64,000 nt of DNA, taken from Ectocarpus siliculosus (taxonomy: Eukaryota; Sar; Phaeophyceae; Ectocarpales; Ectocarpaceae). The notes beneath the pieces are model-generated. The model worked only from the letters and a program-made list of their open reading frames with translations. It had not been told where the DNA came from and ran no database searches. The position numbers and the translations under genes were made by a program. The DNA lies in assembly GCA_000310025.1 (NCBI GenBank), contig FN649726.1, forward strand, positions 2,513,961 through 2,577,960, written 5' to 3'. Within the stretch, counting starts at the first letter, position 1. Each line of letters opens with the position of its first letter. Positions 1-64,000 of this stretch are shown here, one piece after another.

Positions 1-552
1 CTGCCCAAACATTTGGATTGCCCAGCGAGTATATGCGCCGTGGAAAATATGCATACGCAGACTGCACTGCAGCCCAACGTACAAGAGAGTCATTGCCTCC
101 CGCCTACGGAGGTTCACCAGCCGACGACAGGGGTCACAAAACCTTTCTGATATCCCAACAGCGACGAACTCGATATCTCAGCCAACTAAAGACGATGATG
201 AAGCGTGACGGTGCAACACGACAAGTAATTCCATAGGCTCGGCACATCACTTGAAAATTGTCAGATATCCTCAGATTTTGCTAAAGTACGGACAGGTTCC
301 TCAGAAGAAAAAATGTGCCTAAAGAACTACCCCTGTTGGGGCTTGACTCGACACAGAAACGTGTTGAAATTGAACCAATCCGCCACCTGGTGAAACACGT
401 ATGATTCATTGTTAAAATATTCAAATGCAGTGGGCGTTTGTGATCAATGGATAACCAGCACGTCGTCACATGTCGTTTTTCCTGTGTCTCTTTCGTGTTC
501 TCGGCCGTACGTGCGTTTAACGAATGATGCGTGCATGGGCGGGGCGAATCAG
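1..552. other. Left-edge stretch, no assignable exon
   Basis: No coding exon can be assigned here with confidence. The short open frames lack coding character or recognisable similarity. Part of it is probably the last intron of the gene whose terminal exon begins at 553. Confidence 0.4.
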
Positions 553-672
553 GTTTGGGATCCCTCTAGCGAAGATCACTCCTCCCAAGACTTGGCAGCG
601 GACAAACGAGCTGCCATCGAGCGCCGGCTGAGGGAAGAGGACGAGGAAGAAGACGATGCATTCACCAAATAA
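553..672 (+). CDS. C-terminal exon of an unidentified gene (partial)
   Basis: An acceptor ending in CAG at 552 opens a 40-codon frame that ends with TAA at 672. The encoded tail is charged and helical-looking: a Ser/Asp-rich start, an Ala-Asp-Lys-Arg stretch, then a strongly acidic end (REEDEEEDDAFTK). The codon use and acidic C-terminus look like a real last exon. No family is recognisable from 39 residues, and the rest of the gene lies to the left of the window. It converges on the FIST-IGPS gene. Confidence 0.45.
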   Translation, partial: VWDPSSEDHSSQDLAADKRAAIERRLREEDEEEDDAFTK

Positions 673-1368
673 ACGACGAACGCCAGCCTCCAGCGATAGC
701 AACATGACAGCCTATCTTTAGCCTACAGGCATTTGCCATTTTATCAGTTGATCGTCCGACGGGTGTACCTGGAAGCCGAATACAGAGCTGCAGGGGCGGA
801 GTTGCGGACGTTGAGATAGTCCACATCGGCCTCTACGGCGGTGTACACCGAACATATAAACCCGGTGGCACAGGGTCATTCATTGTGAAAACGGTAGTTT
901 CAAGGGCTGGCTTCCTCGTGTGTATATATACGAGACAGATCCATTCATCTTCGAGGGCTGCAATAGTCCGCCTCGGATTTTGAACGTAATGGACTGAAAC
1001 TCGGTTGGGAAAGCAAAAACGGAGATTGCCAGCGTTTCGCCAACGGTTGTGAATCTGGTGCGCTGATTCGATCCCCATTTACATAGAAGAGCGGGAACGG
1101 TATCGGCGAAAGCTGGAAACCGTTCGGGAGGTTTCACCATCCCTGTGGCCTTCGGGCTGCACAACCTACCGTTCGGGAACGACTTTCGATGGTTCGAACA
1201 CGAGACGCATAACTCTTTGCGAGATACGATCAAAAACACGCATTGAAACCTACCCAGTGTCCACAAGAACCAACTGCTGCTCAGACCTGACCTAGCTAGA
1301 TAATTAATTTCAATCCTTAATCATCTTCTTTCATCTTGGAGCACCTCTCCCTATCATAGAGGCACACG
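673..1368. other. Convergent intergenic region / 3' UTRs
   Basis: This is the space between two convergent gene ends. No exon, repeat or RNA gene was recognised. Presumably it holds two 3' UTRs. Confidence 0.4.
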
Positions 1369-4300
1369 CTAGACTAGAAGGTCTTGTGCTGCTTTTGCCG
1401 GGTCTTCGTTCCGCATGAAAGCCTCCCCTACGACCACGCAAGAGATGCCGGCGGCCTTCGTGCGGTCTGACGAGAAAACGTCGGGAAGAGGGGGGGGAGG
1501 GCAGACGGATCGTTCAGCGAAACTCGAGCCAGCGGCGAAAAAGCTATAGATCACATAAGCGCTTGGATCCAAGCTCTAGGTTTGTAGGTTCACGACCGCC
1601 GTCTGTACCTAGCGTCGCGAGGAACTAAAGTGCAGACCTTGAGCAGTTGCTATGAGGGAAAAATTGCACGTCAATCACATTGGGGTGGGTACAGCAAAGT
1701 ACAAGCTACGCCAACAAAGTTGCTGATGCTCACCAAGATCTTCTTTCGTCTGCAGGCCGCCCTCGACCAGCAGAGTGATGTCCTTCCCTTCCAGCCCTTT
1801 TTGTACTGCAACATCGAGATGGGTAAACCAGGCAAACCAGGCAACAACTTGAAATGGCTGCAGGGCAGCAAAATTATTGAGAATCCCTGCGAGGTGTGGG
1901 GAAAACCTTTGGAAACCTCAAGGCACACTAAGACCTGCCAATAATTGAAAACAGTCTCCATCGTGCACAAACGCCTTCGAAACCCCTGATGCCACATATC
2001 GCTCATTCACTCAACAACAGCATTTGCTCACCCTCTGGGTCCCCCAAGATTCGTTCGACCCGAGACGTGTCCAAGGCCCATGTAGCCATGTCCCGGTTGC
2101 TGATGGACACCGCTCGGATGCCAGGCAGGTTGAGTGCCACGAGCATCTGCTTCACCGAACTCACCGACACGATGCACTGCATTCCTAGCGCATTGGAGAT
2201 CTTGTGAAAATACATCAAGTCCTGCATGAACAAGAGCACAGCAGCGAGGGACAACAGCGAGGGACAAACGATTAACTGCGATCAGGGAATAGGCGGGGGA
2301 GTTAGGTATCATTCAGAGCTGATCCTTTCCCCGTCGTTACGCAAGGTCTTGGGGACGCCCTCGGTTCATTTGCACCCTACGCGTGATAATTGATACATAA
2401 GAGCCAGACAAAGACGCAAAACCCACCCCCCTTCTTCTCGGTGTTCGAGACAAAAACACGGGTAGTGTAGCTTTCTACTTGTACAACACGTTTCCGCAAC
2501 GCCCAATCACGTGCCTGCCTCCCCACAGTTGAGTTTGTTTAACATTCCCACAGAAACAACAAAACGGCCGTGAAGCAGCACAAGCCGGTGCTACTACGCA
2601 GTGTACCGTACCCCGCAGCAGTACCCACCTTCGCCGGAAGAGCCGGTGCGATGAGTTTGAGAGCGTCAGCCCCTGCCAATCTCGCTTGGTAGATCTGGTA
2701 CGGATATACCACCACATCGCTGCACATGACCGGAGTACTCACCGCGCTCTGCACAGCAAAGCAATTATCAGCACACGGAAGGGCAGGTGGTGAGTTCTGA
2801 TTGTCGTTCGCGCGCAACGGAGAACAAAAAGACGGCAACACACAAGACACTGAAGGAGCGGTCGGCCGTCCTGTGGACCAAGGTGATCATTCATCGACCA
2901 CATCAATTCCGACGTGACGAAAAGGCCAGAGAGAGACAACACGACAATGTATCCCAAACCACAATGGTCCACAAGGTGCGCGTTCTCTCCTCTTCTAATA
3001 AACAGACGGAATCGTTCACCCGTATGCTAGTAAGATCCTCGTAGGAACAGCCAAAGAACTTGGGGTCCGTGTTCACAGCAATAGCTGCCACCCCGGCTCC
3101 CTCCAGGGATCGAGATAACTCCACCACATCAAACTCTCCACGTCGCAACTTCCCCGTCACTGGAGCCGTGCGCTTAACCTGCAGGGGGAAGAAAAAACGC
3201 ACAAAACGACCCTGTAAAAGGATGCAGCAGGAGATAGGTACCTGCGGTTCGCACATGCTATGGGTGCGTCCAGCGTGTCACAGCCTATCACAACCGGATA
3301 CAGACCGACAAACACAGCTTCGGCCCAAACTCCGAACAAGTACGACAAGCGCAGTGCCCGATCATTCTTTTGTCGTGCGACAACGACAGCACGGCCCATG
3401 GAACCTGTAGTCGCCTACCTCGGCTAAGATGGCAACGCCGCCATTCCCCTTTCCGTTGTTCAACGCGGCCACAACATCCCTGGGTTTGTTCTTCTCTTCG
3501 AGGTTGAACATCCGGCAACGGCTGACAAGCAAGCTCATCGGCCAACGGTCGCGGGAGCGGTCCACCGCCGCTTCCTTTTCCCAGACCAAGGCCTCGAGCG
3601 TGTTCCTGCAGACACCACATCACCGCGCCCAGTAAATCGCCCACGTGCCGCCGTGCATAGGGTAACGTTCACACAAACCACGAGCAGAAGGGTAAGAAGA
3701 GCAGCAAGCCAAGACAGTTGCCAATGTAACCAGGTTTTACCGCAAGTTTGGTTGCAAACCCAGGCCCTTTCGAAATCGAACTGAGCGAGGGGACACCGAT
3801 GTTGGCGCGAGACACGAGCCAAGAGAGTGCGGTCGACGATCCATCGGCGCAGGCTGTACGGAGGACATCATTCCAACGGCGCCAGAAACGATGCTGCGGA
3901 TGTATCTGCATGAACGCAACACGAGTGAAACTTGAGCTAGAGAGTCGTCATCGTCTCCCCAGGCCTCTCGTCTCACAGGACCTAAATCCTACGCCAGAAA
4001 AGGACGGACAGCATGTTTGATTTTCACCCACTTAGGTTGCGCCACACTCTCGGCGACGCTGTAGAGCACAGGCCCCGACAGAACAGCCCGGCCGGCTTTG
4101 ACATCACGGCGCTGCACGACGAAGTCGTCGCTATCGTCCCCAAGGATCTCTTCCCCATCCTCGCCCACGACAACACCACCTGTGCACAACCGGGGCATAT
4201 GAGGTTCGTGGTCAGCAGCGGTCTATTAATAGGAGGAAAAAGCCTTGTCTCCCGGCAACACACATCCGGACAACTGCTACCAGTATACCTTTGGGGGCGG

Positions 4301-7300
4301 ATATCGCAACATTGCAACACTGATAAATGGTGTGGCATAGGTCACGAACGAACGCACCCGAACAGCACCTATCACATGTAGAGCCAGGTTGCGTTGACAC
4401 ACACCCCATCTTTTCTTTTTACGCGCCGAACCATTTTCGTTTGAAGTGCGATGAACGACACAGCACCTGAACCAACCACGCAAATTTCTCACGTGCGTCG
4501 CTCCCGTCGTCGACGGTTGTCGATCCCTCCCGTGGCTCTACGGTAGTGCGCCGAGCAGTGATGGGAGAAAACACAGCCACGGATGTGCTAGATCCGAAAA
4601 GAGTGGTTCGCGATCCTTCAGACAAAGCACCTGGGAGTGGTGAGTAAAGAGGGGGGGAAGGAGAAGAAGGAGGAGAGCGAGAGAGGGCTAAGGCGACCAG
4701 TAACGAGCAACAGAGTTATAGGTGACTCGGCAGACAAATTCGAGCACCGCGTGTGACCGATCAACATGTACAGATGCGGCGTTGCTCTCATGGGGTGTAG
4801 GAACTAAGGGGGTGCCCTGAAGATTGTCCCACGTGGTATGCGATTTGCAGCGAGCGTACATGACATGTACTAATGTTTCATTCCTCAACACTAAAACACC
4901 ATCGCCAATGCCAAAAAGTGAAGGCCCCTTTTCATTGCAAATCGACGTTCCATCTCCCTTCGCTCCCGACGAAGACGTGATATTATTCTTCGGTTCACCC
5001 CCGTCTACCCTCCTCCTTCAAGGGGCTCACCTGCCACCCCATTGGTGAAGAAGCCTCCCAACGGTACGGGCACCGTCTTGAAGACCGCAGAGCTTTGGTA
5101 GTGGTCCTCCTCCCACAGAGTTCGTCCCCTGTCCAAGCCAGGGAACAACAACGCCCCCGCCGCTCGGAACGGCGTCGTCTGCCCCTCATCTCCGGCAGAG
5201 GGCCCCGAGACCGCGCTGTCCACGACGCCCACGTTCTGGGTAGCTTCTTCGATGTCGCCGTTTCCGTCCCTTGCATCGCTCGCCCCCTCCCCGGATGATG
5301 ACGCCAGGGTTTCCAATAGCTCACGGCGTTTGTAAGCCAAGAGGGCTGCCTGGAACTCGTCCCCCGCAGCGAGTCTGGGTGCATCGAGGCACATATTTTG
5401 GGTGTACACATGTGCGTCGTCGTTCGGCAACACAAATATAATTCCACCCATGGCCAATCAAATGAGTTAACTTAGATCGCTTGGAGGTTTGGCCCGGACT
5501 TCTCGGCAAAAGACATCTGCATGATCGCCGTAGGCTTCGAAGCAAGGGTTGTTTTTTTCGTACCTGTCTCGCACGAAGAGTTGGAGGCGTGCCCCCGGCT
5601 CGACGGAGTCTCCAACGGTAATCGAGCCATCTTTCAAGCTAGTTCTGCCGATCACGATCGCAGCGAAGCAAACAAAACGAAATGAAACCTGCACCATTTT
5701 GGGTGGGTGCTAGACAAGAGCATGGAGAAATTCAAAGGTGGGAGAGTAACGAATGCTCGACGTGTTCGGGCGAACAAATACGCACGTTTGTTGGGTGAAA
5801 CGTTAAAATCGCTGCATGTAGGGTCCTCGTAAAGCCAGTGTAGCGTGCAACGTTCGGGATTTAAGAATGCTTACAAGTGGCGCGCTTACTCTACGGTGCT
5901 GCTGGTTTGGACACCGCGCTACCGCTTCTGCACACACACGCGCGTGCCGCCTGACCTCAGGACCCCCTGCACCACGAAGTGGTCCCTCCCGGTGCTGATT
6001 GCCATCATCTCATTGGCCGTGTTCCCGATTAGCTCTGGTGCGACGCCAACTAGCATGTTGGTCTGCACGAGCCTCTTATCTTCGTCGGATAGCTTCTTCT
6101 GCACCTGGAGGGACCGAGCGCGCGCTATCGTTCGTGAACAACGCTGCTAGTAGTACTACCGGGGATGGAAAGGCTTGTGGCAGGGCATGTTTCTGTTACG
6201 CTACAACTCCTGTGGATTGCCGTGTCAATTGTGGCAAGCGACGTCACTTGAGAGGCCCCGACTGACACCGTGGGTGGCGCTTTGGTGGATATGAGTGCGA
6301 TTGCCACCCATTTCCCGCCACATTCTTGCACATGCTAAGTTCATCATGACCGTAATAGAGCAAGGCTACGTGACAACGGTCAGTTAGCGTTGAGACCGTG
6401 TATAACACATGGAAACCATGAGCGAATGAATGCGCACGTAGATGAAAGCATGTCGCTTCCTTCCACAAAGGAAAGTAGATAAAAACGAAATGGGCTTCGA
6501 GTTTCTCGGTTGCAACATTGCTCATATACCACCAAGCACTCAAAAGAAAAGAACATGCAATACCGGAGCGCCGGGTCATACCTGCTTTATCATGGCTAGC
6601 GGCGGCAGTGCAGGGCTTATCCAATCGTCTTGTCCCTCGTCGTCAGCTCCCCTTACCGCGACACGAAGGCTCTTCACCATTGGCCCATCCACCTTGTGGC
6701 GACCGTCGAGGAGGGCGAATAAAAAGTTAATCCGAGTCACCGACACCCACAACCACGTGATACCATCTTGGCTCTCTAAAACTCCACACCCGCGTGTAAA
6801 CAAAGCAGCATCACGATTCGGGAATCATACGAATCGGCATATACAGGGGTAAAGCGAAGCAAGAACTGGCCGGTGGGGATAGGCGGCGGAAAGGAGGAAG
6901 CACAAATAGACAAATGCCATCCCCATGTGGTTTCCAGCTCTGAGTCGAAGGACTGGAGGAAAGATTCGGAAAAAATGTATGCTGAAAGAGTAAGAATACC
7001 TTGTCTGCGTTGAACGTTGGTCCTACTCGCCTCGCTCCCTGAGAAACGAAAGAGCGCATTCGGATGTCCCCCGTGAGCGATACGCCGACCATGCCTTCCC
7101 TGTAGAACGCACCCTTTTCCATTACGGTCCCAGCCGTCCCACCCTCGCCAAAGAACACGCAAGACCTTGTCAGACTAGCGTCGTGCGTTTCATTGTGGAG
7201 AGACAACCAAGGGGGGGGGGGGGGGGCAAAATTGGAAAGGGGCCCCCAAAAACCCCCCCCCAATTCAAAAACCCCCTTTGCCCCGGGGGGACAAAAAAAA

Positions 7301-10260
7301 CAGCCAAAAAACAAAAATGAGGCGGGGCCAAAACGGGGGAACAAAAGGTTACCCTTTCAACCGTTTTTAACCGGCCCCCCCCCCCCGGCAAACCGTTGAG
7401 GCGAGGGATCCAATCTTCTGGGACCGAGGAAATGCTTGGTCCATGCCCCCCATATAGTCCCCCAAGGGGTCAATCGAAGCCGGGGTCGAGTACAACAAAA
7501 ATATGGGTTCTCCAACCCCCCCTTTCCCACCTGCCCCTGCGTCCCCGTCTGCATCTGTCGCGGGGATGTCTGAGTCACGAAGCTGGACGGCTCTTTTCCA
7601 GACTGCCGGAGGATCGAAGGGATCAGGGACGTCCATGTCGGCGAGGTAGAACGGTTGAACCTTCACCCCCGGCAAAGTGGCTAGGGTCAACCCCAAGCAG
7701 GATCTGTTCTCTATCTAGCGATCACGACGGAGGGGCAAGAAAGCGGCGTAAAGCGTTTTAGTCAAGTTGCTGTCACTTCAAGCGCAACCGTAACCTTGCA
7801 GTGCATAAACGCGGAACCTGTCAGAGAAAAAAGCATAAAGTGAGACAAGGTCATGGAGGAGTGGCCTGGGCTGCATACGCCCGACAGCAATGTGGCCAAA
7901 TCTCACCACCTTTTGCTGAATGATCACCCACGAGCTTCTACGGAAGCAGTAGAATACTCAGGAGTGTTACCGTACCTATGACACTAACAAGTCAGGTCAC
8001 GTGTTGTTGTACCCTATAGGGCCCACAGTGCCGTGCCGTCAAAGCTTGCGATAAATAGCGATTGTGCCCATCTGTGCTCTTCGGTGCGCAGTTTCTTACG
8101 AAGAGAAGTTGCCCGAAGACCCTTGCTCACCTCTACAACGCGTCCTTTGCCCTGCATGCCTATCGCCCCAGCCGAGCTGCAGCCCACAACTGCGCTTAGC
8201 CCGGGCAAAACTTTCCTGAGTTCTGGCACCACATTCTCCAANNNNNNNNNNNNNNNNNNNNNNNNNNNNNNNNNNNNNNNNNNNNNNNNNNNNNNNNNNN
8301 NNNNNNNNNNNNNNNNNNNNNNNNNNNNNNNNNNNNNNNNNAAAAAACCACCCAAGCCCTTTTCAGACAAGGTTGGTGGGTTTCATTGGGGAGAGACACC
8401 CAGGGGGGGGGGGGGGGGGCAAGATTGGATAGGTGCCGCCGAATAGCCGCGCGCAATTCGAATACTCACGTTGCCACGTGAGGACGAAGAAGACAGCGAA
8501 CAAACAAAGATGAGGCATGGCCAAAACGTGGGAACGAAAGGTTACACGTTCAAGCGTTTTTAACCGGCCACCCATCACCTGCTAACCGTTGATGCGATGG
8601 ATCCGATCTTCTGGGACCGAGGAAATGCTTGGTCCATGCCCGCCATATAGTCCCCCAAGGCGTCGATCGAAGCCGTGGTCGAGTACGACAGAAATATGGG
8701 TTCTCCGACCCCCGCTTTCCCACCTGCCCCTGCGTCCCCGTCTGCATCTGTCGCGGGGATGTCTGAGTCACGAAGCTGGACGGCTCTTTTCCAGACTGCC
8801 GGAGGATCGAAGGGATCAGGGACGTCCATGTCGGCGAGGTAGAACGGTTGAACCTTCACCCCCGGCAAAGTGGCTAGGGTCAACCCCAAGCAGGATCTGT
8901 TCTCTATCTAGCGATCACGACGGAGGGGCAAGAAAGCGGCGTAAAGCGTTTTAGTCAAGTTGCTGTCACTTCAAGCGCAACCGTAACCTTGCAGTGCATA
9001 AACGCGGAACCTGTCAGAGAAAAAAGCATAAAGTGAGACAAGGTCATGGAGGAGTGGCCTGGGCTGCATACGCCCGACAGCAATGTGGCCAAATCTCACC
9101 ACCTTTTGCTGAATGATCACCCACGAGCTTCTACGGAAGCAGTAGAATACTCAGGAGTGTTACCGTACCTATGACACTAACAAGTCAGGTCACGTGTTGT
9201 TGTACCCTATAGGGCCCACAGTGCCGTGCCGTCAAAGCTTGCGATAAATAGCGATTGTGCCCATCTGTGCTCTTCGGTGCGCAGTTTCTTACGAAGAGAA
9301 GTTGCCCGAAGACCCTTGCTCACCTCTACAACGCGTCCTTTGCCCTGCATGCCTATCGCCCCAGCCGAGCTGCAGCCCACAACTGCGCTTAGCCCGGGCA
9401 AAACTTTCCTGAGTTCTGGCACCACATTCTCCAATCTCTCCGCGTTCCCGTATATACTCGACACGTGTATCAGCGCCAGATCTATAGACGCACCCTCGGG
9501 GAGTTGCGCCAGGGCTTTAGCAGCCGCCTGAAAGTCGCCGAGAGATTCGCCGGTGAGAGGATGGCAACTGCACCAACTACGTCAAGTACACGGCATTGAG
9601 ATAAGTCGAGGGTTTGGGTCGTACCCAAAGGGCTCCTTGGTTTTTTGTTGGTGGAATATTTCTCCGAGGTTGGCTTACGACAAAAGTTGTCTTGAAATGA
9701 AATCAGCAGCACTCGATGAAGAAAAGCGGAAGGCTCGCACTTATCTCTCATGTGATAGCGGGGATTCGACGCCCGTCCGGCGACACGATGTTGTTTAGTC
9801 TACACCGCACCTAGACTGCTTAGTGAAGAGGCCAAGTGTAAGCTGTTGCTGCGGCTGCTTCTGCTGCTGTTGCTGCTGTGTCAACATAACCAGCTAGACT
9901 GTCTTCAGCGCAGAGCAGCACCGCGTGGGTTGTGTAATATGGACGCTATTGTTGGTATATTCGCCTGCGTTGCCCGTCGAACTCGATGACAACCGCCGAT
10001 TACCAAAGACAACCGCCAGCGTGCAGCCCGCCGCGCTCCCCACAGCCAAGCTTATTGCAACTTGAAAAAAGTGCATGGCGTAGTGCACGTACACCAGTGC
10101 AACGTCCAAGAACGGTGACCGGCGAACCAGCTCCTGCTCTATGAAGATCTCCTGTAAGTCAACCTACCTCAGCTATGGCGGGCACTAGTTCCTTCTTGGT
10201 AGAGATCGATGACGCCCACACTTGCGCAAGGCTCTCGTCCGCCTGATCTTCGGTGGCCAT
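1369..10260 (-). CDS. FIST domain - indole-3-glycerol-phosphate-synthase-like fusion protein (889 aa model)
   Basis: Sixteen exons were read on the minus strand: 10260-10168, 9527-9324, 8907-8579, 7165-7000, 6773-6582, 6104-5956, 5644-5564, 5374-5031, 4630-4493, 4179-4032, 3605-3419, 3178-3020, 2748-2629, 2221-2032, 1805-1734 and 1466-1369. All 15 junctions keep phase and total 2670 nt. Residues about 10-265 match FIST_N (GCSSAGAIG, PIFLSYSTT, GVSLTGD). Residues about 265-550 match FIST_C (LVGVAPE, ITVGDSVEPGARLQLFVRD, LFPGLDRGR, PLGGFF, TTLFGSSTSVAVF). FIST is a predicted small-ligand sensor. From about residue 600 follows a cyanobacterial-type IGPS: LYSVAESVAQPKNTLEALVW, AEVKRTAP, YQIYQARLAGADAL, SNRDM, VEGGLQTKEDL, VVVGEAFMR. 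Several catalytic residues are replaced (see findings). The start is the only ATG after an upstream in-frame stop, and no transit peptide is seen. Alternative: two separate genes, since the FIST frame can run on to a stop at 4419 and an in-frame ATG lies at 4198. The exon 5 start is the least certain boundary. Confidence 0.75.
7190..8241. other. Assembly duplicate of 8383-9434 (exon 3 and part of exon 2 repeated)
   Basis: From about 7400 to 8241 the sequence is essentially identical to 8590-9434 at a constant offset of 1193 bases. 7200-7400 is a degraded version of 8390-8590, full of inflated homopolymers beside a long G run. The copy ends exactly at the 100-N gap. Duplicate exon 3 (7386-7714) and truncated exon 2 (8131-8241) should be ignored in the gene model. 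This is two unmerged contigs and not a tandem duplication. Confidence 0.9.
8242..8341. other. Assembly gap (100 N)
   Basis: A run of 100 N, the conventional placeholder for an unknown gap. Its left flank repeats the sequence to its right, so the true gap length is probably negative (overlapping contigs). Confidence 0.98.
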
Positions 10261-11396
10261 CCTACATGAAGTGACCGTAGAGCAACGCTGTGCGCACCTT
10301 CTTGTGGCGCTCACGCTAGAGGAAGAAATCGGCAAGCGACCGGGCGATGGTGAAAGAGGCCATTTTGCACCTGCAGGGGGCAGGCCACGACGACGGACAA
10401 CAAACAACACATCCCGTGAGGGATTAATGTTTTACCAGCGAGAGCTTAACAAAGCCAGGTAAACGTCTGGAGCTGGAGAAATACGCAAGAGTCGCTGACC
10501 TGTTCCCCATTCCCGCAGCAGGTTGTGGTGCTGGCCTAGGGTCTGTCCCAGTTGAAGTCAACGGCGACCACCTTCCGTGATGCAAATTGAAGTTACCGAG
10601 CTGTGCACGACTGCGATACACTGGGTGCATGCAATGCGAAGGGCATATCTGTACACGCGCCTTCTGTACGGTAGTGCGGCTGGATAGCAGCAGCGGTATA
10701 CGACCCCTTCGTGAAATAATGGATGAGGATGGCGCGATCAAACTCCAACACATGCGTTCAACAACAACACAGGAACGTCACACAGCAGTAAGTTGCCAAC
10801 AGGACGCACGTGCGTGACACGGATCCACTGATACCGCAGTGGGCAAAGGAGTACCCACATCAGACGAACTTACGCCAATGGTACTGCCGGTACAGCGACA
10901 AACGCAGTTGGTACGTTGTTGCGTGGCTTGAATAGAGAATGTCAAGGTGTCTGCCTGCGAGCTAACGCGACTCCATACTCACGGGTGCGTGTGAGCATGT
11001 GCCCACGATGCGGAGGCTGTGCGAAAGCAGCCACTCTCCCGACGGAACTAAAAGCTGGGCCCGTCGCTAGAAGAGCCAGCAGGGGGCCATATGCCACCCG
11101 GTGACCTGATCGTGAATCACGAGGCTTCATCGAGACAGGTGGTACTGCTTACCAGCTGGCCGTGAGCTGGACTAGGACCGAGAGACCGAGCAAACGATGC
11201 AAATCTCGCCGCTTCGGGAGTTGAACACCCGAGGTTTTCTAGGCGGCAAAGGCCCGGGTAAAGGGGACCAAGGAGGCCAAAAAACAGATCTTGAAAGATC
11301 CACCGGCCAGAGATGATCCGATCCATCCACCACCCCTACCTCTTCTCGCGACAAGTCGGGTAGCGAGACGCCCGCACTAAAGCATCGCACGTTTTC
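10261..11396. other. Divergent intergenic region between FIST-IGPS and BBIP1
   Basis: About 1.1 kb lies between two outward-facing start codons. It should hold both promoters and 5' UTRs, and possibly a non-coding or targeting-peptide exon of the FIST-IGPS gene. No such exon could be identified, and no repeat or RNA gene was seen. Confidence 0.4.
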
Positions 11397-11829
11397 ATGA
11401 CGGACTCTCGTGTGGAACAAAACGCACCCCGAGACGCCGCAAGTATCGCCGAGCTCCTCCCTAAGAATGGCCTTGTGTATAGCGAAAAGACAACCCTCAG
11501 TGAGGTGAGATTTTCTTTCAGACAACATCACTTGCGTAAGTATGTGGATGCATGGGTTTGTATGCAAAGTCGACTCTGAGTTGCGAACGGGCGCTGAGAG
11601 CCTCCGCCTAACGGGCGAGCAGTATAACGCCCCCTTGTTCTGCTGAACAAGTTCGCCATTCCCCCGCACATTGGGCGGACTGCTGTGCGTTGTTTGGTGC
11701 ATGCCACGTGACGTGCAGGTGCTCTGTAAACCGAAGCTGATGCCTATCAAGAGCATAACACTGCAGAAGCTGGAGCAGCAGGAGGCGCAGCTACTGGCAG
11801 AAAAGCAGCCCGAAAATGGGCTTGCGTAG
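11397..11829 (+). CDS. BBIP1: BBSome-interacting protein 1 homologue (BBIP1/BBS18), 72 aa
   Basis: There are two exons, 11397-11504 and 11719-11829, joined in phase 0 across a 214-bp intron (donor GTGAGA, acceptor CGTGCAG). The product is 72 aa. Residues 20-24 (LLPKN) and the block starting VLCKPKLMPIKSITLQKLE match the conserved core of BBIP1, a roughly 10-kDa subunit of the BBSome, the coat complex that moves membrane proteins through cilia. The C-terminus is a short Gln/Glu-rich helix. Being so small and split, it is easily missed by gene callers. It implies a flagellated life stage, as in brown algal zoospores. It converges on FDXR. Confidence 0.85.
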
Positions 11830-12353
11830 AGGCATGAATGACTTGCAGTAGGGCTCAGCGTGGGCAAGGCGTGGACACAGAATACGGGGAGTATATGCGT
11901 GCCAATTGCATGTATGTAATGTCTTCATGAAGAGAAAAATGCTTTCCCTCTGGTGTCGCGTCGAAGCTTTGAGACCCCGGTCTCAATGATGAGCAGAGAA
12001 ACACTGCGGGGAAAGGAATGGTGCCACCTGGATCAAATAGTCACAGCAGACCCATGGACTCGGTTTCTCCTCTTAAGAGTATTGCATGATGGGTCGATTC
12101 GCTGTTTGCCGCAGCCTAGACACTGCTGTGCCGACTGAGCGACTCTCGCCTGCCACTCTTCCTTGCGTACAAACCAAACCGTCGATTTCAATGGGGTTAG
12201 AAGCAAACTTAGACGTAAGACATTGACATCCTATTTTCCAGCCAGAAACGGCATCCCTTCCCGCGTGCCTCGGTGGGGCATGGAAAGAAAAAGCAATTCA
12301 AGACAACATGAAAAAGCTCCGAGACTAGGGGAGAGGACGCGGCGGCCTGTACG
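11830..12353. other. Convergent intergenic region BBIP1/FDXR
   Basis: This region lies between two convergent stop codons. Nothing recognisable was found beyond presumed 3' UTRs. Confidence 0.4.
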
Positions 12354-15300
12354 TCACTCCTCATCACCAACAGCTGTGGCGATGCTCAACATTTCTTCAA
12401 CATGCACGAACTTTTCTCTCGGCTTGCCCTTCATCGCTCCTCGTGCTACCTCATCTCGATTTATTCTCTGGTAGCCGTCCCAATCCACTACCTGGACCTT
12501 TTTCTTGGTCCCACCCGATCCGCGAAGCCCAGGTGCACCATCTTGCCCCCCCATCAACATGTTTCTGAGACCCTGTCGGCTTTCGGCTTTATCACCCAAC
12601 GCCAGCTGCTTGCTGCTGCGAGTGGAGATAGGCAGGTCATACGTGGAGTGCGAAAGGGCATCGTAAGGGACGACAAATACCGTAGCAGCAGCATTAAAAC
12701 GTAATACTTCATTTTCATATTCGCAGAGGCACCTGCTTCAACTACGTTTGTGTCGACTACGGGAGAAGGGTTGTCAAAAGGGATGCGATCAGCAGTTTAC
12801 ACCTGGGGGTGATCTCGAAGTGCCTTGCAAATCGCCACCAGGACCGTTGAAACCATCCATGCATGACACACGTCGCATGTTTTCGGCCGTTTGCAACACA
12901 ACTTAAGCTCGCAATAGAGCAGAGCGAAAAGAATGGAGAATACCCAGCGCGACGTCCGAATTTTCCAACGATACAGTAGACAACGAACGGCCAGAAATTG
13001 CGCTTGTTTCTGACCTGACGTCCTCGACGATGGCAGCCACCACAGATCTAGCATCGGTTATATTGGTGCCGATGATTCCACTTGGCCCACGCCGAGCCCA
13101 GCCGCTGCAGTACATGCCAGGTACCCCCTGCACTCTCCCCCTGCACGCAATGACGACGACCAAGGGGTAGAGTTAACACATAAAAAGTGCAGAAGACTGC
13201 AACTCGATGATGGCGTACGTATGCGGCGGGGAATATAAATACAACTCCATTCAGTCATTTATCACACCAGAACAAGCTGGCTCACCGTTCGTTCGCGATG
13301 ATCGAATTTCGTTCGTCGTACGGCACGCCATGAACAGGAAGACAGCGGTAGCCGATAGAACCGAGCACCATCCCGCACTCAATGACCTCTTTGACGCCCG
13401 AGCCAATGGCCCGTTGTGCGCCCGTGGCTTCGTCGAGCTCTAACTGATTCCGTTCAACGCGGACTGCGCCAACCCTGCTTGGGATCGAAATGTCGCCATC
13501 CATCGAGCGATCAAGGCGGTAAGGAACTACCGTACGAAACACGCCGCTGTTTGACAATAAACGACGGAAACTCGGGACGAGATTCTGTCAAGCAGACCAT
13601 TTCAATGCTGCAATAACATAACAAAGTTCGGGTATACACATCGCACAAGACCCGAGAGAGAACAAGGATCTAACAGCAACAAGTTATGTCGCCCGCAACG
13701 ACGAAATTCCGGTCGGTTTCGTGTCAGAACCCACTAGTGAAAGTTTTGCCGTAGCCTGAAAGGCCTGTAGTGAGAACAAGACGTGCTTAACGCACGAATC
13801 GCATCATCACCCTGCGGGAGTGCCGCTGTCCAAATGGGCCCGCTAGCTCTCGCAAATCAAACTTTTGAGAAGCGCTTGTGCGAGTTTCATGTGCCAATAA
13901 TTCCCCGTTTGCCCGCACCTGTTGGGAATGCTGTTGTTCGGAAGTACGTCCGAGAGTCCAACCAGGAAGCGAAATTCGACGGCCTTCGCCTCCGCCGACA
14001 CGCTGTCAGATCCATCCGCCACCTTTGTTTATTGCGGGTGGTGACAGCACGTTACCAAATCATGAAACGGAGAACGGCAGGTTGGTGGGAGAGGTTTCTC
14101 ACAATGGACTCACAGTTTTGGTAGTCATAGAGGAGGGAAGCCCGGGTGAACTTTAACACATTTTTCTACTTTTCGTCATCGTAGAAGACGTCGCGCGAAA
14201 CGAGATGTTGTAAGAGCGCCGTGTACCACATGCTCCAGAAATGTTTTTCTTCGAACGGCGGTGGTGTCGGACCTGATGAAGCGTTATTTTCTGAGAAATT
14301 GCATAGATGACTTCAAATCCTAGTTTGGTGCCCTAACAGCACTTTTGCAGGTATGCAGTTTCGCTAACAAGCTGACTACGATGCGAACGGCCAGCGTAAA
14401 CCAACAGGGAGATTAGGCCCCGATTGGCGAGGGTCAAAACCAACCGACAGAGCACAGGTAAACAGAAGGGTATACCCCCACGAGCTAGCAAACTGGTGCT
14501 GCGTGGACGCATGGCTGTTTCCGCACCTTCGTGAGCAATGCATCTATCCTATTCTTTGGCCGTGCTGTCTTGAGCTCGTCTAGGCTTGCTGGAGTTCGGC
14601 TCAGCTCGAGCTCCTCTTGCCTCACTAGACAGGCTACTCCGTCTAGCTTCGTAAGCTCACGAAGCTCCTGGAAGGGACGAAAACAACACAGGAAGCGTCA
14701 TCGCCTGCACCGCTGACAAACGTGGTTCACATCACGATCAATGTAAACGTAAACACAGGACACAAATCACCTTGAAAGCTATTCATAGTTTTAAGGCTAA
14801 AGGCCACCAAATACTTTTCACACGTTAATGAGGAAGTTGTCTGAGTGAAACTTATGTCGCACATTGTAGCATCTTAAACTCGAAGACACACCTTCATCGT
14901 GAAGGATGCCTGTACATGCCCCCGACGTCCGAGGATCACCACTCGTCGGAGGCCAGCACCGGCGGAGGACAAAACGTCCAGCGCGTGATCGCAAATGTCC
15001 GAACCTTTCAGAGCGTTCGCTCCTGTTGATATGCGTATCACAAACGGATTGAACCGGAACGCCGGTGCCAGTGGAAAGGGTGATGCTGGTGAGGCCAACA
15101 CATTCGTGTAACCACGAACTGTGTTTGAACCCGAGGAGATTGCGTGCATGGTTTGACCTTGAAACCTCTCGACGCAAGGATTGACTTCAAACCAGGCAAG
15201 AGTGATTTCCTCGGCGCATGCACAATCTCTTGGTCGGTGCACCGCGCGAAAGAGATCACCAACCTGCAGAAAATCTTCAATATCCGCATCGTGAAATATT

Positions 15301-18300
15301 ACTTACCCTTCGCAAGAATCCGCGCACAGTCTAGCGCTACGTTGCCGACACCAACCACCGCCACCGTGTCGGATGACGCCAAGGCTTTCGCAAACTCCTC
15401 CGACATATGGGCAAAGTCAGGGTGTCCGTTGTACCTGTCATGGCATAAACACGTCGTCGTCCGTACCGATCACGTCAAGTCGGTGGTCACAAGATAAGGC
15501 TTCCCGTCACACAGTTTGTGTGCCATCAAGTCCATGACGAGAACGGGGTTGTCTAAACGAGGGAACCAATCCCGTCGTCGTCGCACATCACCAACACGGG
15601 CGAACAAGACTATGTATATAGTAAATGTGGGCAGCGTCGTGTTCGCTCAACAACTCTTTAATACCAACAAAGACTTTTCAGTGGACGCCCGTGCCAGGAT
15701 CCCGGTCTGAGGAATAATCTCAAAATCTCAGTGCTTACTGGTTTCATCAGGCCCGCTTGGAAGGGTATGATATACCGCAGCGAGCATTTCGGCCGCAATC
15801 GGGCCGCAAACCCAACGTTTTGAAATTTGTTGAAATAATAGCTGCTGGCACCAATATCCTCAATGGTAGGTCGACGGCGGCGGTACCTACCCTGCTGGCT
15901 TGGATGAATCAACGGCGAGCATTCCTGGACGTTCGGGGGTGCTGTACTTACCACGACACGAAAGCACGTGCGGCAAACACCCCCTCGAGATCAGCCCCCG
16001 GGACGGTTAGCTCCCTGTCTCCTGCAGCCCCGTAAGCCAGCACAACTACGTCGTACAGCTCGGACAGTTGTGCAGCTGACACATCCTTCCCGAAGCACAC
16101 GTTGCCGAAAAAACTGACCCTGGCATCTGAGGCAACCTAAAGGCAAAATGACGGCAGTTGAAGCGTCGGGCACAAACGAGGGTTGTTTTCCCTTCATTTG
16201 GTGTAAATCGGCAACTCCTTGTCTGGTGTGTCGGCACTACAGGTACGCCCAACAGTTGATACGCGTCGAGAGCCAAGCGAATGGGTGGGAGCTGTGCTGC
16301 TACCCGGTGCTCGTGTGGTACGTACATAATGTGCCCACACTGCCGTTCGAAGCCAATACATGCTCTGCTCAAGCTCGCGAAATTTGCAGGCTCTTGGCAC
16401 TCACCTGGTCGAAGTCGTTTTGCACGGCCTTTACCTCCGGGTGATCAGGGGCTACCCCAAACCTCACCAAGCCGTACGGAGTGGGCAGCCGGTCGACTAT
16501 GTCAATGACGACTTCGCACCCCAGCTCCGCCTCTTCCTATTGGCACAAAAATGCACGCACATGCATCGTGAGGGTACAAGTGTTAAAAACGCTGATGCGC
16601 ACCCCGGTGGTCCCGTTCCTGCTGTAGACTTTGCAGCACATCATACGTTGCGGGTTCGAATATCCGGAAAAAAACACTCCCAATTCGGAGTAAAGGCGCA
16701 TGGTCGCGAGGGAAGGGACTATTGAATCCTTTTCACGTTACAAGTTGAAGGCAACTACAGTATCGCAGGAGAAGAGGAGGAGAATTCAATCATTCCTCCT
16801 GTGTGTGACCCGGCTGGTGCGCAAACATAAACGGAGAGGCCAAGACTGGACCCAGAATGTAAGAAAAGAAACATGCAGACGAGCGTATCTACAATAGCCG
16901 CGACTACGACTCGGGTTCTGCGTGACCTCATATCACCCTTTCACGCTCATTCCGCCAGCCATTTAGTCTAACATCGCTGGGTGCACTTTGCTGTTCTTAT
17001 GTCTGAGAGAACTTGCAGGAAAGGAACACCGAGGTGGCAGCAGAGCAGTACGGATTGTATGCACATCATTACGATAACAAGTATATCATTTGTCTTTGCG
17101 CCAACTTTTCAGCATTCTCAAAGCGCCACATTTCCAGCGGAGGCCTGAGAGGGCACCATTCCGTTTTCTTGGGCGATCTGCGGCCACGATTCCGCTCGCC
17201 ATTTCCCCGAACAATTTAACTTCGATTTAGAGTTGATTCTTTTGCTTTGTCGTTCCTTTTTCTCAATCACACACACTTACGCTCGCTCCTCGCTCCACAG
17301 CCCACAGTGGTGTACTAGGTCTCTGTCTGTTTATTGTCTGTCTGTCTACCGGACTCTTTTTCAGATAGACTGGATGCTTCCGCTTCCTTTCCGATCACAC
17401 ATACATGTGGCTGGAACTCACGCACTCCTTTGCGGCTCTTCCCGTTACACCAGGCAGGTTTATTACTCTGTCGCTTCGCTCTCTGTCTGGATCTCACGCA
17501 CTCCTTTCTTTGCATATCACACGAGATCTCTGCTGTCTCCCCGTATCTCACACCCTGCATCATCAAGTAAGTACTGCTGCGGGCCCGTCAGGGATTTCTG
17601 CAAGGTTCTCCGCCTGCGTTCTCCGATTCTCCGTTTTCCCTACCTCAGCAACTTGCGCAGCTATCTCGCTCTCTTCCTCGCACACGCGCTCGCACAGCCG
17701 CGTAGCCGCGTACTTCACACGAAGTCTCTCTCGCTCTGTAGATTGTCTCTGTCTCCCTCGCTATCTGTATGTCTGTTTGCCTGTCTGTCTCTTTCTCTCT
17801 CTCTCTGTCTCCCTTACTCTCTCTCTCTCTCTCGGTCCCTCTCATCAGCTTACACATCCCCACACAGAAATCCGATTATTCTAAGTAGAGGCCACAATAT
17901 TTTTGATGATTACACTCAGCTGTACAATATAACACGCTGTGCCTTCTAGAGCAGTACACAGTAGTAGTTCTCGCTTTGTCTCTCTCTGGTATCGGTCTCT
18001 CTCGCTCTCCTTATTATTGCTCTCTCTCTTCCCCCCCCTCTCTCTCTGTCTATCGCTCTCTACAATCCCTCCGATTCTTTCCGGGGATCTTTCCCATTCG
18101 CTCCTCCTGTTGCCACAGCTTTTCGGTGTTCTCTCTCCTTTCTTCGTGCCGCCCCGCGTAGACACCCTTCGTATTCCGTTGGGGTGTATACACGATGACA
18201 CGCTGTTGTTCTTTCCAACAGAACAATAAAGAACAGCATCGTGCTTTCTCAATAATGCATGCGTGTTCCAATACATGCGTGGCTGCCTATAAACTTTGTT

Positions 18301-19741
18301 GTCGTGTGGTTGTTGTGTGCAATTCTTCTCACTTTGGGTCCATCCAATATCTCCGAGCAGAGGTTCTTCCAAACAAACGCAGGCACGTATTCACTCTATT
18401 CGTATATATTCCGTTCCGTCTCTTTGAGATAGACTGGTTAGATGGTCCGGTCCTTCCGGCTTTCTTTCCGATCACACGACGTCTGTCGCTCTGTCCTCCG
18501 CTGCACACATTTATTTGCGGCTCTCACACGAGGCACTTAGGTCTGACCCTCTGTCGCTTCCCTCTCTGTCTGTCTGTATCTGCGCTGAGAGGGCTCCATT
18601 TCTGGTCTTCTCGGTCTCTCTCACAGCGCTCCATTTCCTTGTTTCATCTGTTCCTCGCTGTTGTTTTCTTTCGTTGTGTTGTTTTCTTTCGTTCACCGTT
18701 TCTCTCTCATCATTGCGTTTGGCTCGTTCATCACACCCGGCTCGGTCGCACGGAACCTTTCTCCCTTTCACACACACACGTCACATTACTTCGTGCCGCC
18801 AGTTCAGTCTCTCTCCCTCTCACATGTCCCACACCACAGCAGTATGTAGAGTTTTTTAACTTCCAGATTCATTTTTCCCGTTTTCATTTTTGAAAAGTTG
18901 TTCATTCCGTTTTCCCGCTATTATTTCTCGCTCGCTCGAGGAACGAACCGTTTTTAGGCGCTTTCCTCTGCTCCCCATCCACCACAACAAATACATCTCA
19001 TCGTTTAACTTCGCCTCTCACAGGGCTTTAGGCCAGTCTCTGTCTCTTTCGGACAGTCAGCAGTCTGCTCTCTGACACGTCGGACTTTCACATGTTTCAA
19101 AATACACGCGTTCGTCTCTCTGGGATCTCGCATGTACGCGCCGAACATGCAAGAATTTAATCTCTCTCCGGTATCTCTTCAGGGTCGGCTTCGTTTATCT
19201 CCGTTTCTCGGATGCATGCAAACAACTCTAAGCATATTCACGGGAACGTACTTCACGGGAATCTCACAGCCACGGCATGCCACAAACGAAGGCCCCATTC
19301 AACAAACGCCGACTAACATCGTGCATCAAACACCAAGTAACATTCGTCTTGCGGTACGATTGTCTCAGCGTGGCTGCGTAAGCCGCCAAAAAGCCTTGTA
19401 CATGTACCGATCTAGAGAGGGCCACAACGTTAGCTGCCATTGCCAATCTACGCTACTCTCTGTTGTGGGCATGTTGCATAGGAGCGGTCGGCACCGTGTG
19501 GCGCACTCACCTTGAGCAAGTACTTGGTGACGTAAAACCCAGCAGGCCCAGAGCCGACCACACACACACGAAGAGGGCGCCCAGCAGAGACATCGGTTGC
19601 CGTTGGTCGCTGTATTGCTGTTCCTGCTGTCCTTGCTGACACGCAGGTAGGGAGGGGGGGCGTGTGCTTCAGACCTTGCGCTGCACTTTTGTATGATACA
19701 GCGCGCAGGCCCAAGCGCGCAGAGCTTCGAACCCATCTCAT
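12354..19741 (-). CDS. FDXR: NADPH:adrenodoxin (ferredoxin) oxidoreductase, mitochondrial, 542 aa
   Basis: Ten minus-strand exons in phase: 19741-19511, 16536-16405, 16136-15952, 15434-15307, 15022-14892, 14667-14527, 14022-13919, 13474-13286, 13140-13015 and 12615-12354. The first ~55 residues are rich in Arg, Ser and Ala with few acidic residues, like a mitochondrial presequence. The FAD-binding [12 protein letters not shown] follows, then [16 protein letters not shown], the NADP-binding [32 protein letters not shown], and the family-typical end [16 protein letters not shown]. The enzyme passes electrons from NADPH to mitochondrial ferredoxin for Fe-S cluster and haem A synthesis. The model is slightly longer than the roughly 490 aa of animal FDXR, owing to the presequence and short inserts. 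Intron 1 is unusually long (2974 bp). The gene is head-to-head with ENO4, 303 bp between start codons. Confidence 0.92.
17200..19130. repeat. Degenerate pyrimidine-rich repeat tract inside FDXR intron 1
   Basis: About 1.9 kb is dominated on the + strand by CT/TCTG-type simple sequence (purine-rich in the FDXR transcript). It also carries diverged copies of longer units. The string AGATAGACTGG followed within about 60 bp by TTCCGATCACAC occurs near 17365-17400 and again near 18427-18475, roughly 1.05 kb apart. Variants of TTTGCGGCTCT and CTCTGTCGCTTC also recur. Apparent long + frames here are products of the low complexity. Confidence 0.6.
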
Positions 19742-20044
19742 CCCCCCTGCTTGATAGGGTAGGAAAAGCACGCGAAGCTGCGCAGTGTCCGAGGGACTGC
19801 TGTGTCTGGCTGTGCTGGTGTGCGGGTGCGGCATAACCAACTGCGGAGCAATTACAGCAGTGCGTGGGGGGCCGTGGTATCAGGGGCAAATCCGCGGAGT
19901 CCCTCGATCTTTGCGATCTTTCCTGTTTCCCAATTTTGGATATATAGGATCTGGCGATCTCGCGCGTGCGTTCTCTCATCATCCCTCTCCTAGGCGAAGG
20001 GCGAACAGGTGATAATTGTGCAACAAGTAGTCCACAACGTCCCA
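19742..20044. promoter_or_regulatory. Compact divergent promoter region FDXR/ENO4
   Basis: About 300 bp separate two divergent start codons, so the transcription starts of both genes must lie in or near this stretch. No specific element is identified. The inference rests only on gene geometry. Confidence 0.4.
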
Positions 20045-22315
20045 ATGGCTGACGACCAAGAAGAAAGGAGGGAAATCGAGGCGTACCTGCAACAGCATCA
20101 CTTGCAAACCTTCATCGGAGACGCGGTCAACGAGGTTGTGAAAGAACGGCCAAAAGACCCACTCTCTAAGCTCGGCGATGCGCTGCGAGCGTGCTCTGAT
20201 GCTTCGAGACAGATTCAAAAAGTACATGGGCGGCAGATTCTTAACGGCGAGGCGCTTCCCGCCTTAGAAGTGGAGATTCGTACGGGTCAGGTAAGGCGTC
20301 ACGTCCGACATTTTGCACGCGGAGCTGCTGTATAGTTAGCCTTGTCGGCGAAGCGAGTTCCACTCATGGTGATATCAAATTACTGCACCGTTTTCGGGTA
20401 TTGTAGGTGTTTCGATCACATACCCTACTGAACAGCATATCGTGTGGTGTACTCTGTTCACCTTGTTTACCTCGGGCAGATGCTCGATTGTAATCTCTAT
20501 CTACAAGTATGGTACAATAATTTGTCCATCTTTTTGGTGCAATTCCTTCGCCACCTACTCCTGTACCCCACCCAATTGCGCGTGGTGCCTGTCAGGGCCC
20601 TGTGTTTGCTGCGGTAAGTTCTGGTCCCTACGATGACAACGAAGAAGTCTTCGAAGGAAGGGGGCTGCTTCAGGCTGTGGAACACACTGATCAGATCCTT
20701 GCCGAGATTCTCCTGGGCAAAGACCCTACACAGCAGACCAAGATAGACAAGTCGCTCACTCAAGAGTCCACCTTGCCCGCGAACGTCGTCTCGGCAGCAT
20801 CAATAGCATGTTGCAAGGCCGGTGCGAAGCAGAATCTCGTGGCTGTATTCGATCACATCGGTACCATGTGCGACAACTCTGATGGGAGGATTCCTGTAAC
20901 GGCTTTCAGTACCATAAACGGAGGTCAATCGGCGGCGTCATCGTTGTGGGTTCAGGTGAGGACACGAGCTGTACGGATGGTGGAAACGCCTCTATTGTCG
21001 ATTTAAAATATTATTGTGCTACACGCTCAGAACCGATCTACGAAAACCGACTGCTGAAACACCAGAATGATAAGTTCTATTCGAAACGTGCGTCATGTTT
21101 CGGGTTGATGGTTGCTCTGTCGTTGAGGTTGGCATACCGAATCACATGCCCGTCCGCGAAGCTGGTATCGTAATAGAAACGATCAAACATGACAAGTAAG
21201 CTTAATGGGTGGCGTGTCATGAGATGCTAGCCCATGTTTTTACATCTTTGGTAGCTTGTATTGTCTCAAATCAGCTCCCCGAAGCTCGAATTTTTCTACA
21301 AGCAACAGTATACAAACTCTTGGAACTGCTATCCTTCATTGTTGCTTTACAGGATATTTTCATTGTGCCCACTGGTGATTTGGTATCTCTTTCCGACCGG
21401 CTAGCTGCCGCGAGTGCGGTGCATCGAACTTTGGAGGATACCGCCCGAAATGCAGGCCAAGAAGTCCTGCAGCGGGGTCCCCGAGGGGGGTTCTGCAACG
21501 GTGCTGGCACTTTTGAGCACCTGATGGATTGCTTGATGACATCACTTGACACAGTCGGGCACCTGGGGAGGGTGGAGTTCGTGGTAGACGTGCATGCGTC
21601 AAGGCTTGTTCCATCGTCAGAAGAGAGCGAGGTGACCGAGAAAGACGAAGAACGTACAACAGAGTACGACTTGACGACGTTCTCGTCTGATACTACGGCA
21701 CTCGAACTAACCTCCGCACAAACCCTCCTCGATACCTATTTAGAGTGGCTAGAAAAGTATCCCATCACCGCGTTCGTCGAACCCTTTGCTGATACAGACG
21801 TTGCGATGTCAAAGGAACTCTTAATTCGGGGAAACCAAGTTTTGCAGGCTAAGGCCGGTGCCAGTAGAGACCCAGGTGACTCTACCGCAGCGGCATCGAC
21901 GGGCGAAACACAAGCCGAAAATCCGGGTCCCACCGAAAACGTCGAGATTGGGGGCGACGACAGTTGCCTGCTTAGAGTTATCGCGGACGAAAGCGTTTCC
22001 AAGCCCTCCCAGCTGCTGTTTGTGAATGAACAACGGGGCGCCAACGCAGTCGTGATCAACACGTCCAAATTCTCTACCCTATCAGAGATTATTACGCTCA
22101 CGACAAGGGCGAGAGACCTGGGCTGGGCCATCATGGTCGCCGCCGTAGACGAACATGAGCTGGAAGGCGACTTTTTTGCTGAACTTGGGGTTGGAATGAG
22201 AGCTGAACAGATTTTGCTTGGAGGGTTACGGTCAGCCAGCACCATTGCGGCGTGCACACGGTTGATGAGAGTAGAGGACGAAGGCGTTCCACACGTAGGC
22301 GTTGGGAATGAGTAG
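20045..22315 (+). CDS. ENO4: Enolase 4-type enolase-like protein with N-terminal docking domain, 522 aa
   Basis: Three exons (20045-20290, 20596-20955, 21353-22315) join in phase 0. Residues ~8-45 (YLQQHHLQTFIGDAVNEVVK, then ERPKDPL) resemble the RII-like dimerisation/docking helix pair found at the N-terminus of ENO4. Enolase-type N and barrel domains follow (VHGRQILNGEALPALEVEI, INGG, VVDVHAS, FVEPF, VIADES, GMRAEQILLGGLR). An acidic, Ala/Gly-rich insertion of about 45 residues (around 21840-21950) interrupts the barrel. Metal-ligand acids appear kept, but every catalytic residue of classical enolase looks substituted (see findings). In mammals ENO4 acts in the sperm flagellum, so a flagellar scaffold role is the plausible inference here. 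Confidence 0.85.
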
Positions 22316-22851
22316 CGACTGGTACGTTTTCAAAGCGTCAGACACTACGTGGTATGGCTGTCTCTAGCTGGCCTATGAAATACGATAAGCACTTCTAGAC
22401 TTCGCTTGCGGAAAGTTTCATGAGCAATGTGCCCCCCCATATCTCCTCCCCTGACCTCCACTGCTGCAATGCCTATGCCGCACCCAAAGTTAGCGACTCC
22501 CTGCCTGCGCACCTAGAGGTAGCGAATCCCTGCCGCTAGGTGTAACACTGCTGCACGTAGATCTGCTGGACTGCTGCACGTAGGTCTAAGCGTCTGATAC
22601 GTTCTTCACGCGCGGCGCACCTTCGTACCAGAAAGGACGAGCCAACCTCGAACACCGTTGGAGTGCCACATCACAAGCACGCACGACGTCCGCTCACACA
22701 AACAACAACGCACGGTCGCGTTGAATCCAGACACATGCGTAACCGAATACAACGGGAGGTCAAGCCCTAACCTCTACTGTACAATGGGCGTAACTAAGAG
22801 GAAAGAAGATATGAGCGTAACTAAGAGGAAAGACAAGATGTTGCTCTAGGT
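22316..22851. other. Convergent intergenic region with short tandem repeats
   Basis: This is a gene-free stretch between convergent ends. It holds two small imperfect tandem repeats: a CTGCTGCACGTAG motif repeated near 22550-22585, and a GCGTAACTAAGAGGAAAG motif repeated at about 22789 and 22813. No coding exon is seen. Confidence 0.5.
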
Positions 22852-25800
22852 TCACTCAGTCGAGAATAACTTCTTCGCTCTCTTCTTTGGCCTCGACGAC
22901 CCTTCGCCCGATACCTCCCCTTCGGAGCCGATGGATGGCGTGACGACACCATAGATAGCCTTGGTGGGCGACACCATGAGTGCACTTGTGATGCCTACGT
23001 CGAGCTCATCCTCTTGCTCCCTGATGGGGGTTGTCGTGGAGATTTCCGTGTGCCTTCCCACAGAGGAGTTGCGGGGCTGGCGGGTGGAGTCACGCACGGG
23101 GTGCTCCTTCGGCCTGATATTTACAGCATGGGTACGCGTTGGGAAGTGTCGTGATCGAAGCAGAGCATGCTACATCGGAAGAACAGCAGTGTTGAGGTTT
23201 ACCCAATGAAGTTGGGCACTTTACTGGACTACCATGTGCAAAGAGGGAATCGTCAAAGAGATGTGACCCTTTTCAAAGGCCATCTCCACATTTGTTTCTG
23301 GGACCTTTTTCACGTTTGCTAGACATGAAGGCCTCTGTAAGGGGTATCCAGAGCCCGACCGGCAGGCGGCGAGTCGAATCACTTCTTCACAATCTTCTGA
23401 GCATGTTGTTAGATACACATCTACTCCACGTCCGCGACGTCACTACCGTAGAACTTCCACAAGTGGGGAGTCTGCTTGTTGGCCCCCCCACCATTTGTAG
23501 GTGAGAGGCGAATTCGAACCCGTGCCACCAATGTGAAAAGAGGGAGTCGTCCCCGACGGACGTTTGGGAGGTACGACACGTTCTAAAGGTCATCTCCGCA
23601 ACCAACCAAGACCGTTCTTGAATTTACTGGTCATTCGGAGCTCTACACGGTTTTACTGTACTGGTGCCGATCTACGGACGGGCTTTCGGAGTAGACTACG
23701 CCAGTTCTTCTTGCCAACAGTGGCGTGCGAGAACTCAGCTGTAGTTCTGATTCTTATATTTGCCGGATAGAGGTCAGAACGAATTTTGATGTGAAGGCAA
23801 ACTACAAACTAAAACAATACCAACAACCTAACCGAGAATCCTAATACGCTCATCCACAATGTATCACCTGACAGCCTTCTTGTTGCTGGCACCAGGGATT
23901 TGTTTCTGAACTGGCGTCTTGAAGACGGGAAATTTCCTACCCAGCTGCGTCCCACGAGGAGTCGTCGGGACATGTACGCCGTCAGCACCACTGTTGCCTC
24001 CAGATGCTTCACTAATGTTCATCTTGTGCAGGGGGCGCCTCGAGAAAGAAGGGGATGGCGTGAAAGAGGACGTACCCGAAGAGCGCTGACCCCTTCCTGC
24101 GCACTGAGGAGTCTCTGGGTTGTAGACGACGATTTCGCCAGTTTTTGCCTCTGTGGTGGGCTTCTCGCTACCAGCGAGCTCCACCCGCAACCGGTTCATC
24201 TCCTTTTGATGCCGAATCTCTGCCAACAGAAGTTGTCCATCAAGGTCTGCCTGGAAGTCGCTTTCGAGGGTGTCTCTCAAGGCTACCTCCCGGCTCTCGA
24301 ACTCCATCTGAGGGCATTTCATTCGAGGTCGGGGGCAGATATACACCCTGCAATATTCGAAAATGGGTCGTGAAAATGGGTCGCCAACGGCCAACCTACT
24401 TAGAGTAGGATAGATATCACAACATGCGCAAATCGTCTCTCTACGACAAAGACACATGCCAATGTTTCAACGACGAGAGGTCAGGTTGATCGGTTCCGAG
24501 CTCATGTCTCGCATGGTACCTGTCCCCTCAAGCATGCTCTCGGGTAGATTCCTCAGGGTTGCGGCATGTAAACGGGCGGAGACATCTACCAAGAGGTCAA
24601 ACATGGACAGCAAGACCAGCACCTTCACATCTGAGTAAATGGCGGCCCTGAGCGAGGCTATCTCGTCCCTCCGCTCCTCCTGAAGCTGCTCGACAACCGC
24701 TCTAGCAATCACCGAAACCTGGTTGAAGGCAAGTTAGTACCATTAACGACCTTCCTGTGGCACGAGAAGCATCCACCGACTCAACTCCCTACCAGGCTTC
24801 TTACGGACATCGACATATCATTCATAGAGCCTTATCCTCACGAAAAATTGATCCGCCACGGGTGCCACGTGACTGCGGGTTCTCTGGCACCCCATTCTTG
24901 CGATTGAGGGGCATCTAAACACATTTCCGCAAACACAGTGCATCAAGACCACGATTTTCGACAACACAGGAGTGCAGTTTCGATGCCGACACCGACAGTA
25001 GCTCAAACATCATACAATACCTGGCGGTCTTCCTCCCCACCAGATCGCACGAGTTGATCAATGGTCTTCTTCTGGCGAGCCCAATCCTTCCGAAGATCTA
25101 CGATTTTTTCAAGCGGGGGAGATGTCTCAACGGTTCCGTTGCACCTATCGCCCGCTACAGCAGTACATTTGTAGCATTCGGTTCCTCGTCATTCAAGAAG
25201 TAACTGCGCATGTGATTTTACGTGGCAAACACGACATCCATACCGAGATTCACACAGGGGGCAGAGACTAGACTGGAGAATGTAGAGAACCACGGGACGA
25301 GGATATACAGGCCCTGCACAAGGCCGCAGGTCCGTATCTCATGTTGAGAATGGTAGAGTTTTCATCTCTTACCAGTGGCTGCTTTGGAGTCCTCGCCGTC
25401 ACACTCATCAGATACCATCGTCGCGTAGTCTCGGCAACGTTCCTGGTAGAGGTCACTGATCTTCTGCATTTCCTGGTCAACCTCTGCCCTCATCATGCCT
25501 TGCTGTCGTTCGAGCACCTGTTTCACCTCATTGACGCCTTCCAACTCTCTCTTGGCCGCCTTTCGTTGGGTGTGAATGAAAACGTAATACCGTATCAAAT
25601 AACGAATCTCATCAACGGTGCAGTGTTTTTTTCATGCCGAGGAGCACGCGGGAGCGTGCAACATGTGCCATTCAGTTTTAACGTACTTGCTTCATGGCTG
25701 CGTCGTAGATCAGGACGCGCTCGCGCTTGTGGATCTTGACTGTGGTCTCCAAAGCTTTGTTCTTCTCGGCTTGGTCGCGCATCTTCTCAGCAGTTTGCTC

Positions 25801-26337
25801 CACCTGCTCCTTGGAAACGATCATCCATTTTGATTGATGACGCTCCTTGCCTCCCTCGACATTCAACGGAGGCAAGGCAGGGCCTAGCTGCGTTCCTGAG
25901 CCAGCGGGCAAGACGTTTCCTTCCTCCAGCCTCCTCGTGTTCCTCGGCAAGCCTCCAAAACTACCGTGAGGTAGGGCCGCGCCACGCAGAACCTGAGCGT
26001 CGGACTCACTGCTCTCCAAGAGGGTGAACAGGCGGTGGCAAGGGGGCTGCTCCGCCGCACCCCCGCCGCTGTATGGTATGATCGCCAGCGATTGCATGCC
26101 TCTAGCACCGCTTTCGTGAGGGTCTTGACCGCAAGCTTGCGACTTGATATCCCCTTGATCCTCTCGTCCATGTGAAGGAAGAGGGGTAAGAGTACGAATA
26201 GAGGTCTCACGTGGAACGTCAATCCCACGCTGGCTCGATGGGCGCGTTGATAACGAATCCGCGGACTCACCCTTTGGGTTGCTTTCCGGTTGATCAGCGA
26301 ACCTCACTCTCTTGGATGTCTTGGGTTGGACGTCCAT
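22852..26337 (-). CDS. Uncharacterised coiled-coil protein with RVxF motif and C-terminal NLS
   Basis: Minus-strand exons: 26337-25687 (217 codons, ATG start), 25559-25373, 25097-25021, one starting at 24718, one ending at 23868, and 23113-22852 (stop). All junctions keep phase except the fourth to fifth, whose splice sites (between about 24640 and 24300) are unresolved. The N-terminal ~190 residues are disordered and open with SKRVRFADQ, a good PP1-docking RVxF motif. From about residue 170 to the fifth exon the protein is a long Glu/Lys/Gln coiled coil. The C-terminal part is Ser/Thr/Pro-rich with TP sites (VPTTPRG, FKTPVQK) and ends in RPKKRAKKLF, a monopartite NLS. No family is recognised. 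The features suit a phosphatase-regulated nuclear or chromosome/cytoskeleton scaffold, but that is inference. It is head-to-head with AGA. Confidence 0.6.
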
Positions 26338-26641
26338 GTCGGGGAAATCGGAAATTCAAATTTCCGGGAGAGATCTACACTCACTTCGGGTTATTTTGAG
26401 CGAACTGGGCAACTACTGATAGCAGAATCGCCTAGCGTAACGCACGACACACACACGTAACACGCCCGTGCCGGTGTGCCGGTGGCGGGTGGTGGGTGTG
26501 TGCGTGTGTGCGGCGCAAATGTACATCGACAAAAAAACTTCCATATCTTTGCAACACCCCAGCGCGCGGAAACATGAGAAACTCGCCGAAAAACTGCTGC
26601 CGTGGCCTTTGTGTTGTGTACTTGTGTCAAGAGTCAAGAAA

Positions 26642-26693
<52 letters not shown>

Positions 26694-26709
26694 CACCAAG
26701 AAGCAGAGC
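26338..26709. promoter_or_regulatory. Divergent promoter region with (GA)n microsatellite
   Basis: These 372 bp lie between the divergent starts of the coiled-coil gene and AGA. A GT run followed by an uninterrupted GA run (about 26643-26690) ends shortly before the AGA start codon, so it would lie in the AGA 5' UTR or core promoter. Confidence 0.5.
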
Positions 26710-27916
26710 ATGACGATTAGCTTGCCAAGAACTTCAAGGAGCTTGTTGGTGGCTCTAGTTGGATCATTTCTCATGGTAGTTTCGGCTGCAGTGACGAGTG
26801 CTCGGAATTCGAGGCGCAACACCGCCAGCAGCAGCAACAGCAGCGTCGGCGGCGTCGGCGTCGGCAGCACCAGCAGGAGTAGAGGGAGGCCTCGTGATGG
26901 GGTTGAGGCCGAGGTGAGCAGTACGGAAGTACTGCCGGCTGCTATTGCCACTTGGAGCTTTGGCAAAATTGCCGTCGACGCTGCTGCTGAATTGCTGGCG
27001 GATGGTGGAACTGCACTCGACGCGACGGAAGCAGGTACTGCTGCACAGCGTAGGCTGGGAACAACTGCTGTATGCCTGTCTGTTAAACACGTCAGTAGTC
27101 GGGAAGTGCTTAACATACGTTTGACCTCAATTGAACCTATTCTTCGTTGCACCAAAACCACAAATAGTCCATGTACCGCGGTTTTCCTGACTGATGATGT
27201 GCAATGCACCCTCTGGAGCGTACAACAATACCATAGATGACACAAGATACCACACCCCCCTGGACCGAACAAAGCGAATATTTCAGATGGGTCCTACCAA
27301 AGGGGGGAGGAGTCTGAAATTGGTGTTTATTGGAGTTGATAGAAGAAGTGGGCATTTATATTATATGGCAAAGAGTATGTCTGCGTGCTTGCAGGAGAGG
27401 AGGCATGCGCGCCGAGATAAGGCAGCTGCTCGCAGGACATTCCGTTTGCGCCCGATCACGTTGAAGCATCAGCAGTGCTGTAGCACAGTGTTATGGTATT
27501 TGGAGGTAGACAAGTGATCGTGGTTGATCATGGTTATTTGGCGCCGTCGGATGATACGACGTGACGTCATGCTAGATCAGGGCTTTATGCCGAGACATGT
27601 GCCCTTCTGTTCAGTGTGTGCGTACAGGCGATCTATGATCGTGTGTGCGTGGGATATTGTGAGTTGGCTTGGAAAGCGTTAATCAAGAGAAAGAGAACAA
27701 CGGAAAGCAACAACAACCTGCTACTGTGGTCGGACAAGAGAGTTCCACACAGCTCAAAGGTGATTGATTCTGAAGGAAGGGGTCAAATACCATTACAACA
27801 GGGACTGCTAGACGTACGATTGGACAACACTGCCAGCTGCTGGTTTAGGACATTCTGTTCCGGGAGCTAGTGTTGTCGTCTTCCCACCCACGCCACCCTC
27901 GAATTTTTTTCTTCCG

Positions 27917-27956
<40 letters not shown>

Positions 27957-30898
27957 CTCAACCCGGGGGAAGGGGAGGGGGTTGACCCAAAAAACTCCCT
28001 CCCCCCCACAGGGGAGGGGTGGGAGGGGGGGTTTTTTGGGGACCCCCCCCCCCACCACAAAAAAACCACGGGGGGGGGGGTTTTTAAGAAAGCCAATTTT
28101 GGGGGCCCCCCCCCTCCCAAAAGGGAAAACAACTTTTTTTCTTCTTCAAAAAAAAAAAACCCACGCCCCCCCCCCCCTTTATTTTTTTANNNNNNNNNNN
28201 NNNNNNNNNNNNNNNNNNNNNNNNNNNNNNNNNNNNNNNNNNNNNNTCCAGGAAGATGGGGTTGTGTGTTCCCCCCCCCCCCCCCTCCGTGGTTTTTTGG
28301 CCTCAAAAAGGGGGGGGGGGGGGGGGGGGGCGATAATCGGGGGTATGTATACCGGGAGGATATGTAGTGGACATGTCGATATGATTGCTATTATTCCACG
28401 GGGAACTGGGTGATGAGGGTCTGATTGTGGATGTCGGATGTCAATGGTAGAGTACCATTGGGGGTCTCGGTATACTGAGACGGCATTTTGTTAGGCCCGG
28501 CTAGTTGACATGAAAGGGAACTTGGATTCTGGATGAGAGAGGGAAGCGACCGGTGTCGCCCCCTCGTTATTTGCCAGAGAGTTACCTTTCAGACTTCGTG
28601 GAAAATAATAATAAAAATGACACTTCGGAAAAATACAATAAAGCTCGATTTTACCACACGAAGAGAGGATGCACAAATCATGCGACACGTTTTGGAAAGC
28701 TCTCGGCGAGACGGTTCCAACGCCGCCATTTTCTGCACTGCCGCCGAGTCTGCTTTGAAAATCGGTCCGGGGGTATGATATCTCTTGTCACATTCGGTAG
28801 GTCAACTCGCTGCAATTGCTGTACTCCATCTACCACTCCATCGCATCAGAGTATTTGGACACCAGTCCGGGAGTGGCGTGTGAAGCTTGGAGAGTGTCCA
28901 CCAACAAGATGCATCCCCTGTTGCCGCTATGTTCTATAACCCGGTCAGACGCCATGTGTGCAAATGGTCTGTGAGATCTACAGACAAGTAAATTATACAT
29001 CGTCGTTCATGGATGATGAGGCTCCGTCCAAAACGACTAAAATACGGCACATTTTTCTTATCTACAGTAGTAACGTGTGAGTTCCATTGTCTGCTCCACG
29101 CATTTAGACCTACCTGCACGCGACGTATTTGTCTTCAGGTGTTACCGCGGTCGAACTCGACACCCAAGATCAATATTTTGTGGGGCTTGGAGGGTTGCCA
29201 AATGCGAATGGTCAGATGGAGTTCGACGCTGCTGTCATGGAGGGCACGTCAATGTCATACGGTGCTGTGTTGGCAGTAAGGCAAGAAATCTCTGCCCATG
29301 ACACGCACTCGAACAGCTCAATTCATGCTGTAGGGCGCGTGTCTGCCAATCAATCGAGATGAAACCGTCCACAGCAACATCGGTCTGTCCACTCAGGAGG
29401 GTAGGAGGGTGGGCATGGCGCGCGGAGCCTGACTGTAGCTCGATACTTGGAGCATCGCCCCCGACCAGAAGCGACCCCCTTCGCCTTCCTGTTCCTCGCC
29501 TCCCCCCTCGCGCAACGTATATTCGGAGAGCAGGGGAGTCGTGAAGGCTTTCTCAGCCGCTCGGGTGGTGATGGAGCGCAGCCCACACAGCGTTCTTGCG
29601 GGTGAAGTGAGTTGGCAGCACGATGGCATCGTGTCGTAGTAATGCCATCCACCAATTTTTCCTGCTAGCAGTTCTCGAAAATTCACCACACATCAATCCC
29701 CCGAGTGCTGTTGTTGCCGACGGGGGAACTCACTTGCCGTGTGCCGTGTGGGAATTGATCTCACTAAGCACCCCGCTAGCGTCGTTCATTGATCTTGTTT
29801 TGTTGGGTAGTTTCGCACACCATCCATCTACAGACAAACATGACGCCGGCTTCTCGCAGGGGGCGACAACTTTCGCTGTTAGGAACGGCATCGAGGCGGC
29901 AGAGACCCTTACCGATGATGCTAAACAGCAGTTTGAGGACTGGAGACGACAGCATCTGGAGGAAGAAGGCTCGGACCACAGAGGAGAATCACACGACACG
30001 GTCGGTGTCATCTGCTTGGATCACGACGGAAATCTTTGTGCTGGAACGTGAGAGAGCAAGCTGCTGCCGTCCTTGTAGTATATGGCGTCAGAGCGTGAGA
30101 GGACGATGTGACAATGAGCAACAGTCTGTAGTCGAGATGCGCAGCGCTTGTCTCTGCACGGAGCATTATTAGTGTGATATCGCTAAGCATGAAATCTCGC
30201 CTTTCAGCTCACGGTTGAAGAGCAAATATGAAGTTTATATCGAATATACATATCTTGTGTTGGAACAAACTACGTGCAATCGTCATGCGCAACATGAAGA
30301 GCCCCGTGCGACCCTGTGCGCATTAATTCATCCTATGTTGCTCCATTTCGATTCCACTGGTGTCGAATTCGATCAAGATTGTCGACTTTTGACGCACCAA
30401 ATATGCCAGAACGATGTGCACCGTTGTTCGTGGTGCTCAACAATTTCCTGGAAACGCAGGTCCACATCGGGATGGAAATTCAAACACCCTGGTCGCGTGG
30501 GAGACGCCCCAGTTGTCGGTAGCGGGCTTTACTGTGACTCTTCAGTGGGTGCTGCGGTGGCGACGGGGGACGGAGAGGAAATTCTTCGCACCTGCTTGAG
30601 TTTTGCGGTTGTGGAGTTCATGCGTGGAGGCGACTCCCCGCAACTCGCCTGCAAAAAAGGCATCGCCAGACTGGAGGAAACGGTCAAACGATCGGCTGCC
30701 GGTCGCTCTGTAGAAGAGGTCAACCGGATGCATGACCGTTTGACCGTGGCCGTCATGGCCATGAACCCCAAAGGGGATATCGGTGCGGCGTCAACACTTG
30801 GGCCAAGAAATGTGCATCGCGGGCGTCCTTCGTTTCCGCTGGCAATATGGAGGAAAGGCGACCCTGTTCGTGTGGTGGAAGAAACGGAAATACCCTAA
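26710..30898 (+). CDS. AGA: N4-(beta-N-acetylglucosaminyl)-L-asparaginase (aspartylglucosaminidase), 388 aa
   Basis: Five exons in phase: 26710-27034, 29139-29275, 29529-29606, 29860-30047 and 30460-30898. The first ~31 residues are a clear signal peptide (Arg-containing start, hydrophobic LLVALVGSFLMVVSAAVTSA), followed by a Ser/Gly/Arg linker. The Ntn-hydrolase fold follows: ATWSFGKIAVDAAAELLADG, GGTALDATEAG, VGLGGLPNANG, then GESHDTVGV, where autocleavage before the Thr frees the nucleophile. Substrate-site motifs AGTSTSGWKFKHPGRVGDAP and ATGDGEEILR are intact. The enzyme removes the GlcNAc-Asn link during glycoprotein breakdown in lysosome or vacuole. Intron 1 (2.1 kb) contains the 57-N gap. 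Length is near the ~350 aa usual for the family. Confidence 0.92.
27920..28345. other. Low-quality homopolymer region around a 57-N gap
   Basis: Runs of 10-30 G, C or A flank Ns at 28190-28246 inside AGA intron 1. The homopolymer inflation has the same character as the degraded duplicates at the other gaps, so this is base-calling failure through a poly-G tract. Open frames across it are meaningless. Confidence 0.85.
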
Positions 30899-32632
30899 TC
30901 TGAGAGCCTTCTGCACATCTGTCATGTGTACCGACGTATTCGAGCACTCTGAGTGTCGCCAGGGGAAGCCGTTCAACGTTCCGGTTTAGAGTTAGTTCAG
31001 CTGACACAACAAGGGCCCGACAACAAGTTAATTGACGTCAATACGATCCGAGTGAACGCCTCTGGTGGCAAGTTTGAAGGACTACCGACGTCCCATCTAA
31101 CACCATCGCACGCAGTCGCGTGTACGTTCGTAATGATTTGGAGCCTACCACCACATTTTAGAGCGAGAGAGTTGTGTGTATTTCCCGCCCTTGATGAGCG
31201 TAGCTGTGAACGAGCACTGGCGTGTTGGGCGCAACAGAAAGATGTAGTGCAGACTGTCCTTGCATTTCGAACTACAGCACTATTTCACAAACTCTGAGGG
31301 CAGGCTCCTGAAAATATCCACTTGATGCCGACAGTTGACTCGGGGAGACTGGGTAACGATGTTGCTTGTACCACCTGGAACACCCGAGGCGAACCCACTA
31401 CTTTGGAAACGGCTGCTGTCAATACGGAGCACGTGTGTCTACTGTAAACCAATTGTTGAGGCTACAATTGAGCTCGTAGTAGTAACACCGGGGGCCCACG
31501 CGCGGACTTCAAGCCTGTTCCGGGTGACCCGACAAATTTATTCCGAGCAAGACGTTCATACGCATGCGTTCACAGTTTTTTGGATTTACACGATAAATTT
31601 TTCACACGTTTTCTTAGCGGAAGTTCAAACCTTTAAATGATCTTTCGGGGCCACACATGGGCCTCCCGGGACCCCCGACAACGGGTAAAAAGAAGCAAAG
31701 GCCATGGTCCTAATGTTCGCGAAGCCAATAGTATTCATGCGAAAATTTCCAGGATGCAACTTCAAGTAACGGCGTGAACATGTGGCGTTTCTATTGAACC
31801 CTTTAGCCGATTACGCGGGCACACTGACCCCAAAGTATTTGAGCAAGTGTGAGAGCTCAATGTGTGGCTACACGATTCGCTTGAGTGGCCCATACAAACT
31901 TTGGAAATACTACCATGATGAACGCAGCAACCGAAAACTTTAAAACCGATTGCGCTGGTCTCGGTCTGTGGAACGAACAGACGGAAAGTCGGCTGAGAAC
32001 TTTCTAAAAACCGTGCTTCATTTGCAACACTTATTCCTGACCTACAAATTTTGAGCGAGGTTGGACCATGCCCACGTCAGGAACACCACGGCGCTCTCTG
32101 AGATACTGACTGTTGTAATGTACAATATAATATACAAACAAAAAAACAAATCGAAATCTGACGCCAACATCACATGCTTTTGCCACCTTTCGAGTAAGAA
32201 CGTGTATCACTCTGTTGCGTTGTGTTTCCTGGAACACGGGGGACGCCACAGCAGCGAACATGCCGAGGTTGACCATATACGACGATGGAAATTCATGTAC
32301 AAGTATTTAATTTTCATCAATTTCAAAACTACTGATTGGCCGAGAGGCGCATCCGCTCTAGCACCACCACAATCTATGGCCTCGAGAAAAGAAACAGGCA
32401 TGTCACCCTGTTCCCTTGCCCTAGGTATTACGTGCGGCACGTGGTGCGAAACGTATTTCTGGCATTCACCCTGAACCAGCTTGTACTGCAGTACCTGGGG
32501 TATGGTGCCACGTTACACAGCATCTGGTTCAACTTTCAGCGCATGGAACGTTTTCGTGACCTACAAAACCGTGCAAAGGATAGTACTGGTGCCGAAAACG
32601 ATGGCAATAATCTACGCTACATCTTTGCCCCA
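30899..32632. other. Convergent intergenic region, no gene seen
   Basis: About 1.7 kb lie between AGA and the PDZ-LysM gene. There are only short frames without coding character. The A/T content rises around 32100-32330. No repeat, RNA gene or transposon remnant was recognised. Confidence 0.45.
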
Positions 32633-34608
32633 TCAACCCATGACTCCTGCTCCACGGATCCCAAGACTCAAAGAAGAGCGCTTAGTCTTGCGCCCAGTAA
32701 AGTCCTGGATGAACGCTCGTTCATCTAGCTCCTCTGTCGAATGTCCACTCCCTTCCTCGGTGACGAGGATGTCACAATCTTCCGCGAAGACTGTCAACGT
32801 TTGGCCAGGAAGTACCACCCCCGCCTCTCCCACAGGGAACACGCCACGGTTCAGCCCACGCACCTCCCCCTCCTTCAGCTTCAACCGCGCACATATCGAC
32901 TTGAGCGAGTCCCCCTCGCGCACTTGGTACAGCATCCGCTTCCTCGCACCATCTCCTTCCGATTTTCGTCTGCGAGCGGTTGAATCCAGGCTCGCCCTAT
33001 TTCGGTCCTTCGCCTGGTCTGCCGTAGTGTCGCGCAGGGTCAATACCTGCCCCGGGCAAAGGCATCCAGGCTCTCCCACGGGAAAATATTTCCGGTTCCA
33101 TATGCGGACTTCGTCGGCCGTAACACCGTACTGCTCAGCGAGGGCTTCGACAGAGTCCCCTTGGCGAACGATGTGTTGCACAACATGATACTTGGCCTTC
33201 CTCGGACCATCCCCGGTACGCGAGTTGCTGTGGCCGGACTGGACTCGGAGCGACAGCGAATCTCCCGCTTGGTCCATGCATTCAGCGGCGGCTTTCAACG
33301 AGCCGAGAAGCGGTTCGCCATCCATGTGTGTGACTACGTCGCCCTCGCACAACCCACGAGCCTGGGAGATGAGACGAAGCATGACAAAACAATTGAGTAT
33401 ACAGAAACGATTTTTACTTCACAAGCGGCAGCAATATGATGGGAACAAGGGCCGGCTCGCTTATGAAGTTCGAAATATTTCAAATCGTTGCACGCATACT
33501 GCAGTAGAATTCAAAGCAAGGCACGCCCCTGTCGCCATGCATAGGCAAAGTAAGGCACGCCCCTTTCGCCATGCTATAGGCACCAGCGCTTCCAAACTTC
33601 AAATTTCAACTGTGTCTTCGCGACTTTCAAATTTCCTGGTCTTTCGGAGCCATCGAGATCTAGTTGGTTGGAATTTGGAAATTTGGAAATTTGGAAACGA
33701 AATGTGCCCATTTTCAAACGGCCCTTGAGGAACACCATGCCTGACTATTATATTTGAGATATAAGTTGAGACCAGGGGGCGTCGTCTTCAACGTGACAAC
33801 TGAGTTTCAATGTCTTCATTGCTTCGGCCCTCCTGGCCCGGGATATGCATGCATCAAGACGCGCCGCTACATGTACTGCTGATGTACACGATTTTCTGGC
33901 GCCAACAACCTCGCCCAAGCGCGTGTGTAATCCTTCACGTCGTGAACCAAGAAATTGATCACAACCCGGCCGACCAGCTGTACCGAAGTCGTACATACAG
34001 CATGAACGTGCGTAGGACCGGGGTGGGCCCACTACGAGTCTGAATGTACATGTATGCGTGTGCCTAAATGTGGAGCTCCGCATTGAAGTCTTCTCATTTC
34101 TCATTTCAAGTGCGTTCCAAGAGAACTTCCGATTCTCGCAGCACTCGCTGTCATCAACCAAATATCCAGTACATAGAGCACAAGGAGCTTGCTACCTGCA
34201 CCTACACGGGTGAGTGTCGCAAGTACAGCTACGCACGTCTTCAAGCAACGACCCGGCGCGAGGAAGGGGAGGGGCTTGCGAGCACATGCACGTTCCAGCT
34301 GCGTCTGTCTCAAGCGACACACTTGTCTGCGAAGCCGTACAAAACCCGATCCTCACCCGTGCTACATCGTCGTCCATCTCCGAAAGGACCACCTCCCCGC
34401 CGTGTTTCGTTAATCGCAGCCCAAACATTCCGTCTTCTCGCAAGGCGATGCGATATTCTTGGTCGTGGTGAACTGAAAAAGCCGGCGCGGGCGCCGACAG
34501 TAACCTTTGGTACGAGCTGGCTGTGTTCCCGCCATAATCTTCCTCCGCGCCATGCCCAGGGGAAGCGATGAAGGTCCCGTAGTTATAGCTCTTCTTTCGT
34601 GGACCCAT
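32633..34608 (-). CDS. PDZ domain plus two LysM domains protein, 326 aa
   Basis: Two minus-strand exons, 34608-34357 and 33361-32633, join in phase 0 (donor GTGAGG, acceptor TCTCCCAG) inside the PDZ domain. Residues ~45-130 form the PDZ: YRIALREDGMFGLRLTKHGG, then DDVARARGLCEGDVVTHMDG, then a final LSLRVQ strand. LysM 1 follows at ~150-195 (HIVRQGDSVEALAEQYGVTA, WNRKYF, LCPGQVLTL) and LysM 2 at ~225-270 (YQVREGDSLKSICARLKLKE, LNRGVF, LPGQTLTV). No signal peptide or membrane helix is seen, so the LysMs are probably intracellular, as in eukaryotic LysM/TLDc-type proteins. The tail is polar. PDZ binds C-terminal peptides and LysM binds GlcNAc glycans or acts as a protein module; the role here is unknown. 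The start is the first ATG of the exon. Confidence 0.8.
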
Positions 34609-34893
34609 GTGGGTTTCTCTCCCCCCTGAACTGCCACCGAGCACACAAACGATTGCCCGTGCTAGGGAACACAGCGCATGCTCCGCACACTGGCAGACTG
34701 GCAGATTGTTTGTTGTTCGTTGCTCTCCGAGCATAAAAAGGGGTACAACAGAGTTGATGAATATTTCTTGCACCCCTCGCCGTTTTGTTTGCTGAGGTGC
34801 CCCGATCGTGCACACCCTGCACGGACAGCGGAGTTACAGAGGGCGGCCACAGCCCACAGCCCGCCTCTTTGTTACTCCTACTCCGAGCAAGGT
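34609..34893. promoter_or_regulatory. Compact divergent promoter region PDZ-LysM/CSN6
   Basis: These 285 bp lie between divergent start codons. The stretch must contain both transcription start regions; no individual motif is identified. Confidence 0.4.
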
Positions 34894-37800
34894 ATGGCAG
34901 ACACTATGGAAGTTGACGCGGGCGTAGAAGAGAAGAAGGGTGAAGAGCAAAAGGTTCCTGCTACCGCTGCTTCTGCTCCGGGGAAAAAAGGCAACAACAT
35001 CATGCTGCATCCGGTGTGTGCCAATGTCTCTCTACGTCTCCACAGCAGTGCTTGCCAGCTCTTTCTCACTCACTCCCCATGCCTCTATGGCGGTACATGG
35101 GTAGATGCAGGATTGCTCAATGGTAGATTGCTGTGCAATTGTTTACTTGTGAAGAGGTGGAGTCATTGCTGCTGTTCATATTTTCAAATCCATCTTTTAC
35201 AAGATTCCCCGCCGCCGCACCCACGCGAAGGATACCACCAGACTGCTGTAGCAGTAGACTTTTACAGCGGTATTGTATGCGTATGTACACTCCGTGTCGG
35301 GGTTGTTGTCGTTCAAAAGCACTGGTCCTCACAACATGGGTCTGTGAATCGAGCACGCGACGGCACACACTCGATTCAACAACCCGCGCCGTATTGCAGG
35401 GAACACCGCTCAAATTACAACACTGATTGTTTTGTTTGTAGCAGCCTCTTTTTGGTTCGGGTCATGGCTCAGACAAGGGCCTGAGTGCTGGTTGAATAAT
35501 GCCGACGGTAGAGTGCCGGTGTTTTGGGCGGGCACAGACTGAATCACCAAGTCATCAAGTACTTTGAATAGTATACTCGTCGGGCCCATATCGGCACTAC
35601 TGAAGGCCCCCCACTGTTGTACATCGTTGACAAATGTCCAGTAGAGTGTATTCTTGGTAGCACTACAGCAGTACGTCCTTCTCGCCGTAGCGACAAATGT
35701 CCAGTAGAGTGTATTCTTGGTAGCACTACAGCAGTACGTCCTTGTCGCCGTAGCGGAGCGCCGGTTAACTGTTTTTCCGTTTCCCACCATTGAAACCCTC
35801 GTCTGCCTCGATGCCATACGCCCCAGCTCACCGTTATCACGATTTCGGACCACCACACTCGAGTCTCGACGGGAGGTGGGGCCCAGGAAGCCGGCGGGCG
35901 CGTGATCGGTCTCCTGTTTGGGTCTCAGAATGGGCGCGACGTGAGCATCTACGATGCGATGGAGGTGGCGTGCACCGCTGTGGGGGCGAACGGTTTGGAA
36001 TTGAACGAAGCTTTGGTGGAGAAGCAGAAGAACCTATGTGAGTTGCCACCTTTAGGTTTCCGTGGCTGGTCTGTTTGAAACTTGTTCCCTAAGGTTGTGT
36101 TCGCACTCCAATCGCCTAGGGGTTATCGCCTTCGGCCGTCCCTAAAGCTATCTGACCGTTCATTGTTGGACCCGGAATACGCTCCAAGAGCAGCGACGGT
36201 GTTCCAACTCGTGTAAAGAAAACTCGAGTACTGCAGGAACAGCAGTTTGAAGCAGCTCGCGACTGAAGGTTTGCCTTTCACCCAAGGTTAAATACAAGTC
36301 CACCACCGCCACGCGTTGTTTTATATGGCGTCGATACGATAGCATTCGTCACCAAAATGACCTCTCTCCGTCGAATTCCTCACGGTTGCGCATTTCTCTC
36401 AAGATACTGCGGTTTACCCAATGTACGAGATCCTGGGGTGGTACACAGTCGGCACAGAAGTCACGGAGCTGGATTTGGGCATCCAACGCCAGGTCAGACC
36501 ATCATACACACACGATACATGATCGAAGCGACGGGACGGGTATTCCTGGTTCGCGGGGTAGGCAGGAATATGTTTTTGCTCTTGGTTGCACGCATGCTGC
36601 GTAGGTAATACTCGTGCCCTCCCTCACGGGTATCGTCGTTTTTTTATTTTCTGCTGGCCCACGGCTAGAAGTACGCAAGGTGATGTTGCTCCACGCTCAA
36701 TTCGACTGTCGAAACGTCGAAACAGCTGACTGCTGTACCGTGGAGATGTGACTTTCGGTTGGCCCCTTTTTCCATCGCCCAAGGAGAATACAACCTTGCT
36801 GATTTTCAAGTTGAGCAGTGGTAGACACCAGGCATCGTGGCGAAACTTAAGATGTGTGCACCTAGTGACGAACTGCTTAGAAGTTCATTATTGGCAAGAA
36901 TCCGCGTTGCAACAGTCAAGCCTTGAACTTTACCCCAGAAAACCTTGCGTTGTGTTGCACGGGAACATCAAGTGTATGTTGACGCAACACAAGTTTGCTC
37001 TTGGCAGGGCACCTTCACGCCAAATTCTGCCGATTCATACTCGCTGATCTACACCGCTCCCCTCCCCGTCCCCCGATCGCGTGTTATAGATGACGAAGTT
37101 CAACTCGTCGCCGCTCTTCTTGCTAATGAACCCTAGCCCTGCTCAAGGGTCGAAGGAACTACCAGTTTTGATTCACGAGTCGGAGTCGCACATGTTGGAC
37201 GGAGTAGCACAGTCTACCTTCGTTCAGCTGGCTTTCCAGGCGAGTTTCGAGAGTACATGCAACCTGTGATGTTATGTCGATGACTGCAGTCCACTACCAT
37301 AGGGTTTAGTTTTTTTTTCCGGGATGCCCATGTCTCGTCTTGTCTTCGTGTGTTTGTCGGCGAGGTTCAAAATTGCCATTTCGTTTAGAATCGAAAAAGG
37401 ACGGAAGATCACGATTGGCGGGTACCACCTGTGAGGTTTATTTGGCCCAATTGCGTTTGGTTTTTGTGTCTGGCGGGCAAGAACCCCGCCTTATGATTGT
37501 GTCGTTGCTGTGCTGCCGGTCGTCGTCTCTGTCTCACAGCTTGAAACTACGCAGGCGGAGCAGATCTCCGTTGAGCATGTGGCCAAGGCGACTCCCACCG
37601 ACGGCATATCATCGAGTGAGTTTTCTGCATCTGGTTCAGAAACAACCCGGCTGGGTTGTGTAGGTTTTGTTTAATTCCACTGAGTGTATCTTTGTTGACA
37701 CCCGCTCTTTTCCCACTATTAAGTGCCCACCTCTTGTATCCACGTCCGAATGCGGATCGCGAAGGGGGCGATTGAATCTGAAATCCTGCTCATCTGTCGT

Positions 37801-38925
37801 TGAATTGTTTGGGGGGCAGTCGATCTGCACGCGGGCGCAGTGAGCACGTCGCTACGGACCCTCCTTGCCAGAATTGAGATCCTGCGGAGATTCCTGGAGG
37901 AGACCAAGAAGGGTGAGACTCAAATCATACTTGTTGTTTTTTCCCCTCAAATGCACGACCATGCCCCAATGGTTGTCTCGTCGTATGCATAGAAAAATGT
38001 TCCTGGTTACGAAGGCCAAGGGTTTCAGATGTTGTTGTACAACGAAAAATTCACGACGCTCTTTGGGGTTTTCGGCAGCGCCAGGCTTGCGGCTCGCTTC
38101 TTGGGCTCGGAGGATGCACTCAGCAGGCGTTAATGTTATTCTGCCACGCACTTTCCTGGTACCCGTGTGAGATGCACGATTACCGTCGTGTGAACGTTGT
38201 GCTCACAAAGGCACCGCTGGGTCTTCCGTGTTGTCACAAACGCGCGTTTTGACGTGGCTTCCGCGAACCTTGCAGGCAACATCTCCGTAGACTACCCCCT
38301 GCTGCGACAAATCTCAAGCATCTGCAACCAGCTCCCGACAATGGACGGAGCACAGTTCTCCGAGGAGTTCATGCGGGTGAGTGCTTGTGTGTCAACGCTT
38401 CACGTTTCCAACGATAGCTGGTGTAAAAGTCTTGGACGTTTCTCAATATTTCTGATGAACCCGTCCGTGTATACCCGCCCGCACTTAACCGAGTAAAAAA
38501 AAATCGGGCGCACGTCATAATTTGTCAGCCTTGCGTTGCAGGCTCTATGCGCAAGTTGTTCGCAGGTTCGGACCGGGAGCAGCAGGCATTCTGCCAACCC
38601 AAAATGTTGCATGTATGAAGCCGGTCGTTCACTTGACCAAAAGGCAGACAGGCTGGGCGTTCGGCGCGTCACCGCAGCAGAGAGAACAATGTGGAGGCCT
38701 GGACACTGCGATGCACGTAACTCTTTTGTTTTCCTGCATGATTGCAGTGAGTGCCTCACCAAATCGACCTCCTTTTTGTCGGGACCGCCGTTGACTTCCG
38801 CTTTGCAGGAATTCAACGACTCGCTTTCAGTCGCGTACCTGGCGTCGGTGCAGAAGAGCGCTGGCTCCATGAATGACCTTGCGGACAAGTTCATGACAGC
38901 GTTTGGGCACCGACGACCTATTTGA
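34894..38925 (+). CDS. CSN6: COP9 signalosome subunit 6, 318 aa
   Basis: Eight exons in phase: 34894-35013, 35827-36037, 36404-36492, 37090-37239, 37540-37615, 37820-37912, 38276-38376 and 38809-38925. After a 35-residue Glu/Lys/Ala-rich leader comes the MPN domain: MLHPLTVITISDHHTR, VIGLLFGSQNGRDVSI, YEILGWYTVGTEVTELD, SPLFLLMNP, ELPVLIHESE. The JAMM metal-binding HxH motif is absent, as expected for CSN6, which is structural; CSN5 is the deneddylase. The C-terminal helical region (EQISVEHVAKA, LLARIEILRRFLEET, DYPLLRQISSICNQLP, FMTAF) matches the CSN6 tail that enters the helical bundle. The intron after 37239 appears to use a GC donor. Length is close to the ~320 aa usual for the family. 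Confidence 0.93.
35629..35754. repeat. Two tandem 63-bp copies in CSN6 intron 1
   Basis: A 63-bp unit beginning GACAAATGTCCAGTAGAGTG is present twice head-to-tail (starts at 35629 and 35692). The copies differ by about one base. Confidence 0.9.
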
Positions 38926-39708
38926 TGCTCGTGCTCGTCGTAGGGGTGTTGTACGTTAGTAGCTGCCCTGCGTTGGGAACGAAGCTTGTTAGTTGCATGG
39001 CTTTCCACTTTCCACCGATAGAAAGAATTGAAGGTTCATCCGACTCGCTGTGGTTATTTTCTAGAGGAAGTGGTGTGCTAGCCTCTCGTTCCGTCCGCAA
39101 GGAAATCTCTGTGGGATATGAAGTATGCATACACGTGCTTCTCTGAACATGCAGCAAGGATTCCTCCCTCCGTCGAAGGTGGTACTGCTGCACCATATGG
39201 GCAGGTATTTTGCGAAAAGGGCCATCGCGAAAACATTTATTTCTCCACGACCGAGCGCGTATGTATCGCCGGCTGCTTTCCCGGCCGATCGCGGATGTTG
39301 CTGTCGTAACGCGCCTCTCTTCTTCAGTGCTGTTGATTGCCCAGGCTTTGGCAGGGCATCGACGTCTTTATCGCTCCTTCGGGATTTGATCCGCTCCCAC
39401 TCGACGTTGTTTTTGTTCCGTCCCATCTATATTCTGGACGCCCTCCCCTAACCCTAATAATCTTCGTCGTCTATCGATAGCGATGTGCACCTACAAATTT
39501 ATCCCCTGCTGGAGGCAAGAGTGGAGACACGACAATTCCAGCAACGTAAAACTGACTGGACCCTCCTCGGTTCCTCGCGATTGGCGCGCCGCGGCGCCGG
39601 CCACAAGATTGTTGAAGAGTCCGCCCACCTCCCCCCCATCATTCGCTTTTTGGGGGGGGGGGGACACGCAGCTGGGATGGAAGGATTATTAAGCACGGGA
39701 AGGAGAGC
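38926..39708. other. Intergenic region CSN6 to SMT
   Basis: This is a same-strand spacer that should hold the CSN6 3' UTR and the SMT promoter. No coding exon was recognised. A two-unit CCCTAA string near 39447-39458 is too short to mean anything, and a G run precedes the SMT start near 39651. Confidence 0.4.
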
Positions 39709-42700
39709 ATGATGCGGCGGATTTGCGGCTATTTGCAGCAGTATTCAGCTACGGCTGGCTACGCTCAGCTCTGTCCTGTGCCTGAAACCGTACTTAAGGC
39801 TTCTGCTTTTGGTGTTGCTGTAGTCATGGCCACCACTCTCGCCCTCTGTGTAGTGAGTAGTGCTGTGCTGTACGCACAACTGAAGGATAAACCGCTGGAC
39901 TCGGTCTTGGAATCACCGCTTGATCAACCTCCGTTGGTGTTGGCGAATGCCGCACTCACCCTGGCATGCTCGACGCTGGTTGTCCTGAAGGTAAGAGGCA
40001 CAGCCGAACATACTCTGCAGCGGGTATTGATCGAGCACATTACGCGCTTTTCTGAAGCTTTTCCCACTATGCATGTAGTTGGTGTTCTCTCAACCTGCAC
40101 ACCTCTGCAAAGGTGCGAATGGCTTGCAACAAAAAGTTGGATCGGTCATTATTCCGTTGACGAGAGCCGGCGGCATCTCAACGACGAGAACAACACGCCA
40201 CTAGCAGCTAGAGCAGCTACTGAGCTGTCCCAGGTTCACCGCCTGTATCCTTCGTTTTTGGTGTGTTATGCCCCTCCTTGTCTGGTGTTCCGCACTCTCT
40301 CCCTGCTCTCGCACAACCCAGCACGAGGTGAGCTTTAAATATTGATTTTTGATTTTTGAAAATATCGGGGATTCCGATCCGGAACACATTGCTTGCTTGG
40401 GGAACACACACCCAGCTTTGTCATGTTGTCTGGAAGTCCCTCGTCTGTCGTCTCGTGTCCTCTCTGCCGAGAAAGGATTCATAGAAGGTGGTTTGTGTGG
40501 GACCTATATAAGGTGATCAAATCTAAGATGCATGAATAAACTGTTGAGCAATTGTCGTGGGGGATAACTCCAGCGGGAATTCTATTGTTTGGTGATGCTA
40601 CATGTACACAAGTACGAGACGCATGCCTTTGCCCTCCCGCGGCCTGTAGATCATTTTCCGCGGCCTGCCTTCGCCTTTTGCAAGCACAAGTTCCGGGTGC
40701 TTGCCCCACCAGATTAAACACAGGCTATACCTCCTTGAACTCTTTCCAGGTGTTGGTCTTGATATCCTGTAGGAAAAAATCAGAGGACCCAGCAGTATCC
40801 GTCCTACGTAGTCGGGACATACTCTCCTGGGTGTGTCTTGAAGTTCTTACAGGGTGGTGGTGGTTCATCGTACGTTGCGCTCATCACTGATTTACACGAC
40901 CGCACCACCGGTGTATTTTTTACAGCAGTGTCACGCGTGCCCTCATGACTTACTGTTATCCGTACACATAGTAGTATTCACGCAGGTTTCGGTGGCACTT
41001 TTCCAAGCGAGCGAGATGAGGGTGTCGAGGGGAAGCAACGTGGGGCACTATGACGCACCAAACACACCAACTCTGTTGTTGACAAGTTTTTTTTTTTTCA
41101 AGTTATGGTAGGAAACAGCGTAGTCGCTGTACGAGTGTGGGTTGCGAAGTAAACAAGAATCCCCATCTCTGATGCTAGGTGTGGAAGAGGAGAGAGAGTG
41201 AGGGAGTAGAGGGTGATGACGGCTCGTTAAACAGCAGCACCTGTCTGCCCAGAAGAAAGGCCTTTCCCTTTGTGCACGTAGGGACAGCGTACGCCCACAC
41301 CTTGGGGCGGTTCGGTAACAACGTGTGATGTGCCATGTGTCCCGTCAGGCCACAACTCTTTGTACAGACGTAGACAGTGGTGTGAAGACGTTCCTTGTAC
41401 CTGTCACTTCGTCGGCGAATATCGAGACATTGCTCAACGCAAAAGCGTGTTGTAAACCTTCCTCTCGCCATCCCCTCCGCGCATCGCTTGGCCTGGCCTC
41501 GCCTTGCCTTCCCCTCTCTCTCCGGGATGGTGTATTGACTGCTTGTACAACACGGTAGGTTTTCTGCCGGCTGGTGTACGCCACGGACCCGCTTGAGGTC
41601 ACTTGGACTTTCATCCGCGGATTTTTTGGACAGGAGAAGGGAAGGGGCATCAAGGTAGACAGCTGGATCACGGAGTACAACCGACTGCACGACGACAACG
41701 AATCGAGGTAAGGAGAGGCACTCCAAAAGTGGAGTTCGTTCGCTGGTCACTACCGTATCTGCCGCAGGAACAGCAGTTCTTATAAATCGAAGACCATCGC
41801 AAAATCTAGCCCTCACACCAGCGAGCCTTTCACAGCACAGTCCTCAGGTGTTTGTTAGCAGCGTCCACGGGGAGAAGCAGTTGCTAACCGGAGAGAAGGG
41901 GGAAGGGGGATAGTTTCCTTGGATGCTTGATTCGTGAGGAAATTACTCTTAGGTGGAGGGACTGGTTGTTGCTTTTGTCCACGTTGCCATCGGCTTTGCA
42001 TGTATTGAAATCTGGGGATGACTTCAGGCGAAGTGGCTTGTTATGGTATTTGGACCCTTGGACTAAGATACCATCTGGGCGAGTATATATTTTTGCAACA
42101 TCCCGACCACCTGCCCAGATTTCTGGTTACCTGCCCAATGTCGGAGTACAGGAATCTGGGCAGGTGATCGGGGTATTGCTAAAAGATATGGTATCTTAGT
42201 CCAAGGGTCCAAGTACCATAACAGAAGGATGACGCGCTGGGAGGAATCTACCTGACGATTTTCGGTCACTTTTTACACAGAGAAACGAATAGCCAAGCGC
42301 GTAGTGATGCGACACCGCAGAAGCACGATAGCCTTCCTGATAGCGCTGGCGTGAGTTTCAGCACCCCGACACTTTTCTTTTGATGTTGCCCTACCCCACC
42401 GACTGCCGGTGTATTTCCTGGCACTAGTGCTATTTTTGATGCGACCAATGCGATTTGATGCGACCAACGAAATACTTCAGCGTCGAAGAGCGAGAAGGGA
42501 GCTACGCCAAGCTGGTAAACGCGTACTACGAGCTTGCTACTCTGTTCTATGAATGGGGCTGGGGAAGCTCGTTCCACTTTGCGAGCAGGTGGCGCAACGA
42601 GAGCTTCCAGGACTCCATCAAGGTGAGGAGCGAGGGGTGTGAAGGGAAAGACGAGAGGGTGAGGTGAGGGAGGCGTGACGATGGTCAGTGACCGTGGCCG

Positions 42701-45700
42701 GCGTCCGCTTGTCTTGGATGGCGTTTGTGTTGAGTTGCGATGAGGGAGACTCCACAGTGGTAGCTGCCGTAGAGGCGATAGCAGCCGCCGCTGTAGTTGA
42801 TACATCGGTAGCGCACCATGTAAAGATGATGCCTATACATTGTAGTGTGGTCGACTAATTGCTCCTTGTTCCTTGTTTGAATTGTTCTACCCTTGGCGAC
42901 ATGTCCATCAGCCCCTTGTCGAAAGGATGCCGTGTTTGTTGTAGTGTGACTCGTTGATGTGGTTGGAATCATAGCCATGGTGAAGGCGGTGGGAGCTCGG
43001 TTGTGTTTGGGTGTGTGTTTGGCGGTCGTTTAATGGCAAGGCCGGCGAATGTACGCGTGCGGTCGCCGGCGTGAAGACTGCTTGGGTTCATAATGGTACA
43101 AGTACAATTGGTACCGTTATCGCGCGGGATGTTGGTGCGTCACCAATTTGTTTCGGTTTTCGCTCTTTACAGAACCGTACACCCGCCCTACTGCTGTCGT
43201 GCATCTGTAGCCAATCTTCTTCCGTCCGACACTAAACATCTAAACATGGATCGTTTTGACCGGCCTGTTCAGCGACACGAGTACTACCTGGGCGGTCGGC
43301 TGGGTGTCAGCCGCGGCGCTAAGGTCCTGGACTGCGGCTGCGGCATCGGTGGGCCGTACCGCAACATCGCTCAGTTCACAGGCGCGGACATTACTGGAAT
43401 TACTATCAACGAGTACCAGGTGCGGGCATTAAGGATATGCACAAGAGAAACGCGCCATACACGAAGAATGTGCTCATTACGCATGTATGGGTATTCCATC
43501 CGACCCATTGTGTACCCGCCTGAACCAGCACACGTTGTTTACACATTGACCTTCGTGGCGCCGCATGGTAACATCTCGAGCTGATGGATAGATGTTGACG
43601 AATACACTCGATACATTTCATATCAAGCATCATGCGCCTTGCTCTTGTCAGGTCTTCGCCTTGGTACGAATGGGATTAGTCGAAGGACAGCATCGCCATC
43701 CTTCTTGCGCCTGCCACACTCGCTACACCTGTCTGTGAACGAGCAATTGCATGTGTCGTTTTTCTCCTTGCTTCGGTTTGCTTACCTGCGGGACACGGCA
43801 GGTGAAGAGAGGAAACGAGGTGAACAAGAATATGGGCGTCGACCAACAGTGCCGATCTATTCAGGTGACTTTCTCTCTCCTTTGTTCTTCCTCCCTCTTG
43901 CTGCTTAGCGGAGCTGAGAGCATGCCGTACCGCTGATCTCGTCCATGTTTGAAGGCTACTGCAATTACCTTTGGTCCGCATAACCTTTATGTCTACGGTG
44001 TGGTAGGCCGCTGTTGTTTGAGGGTGCACAAGAGCGTCTTGAGATGTGTCTTGAGATATGTGGTGCTGGACTCCACGCATTGTTCTGCGAAAGCTGGGTG
44101 CGTTCGCGAATAAGCACTTGCTTCCTCCCCTGTCGTCTCTTGTCCCCTCCTGGTTTACAGGGGGATTTCATGAAGTTGCCGTTCGAGGATAACTCTTTCG
44201 ATGGTGTTTACGCTATCGAAGCCACCTGCCACGCGCCGCAGAGGTACGCACGACGTTTGCTTCACACGAGTGATTCCCTGTACACGGCAATTTGCTACAC
44301 ACGACGGACTCGTTGGTCGTTCTGCCATGGTTTTGAATATTTCTTCCGCATGATGGATTGGATCAGGGCTGGGCACATCCGGTAGTGGCTCCGATGTACT
44401 GTACGTGTCTTGCATCCAAGCAACCAAGTCCCGACCTATATGAATGTGTACAAGAAGATGGAGAGGAGCCGACTTCCGAATGAGCGTGACTGGGTTGTTG
44501 GGGTGTCTTCGGGCTGAGTACCAAACTCTCCCGAATCACCACAACGTAGATACAGTAGCGAATCAAACACGCGCAGGCGAATCGTCCCGTCAGAACCATC
44601 ACTGATTCTAACTTGACCAGAAATGAACTGGACTGACGCGACGCAGAGAGGGCGTGTACAGCGAGATCTACCGCGTGCTCAAGCCGGGATGCGTGTTCGC
44701 GTGTTACGAGTGGTGCCTCACGGACAAGTTTGACGCCAGCAACGACAAGCACCGGTTGATCAAGAAGCAGATCGAGGTGACGAAGGAAGACCGACCGGCA
44801 GCGGACCGTTCTACTTGGATCTTCGCATTGCCTTGTGCTCGGAGCAAGTTTGGTCTTGCTCAAGCTGTGATGTCCGGGCCAATACTGGTGTAGCAAGGCA
44901 TCGCCCGATGCCACCTCTTGGCAGCGGTGGATGACGTCGTGTGCGTATGTCTCGTGGTATCAAACAAAAAGGCCGGGGTGAACATCTGATTTTTCTGACA
45001 CAACTGCTGTGTTTTCGTGCTCTCTGTCTTACCTCGCTCCCCCTCCCTTTCGATCGATCGTTTGTCACGTGCCTTGGGGTAAACGTTGTGGTACACTCGG
45101 CTCCATGCATATCCTGTCCCTCGTATCTATGTAACAGGAGGGGGACGGGCTTCCTGACATGATCACCCCTCCGGAGGTCGACTCAGCCCTCAAGGCGTCG
45201 GGCTTCGAGATCCTGGAGACAAGGGACGCCGCGCTCGACCCTAACCCGGGAGGAATCCCGTGGTACCAGCCCCTCACGCCTAGCTGGAACGTCTTCACGC
45301 AAAGGTTTCAGTTCAACTGGCTAGGGATGCGGCTGACGAAAGCGGCCCTGTACGTGATGGAGATGGTGAGAGCTGATTTGTGGGCGTGAATATTCGGCAG
45401 AATGGGTGTTGCTGTTGGTGCCCTTTTCCCCCCTTGAGGAAGTTGGTCGACCTGTGCGTTGTAGGAACGACTTTTCCACCTTCTTTGCGGTTGGATAAGA
45501 TAGGCGTGACCTAGCCTGCATCCAGAGTGTCCCACATCAGTGTCGCGTGCATGCTTCTGGCGGGAGACTTTTGAGGTTCTGAACCCGTCCCTTGTCCCCC
45601 CCCCGTCCCCTCCGATGCCACACGCGCTGCATATCGAAAGTTTTATCTTGCACCGGCGGGAACGAACAAAGTGCAGGCCATGCTGCAGGCCGGGGGCATG

Positions 45701-45772
45701 GGCTGCGCGCAGGGCGGCCTCACCGGGACCTTCACACCAATGTACCTTGCGGTCTGTCGCAAACCTCTGTAG
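39709..45772 (+). CDS. SMT: Sterol 24-C-methyltransferase, 451 aa
   Basis: Nine exons in phase: 39709-39990, 41559-41707, 42481-42622, 43273-43419, 43802-43864, 44161-44243, 44647-44776, 45138-45365 and 45641-45772. Exon 1 encodes two hydrophobic segments ([20 protein letters not shown] and [16 protein letters not shown]), giving an ER membrane anchor. The catalytic part shows the sterol-binding box [15 protein letters not shown] motif [66 protein letters not shown], and the end [18 protein letters not shown]. It transfers methyl from SAM to C24 of the sterol side chain, a step needed for fucosterol-type C29 sterols if the organism is a brown alga. SMT1 versus SMT2 class cannot be told by eye. 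Weakest points: the link between exons 1 and 2 and the last acceptor (purine-rich). Confidence 0.9.
42041..42221. mobile_element. MITE-like foldback element in SMT intron 2
   Basis: This 181-bp element has 34-bp terminal inverted repeats starting TTATGGTATTTGGACCCTTG at the left. The right end is its reverse complement with one mismatch. The arms continue inward: CCCGACCACCTGCCCAGATT near 42102 is matched by the reverse complement of AATCTGGGCAGGTGATCGGG near 42150. Almost the whole element can therefore fold into one hairpin. It has no coding capacity. A target-site duplication could not be fixed. Confidence 0.75.
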
Positions 45773-48755
45773 GCTTGAACATGTTGATGTTTGATGCGTA
45801 CCAGTTGCCGACTGCCTTCATTGTTTTGGCGTTGTTTGCTTTTAACATGCGGAGGAAGGGTGGTGCGATGCGGGTTGTCAACATTCGATTTGCGGAGGAG
45901 AGCTTGGCGCCGCCCGAACGAAAGAGAAAGCTGTTTCTGCGTGGTAATGCCGCGCAATGCTGCAGATACATTGCTTTTGGGCGGGCGGCCCTTGTTTCAT
46001 GGTGTGCCGTGTCGCAGCCGTAGTGTGAACGAAAAAGTGTGAGCGCCAATTAGGGAGTGAGTGCCGTGCTGGGGCTCTCAAGTGAATCAGGTTCACCGCA
46101 ATCTCGGAAGGTGCTCGGTGTCGTGTAGGTGTCAGGCCTTGGGTAGCCCCGGTCTGAGTCACAAGCACATTGATGCAAGTACTCGTATTTAGTGGCTGCG
46201 CTTCTTGTGTTTTGTTTTTGAAAGCGGCTTCACGACCCGGAGCCAAATCCAGTGATGCACCTGATTGTGTAGCGCACAGTCTGTAGCTCTAGTTCTCGGG
46301 AGCGGCACGGACCAAAGCGGTTGGGCTCCTACCAGCCTCTCGTGTCCTGTTCTTCAGGCGTGTGAGTTTGATGTTTTTATTCTTCCATTTCTTCCAAGCG
46401 CAAGTGGGATAAACCAAGACGTGAAAACACGCTACAAAATATGCTCCAAGCAGGGTCCCTTACAGGACGGGTGCCTGTAATGCTCCGCCCTCTCGCTCAC
46501 CAGCGTCGCGCTTGATTGTTCATCGCGGGCGGTAGTTGAAGAGTCGAAACTGATCCCTCTAGATGCGGAGGGGCGACAAACAAAACGCAGCTTGTGAAAA
46601 GAGTACAAAAATCGGGAACAGATTCCGCGCAAGAAAGAACGATCAACTCCGCACCAGGACCAACCTTTGTAGGAATTCGCCCCCCCCCCCCCCCCAAAAA
46701 ACCAAAAAAACTTTTCCCCAAAAGGAAATTTGTTGCGTTTTCAAAAAAAACCGGGTAAAATACAAAATTTTGGAAAATTTTGGGACCTTTTTGCGGGCGG
46801 AGGGACGCCCACAGGACAAACTCTCTCCCCCCCCCCCCGCCCTGGAAAAATAATATGGGGCCCGCCCCCACAAAAAAAAAAAAAATCCCCACAACCCCCG
46901 GGAAAAAAAAAAAATGGTCTCCCGGGCAAAAACCCAAACCCCCCGGGCACNNNNNNNNNNNNNNNNNNNNNNNNNNNNNNNNNNNNNNNNNNNNNNNNNN
47001 NNNNNNNNNNNNNNNNNNNNNNNNNNNNNNNNNNNNNNNNNNNNNNNNNNACAAAAATGGGGAACAGTTTCCGCCCAAGAAAGAACGATCAACTCCCCCC
47101 CGGGCCCACCCTTTGTGGGAATTCCCCCCCCCCCCCCCCCAGACAATCAGAAAAACCTTTCCCACAAATGCAAGTATGTTGCGTTTCGAAACAAACCGTG
47201 CTAAAGTACAAATTATTGCAAATTATTGGTACGTTTTGACGGCAGTAGGCACGCACACAGCACAAGCTCTCTCGCCACCCTCGCGCCTTGACAAATTAGT
47301 ATGTGCTCAGCCGCTACAAACAGATAGAATATCCACACAACCTCGGGCAAAAAAGAAACATGCTCTCCTGAGCAAATACACAAGCACGCAGGCAACGAGT
47401 AATATAAGAAGCAGGAGACGGTAACAAAGACTTCAGCGCGGTTAAGCTAGCGGGCTGCACCGTTCCCGCTGCCAACTGCTTCACTGTGTGTAAAAAGGAG
47501 GGAGGAAGCGAGGACTCGCATAAAAAGGGAAGATAAGGATACTACATAAACGGGGTCCTCGGCATTTTAAATTAGAACATAGCTCGGGAAATGTAAAACA
47601 GAAGCCTCCAAAAAATATACCATTGCTGCTGTTCGCGAGATCTGCACCCCCCCTCCTCACCCAAACGTCTTGTTTTCAACCAAAATAACCAGCCATGTAC
47701 AACATTCACAAGATCGATACAGCAGTCCTTGCATGTCTACGTTTTCTGTTTTCAACTAACACGCTGCCGCTGCCGCGGCAACTGGCAGATGGCTACATGC
47801 TCCCCAAACCCTACTTGAGCTGCAAAATTCAATCTCACACATACATGAAGCTGTGATGACGCAAACCTAACAATTAACAGGACGCAGCAGTGCATGGGCT
47901 GCTGCCCTCTCCTGTGTCTCCTTTTGTGTGACGGGCTGGCCGTTTGACTTAAAAAAAATCTACTTGGAGGCACTGTAGTTGTGAAGAGAGGGATGGGCAA
48001 TGCCCAAGAAATACGAGTACACGAGAAACGCCTTGACTTGACGGCAAGCAAAACGAAACTAAAACCATCAACAACTGTAGGACAACGACTGTATCACAAC
48101 ACAAATCCAGCCTATAGTTGAGACACAGCAGCATCGGCGTTGTATTCAAACAGCCATCAAAGCCATCAAGACGAAAATCCAAAGATCCGACGCAGACAAG
48201 GAAGAACCACCAACAACTCTATCTCGTCTCGAGAACCAGTTCCAACGAAGCTCAACAAGAGGCAGATTTCACTCTCCCTGGACAGCAATCGAAAAACGAT
48301 CCAAAATATCAGTTTAGGTGGATCACGGGGTAAAACTTGGGAACATTGGGACATAACCCAACACACGACACTACGGGATATGCTTTAAAACGAAGAGCCT
48401 GCCCACCCCACGGTAACGTATGCATACTACCAACAAAACGAATGAAAAAAGAACAGTTCCGATAAAAACCAACGACACCCTCCTACCCAGCACCAAGATG
48501 GCGGAAATGCGACACGTGTACACCACAAAAACCAGAGAAGGCGGGACACTCCAGCCGACACGCCACTTTAGAAAACACCACAGACACGAATCAATGTCCG
48601 CGACGGGAAAGAGGAGCGGCTCTGGACGAGCGGGCGCTCCAAATCAACGAGCCAACAGGATCGGCACGGCACAGGGCGCAGAATCTCCTCTGCCGCTGTG
48701 GTTGTCCCGATTTTTCGCCCATTCTTTCCGAAGCCCAAGGGCCAAAGCCGTCCAC
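45773..48755. other. Convergent intergenic region with assembly duplication
   Basis: About 3 kb lie between the convergent ends of SMT and the repeat protein. No exon with coding character was found. 46604-46950 is a low-quality repeat of 47051-47398 on the other side of the 100-N gap. The remainder (47400-48755) shows nothing recognisable. Confidence 0.5.
46951..47050. other. Assembly gap (100 N)
   Basis: Placeholder gap of 100 N. Its left flank (46604-46950) is a homopolymer-inflated copy of its right flank (47051-47398), so the flanking contigs overlap. Confidence 0.97.
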
Positions 48756-51700
48756 TCATTCCCGTGTTTGCGGGAACGAAAAATCGTAAACGCCTCCGTC
48801 ACCCATCCCTTGGCCGCGGGCGTGCACCCCTCTGCGCATCTCCAGGTGAGGATCGCCAACAGCCGTGGCGCGGGCTGCCGAGCCGCTCACCGTTGCAGAC
48901 CCGCCGTTTGCCTCCTGGCCTGGGAACGACCTGAGGCTGCTTCTTGACACGCCTGCTCCCAGCACCCGAGAACCGTCGTCGTCGACGACACTGTCATGTG
49001 CACGGCCACCCCAACCCCCCGAGCTGCTCGCGGACACTCCTCCCGTACGGATCGTAGCACTTCCGGTGCTGCTCACGACGTCCGTGCCTGGGGTCTCTGG
49101 GTCTAAGACTTGCACGCCGCGGAGCCCCCGAGGCTTCCCGTCACCGTCGCTGTTCTCGCTTCCAGACGAGTCGAACACGCTGCTCTGCCCGGGTTCCCAG
49201 GTTCGCCGGGTTGCTGCCGGTTTGACGATGCCTGCGCCACCACCAGCGCTTTTGGCTGTCGTGGGTGTCACCAGAAAGCAACAAGTTTCTCGTTAAAAAG
49301 GACATCCAAGCGCTCGACCGGTACTTAACACGAGCAGTCGGAACTGACCATGGTTGCGTATGAACTCACTGGCTGGCTGCCCACGCTGACGACCAAGTTT
49401 CAAGCTTCAATCGGACAAACGGGACAAGCTCGCATCATCACACCGTATGCAAACGAGAACGAGAAGAACGAGAGCGTGTTATGCGGTAGAGCAAGACTCG
49501 AGACACGTGAAAAAAGTGGTGCGAAGGTTGGGCAGAGGGTCGTACGCGAAAGAAAGGCCTTTACACCACCTCTCTGTGACACAGAACTACAAGGGGGAGG
49601 GGACGAGGGAAAAACGCAGTAAATTTACCTGAGGTTTGACCACGCCCGCCGTTGCTTGCACTCTTACTAGTGTGTCCGCCAGAACTGTCCCGCTGACCGC
49701 CAGCGCCGCCAGCTGCCTTGCTCCGTTGACCACGGGTGTCACTTCCTGCAGTGCCTCGCCCACCGCCACCACTGCCCCGTTCGTGACCAGCTGCAGCATT
49801 CGCATGGTCGCGGACCCTGCCGACGACAGCCCCGTTGCCCGCGACCTTGACCCGCCCCATGCTGCCGCTGCCTTCGACCGCGCGGGGTTCGCTCCGCGAG
49901 TGCCTTCGTGTCGCAGAAACGGCTTTGTTCGAACCGTAGTAGCCGACAACATCATCGTGATCCATTACCACGGCGGGCTGCCCCCTTCCGTTGCGCATGC
50001 CTGTGGGCGTCGACTGCCCACGGCCGGAGCCAAGGTGGTAGCCGACAACATCATCGTGATCGATTCCCAAGCCGGGCTGGCCTCTTCCGTTGCGCATGCC
50101 TATGGGAATCGCTTGCCCACCGCCGGAGGCAAGGTGGTAACCGACAACATCGTCGTGATCCATTATCACGCCTGGCTGACCCCTTGCGTTGCGAACACCT
50201 GTGGGCGTCGATTGCCCACGACCAGAGGCACGGTGGTAGCCCATAATATCATCGTGATTCATTCCCACGCCGGGCTGGCCCCTTCCTCGCATGCCTGTTG
50301 GGGTCGATTGCCCACGACCGGAGGGAAAGCGGTAGCCGACAACATCATCGTGATCGATTCCCACGCCGGGTTGGCCCCTTGCGTTGCGCATGCCTGCGGG
50401 AATCGATTGCCCACCGCCGGAGGCAAAGCGGTAGCCCATAATATCATCGTGATCGATTCCCATGCCGGGTTGGCCCCTTGCGCTGCGCATGCCTGCGGGA
50501 ATCGACTGCCTACCGCCGGAGGCAAAGTGGTAGCTCATAATATCATCGTGATTCATTCCCACGACGGGCTGGCCCCTTCCTTTGCGCATGCCTGTGGGCG
50601 TCGATTGCCCGCGACCGGAGGTGCTGTGGTAGTCGATAACATCGTGTTGGTCGATTCCCAAGCCAGGTTGGCCCCTTCCGTTGCGCATGCCTGCGGGCAT
50701 CGGCTGCCCATGGACGACGTGGCCGCTAGCGTAACGGTCGCTGCCTCTTGAATAGACCACACCAGCTCTGGAATTCAAGCGTGCGTTTACCGTCGCGGGG
50801 GATGGGCACGCGATGTCGTCCTGGCTCTCGCCCATAGAGTTCCCCCAGGCGGCACGGATACCCGCTAGCGTGCCTCCTCCCAAAGGTCGTCGCCGGCCGG
50901 CTGCAATGCCGGGCATAAGCGAACGTGAGTCGACGAATTCGTTCTCGCTCTCGCTCTCATCATCCAGAATGTGGGCCCGGACGCTGTTGACACCCACCCT
51001 GGGGTTATGGATTACGTTTATCTTGTCGGTTGAGGTATAAGGGATGTCCTCCTGGCTGTCGTCCAGCGATGAGCCCCACGCGGCGCGGATCCCTGCAAGC
51101 GTGCCCGCGGACAGGGCTCGCCGGCGGTTGCCTTGAACGCCGGGTATGAACAAACGCGGGTCAACCTCTTCCATCTCGCTCTCGCTTTCCTCGTCTTCCT
51201 CGATGATGCCCGTGGCATAGACAGCGCCCACCCTCGAGTTCCGCATGGAGTTGTTGGTCTCCGGTAGGGGACAGGCGATATCGTCCAGGCTCCCGCCCAT
51301 TGAGGTGCCCCAGGCAGCACGGATCCCGGCCATCGTGCCTGTCGACGGAGGCCGCCGGCGGTTTCCTACATCTGCAAACCCCGATCCGATTGCGTCGCGT
51401 TGACTTCTGATACTGGTGGCTCCTACCCTCGCGTTCAACTTTGTGTTGATCGCTGCCTGCGAATCAAACTCCTCGCTGCCCATGGAACCTTTGCCCCACG
51501 AGATGCGTCGGTTCTGCTCAGCTGCACGGGCGGCGGCGTCGGGTTTTGACACTGGTGCATCAAACTCGCTCGTGGACGGTTGCGGACACGCCCAGCTGTA
51601 CCGCCTTACCTCACCGTCCGCGGGCGCAGCCGTAGCAGCGGTCGCAGCAGGAGCAGCAGCGGTCGCAGCAGGAGCAGCAGCGGTCGCAGCAGGAGCAGCA

Positions 51701-52944
51701 GCGGTCGCAGCAGGAGCAGCAGCGGTCGCAGCAGGAGCAGCAGCGGTCGCAGCAGGAGCAGCAGCGGTCGCAGCAGGAGCAGCAGCGGTCGCAGCAGGAG
51801 CAGCAGCGGTCACAGCAGGAGCAGCAGCGGTCGCAGCAGGAGCAGCAACGGTCGCAGCAGGAGAGGAAGCGGTTGCAGCAGGAGCAGCGGCAGGAGAAGC
51901 AGGAGAAGCAGCAGCAGCAGCAGCAGCAGCAGCAAGAGCTGTGTTCTGCTGTCTGAATGCTGGAGAAGGCGACTCCGCGAAACTCGAATCCGGAGGACAG
52001 CTGGAGGAATTGCCGCGGATGCCATGAGGGTTGAGCTTGCGGTTCAAAGACTCCATGACAAACATCTCCGTGCTATCATCGCTCTCAGACGTCGCTTTTC
52101 TGAGCCCCCAAGCCTTTCGAATCTCCGCCTTCTTGCTGGTTGTGGGCTTGGCTCCGTCCAAGGTTATTCCTTCCACACTGTCCTTGGCGGACAGAAATCG
52201 CGCAAAGCCTGTACGGCGAGCGCCCTTGACGGCAACGCCGTGCGCATCATCGCCAACGGCGCTCGACGGCCCCGTGCTTGAGCTTCTACCTCGGCTGTTC
52301 ATCCTTTTCAAGCTCGCTCTCAACCCAGAACCAAGCGCGCTCGAGGTCTTCCTGTTTCTTCCTTGTGTGGCCATTGCTGCCGTCTCGGAAACGTCCTGTC
52401 CAGAACCCGAACCGGCCCCCGAAGGGCTCCTGCTTCGAGCCCTGGGTCTGCCGGCCGCACTCCCATCCCTGCCACTGGTACTCCCGCCTGCTCCGCTGCC
52501 GGCCATGCCAGCTGCGCTGCTCCGCCTGGACCCAGCAGAGTGCGCAGAGTTAGACCAGCTCATATCACCGCCCCCGATGCCGCCGCCGCCGACGCCCGCG
52601 ACTCCCGCAAACCCGCTAGATATCGACGCAGACTTAGACCCACGGCGCCGGTGCCCCGGTCCGTCGGCCGCGGGCCCGCTCGCGCTGGAATCTCCCACGA
52701 CAGACATCCCCGCACCGAAAAAGGATCCCGATGTGGAGACGTCCATGTCACCCGGAGAAGGGGTGCCGTCCTCGGCCGTGACATGGCTGCCGGTCTTGGC
52801 CGGGCTCTTGGGACCCAGGCCCTTCTGGCCGACGCCTCCGCCGTTTCGACCGCCCCCGCCGTAGCGGTCAGTGCTGAACTCTGGAGGGCAACCGTTGATC
52901 GGGGCCATTTCTGCAACGTTTCTCCGGAGACTGTTGGGACGCAT
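48756..52944 (-). CDS. Large low-complexity repeat protein, 1271 aa, function unknown
   Basis: Two exons, 52944-49629 and 49255-48756, join in phase 1 (donor GTAAAT, acceptor ACGACAG). The whole protein is Gly/Ser/Ala/Arg-rich and looks disordered, with no signal peptide or membrane helix. From N to C it holds a basic Ser-rich region with many RS and RRxS sites; a related AEIRKAWG motif (about 52100); an Ala/Pro tract of about ten 7-residue units of the AAAPAAT type (51630-51900); three ~85-residue modules centred on GIRAAWG followed by DDI or EDI and an acidic stretch (about 51340, 51080, 50870); eight tandem 33-residue units (SGRGQSTPTGMRNGRGQP then IDHDDVVGYH, 50735-49915); and a Gly/Ser-rich tail continued in exon 2. 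No known domain. The RG-rich repeats hint at RNA or phase-separation behaviour, but that is speculation. Confidence 0.7.
49915..50735 (-). repeat. Coding minisatellite: eight 99-bp units
   Basis: Eight consecutive in-frame copies of a 33-codon unit (one is 32 codons) encode SGRGQSTPTGMRNGRGQPGV then a GIDHDDVVGYHFA-like half. Copies differ at a few positions (RGQS/GGQS, STPTG/SIPAG, DDV/DDI). Open frames also persist on the opposite strand because the period is a multiple of three. Confidence 0.9.
51630..51930 (-). repeat. Coding 21-bp minisatellite (Ala/Pro repeat)
   Basis: About ten near-perfect copies of a 21-bp unit (GCAGCAGCGGTCGCAGCAGGA on the + strand, here named only as the period) encode alternating Ala and Pro-containing heptads. 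It is followed by a pure (GCA)n run encoding about ten Ala. Confidence 0.9.
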
Positions 52945-53786
52945 AATATTTGACAACAAAAAAAACAAAAAACACGAGAGCAACCGAGGCAAGAGATGCG
53001 GAGTCACGTGTCGGTCGGGCGAGGCGGGTGATCCAAGCCCCTAGCTCGTCGAAGCGAAGCCAAAACAGGCGAGACTCGCAGCAAGGTGTACGCGATCAAG
53101 GCACTGGAGTTCGAGCTCATGGCTTCAAAGACTCGTACATACAGCTTGCGGCTTGCACCGAAAACCCCAAAATCCATTAGAATTTACGACTGATCATTCC
53201 CCGCTGAGTCCTGCCGGGTGTTCTTACCTGAGAGGCCTGCAACCCACATCCCCAAGGAGGTCAGTCTGCCTCGACCTCTCCAGCTTTGCGGGGACAACAA
53301 CAAGCAGTAGCTGTTCACGAGTAAAAACAAAAGCCGGCACACATAAACAGTCGGCAAGAAGCAAGAGCGAGAGGGAGAGACAGGCAGGGGAAATGGACAG
53401 AGAATGAGCACAAGCAGGGCACCGTATTCGAAGCGGCCAAGTTGGTCCGCCTCATATATACGCGCTTCAGGAGTCAGCCACTTCGTTTGCTGCTACTCTC
53501 ACGTCTCCGTGAGCTGGCTGCCACCAATGGACCGCATTCGACGCTGTTCTGCCTGCCCCCTCACATTCAGACCGGGACCCCTCTGCCTACCCGACTGGCC
53601 CCGTACGTTCCCACTGCGAACGCCTCTTTGCACAAGAAATTGCATCATTCCAGTTCACCACTGAAAGGCGGGAGAGTGTTCCAGGCAAAACAAAGGTGAT
53701 GCCCAAGGGCGTTGTTCACCTTCCGATCTTGCTATTACACTACTAGCGCAAGGTCGCAAACGCTGCACACAGACCACAGAACACAC
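52945..53786. other. Intergenic region upstream of the repeat protein
   Basis: This should hold the promoter of the repeat-protein gene and the unidentified 3' end of the membrane-protein gene. No convincing exon was found. Confidence 0.35.
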
Positions 53787-56040
53787 CTTGAGCAGGTAAG
53801 CCGCCGACGGAATTCCGATCACGATCAGTAAAAAGGTGAGCGTAGAGGAAATCATCATCTGCGGACATACGAACGCGCAAGCGAGGAAAGACAGGAACGG
53901 CGAGAGAGTTGTGGGGGGGGGGGGCTTGTGATAAAGACGAAGAGGGCCGCATGGAATCAGCGAACGGATGAGCCGGCTAGCACGCGCACGACCAACACGT
54001 CAACAAAGCAGAACAACCAAACAGCCCGTAGAATGCCAACCATATGTTGCATACGTGCGACACACCAGTCAGTTGGTGCGTGACCAACGAGCTTCGGCGA
54101 GGTGATGACGCAAACAGGGCAATCGCGACCTTGTCCAGAGGCACAAACTTGCACTCATCCCCAATTGACAACTGTTTAAACACCCATTCGTTCACTCGCA
54201 TCTGCCCCCCTCCTTCCTTACCACAACGCCCAATGCGCAGGAGGTGGCCATGGTGGTCAAAAGGATGCACAGCTTCCTCCGGCGCATAGATACTGCGCGT
54301 AGCTTGCTCACACCACTGTCGAACGACCCCACATCACGAGTGCCCCATTCCGTGCTATCGAAATAGATGGGTTTTCGATGCGGTTCCGTGCGACCACGCG
54401 CCCCGTCGTGTTCAAAGGACAAAAATCATCCGCACCGGGAAACCATGAGGGCGAAGGGCAGTAGTGAGGGAGCAGACAAGGGGTTAGGATGCGCACCCAG
54501 GAAACCAACATTTGTCGTGTGAGCCTCCAAATAATAAATGACTATGGCTAACAAAATACTGGCACCAAAAACGGACAACGCCCGTCATGCCTGATATCTC
54601 AGCACTCCATGACAACCACTCCCCGTGCCAGCGTGAAATTGGATCCCTACGACACAAATCCTGGGTCGTGCACAATTCGCGTACAACTAATTCCAAAAGC
54701 CACGCCCCAACCGCCCAACTGTGTCTGTTCCAACGCACGAAAACCGGGTTTGAACCAACGACTCACCTATCGAGGGTGGCCAAGGCGTAGAGCAAAACCA
54801 ACACGGAGTTGACGGTGGTAAGCAGAACGAAAGGCACGGCTGCGACACAGAGGTAGCGCCACGTCGCTATCGTGCCCCTAGAAGTGTTCAACCCCGCCAG
54901 CACCGGTGGGATTATCGCGATCATGACGGGAATTAACGGCGAGACCGCAAAACCCGAGCCAATCAGAGTCCCGGCGCAGAGCAGCATCCACAGCACTGAT
55001 GTCACGTTGATCCACATCCACAGTTGACTTGAACAAGTCGTCGCCCAGTCGATCCCAACATTTTCACACCACGCACAAACACAAAAAAAAAACGCGGGAG
55101 AAGCGAGTTGATTTTTAAAAATGTTGTTTGCGTTGAATCGTGTATTTTTATGCATCGGTTTCGACGTCACTCACTGGCGCCGCGTCTTGCTTTTTCAGTG
55201 TGGGTGCGCCTTTGGGAACACGAATCACAACGGAAGGTAGATGATGCCGGGTGCTGATCCGAAGCGCCGGGTTCTCCTCAACGTGAGAACGAGAACCTTA
55301 GGAACTGGTAGAAACGCGACCCGCTGGTTACCGGCGGTGTCGTTGAAAACACCAGACCACATCGATTTCTCTGGTGCCGTCGGTCTACTCTTGGTCATTC
55401 CATGTCTTTCTGTTTCGAACGCTGTCTTACTCCTGTGACCGGGTGAGGTAGACGCCGACGTTCAACAGCAAGAAGCCCCAAACCAGCGCGAAAACGATCC
55501 AGTCCAGGTTTGTGTGTCGATCGATGTCGTCGTCGGCTGATTCCTCCTGCCACGCACTCCACTCGTTGTTCCACTCATCATCAGACTCGCCTCGACTGTC
55601 AACCAGCGACGGAAAGGGAATGCGGCACAGCAGTACGAGGAGCAAAGGATCCAGGGAGACAAGGCACGGGCGCGCGGTTAATCAGGTAGAACTCCAGTGT
55701 ATGATCGTATGATCGTATCTGTGGAGACATTTCGAAGACGCTCAGCGGTCCAGTGCAATGAAGCACACGAGGGACCTGCAGGCGACCACTTTCGTTACCA
55801 TACAACCTTCAAGTATTTCTCGAAGTACTTGCACTATAGAAATATTAACATTGTTACCAGCAAGGTTTTTTACCAGCGTACCTTTCGTCGTATAAAACGA
55901 GTCGATGGATGCCCTTTGCGAGTAACACGGGCATCAAAGCCAGGCCGCTGTGGAGAAACACGTTGGCCACGAAGGCATACGAGGAGATGCTGTGCAACAA
56001 GAGCGAGCAGGAGCACCGAGGCGGTGGGGATGAGGGGGGG
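53787..56040 (-). CDS. Exons of an uncharacterised multi-pass membrane protein (partial model)
   Basis: Several minus-strand blocks bounded by plausible splice sites encode hydrophobic helices: VANVFLHSGLALMPVLLAKG (about 55900), WIVFALVWGFLLLNVGVYL preceded by an acidic Trp-rich loop (about 55450-55600), three segments including VLWMLLCAGTLIGSGFA and LCVAAVPFVLLTTVNSVLVL (54770-55030, donor GTGAGT), KLCILLTTMATSCALGVV (about 54225, donor GTAAGG), and TLTFLLIVIGIPSAAYLL (about 53800, donor GTGTGT). That suggests at least seven transmembrane segments. The last exon and stop were not found, boundaries are approximate, and no family is recognised. It could be a channel, transporter or receptor. 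Confidence 0.4.
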
Positions 56041-56882
56041 TTTGCCAACGTGTGACACGATAGATTCCTTCCAGGGTCTCCAAGCGAGTCGTTCGAAGGA
56101 AGCGCACCGACAAAAAATAGAAGTAGGTCGAAACAGCAGTGTGTCATTGGTGAGTGTACATATCCTTGTCATGCACCGACAGTAATCGCAATCATCTCCT
56201 CGGTGGCGGGATCAATCTAGACGACCAGCTCTTCTCAACACAGATAAGCAAGTACCGTGCAGGCCATGAGCAGAGTGGAAAATATGTCCTTCCATACGCC
56301 ACGCAATATCGGCCTCTGGCGGAACAAACCAACAAAAGCATACCTACCTCTTGCCCCAGAACAGCAACCGACAGAAACAACGCACGGACATCAATCAAGG
56401 GGTTTCTCAGCTCCGGTCATAATCAACTGATACTTGCGAGTAACCACACCGCCTCCAAAGCGAGCCAGCCACATCTCACATCCATCGATGCCATTCTGCC
56501 TGGAAGTAGCTCTCCTTCCCCGTCAAGTGGGATGAAACCGCCACAAGTGAACCTGCGTACCACCGTCTGCAAGCGACAAGCAAGAAAGAGCACCGGCCCA
56601 GCACAACATCAAAAGATGCAACAGCCAGTCAGCCATATGCATACATCGGCCAGCGGGCGGGGCAAAAAAACGAATTTCTCGCAGCAGCTTAGCTACCCCG
56701 GCGTGCCACGACATCAGGATCGCGGTCAACACCCACACCAGAGACTTGCCATACATCACGACAATGAGGTCGACGCAAAACACCCCCTACGCGAACTCCG
56801 GCAATTACAGAAACAATCAAAACCTATCAGCACGTACTAATATCTGCAAGCACGGTACTAGGACGGCCCCGCGCCGACTGCC

Positions 56883-59690
56883 TCACCTCCTCTGAGCATA
56901 CAACTCTATCCAAGAGCACGGCACGCATGTCACTCCATCAGCCGTGCCACACGACCGCACGTCGAAGCCGCGCTGACGCAACAGCACCAGCAAGCCCTCG
57001 TTCGGGCTGGAATCCAGCAGGCTGCGCGGGTCCGGGTGGTGGCGTCGGGTAGGGTAGGTTCGGGCACGGTGAGGGAACAATCAGAATCGACAGCAGCAAC
57101 CCCATTGAGGAGCGAAGCGAAACAGAGACTAGAGGAATTCAAGGCTGCACTTGCAGCGTCTTGTGGTCTCAAGACAACTTTCTACGGCGGTTCAGACTCC
57201 GAACCCAAATGACAAACAGCAGTGCAAACCGCAAAACGTTCTTCGTGAAAACCCGAGTGCCAGCCCCCCCTCCCCCCCCCACCCCCACCCTCNNNNNNNN
57301 NNNNNNNNNNNNNNNNNNNNNNNNNNNNNNNNNNNNNNNNNNNNNNNNNNNNNNNNNNNNNNNNNNNNNNNNNNNNNNNNNNNNNNNNNNNNGGGGCATA
57401 AAATTTTTTTCCAGGGGCAGGGGCAGCCTTGTATTTCCTTCGGCGGTGCCACAGGCCGCCAGGTGGAAGCCGGGGGGAGGCACCGCCCCCACCAACCCTT
57501 CTTTGGGGCGGGATTCCACCAGGTTGCGGGGTTCCGGGGGGGGGCTTGGGGTGGGGTAGTTTGGGGCCCGGGGGGGGACCATTCGGATTGGCCGGCGGCA
57601 CCCCCATGGGGGGGGGAGGGGAACCGGGGATTGGGGGATTTCAGGGCGGCCCTGGCGGGTTTTGGGGGTCCCAAGAAAACTTTTTAGGGGGGTTCGGAAT
57701 CGGACCCCAAAGGCCAACCACCGGGCCAACCCCCAAAACTTTTTTGGGGAAAACCGGGGGGCCGGCCCCCCCCCCCCCCCCCCCCCCCACCCGCGCACTA
57801 CACCGTGGGATCAAAAGACTCACATGAGTGCAGGTAGCCCAGCCGCTGTCTTGGAAAAAGAGTTGAGGAGAGGAGGCATCGCCCCCTCCCCTACGGGAGG
57901 CTGGGCCAACCGCCCGTCTTCCACCAAGCAGCGGTACTTGAACATGCACTGCGCGCCCCTGCACGTTGTCTGGACGCCGAAGTGGGACTCTCCCACGTTG
58001 TCCCACAAGGCAACTACCGCAAGGTGAAAAGCAAGCACACCAGCGGGTGGGACACAGCAGTGGACCTGGGTTGATTTCACCGCAAAGCAAAGCCATCGTG
58101 CCAACGCGAGAGACAAAGCAGAGGTGGTCGCCCGGGAAGGCACCGAAGACCCCCATCGAGCCACTCAAGCGTTAGGTGGCCGACCGTCCATCTACAACCA
58201 TCTCGACAATCCACGACCTGTTTCAACGACATGCTGTGTGCCACGGGTTGATTGACCTAGAGTAAAGTGAACTCTTGGGACCCTTTCTTTGCTTCTCACA
58301 TTCTAGGGACTGAGACGCGGCGAGGAAGGACTCCATGGGGTGGACTGGTCTAACCGGGCACGTGACACACGCCACCTCCTCCTCCGCCATCAGCAACCGC
58401 CACATTGATTCCAAGTCCTCGAGACCGTTGACCTGCGGCAACATGAACAATGACCGCACAACCGTCGGCAAGATCCAGAATCAGAGAGAGGTTTCGATTG
58501 CGGAGGGGAGAAGAGTCGTGAAAACTCTTACCACCAAAAGAAGCGCCGCCGTGGAGGCGTTTTTACTCACTCAAGACTTTCGGAAGCCAACAGAACGTCA
58601 ACTGCGCGCAGTAGAGGCTTCTCCCTTCTCACTCGGTGCCAACACCCTGAACCTTGGTCCACTTCCATTTCGGAGCGCATGCCCCTCTCCCAGCCATCGG
58701 GACTGGATCAAAAGAGGCATCCAACACGACCAAAGTTGTGTCTCGTAAAGTTGTCCATGACAGAGCGTGACTCCGTTCGCGCAGAGGGCACAAACATCAA
58801 AGCCCGTATATGTAGCACAAAAGAGGAAGTCGCCGATTCTACGTCTGTGGCTCTCACCGGATGGCCACTGTCGGCGTCTAGAAGATACACCACATCGGGC
58901 TCCACAGCCTGAGGTTCCAACATGAAACATGCGAACGGAGAATTGAAGGCGGCAAACACAACGATGTGCGGAGCAAGGATAAGAGAACGTGCGGCCTGCC
59001 CCGCGAGCAAGAAGAAAACACGGGAAGAAGCGACCCACATGCACGTGATGAGAACAACCAATGCACCTTACAGAGGCATCACTGCACTGACTCACCTCGC
59101 CCCTAGACATCTTGACAGGAAGGATGTCGTTGAAGAATGTGACCAGACTGTTTCGCTTTCCGACTGGAAGCGAGGGGCCCTGTCGTGTGCGCGTTCCACG
59201 GCAGTGGCGATCGGGTACAGTAGGGCAAACAGGCGCGGGTGGTTGTATTGCGGCAAGTTTTGGCAAGGTTCTCGTGGAGAAGGCGTCCACTGCCCGGTGA
59301 CAGTTGACGACCAGCAACACCTGCACAAGAGACATACAATCGCCCTGTGCATAATTTCTTTTTGAAAACAACGACACAGCGCGAGGATGAGGATTTGCCG
59401 CCTCCATGGAGTTCCACAGAAGAGGGCAACCAAAGCAGAGGTTGCGTCCGCGAACCATCGCAATACAATGGAATTGACCCCGGTGCCGGCCGGTCGCGCG
59501 CCCACCATGTATTCACACGCCCCCCCAAGGCACTGATCCTATCTATAACAGCAACTGCACCCATTGGCGTTCACCTTGACGTAGAGGTCAAAGGGGATGA
59601 GAGTCTTGTCTAGCGTGCCGGAGTGGTGGATGCACCCGGAAACCTCGGTCGCGCTCTCATCAGTCACTCGTAGAAGCCGCTTTAGCACCT
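56883..59690 (-). CDS. Upstream exons, same or separate minus-strand gene (partial)
   Basis: Candidate exons, judged by coding-like composition next to donors: about 59690-59590 (CIHHSGTLDKTLIPFDLYVK), about 59250-59100 (frame uncertain), about 58910-58860 (AVEPDVVYLLDADSGHP), about 58460-58280 (ESMWRLLMAEEEVACVTC), about 58015-57825 (ALWDNVGESHFGVQTTCRG) and about 57060-56885 (GLLVLLRQRGFDVRSC, donor GTGAGG). The Cys-containing, non-hydrophobic sequence would suit an ectodomain for the membrane exons downstream. No family is recognised. The block 57393-57790 is a degraded duplicate and not an extra exon. Confidence 0.3.
57293..57392. other. Assembly gap (100 N)
   Basis: Placeholder gap. The right flank (57393-57790) is a poor-quality, homopolymer-inflated copy of 56893-57292 on the left, again ending in a long C run. 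Confidence 0.97.
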
Positions 59691-61062
59691 ATAGTGCCAT
59701 ACAAGAGAGGATGAGGTTGTGATGACAAACCAACACCAGCACACGCGGACGCAAACAGCAGTAGAGGGCGCGCAAAAACAACAAAAAAAAACGATGGGTG
59801 GGGTGGGGTGGGACGGGGCGGAGCGGTGCTTGCACCAGAATGATCGCACAAGCACGCGTAAGGGTCGGCGAAAGCCTAAATGCCTAAATGATAGGCAAGG
59901 CCAACAGTATCGACACATAATTTCCGATACTTGTGTAGGGAAACATGCCCACTTCTTGGAGCCGCGTCCAGACGTTTCTGAATCGCTCGCCTGTCGGTAC
60001 ATGTAGTCTATTTATAAGCAGTTCTAGATCGCCGCCGGCAAGAAACGAACACTTGGGTGTCCAAGGGCACTCACTCCACAATGAACTCAACCGAAGGTGT
60101 ACCAACGCCGGTTGCAACAAAACACCCACGCCCCTCCTGTGCACAACGAAGAAATAACATTTCACGTCCAATATGCATTCAAACTTTGAGCGACGAACGA
60201 CTAAAATTCAAATTTGTCCGTCCGGTCGAAATGGATAAAAAAATGTGATCCTTGAAGAAGACGCGCGACATCTCTGCTCTCGAGGGAAACTCTTGAAAAA
60301 TCACAAGACAGGTTTCGCAACCCACAACGGCCTCTCTGAAGTGTCCAATCGAATTTCATAACAACAAAATTTAACGATTCCCACCGACCCCGCCGAGGCG
60401 TTCATTGCCGTTGTGCAATGCAAGAGGACACAAAGGCCGAATGGTTTGCGCATGTGCATTTAGGCCGCGTGCATAGCTTGGCTTCCGAAAAAAATTATGG
60501 CCGACCCTGCACATGGTTTCATTTCGCAAGGCATAAGTTTCTGCCTGCCAAAGGTAGTGCGTATGCTTGAGTACATTGTAGATACCACATAAAGTTGTAT
60601 GCATGGAAGTTTTTAATGCCGGTTGAGGGCTGGTATCACCCATTTTTCGCTGAAAGCAACGAGTAGACGACCCACGCCCGGTATCCAGCAGGCGTCACTC
60701 AATCTTACTCGACCCGGTCCGGCACAGCAGCAGCAGTGCAAATGCTGCGCGAACATTTCACATTTTCTAAAAGTTTCGGGAGGGAGGGATCGTCATAATA
60801 CATGTTCTTCCGGATCGGAGATTGACAAGCATTTTTTTTTTTCTTCACTTCAAATCAGCGCTCACAGCACTAAAAATGCCGTTTATCACACAGAAGAGCC
60901 CCCTCTCTACCGTCCCCTCCTGCGGTACTTTGCCTTCGATTTTCAATGCGAGAAGAGTTCAGCACTCTCTGCCCTCTGTGTACACACGAACTATGATAGC
61001 GCTATCCACAGGCCAGGAGCGGAAGCGAGAGAAAAACTCACTTCGCAAGAAAAGCTCTCTTA

Positions 61063-61132
61063 CGCCGGGATTTGAACCCCCGACCTGACCTCTAGCAGGT
61101 TTCGACGATACCAACTAGACCACTGGGCGACC
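61063..61132 (-). tRNA. tRNA-like element / probable tRNA pseudogene
   Basis: On the minus strand, a Pol III A box (TGGTCTAGTTGG) and a perfect B box (GGTTCAAATCC) lie 32 nt apart, the usual tRNA spacing. A T5 run lies about 30 nt downstream as a possible terminator. The loop reads T-GCT-A at the expected anticodon place, but the acceptor, D and anticodon stems pair badly. It is therefore more likely a decayed tRNA or tRNA-derived (SINE-like) sequence than a working tRNA, and no isotype is assigned. Confidence 0.4.
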
Positions 61133-62839
61133 GTCATGTAAGTGTATGATTAGGAATGAGATGAATTTGATCGCGTTGTTAGAGGGTGGCCGATGGCGCC
61201 AGGGATCATTTAGTTTGGCGCATCAAAATGTTGCCATCTACGCATGTGGCAATACTGCATATATACACACCTCACGGGCGCGTACGACACCATGGACTTT
61301 GCATGCAGAAAAACAAAAACAAGAACACTTGGAAGTAAAAACCGCGAAAACGACGTTTCGACGTATCTACTTCCTCTACTTGTACTCCCACCTATTCTTA
61401 TTCGGGAAATGTGTTGGTAACACAACCGAGAGGGCAGCTTTCCGCTGTTTCTCCGAGAGCACAATATTTACCGAGCCGGAAAGAAACGCGTCTTACGCAA
61501 GCCTCCATTCATCGTACCTCGTCGGTCTCACTAGATGCTTCGGCAGCACCCCTAGGTTCCAGTACGAAGCTGATTCGTACCGGGCACGAGGCTGTAGCGT
61601 CAGTCCGAAACGTGGAGAGCATAACCTTCCGTTGGACCAAGCAAGTCACCAAGCCCAACGTTTAAAAAAAGAGCGGCGTATGAAAAAAATGGGGACACGT
61701 TGTTGCCAAAACAGCAGGGTTATTTTCCAGAGAGGACAAAGACGATCATACGGAGGGACATGATGCAGGAGCATGCAACGGCGCAAGAGGCACCTCGATC
61801 ATCACTACATAGAACACTCACAATCCCCCAAGTCTGAAGGGGGGGCGGTAAACCCACGAGGCAAAGGATTCTTCCTGCTGGCGTGCGTCGGTCTTGTTTG
61901 TATCGTATATCTCGGTGTCACAAAAACAAAACAAAAAATGATTGAAGCAACCAACCATTTCTGCTGTTGGTTCGCGTTGAGAGAGCAAAGATTTGCGTTC
62001 ACATCTCCGGGGCTTGCGTCGTGTTGCCGCCCTCTCACCTTCAGCTCCTCCTGCGTTTCGTTACAGCAGCAGACCACGATGTGAATCCCTCCCCCGCCTT
62101 GGCCTTTACCGTGCTCTCTCCACAGCGGTGACATCGGCGGAAGCGGCATGCCTACGAATTTGTAGCGGACGAAAAAAATCAAGGAAGAATGAAATCATGC
62201 AAGACCAAACAAAAAAAGAGAGCGCCGACTATCACACACGACCGCCAAAACAATCAGCGACAGATAGTCCATGATCGCGACAGCATGCGGCGATCTTCGT
62301 GCACACCGAGCCAAGAGCACGCCAGCCGCATAAGCACACACGCACACAAACAGCGCTGGTGAAGACAGGGCAACAGAGGCCTGTCCCCCAACAGAGGGAG
62401 GGAGGGAGGGAGGGAGGTGTCTGCAGCAGATTTGGATGCAAAACCGCCATCAGAAAAGCGACAAGCCCGGTCGGTGCGTGTGGGTTAGTTTAGTTGTCCT
62501 TCACCAAGTGCGCGAGAGGGCTCTGTCTCATCACCACAGGCACGGCACACCACCCGCCTACGATGCATACGCATGTTTTGAGACAGGAAATAACTCAAAC
62601 AAGACAGACAAGCGCGGCGGGCCTAGTGCTGTAGCGCGAGATGAAGAGACACGGCCAGATGGCCAACAGCGTCGGATAGATGTGGTACGCGACACAAGCA
62701 ACAAATTCGTCCCTCACACCTCTTTCGCCATCATCGTCCTCGTCGCTGTTATTTCTCGCCCTTGGTCTGAGTCGCTCCGACTCCGGCCCATCCCATTCCC
62801 ACATGGTTTCGGCCATCCTCGTTTCGCCGAGCTAAGCGC

Positions 62840-62922
62840 CTCTCTCTCTCTCTCTCTCTCTCTAGTCTTTCTTTGCGTGTATTTATTTTCTCTCGGTCTC
62901 TCTCTCCCTCGGAGTTCCTTCT

Positions 62923-62967
<45 letters not shown>

Positions 62968-62975
62968 TCCCCCTC
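62840..62975. repeat. (CT)n microsatellite
   Basis: Two or three long CT dinucleotide runs are separated by short unique sequence. They create artificial Ser/Leu or Arg/Glu frames on the two strands. Confidence 0.9.
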
Positions 62976-64000
62976 TCGCGCTCTCCCTGTAGACCACACA
63001 GACAGGCCAACAGCTGCCTTTCTTTTTCTGCGGATTCAGGATAGACGAGAATAGGCCCGGTTTCAAGGCTAAGCCGCCATCCCCACCGTCAGGCTATACA
63101 CCACCCGAGGCTCTAACCCTCCCGCACCCTGGGTCGGTGTAAATGATCGTAGACAACAAGAGACAAGAAGCGAGGGGGGAGGGCGGGGGAGACTCTTTTT
63201 CTCAGACAGAGGTGGATTCGTTGGTGTCATTTCGAAAATAAAAAAAATTGAAAAGCTCAAGGCGACAAAAAAAAAAAAACGAACAATAACACGGAGAAAC
63301 ATGGCCGCACTCCTGGTGTCGAATGTCGGTCGCATGATGATCTCAAATGGATCCTTACGAAAAACCACCCGGCCTCACTTTTACCCTGCGCTCGCACGGC
63401 AATGAACCACGCCTGCATCATATTACATCCTGCACATTTAATTTGAGTCCCCCTTCCAAATGGGATGCGTCCACACTGAGTGCACATGTTGCTAAAGTTG
63501 GGCTCGCCTTTTGTTCGTTTTTCTTTTGTTGGGGTTCGGGTCATTCACTACTAGTAGTATACACACCAATGCTGCAGCAATCGATGTAACAATTACTTAC
63601 CGTTGATGGAGATCCATACGGGTCTATAGAAGTCGCGCGCATGTGTGTACCCTTCCTTGTGTATCGAATTGCTATGCTGCCTTTGGTAGTACGCAAGAAG
63701 AGCGGAAGGGGTCGATTGTGTGTTCAGGTATTATGTAGTCGCAGTAGTTGTTATATTACCGTCGGGGAGTCGGGGAGTGGGGAATGCACGCGCACGGGGG
63801 GGCACCAACAAGACTTGCTCCTCCTCCTCACGTGGGGCAGTCTCAACACAAACTAGCGCAGGGATGATGCCCGACGTGCTTCGGCATCGCAGCAAGTTTA
63901 CCGTTTACCTTCAAATCTTTTGGAACAGACCACCCTGGCTGCTGTGGCCGGTTGAAGGTCCTGGAGCTGGAATACGCATGCATATTGCCGAGAGTGGTTG

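Follow-up and report, generated by a model that had tools for sequence, protein, structure and literature searches.

Introduction

A gene screen for apicoplast biogenesis yielded AMR1, a protein with the fold of indole-3-glycerol phosphate synthase (IGPS) from Plasmodium, which is a tryptophan auxotroph, and the Plasmodium falciparum protein (Pf3D7_1363700) is reported to be required for apicoplast biogenesis (PMC6380595). According to the same study, key active-site residues are missing in AMR1 and in two homologues from Vitrella, and an E. coli trpC mutant was not complemented by them, with the caveat that the proteins were not detected and that poor expression was not excluded by the authors (PMC6380595). 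The IGPS-like group is described as lost only where the plastid itself was lost, and a new, unknown biochemical function has been proposed for these proteins (PMC6380595). Loss of AMR1 perturbs isoprenoid synthesis and raises DOXP and MEP, for which either a link to cofactors of the DOXP/MEP pathway or an indirect effect has been suggested (PMC8022201). An older study of the AMR1 protein had already described the IGPS catalytic residues as not conserved, and reported no orthologues outside Apicomplexa (PMC3637116).

The FIST domain is known from other settings. In the bacterial protein NosP it binds heme for NO sensing (PMC12570481), and in FBXO22, of the SCF ubiquitin ligase, it makes contact with the recruited target and has a cysteine through which compounds bind (PMC13316043). 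A Chlamydomonas gene has been labelled as a FIST C domain protein (PMC3439250). Here we analyse a locus of the brown alga Ectocarpus siliculosus in which a FIST part and an IGPS-like barrel are encoded one behind the other.

Gene model and assembly

The gene lies on the minus strand of the window, by which we mean the whole stretch of 64,000 nucleotides that was analysed. Rebuilding it from the raw sequence over 10260 -> 1369 gave 17 exons, instead of the sixteen counted over the same span in an earlier note on this DNA, and a product of 917 amino acids. All inner exon borders in this span follow the GT-AG rule, and the frame is open and in phase without an internal stop. The gene start had previously been taken at 10260; the start lies upstream, at 11130, and an exon coding for a presequence had been overlooked. 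With this 5' exon added, the complete model comprises 18 exons (11130 -> 1369, minus strand) and 1003 amino acids. The coordinates of the Pfam matches given below follow the numbering of the 917-residue model, to which 86 has to be added for the 1003-residue model.

According to an hmmscan analysis, three Pfam families match the protein above their curated cut-offs: FIST (PF08495) at residues 48-273 (3.3e-14, 53.7 bits, cut-off 23.2), FIST_C (PF10442) at residues 309-490 (3.3e-10, 40.6 bits, cut-off 28.5) and IGPS (PF00218) at residues 647-915 (9.3e-41, 140.1 bits, cut-off 27). Together with the GT-AG exons, these matches bear out the proposal that FIST_N and FIST_C are joined in phase to a TrpC-type barrel. 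As placed by the gene model and Pfam, FIST_N is encoded by exon 2 (9324..9527), exon 3 (8579..8907) and exon 4 (7000..7165), all on the minus strand like the exons that follow. Exon 5 (6582..6692), taken from the gene model, leads to the FIST_C part in exon 6 (5956..6104), exon 7 (5564..5644) and exon 8 (5031..5374), the last of which carries an insert rich in Gly, Asp and Glu. The FIST part ends in exon 9 (4493..4630). Rfam gave no match anywhere in the 64-kb window.

Intron 4 contains an assembly gap of 100 N (8242..8341) and, at 7170..8241, a second copy of 8363-9434 that includes copies of exons 2 and 3. The two stretches align without gaps over 1072 b at 94.8% identity; the duplicate is identical from 7549 on, and identity drops to 77% at 7249-7348. 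This is the pattern expected where the ends of two contigs overlap and their tails are of poor quality, and exons 2 and 3 are probably present twice for this reason. We used their clean copies in the model and took the duplicate as lying outside the gene. Intron 4 measures 1413 b in the window; given the assembly overlap, simple arithmetic puts its real length at about 220 b. That an intron holds both a gap and a false duplicate might also be quoted in favour of a chimera made by the assembler. Both are, however, confined to the FIST_N part, some 2.5 kb or more away from the FIST/IGPS junction, which they leave untouched; the single 1072-b overlap accounts for the two of them, and no N occurs from 8242 down to the window start. 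We therefore find such a chimera hardly credible.

Junction of the FIST part and the barrel

The FIST part is connected to the IGPS-like part across the intron 4180..4492, and the earlier description of this junction was confirmed on the raw sequence: the upstream exon ends at 4493 with the donor GACGCAC/GTGAGA, the acceptor reads GTGCACAG/GTGGTG at 4179, and the codon CGT is restored. Splice sites were scored with a matrix built from the gene's own sites in a leave-one-out manner. By this measure the junction donor scores 7.5, which is joint 4th of 17, and the junction acceptor a moderate 3.9 (12th of 17), and the donor of the next intron after the junction is weak (1.8). When 4420-3890 was scanned for other acceptors scoring above 4, one of those found, at 4248, is stronger (5.5) and in the same frame; it would not yield the fusion, because an in-frame stop lies just before 4222.

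The coding potential of the region around the junction was also scored. Read in the fused frame, exon 10 (4032..4179), which forms the first part of the linker, scores 0.43 bits per codon, the third-highest value among the 18 exons. This exceeds 606 of 606 stop-free intron stretches (maximum 0.196), which overlap one another, are 49 codons long each and come from the introns with intron 4 left out. Reading on from exon 9 to the stop at 4419 gives -0.19, and the candidate own start of a downstream gene, MPRLCT (ATG at 4198), scores -0.49. Because the phases fit, exon 10 is coding and both read-through alternatives are negative, a single fused gene has the better support and one transcript is likely. 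We consider it quite probable that the FIST part and the IGPS-like barrel belong to one gene and not to two.

Could the locus nevertheless hold two adjacent genes on the same strand, one for a plastid FIST protein and one for a separate IGPS-like protein, whose phases fit by chance? The moderate junction acceptor and the weak donor after it would be in keeping with such an arrangement, as would the low coding score (-0.09) of the second linker exon, exon 11 (3741..3905), and candidate starts are available at 4198 (ATG) and at 3871 (ATGATG, within exon 11). The model is weakest at exon 11, and a second gene would most plausibly begin there. Two genes would, on the other hand, leave the coding signal of exon 10 in the fused frame unaccounted for, together with the negative scores of MPRLCT and of the exon 9 read-through. 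The space between them, about 220 b (from 4419 to 4198) or 120 b (from 3989 to 3871), would have to accommodate the 3' end of one gene as well as the promoter and 5' leader of the other, and inspection by eye revealed no signal peptide at either candidate start. We regard two separate genes as improbable.

Residue losses in the barrel

As placed by the model, Pfam and NCBIfam, the IGPS-like domain begins in exon 12 (3419..3605) with NTLEALVWEKE. It continues through exon 13 (3020..3178), exon 14 (2629..2748), exon 15 (2032..2221) and exon 16 (1734..1805), and exon 17 (1369..1466) encodes the end of the barrel and the stop codon. The match covers positions 2-254 of the 254 positions of PF00218. 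Compared with the sequences of solved structures, the barrel has matches at E <= 0.001 to 49 distinct ones, natural as well as engineered IGPS chains, and the part before the barrel, in the same purely sequence-based comparison, gives no match at E <= 1. None of the TrpC cut-offs of NCBIfam is reached by the barrel. The best model, NF001372, gives 216.8 of the 370 bits needed and the next-best one 160.5 bits; these models are bacterial/archaeal, and the cut-off of NF001372, which we take to be a cyanobacterial-type TrpC model, was passed by one of 14 control genomes. We do not read a cyanobacterial origin of the barrel from this score.

We aligned the barrel with 11 canonical TrpC rows from 9 genera, of which three are from Desulfosporosinus and eight from plasmid records, the latter picked for spread among the 40 matches listed of 62; a ninth fetched record was used as query only. 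Forty columns are invariant in the 11 TrpC rows, and the barrel keeps 19 of them. The Lys of LRKDF is replaced by Ser in exon 14 (MCSDVV), the Glu of VEVH and the first Asn of GINNR are both replaced by Ser in exon 15, and the Ser of ESG by Gly in exon 16, four positions at which the 11 canonical rows show no variation. Both Ser residues of SPS are lost as well. In Sulfolobus numbering the first four of these lost residues are Lys110, Glu159, Asn180 and Ser211, with Lys110 and Glu159 acting as general acid and base of IGPS. The barrel retains the equivalents of Glu51 (at the end of exon 12), Lys53 (exon 13), Arg182 (exon 15) and Glu210 (exon 16), as well as glycines late in the barrel, in the region of the phosphate site. 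Canonical TrpC, as represented by the PRK00278 models and the ochrophyte IGPS-PRAI fusion, resembles the Ectocarpus protein in that the whole barrel is matched, and differs from it in the four residues lost here, in the score below the NCBIfam cut-offs and in PRAI, for which the protein has no Pfam match. Judged by its sequence, the barrel is probably no working IGPS and would not make indole-glycerol phosphate.

A barrel without IGPS activity may still be an enzyme. It might have been neofunctionalised for another substrate, with FIST serving as an allosteric or docking domain, a reading that overlaps, as a branch, with the explanation that we favour below. The 19 of 40 TrpC-invariant columns that are kept, including Glu51, Lys53, Arg182, Glu210 and the late glycines, could be understood in this way, and so could the rise of DOXP and MEP upon loss of AMR1 (PMC8022201). 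No second active site can be named, however, and the strongest losses concern the catalytic residues themselves, so that we put this reading forward only tentatively, as a possibility on the unlikely side.

Presequence and predicted plastid import

Plastid proteins of heterokonts carry a signal peptide, an ASAFAP motif and then a transit peptide, and in almost all plastid-targeted proteins of this group a Phe directly follows the cleavage site, as described in the HECTAR paper (PMC2567999). In the gene studied here, the ATG at 11130 opens MKPRDSRSGHRVAYGPLLALLATGPAFSSVGRVAA/FAQPPHRGHMLTRT, that is, a signal peptide MKPRDSRSGHRVAYGPLLALLATGPAFSSVGRVAA followed by FAQPPHRG. This exon 0 (10983..11130, minus strand) was assigned by sequence, phase and hydropathy, has an in-frame stop upstream of it and closes at the donor CCC/GTGAGT (10982). 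The matching acceptor, GCCTGCCCCCTGCAG, precedes 10370, is in phase with exon 0 and scores 11.2, joint highest of 17. From there, 36 residues in exon 1 (10168..10370, minus strand) lead to the former start MATEDQ; they are transit-peptide-like, rich in Ser, Arg, Pro and Thr, and contain neither Asp nor Glu.

The presequence is thus arranged as signal peptide, VAA/FAQP and 51 acid-free residues: counted from the Phe up to MATEDQ, these include 9 Arg/Lys and 14 Ser/Thr and 0 Asp/Glu. The two presequence exons code no better than background (-0.19 for exon 0 and -0.03 for exon 1). Both strands of the 64 kb were scanned for sites that combine a Met with a hydrophobic stretch and an AF-type motif, a scan that was devised once the site had been seen. 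It returned two sites, and an acid-free stretch follows this one only; 20 shuffled windows gave 0.1 acid-free sites per window, and 0.25 without the acid condition. A signal peptide, a Phe at an ASAFAP-like cleavage site and a transit peptide, the features by which heterokont plastid import is recognised, are all found in the sequence, and the protein is predicted to be plastid-targeted.

Other IGPS-fold genes and the tryptophan pathway

We searched the genome (189,456,909 bases in 492 contigs) for relatives of both parts. For the FIST part, all matches (11 of 11 pieces) fell on this locus. With PF00218, NF001372, a Desulfosporosinus TrpC and the E. coli TrpCF as queries, neither a canonical IGPS nor an IGPS-PRAI was found, in searches that are weak on short exons, PF08495 having missed E 0.001 even for this gene. 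The PRAI family PF00697 gave 0 candidates in the genome, and a GINNR-type DNA pattern gave one match there, as did its reversed control.

At C23, which matches the Desulfosporosinus TrpC query weakly (E 3.9), six exons in phase make up a diverged IGPS-fold gene with a barrel of 272 residues (5' end aside; PF00218 at 1e-28). The C23 barrel has kept the catalytic Lys and Glu and 20 of the 40 columns; among its losses are the Arg of GINNR and the Glu-Ser of ESG. There are signs of a third IGPS-fold gene at C9, where a profile built from the canonical rows alone gave one piece at 5.7e-6 and two weak ones (0.22 and 2.9); the significant piece has an Arg at the position of the catalytic Lys. A simple plus-strand scan revealed no convincing presequence for either C23 or C9. 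The vicinity of C23 contains a gap and poor sequence. Two further weak matches were set aside: the one at C14:1876302 was taken as a chance match, with no further IGPS-like exon in the listed frames by eye, and the one at C1:2480478 appears by eye to be another TIM barrel, KDPG aldolase-like. In other collections, 3 of 55 candidate stretches from prokaryote genome contigs matched the barrel, all from Desulfosporosinus, and viral contigs gave 0 of 11 for the FIST part and 0 of 22 for the barrel. Plasmids provided 62 records for the barrel and a single one for FIST, from an actinobacterium.

Published tables and annotations give the following picture. For Ectocarpus siliculosus, both an InGPS and, separately, an InGPS-PRAI fusion are listed (PMC3942023, table 1), and an Ectocarpus contig has been labelled IGPS (Esi0107_0059; PMC2718500). 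A fused IGPS-PRAI is described for Nannochloropsis oceanica (PMC3499364). The available text of PMC5462543 mentions neither 'indole' nor 'tryptophan'.

The earlier note had seen in the barrel a tryptophan-pathway enzyme, and in the whole protein a possible sensor or regulator of tryptophan or indole metabolism; on this view the IGPS would be functional, and FIST would be its sensor and regulate tryptophan synthesis. The strong match to PF00218 and the failure to find another canonical IGPS in the genome would be compatible with this. Against it stand the loss of the catalytic pair and of two substrate residues, the best NCBIfam TrpC score of 216.8 against 370 bits, and the IGPS-PRAI fusions reported for Ectocarpus (PMC3942023) and Nannochloropsis (PMC3499364). 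For a regulatory role in this metabolism, the predicted plastid presequence and the precedent of the IGPS-like group (PMC6380595) have to be considered as well. Because of the residue losses, the missed TrpC cut-offs and the predicted presequence taken together with the IGPS-like group, both tryptophan readings are left unsupported, and we regard a working IGPS at this locus as very improbable.

Discussion

The Ectocarpus protein resembles the IGPS-like group of AMR1 and its Vitrella homologues in two features, an IGPS fold with lost active-site residues and a plastid destination, which is predicted here. It differs from this group in its FIST part, which has not been reported there; the available text of PMC6380595 and PMC3637116 makes no mention of FIST in PfAMR1. 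The Ectocarpus protein may be akin to AMR1 by analogy of the two shared features. The failure of the older study to find orthologues beyond Apicomplexa (PMC3637116) argues against a simple link to AMR1, though the 2019 paper has relatives in Vitrella (PMC6380595). Among FIST proteins, NosP shares FIST_N and FIST_C with the Ectocarpus protein, which nevertheless obtains only 13.5 bits from the NosP model against a cut-off of 450. FBXO22 shares the presence of FIST in a eukaryote, and differs in that residues 87-1003 of the Ectocarpus protein contain no F-box match and in the predicted plastid destination of the latter.

On balance, we lean towards the view that the locus is one nuclear gene of 18 exons, and that it encodes a plastid-imported protein of 1003 residues in which FIST is combined with a non-IGPS barrel for ligand sensing or regulation. 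The anatomy of this protein rests on sequence, and its mechanism is what we infer. After its predicted import into the heterokont plastid, the FIST module would bind a small ligand or a partner, possibly as a sensor. The barrel would bind a phosphorylated metabolite, or might have acquired another reaction. Its function would then be placed beside that of the IGPS-like group (PfAMR1 and the two Vitrella homologues), in plastid upkeep and not in tryptophan synthesis.

We can also envisage a more specific and rather doubtful scenario, in which the protein is the free-living algal form of an AMR1-type IGPS-like plastid protein with the FIST sensor still attached. A role in plastid biogenesis would be gated by a ligand via FIST, the barrel would be a receptor for a phosphate ligand and not an enzyme, and the parasite lineage would have retained the barrel, its sensor having been lost or replaced.

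The domain families and the IGPS-like group were already known; it is their combination that is new. In the literature searched, mostly titles and openings of abstracts outside subscription papers and preprints, we found no report of a FIST and IGPS fusion, nor one of FIST inside a plastid. If our reading is true, a photosynthetic relative with a dead barrel fused to a sensor in its plastid would be a clue to the mechanism of AMR1-type proteins, in a system that could be tested in a diatom or a brown alga. The plastid would then be a further setting for FIST, next to bacterial sensing and a human ubiquitin ligase.

Other features of the window

An assembly overlap artefact lies at 7170-8341, where a duplicate of 1072 bases, whose identity drops toward one end, adjoins a gap of 100 Ns. 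On the plus strand, the open frame at 21206-22312 matches Enolase_C (1.3e-20) and appears to consist of exons from a gene of the enolase type, and the frame at 43075-43581 matches methyltransferase families weakly, under their cut-offs (CMAS 1.7e-5). On the minus strand, the open frame at 32636-33418 has a LysM match (3.4e-11) and also a weak PDZ match under the PDZ cut-off. The open frame at 49564-53040, also on the minus strand, encodes 1159 residues and has no Pfam match at E 0.01; around 51400-52300 the translation of the opposite strand consists of simple peptide repeats. ARAGORN predicts a tRNA-Leu (AAG) at 57685-57777 (minus strand), which is absent from the results of the Rfam gathering search.

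Related folds elsewhere in the genome

About 33 kb ahead of the start of the window, another TIM-barrel gene is represented by an open reading frame on the minus strand (locus L007, G000:C1:2480478-2480756) that by eye resembles KDPG aldolase. A second diverged IGPS-fold gene, with a PF00218 match of 1e-28, lies on the plus strand of contig C23 (G000:C23:1330792-1335957, positions 1293-6458 of locus L005). Six joined exons yield a product of 272 aa, in a gene model that is provisional at its 5' end; in sequence comparison its barrel retains the catalytic Lys and Glu and has lost other substrate residues. Contig C9 also hints at a third diverged gene with the IGPS fold, on its plus strand (about 3050-5500 of locus L006, G000:C9, about 2154050-2156500), where sequence matches comprise one significant piece and two further weak pieces; in the significant piece, Arg occupies the position of the catalytic Lys.
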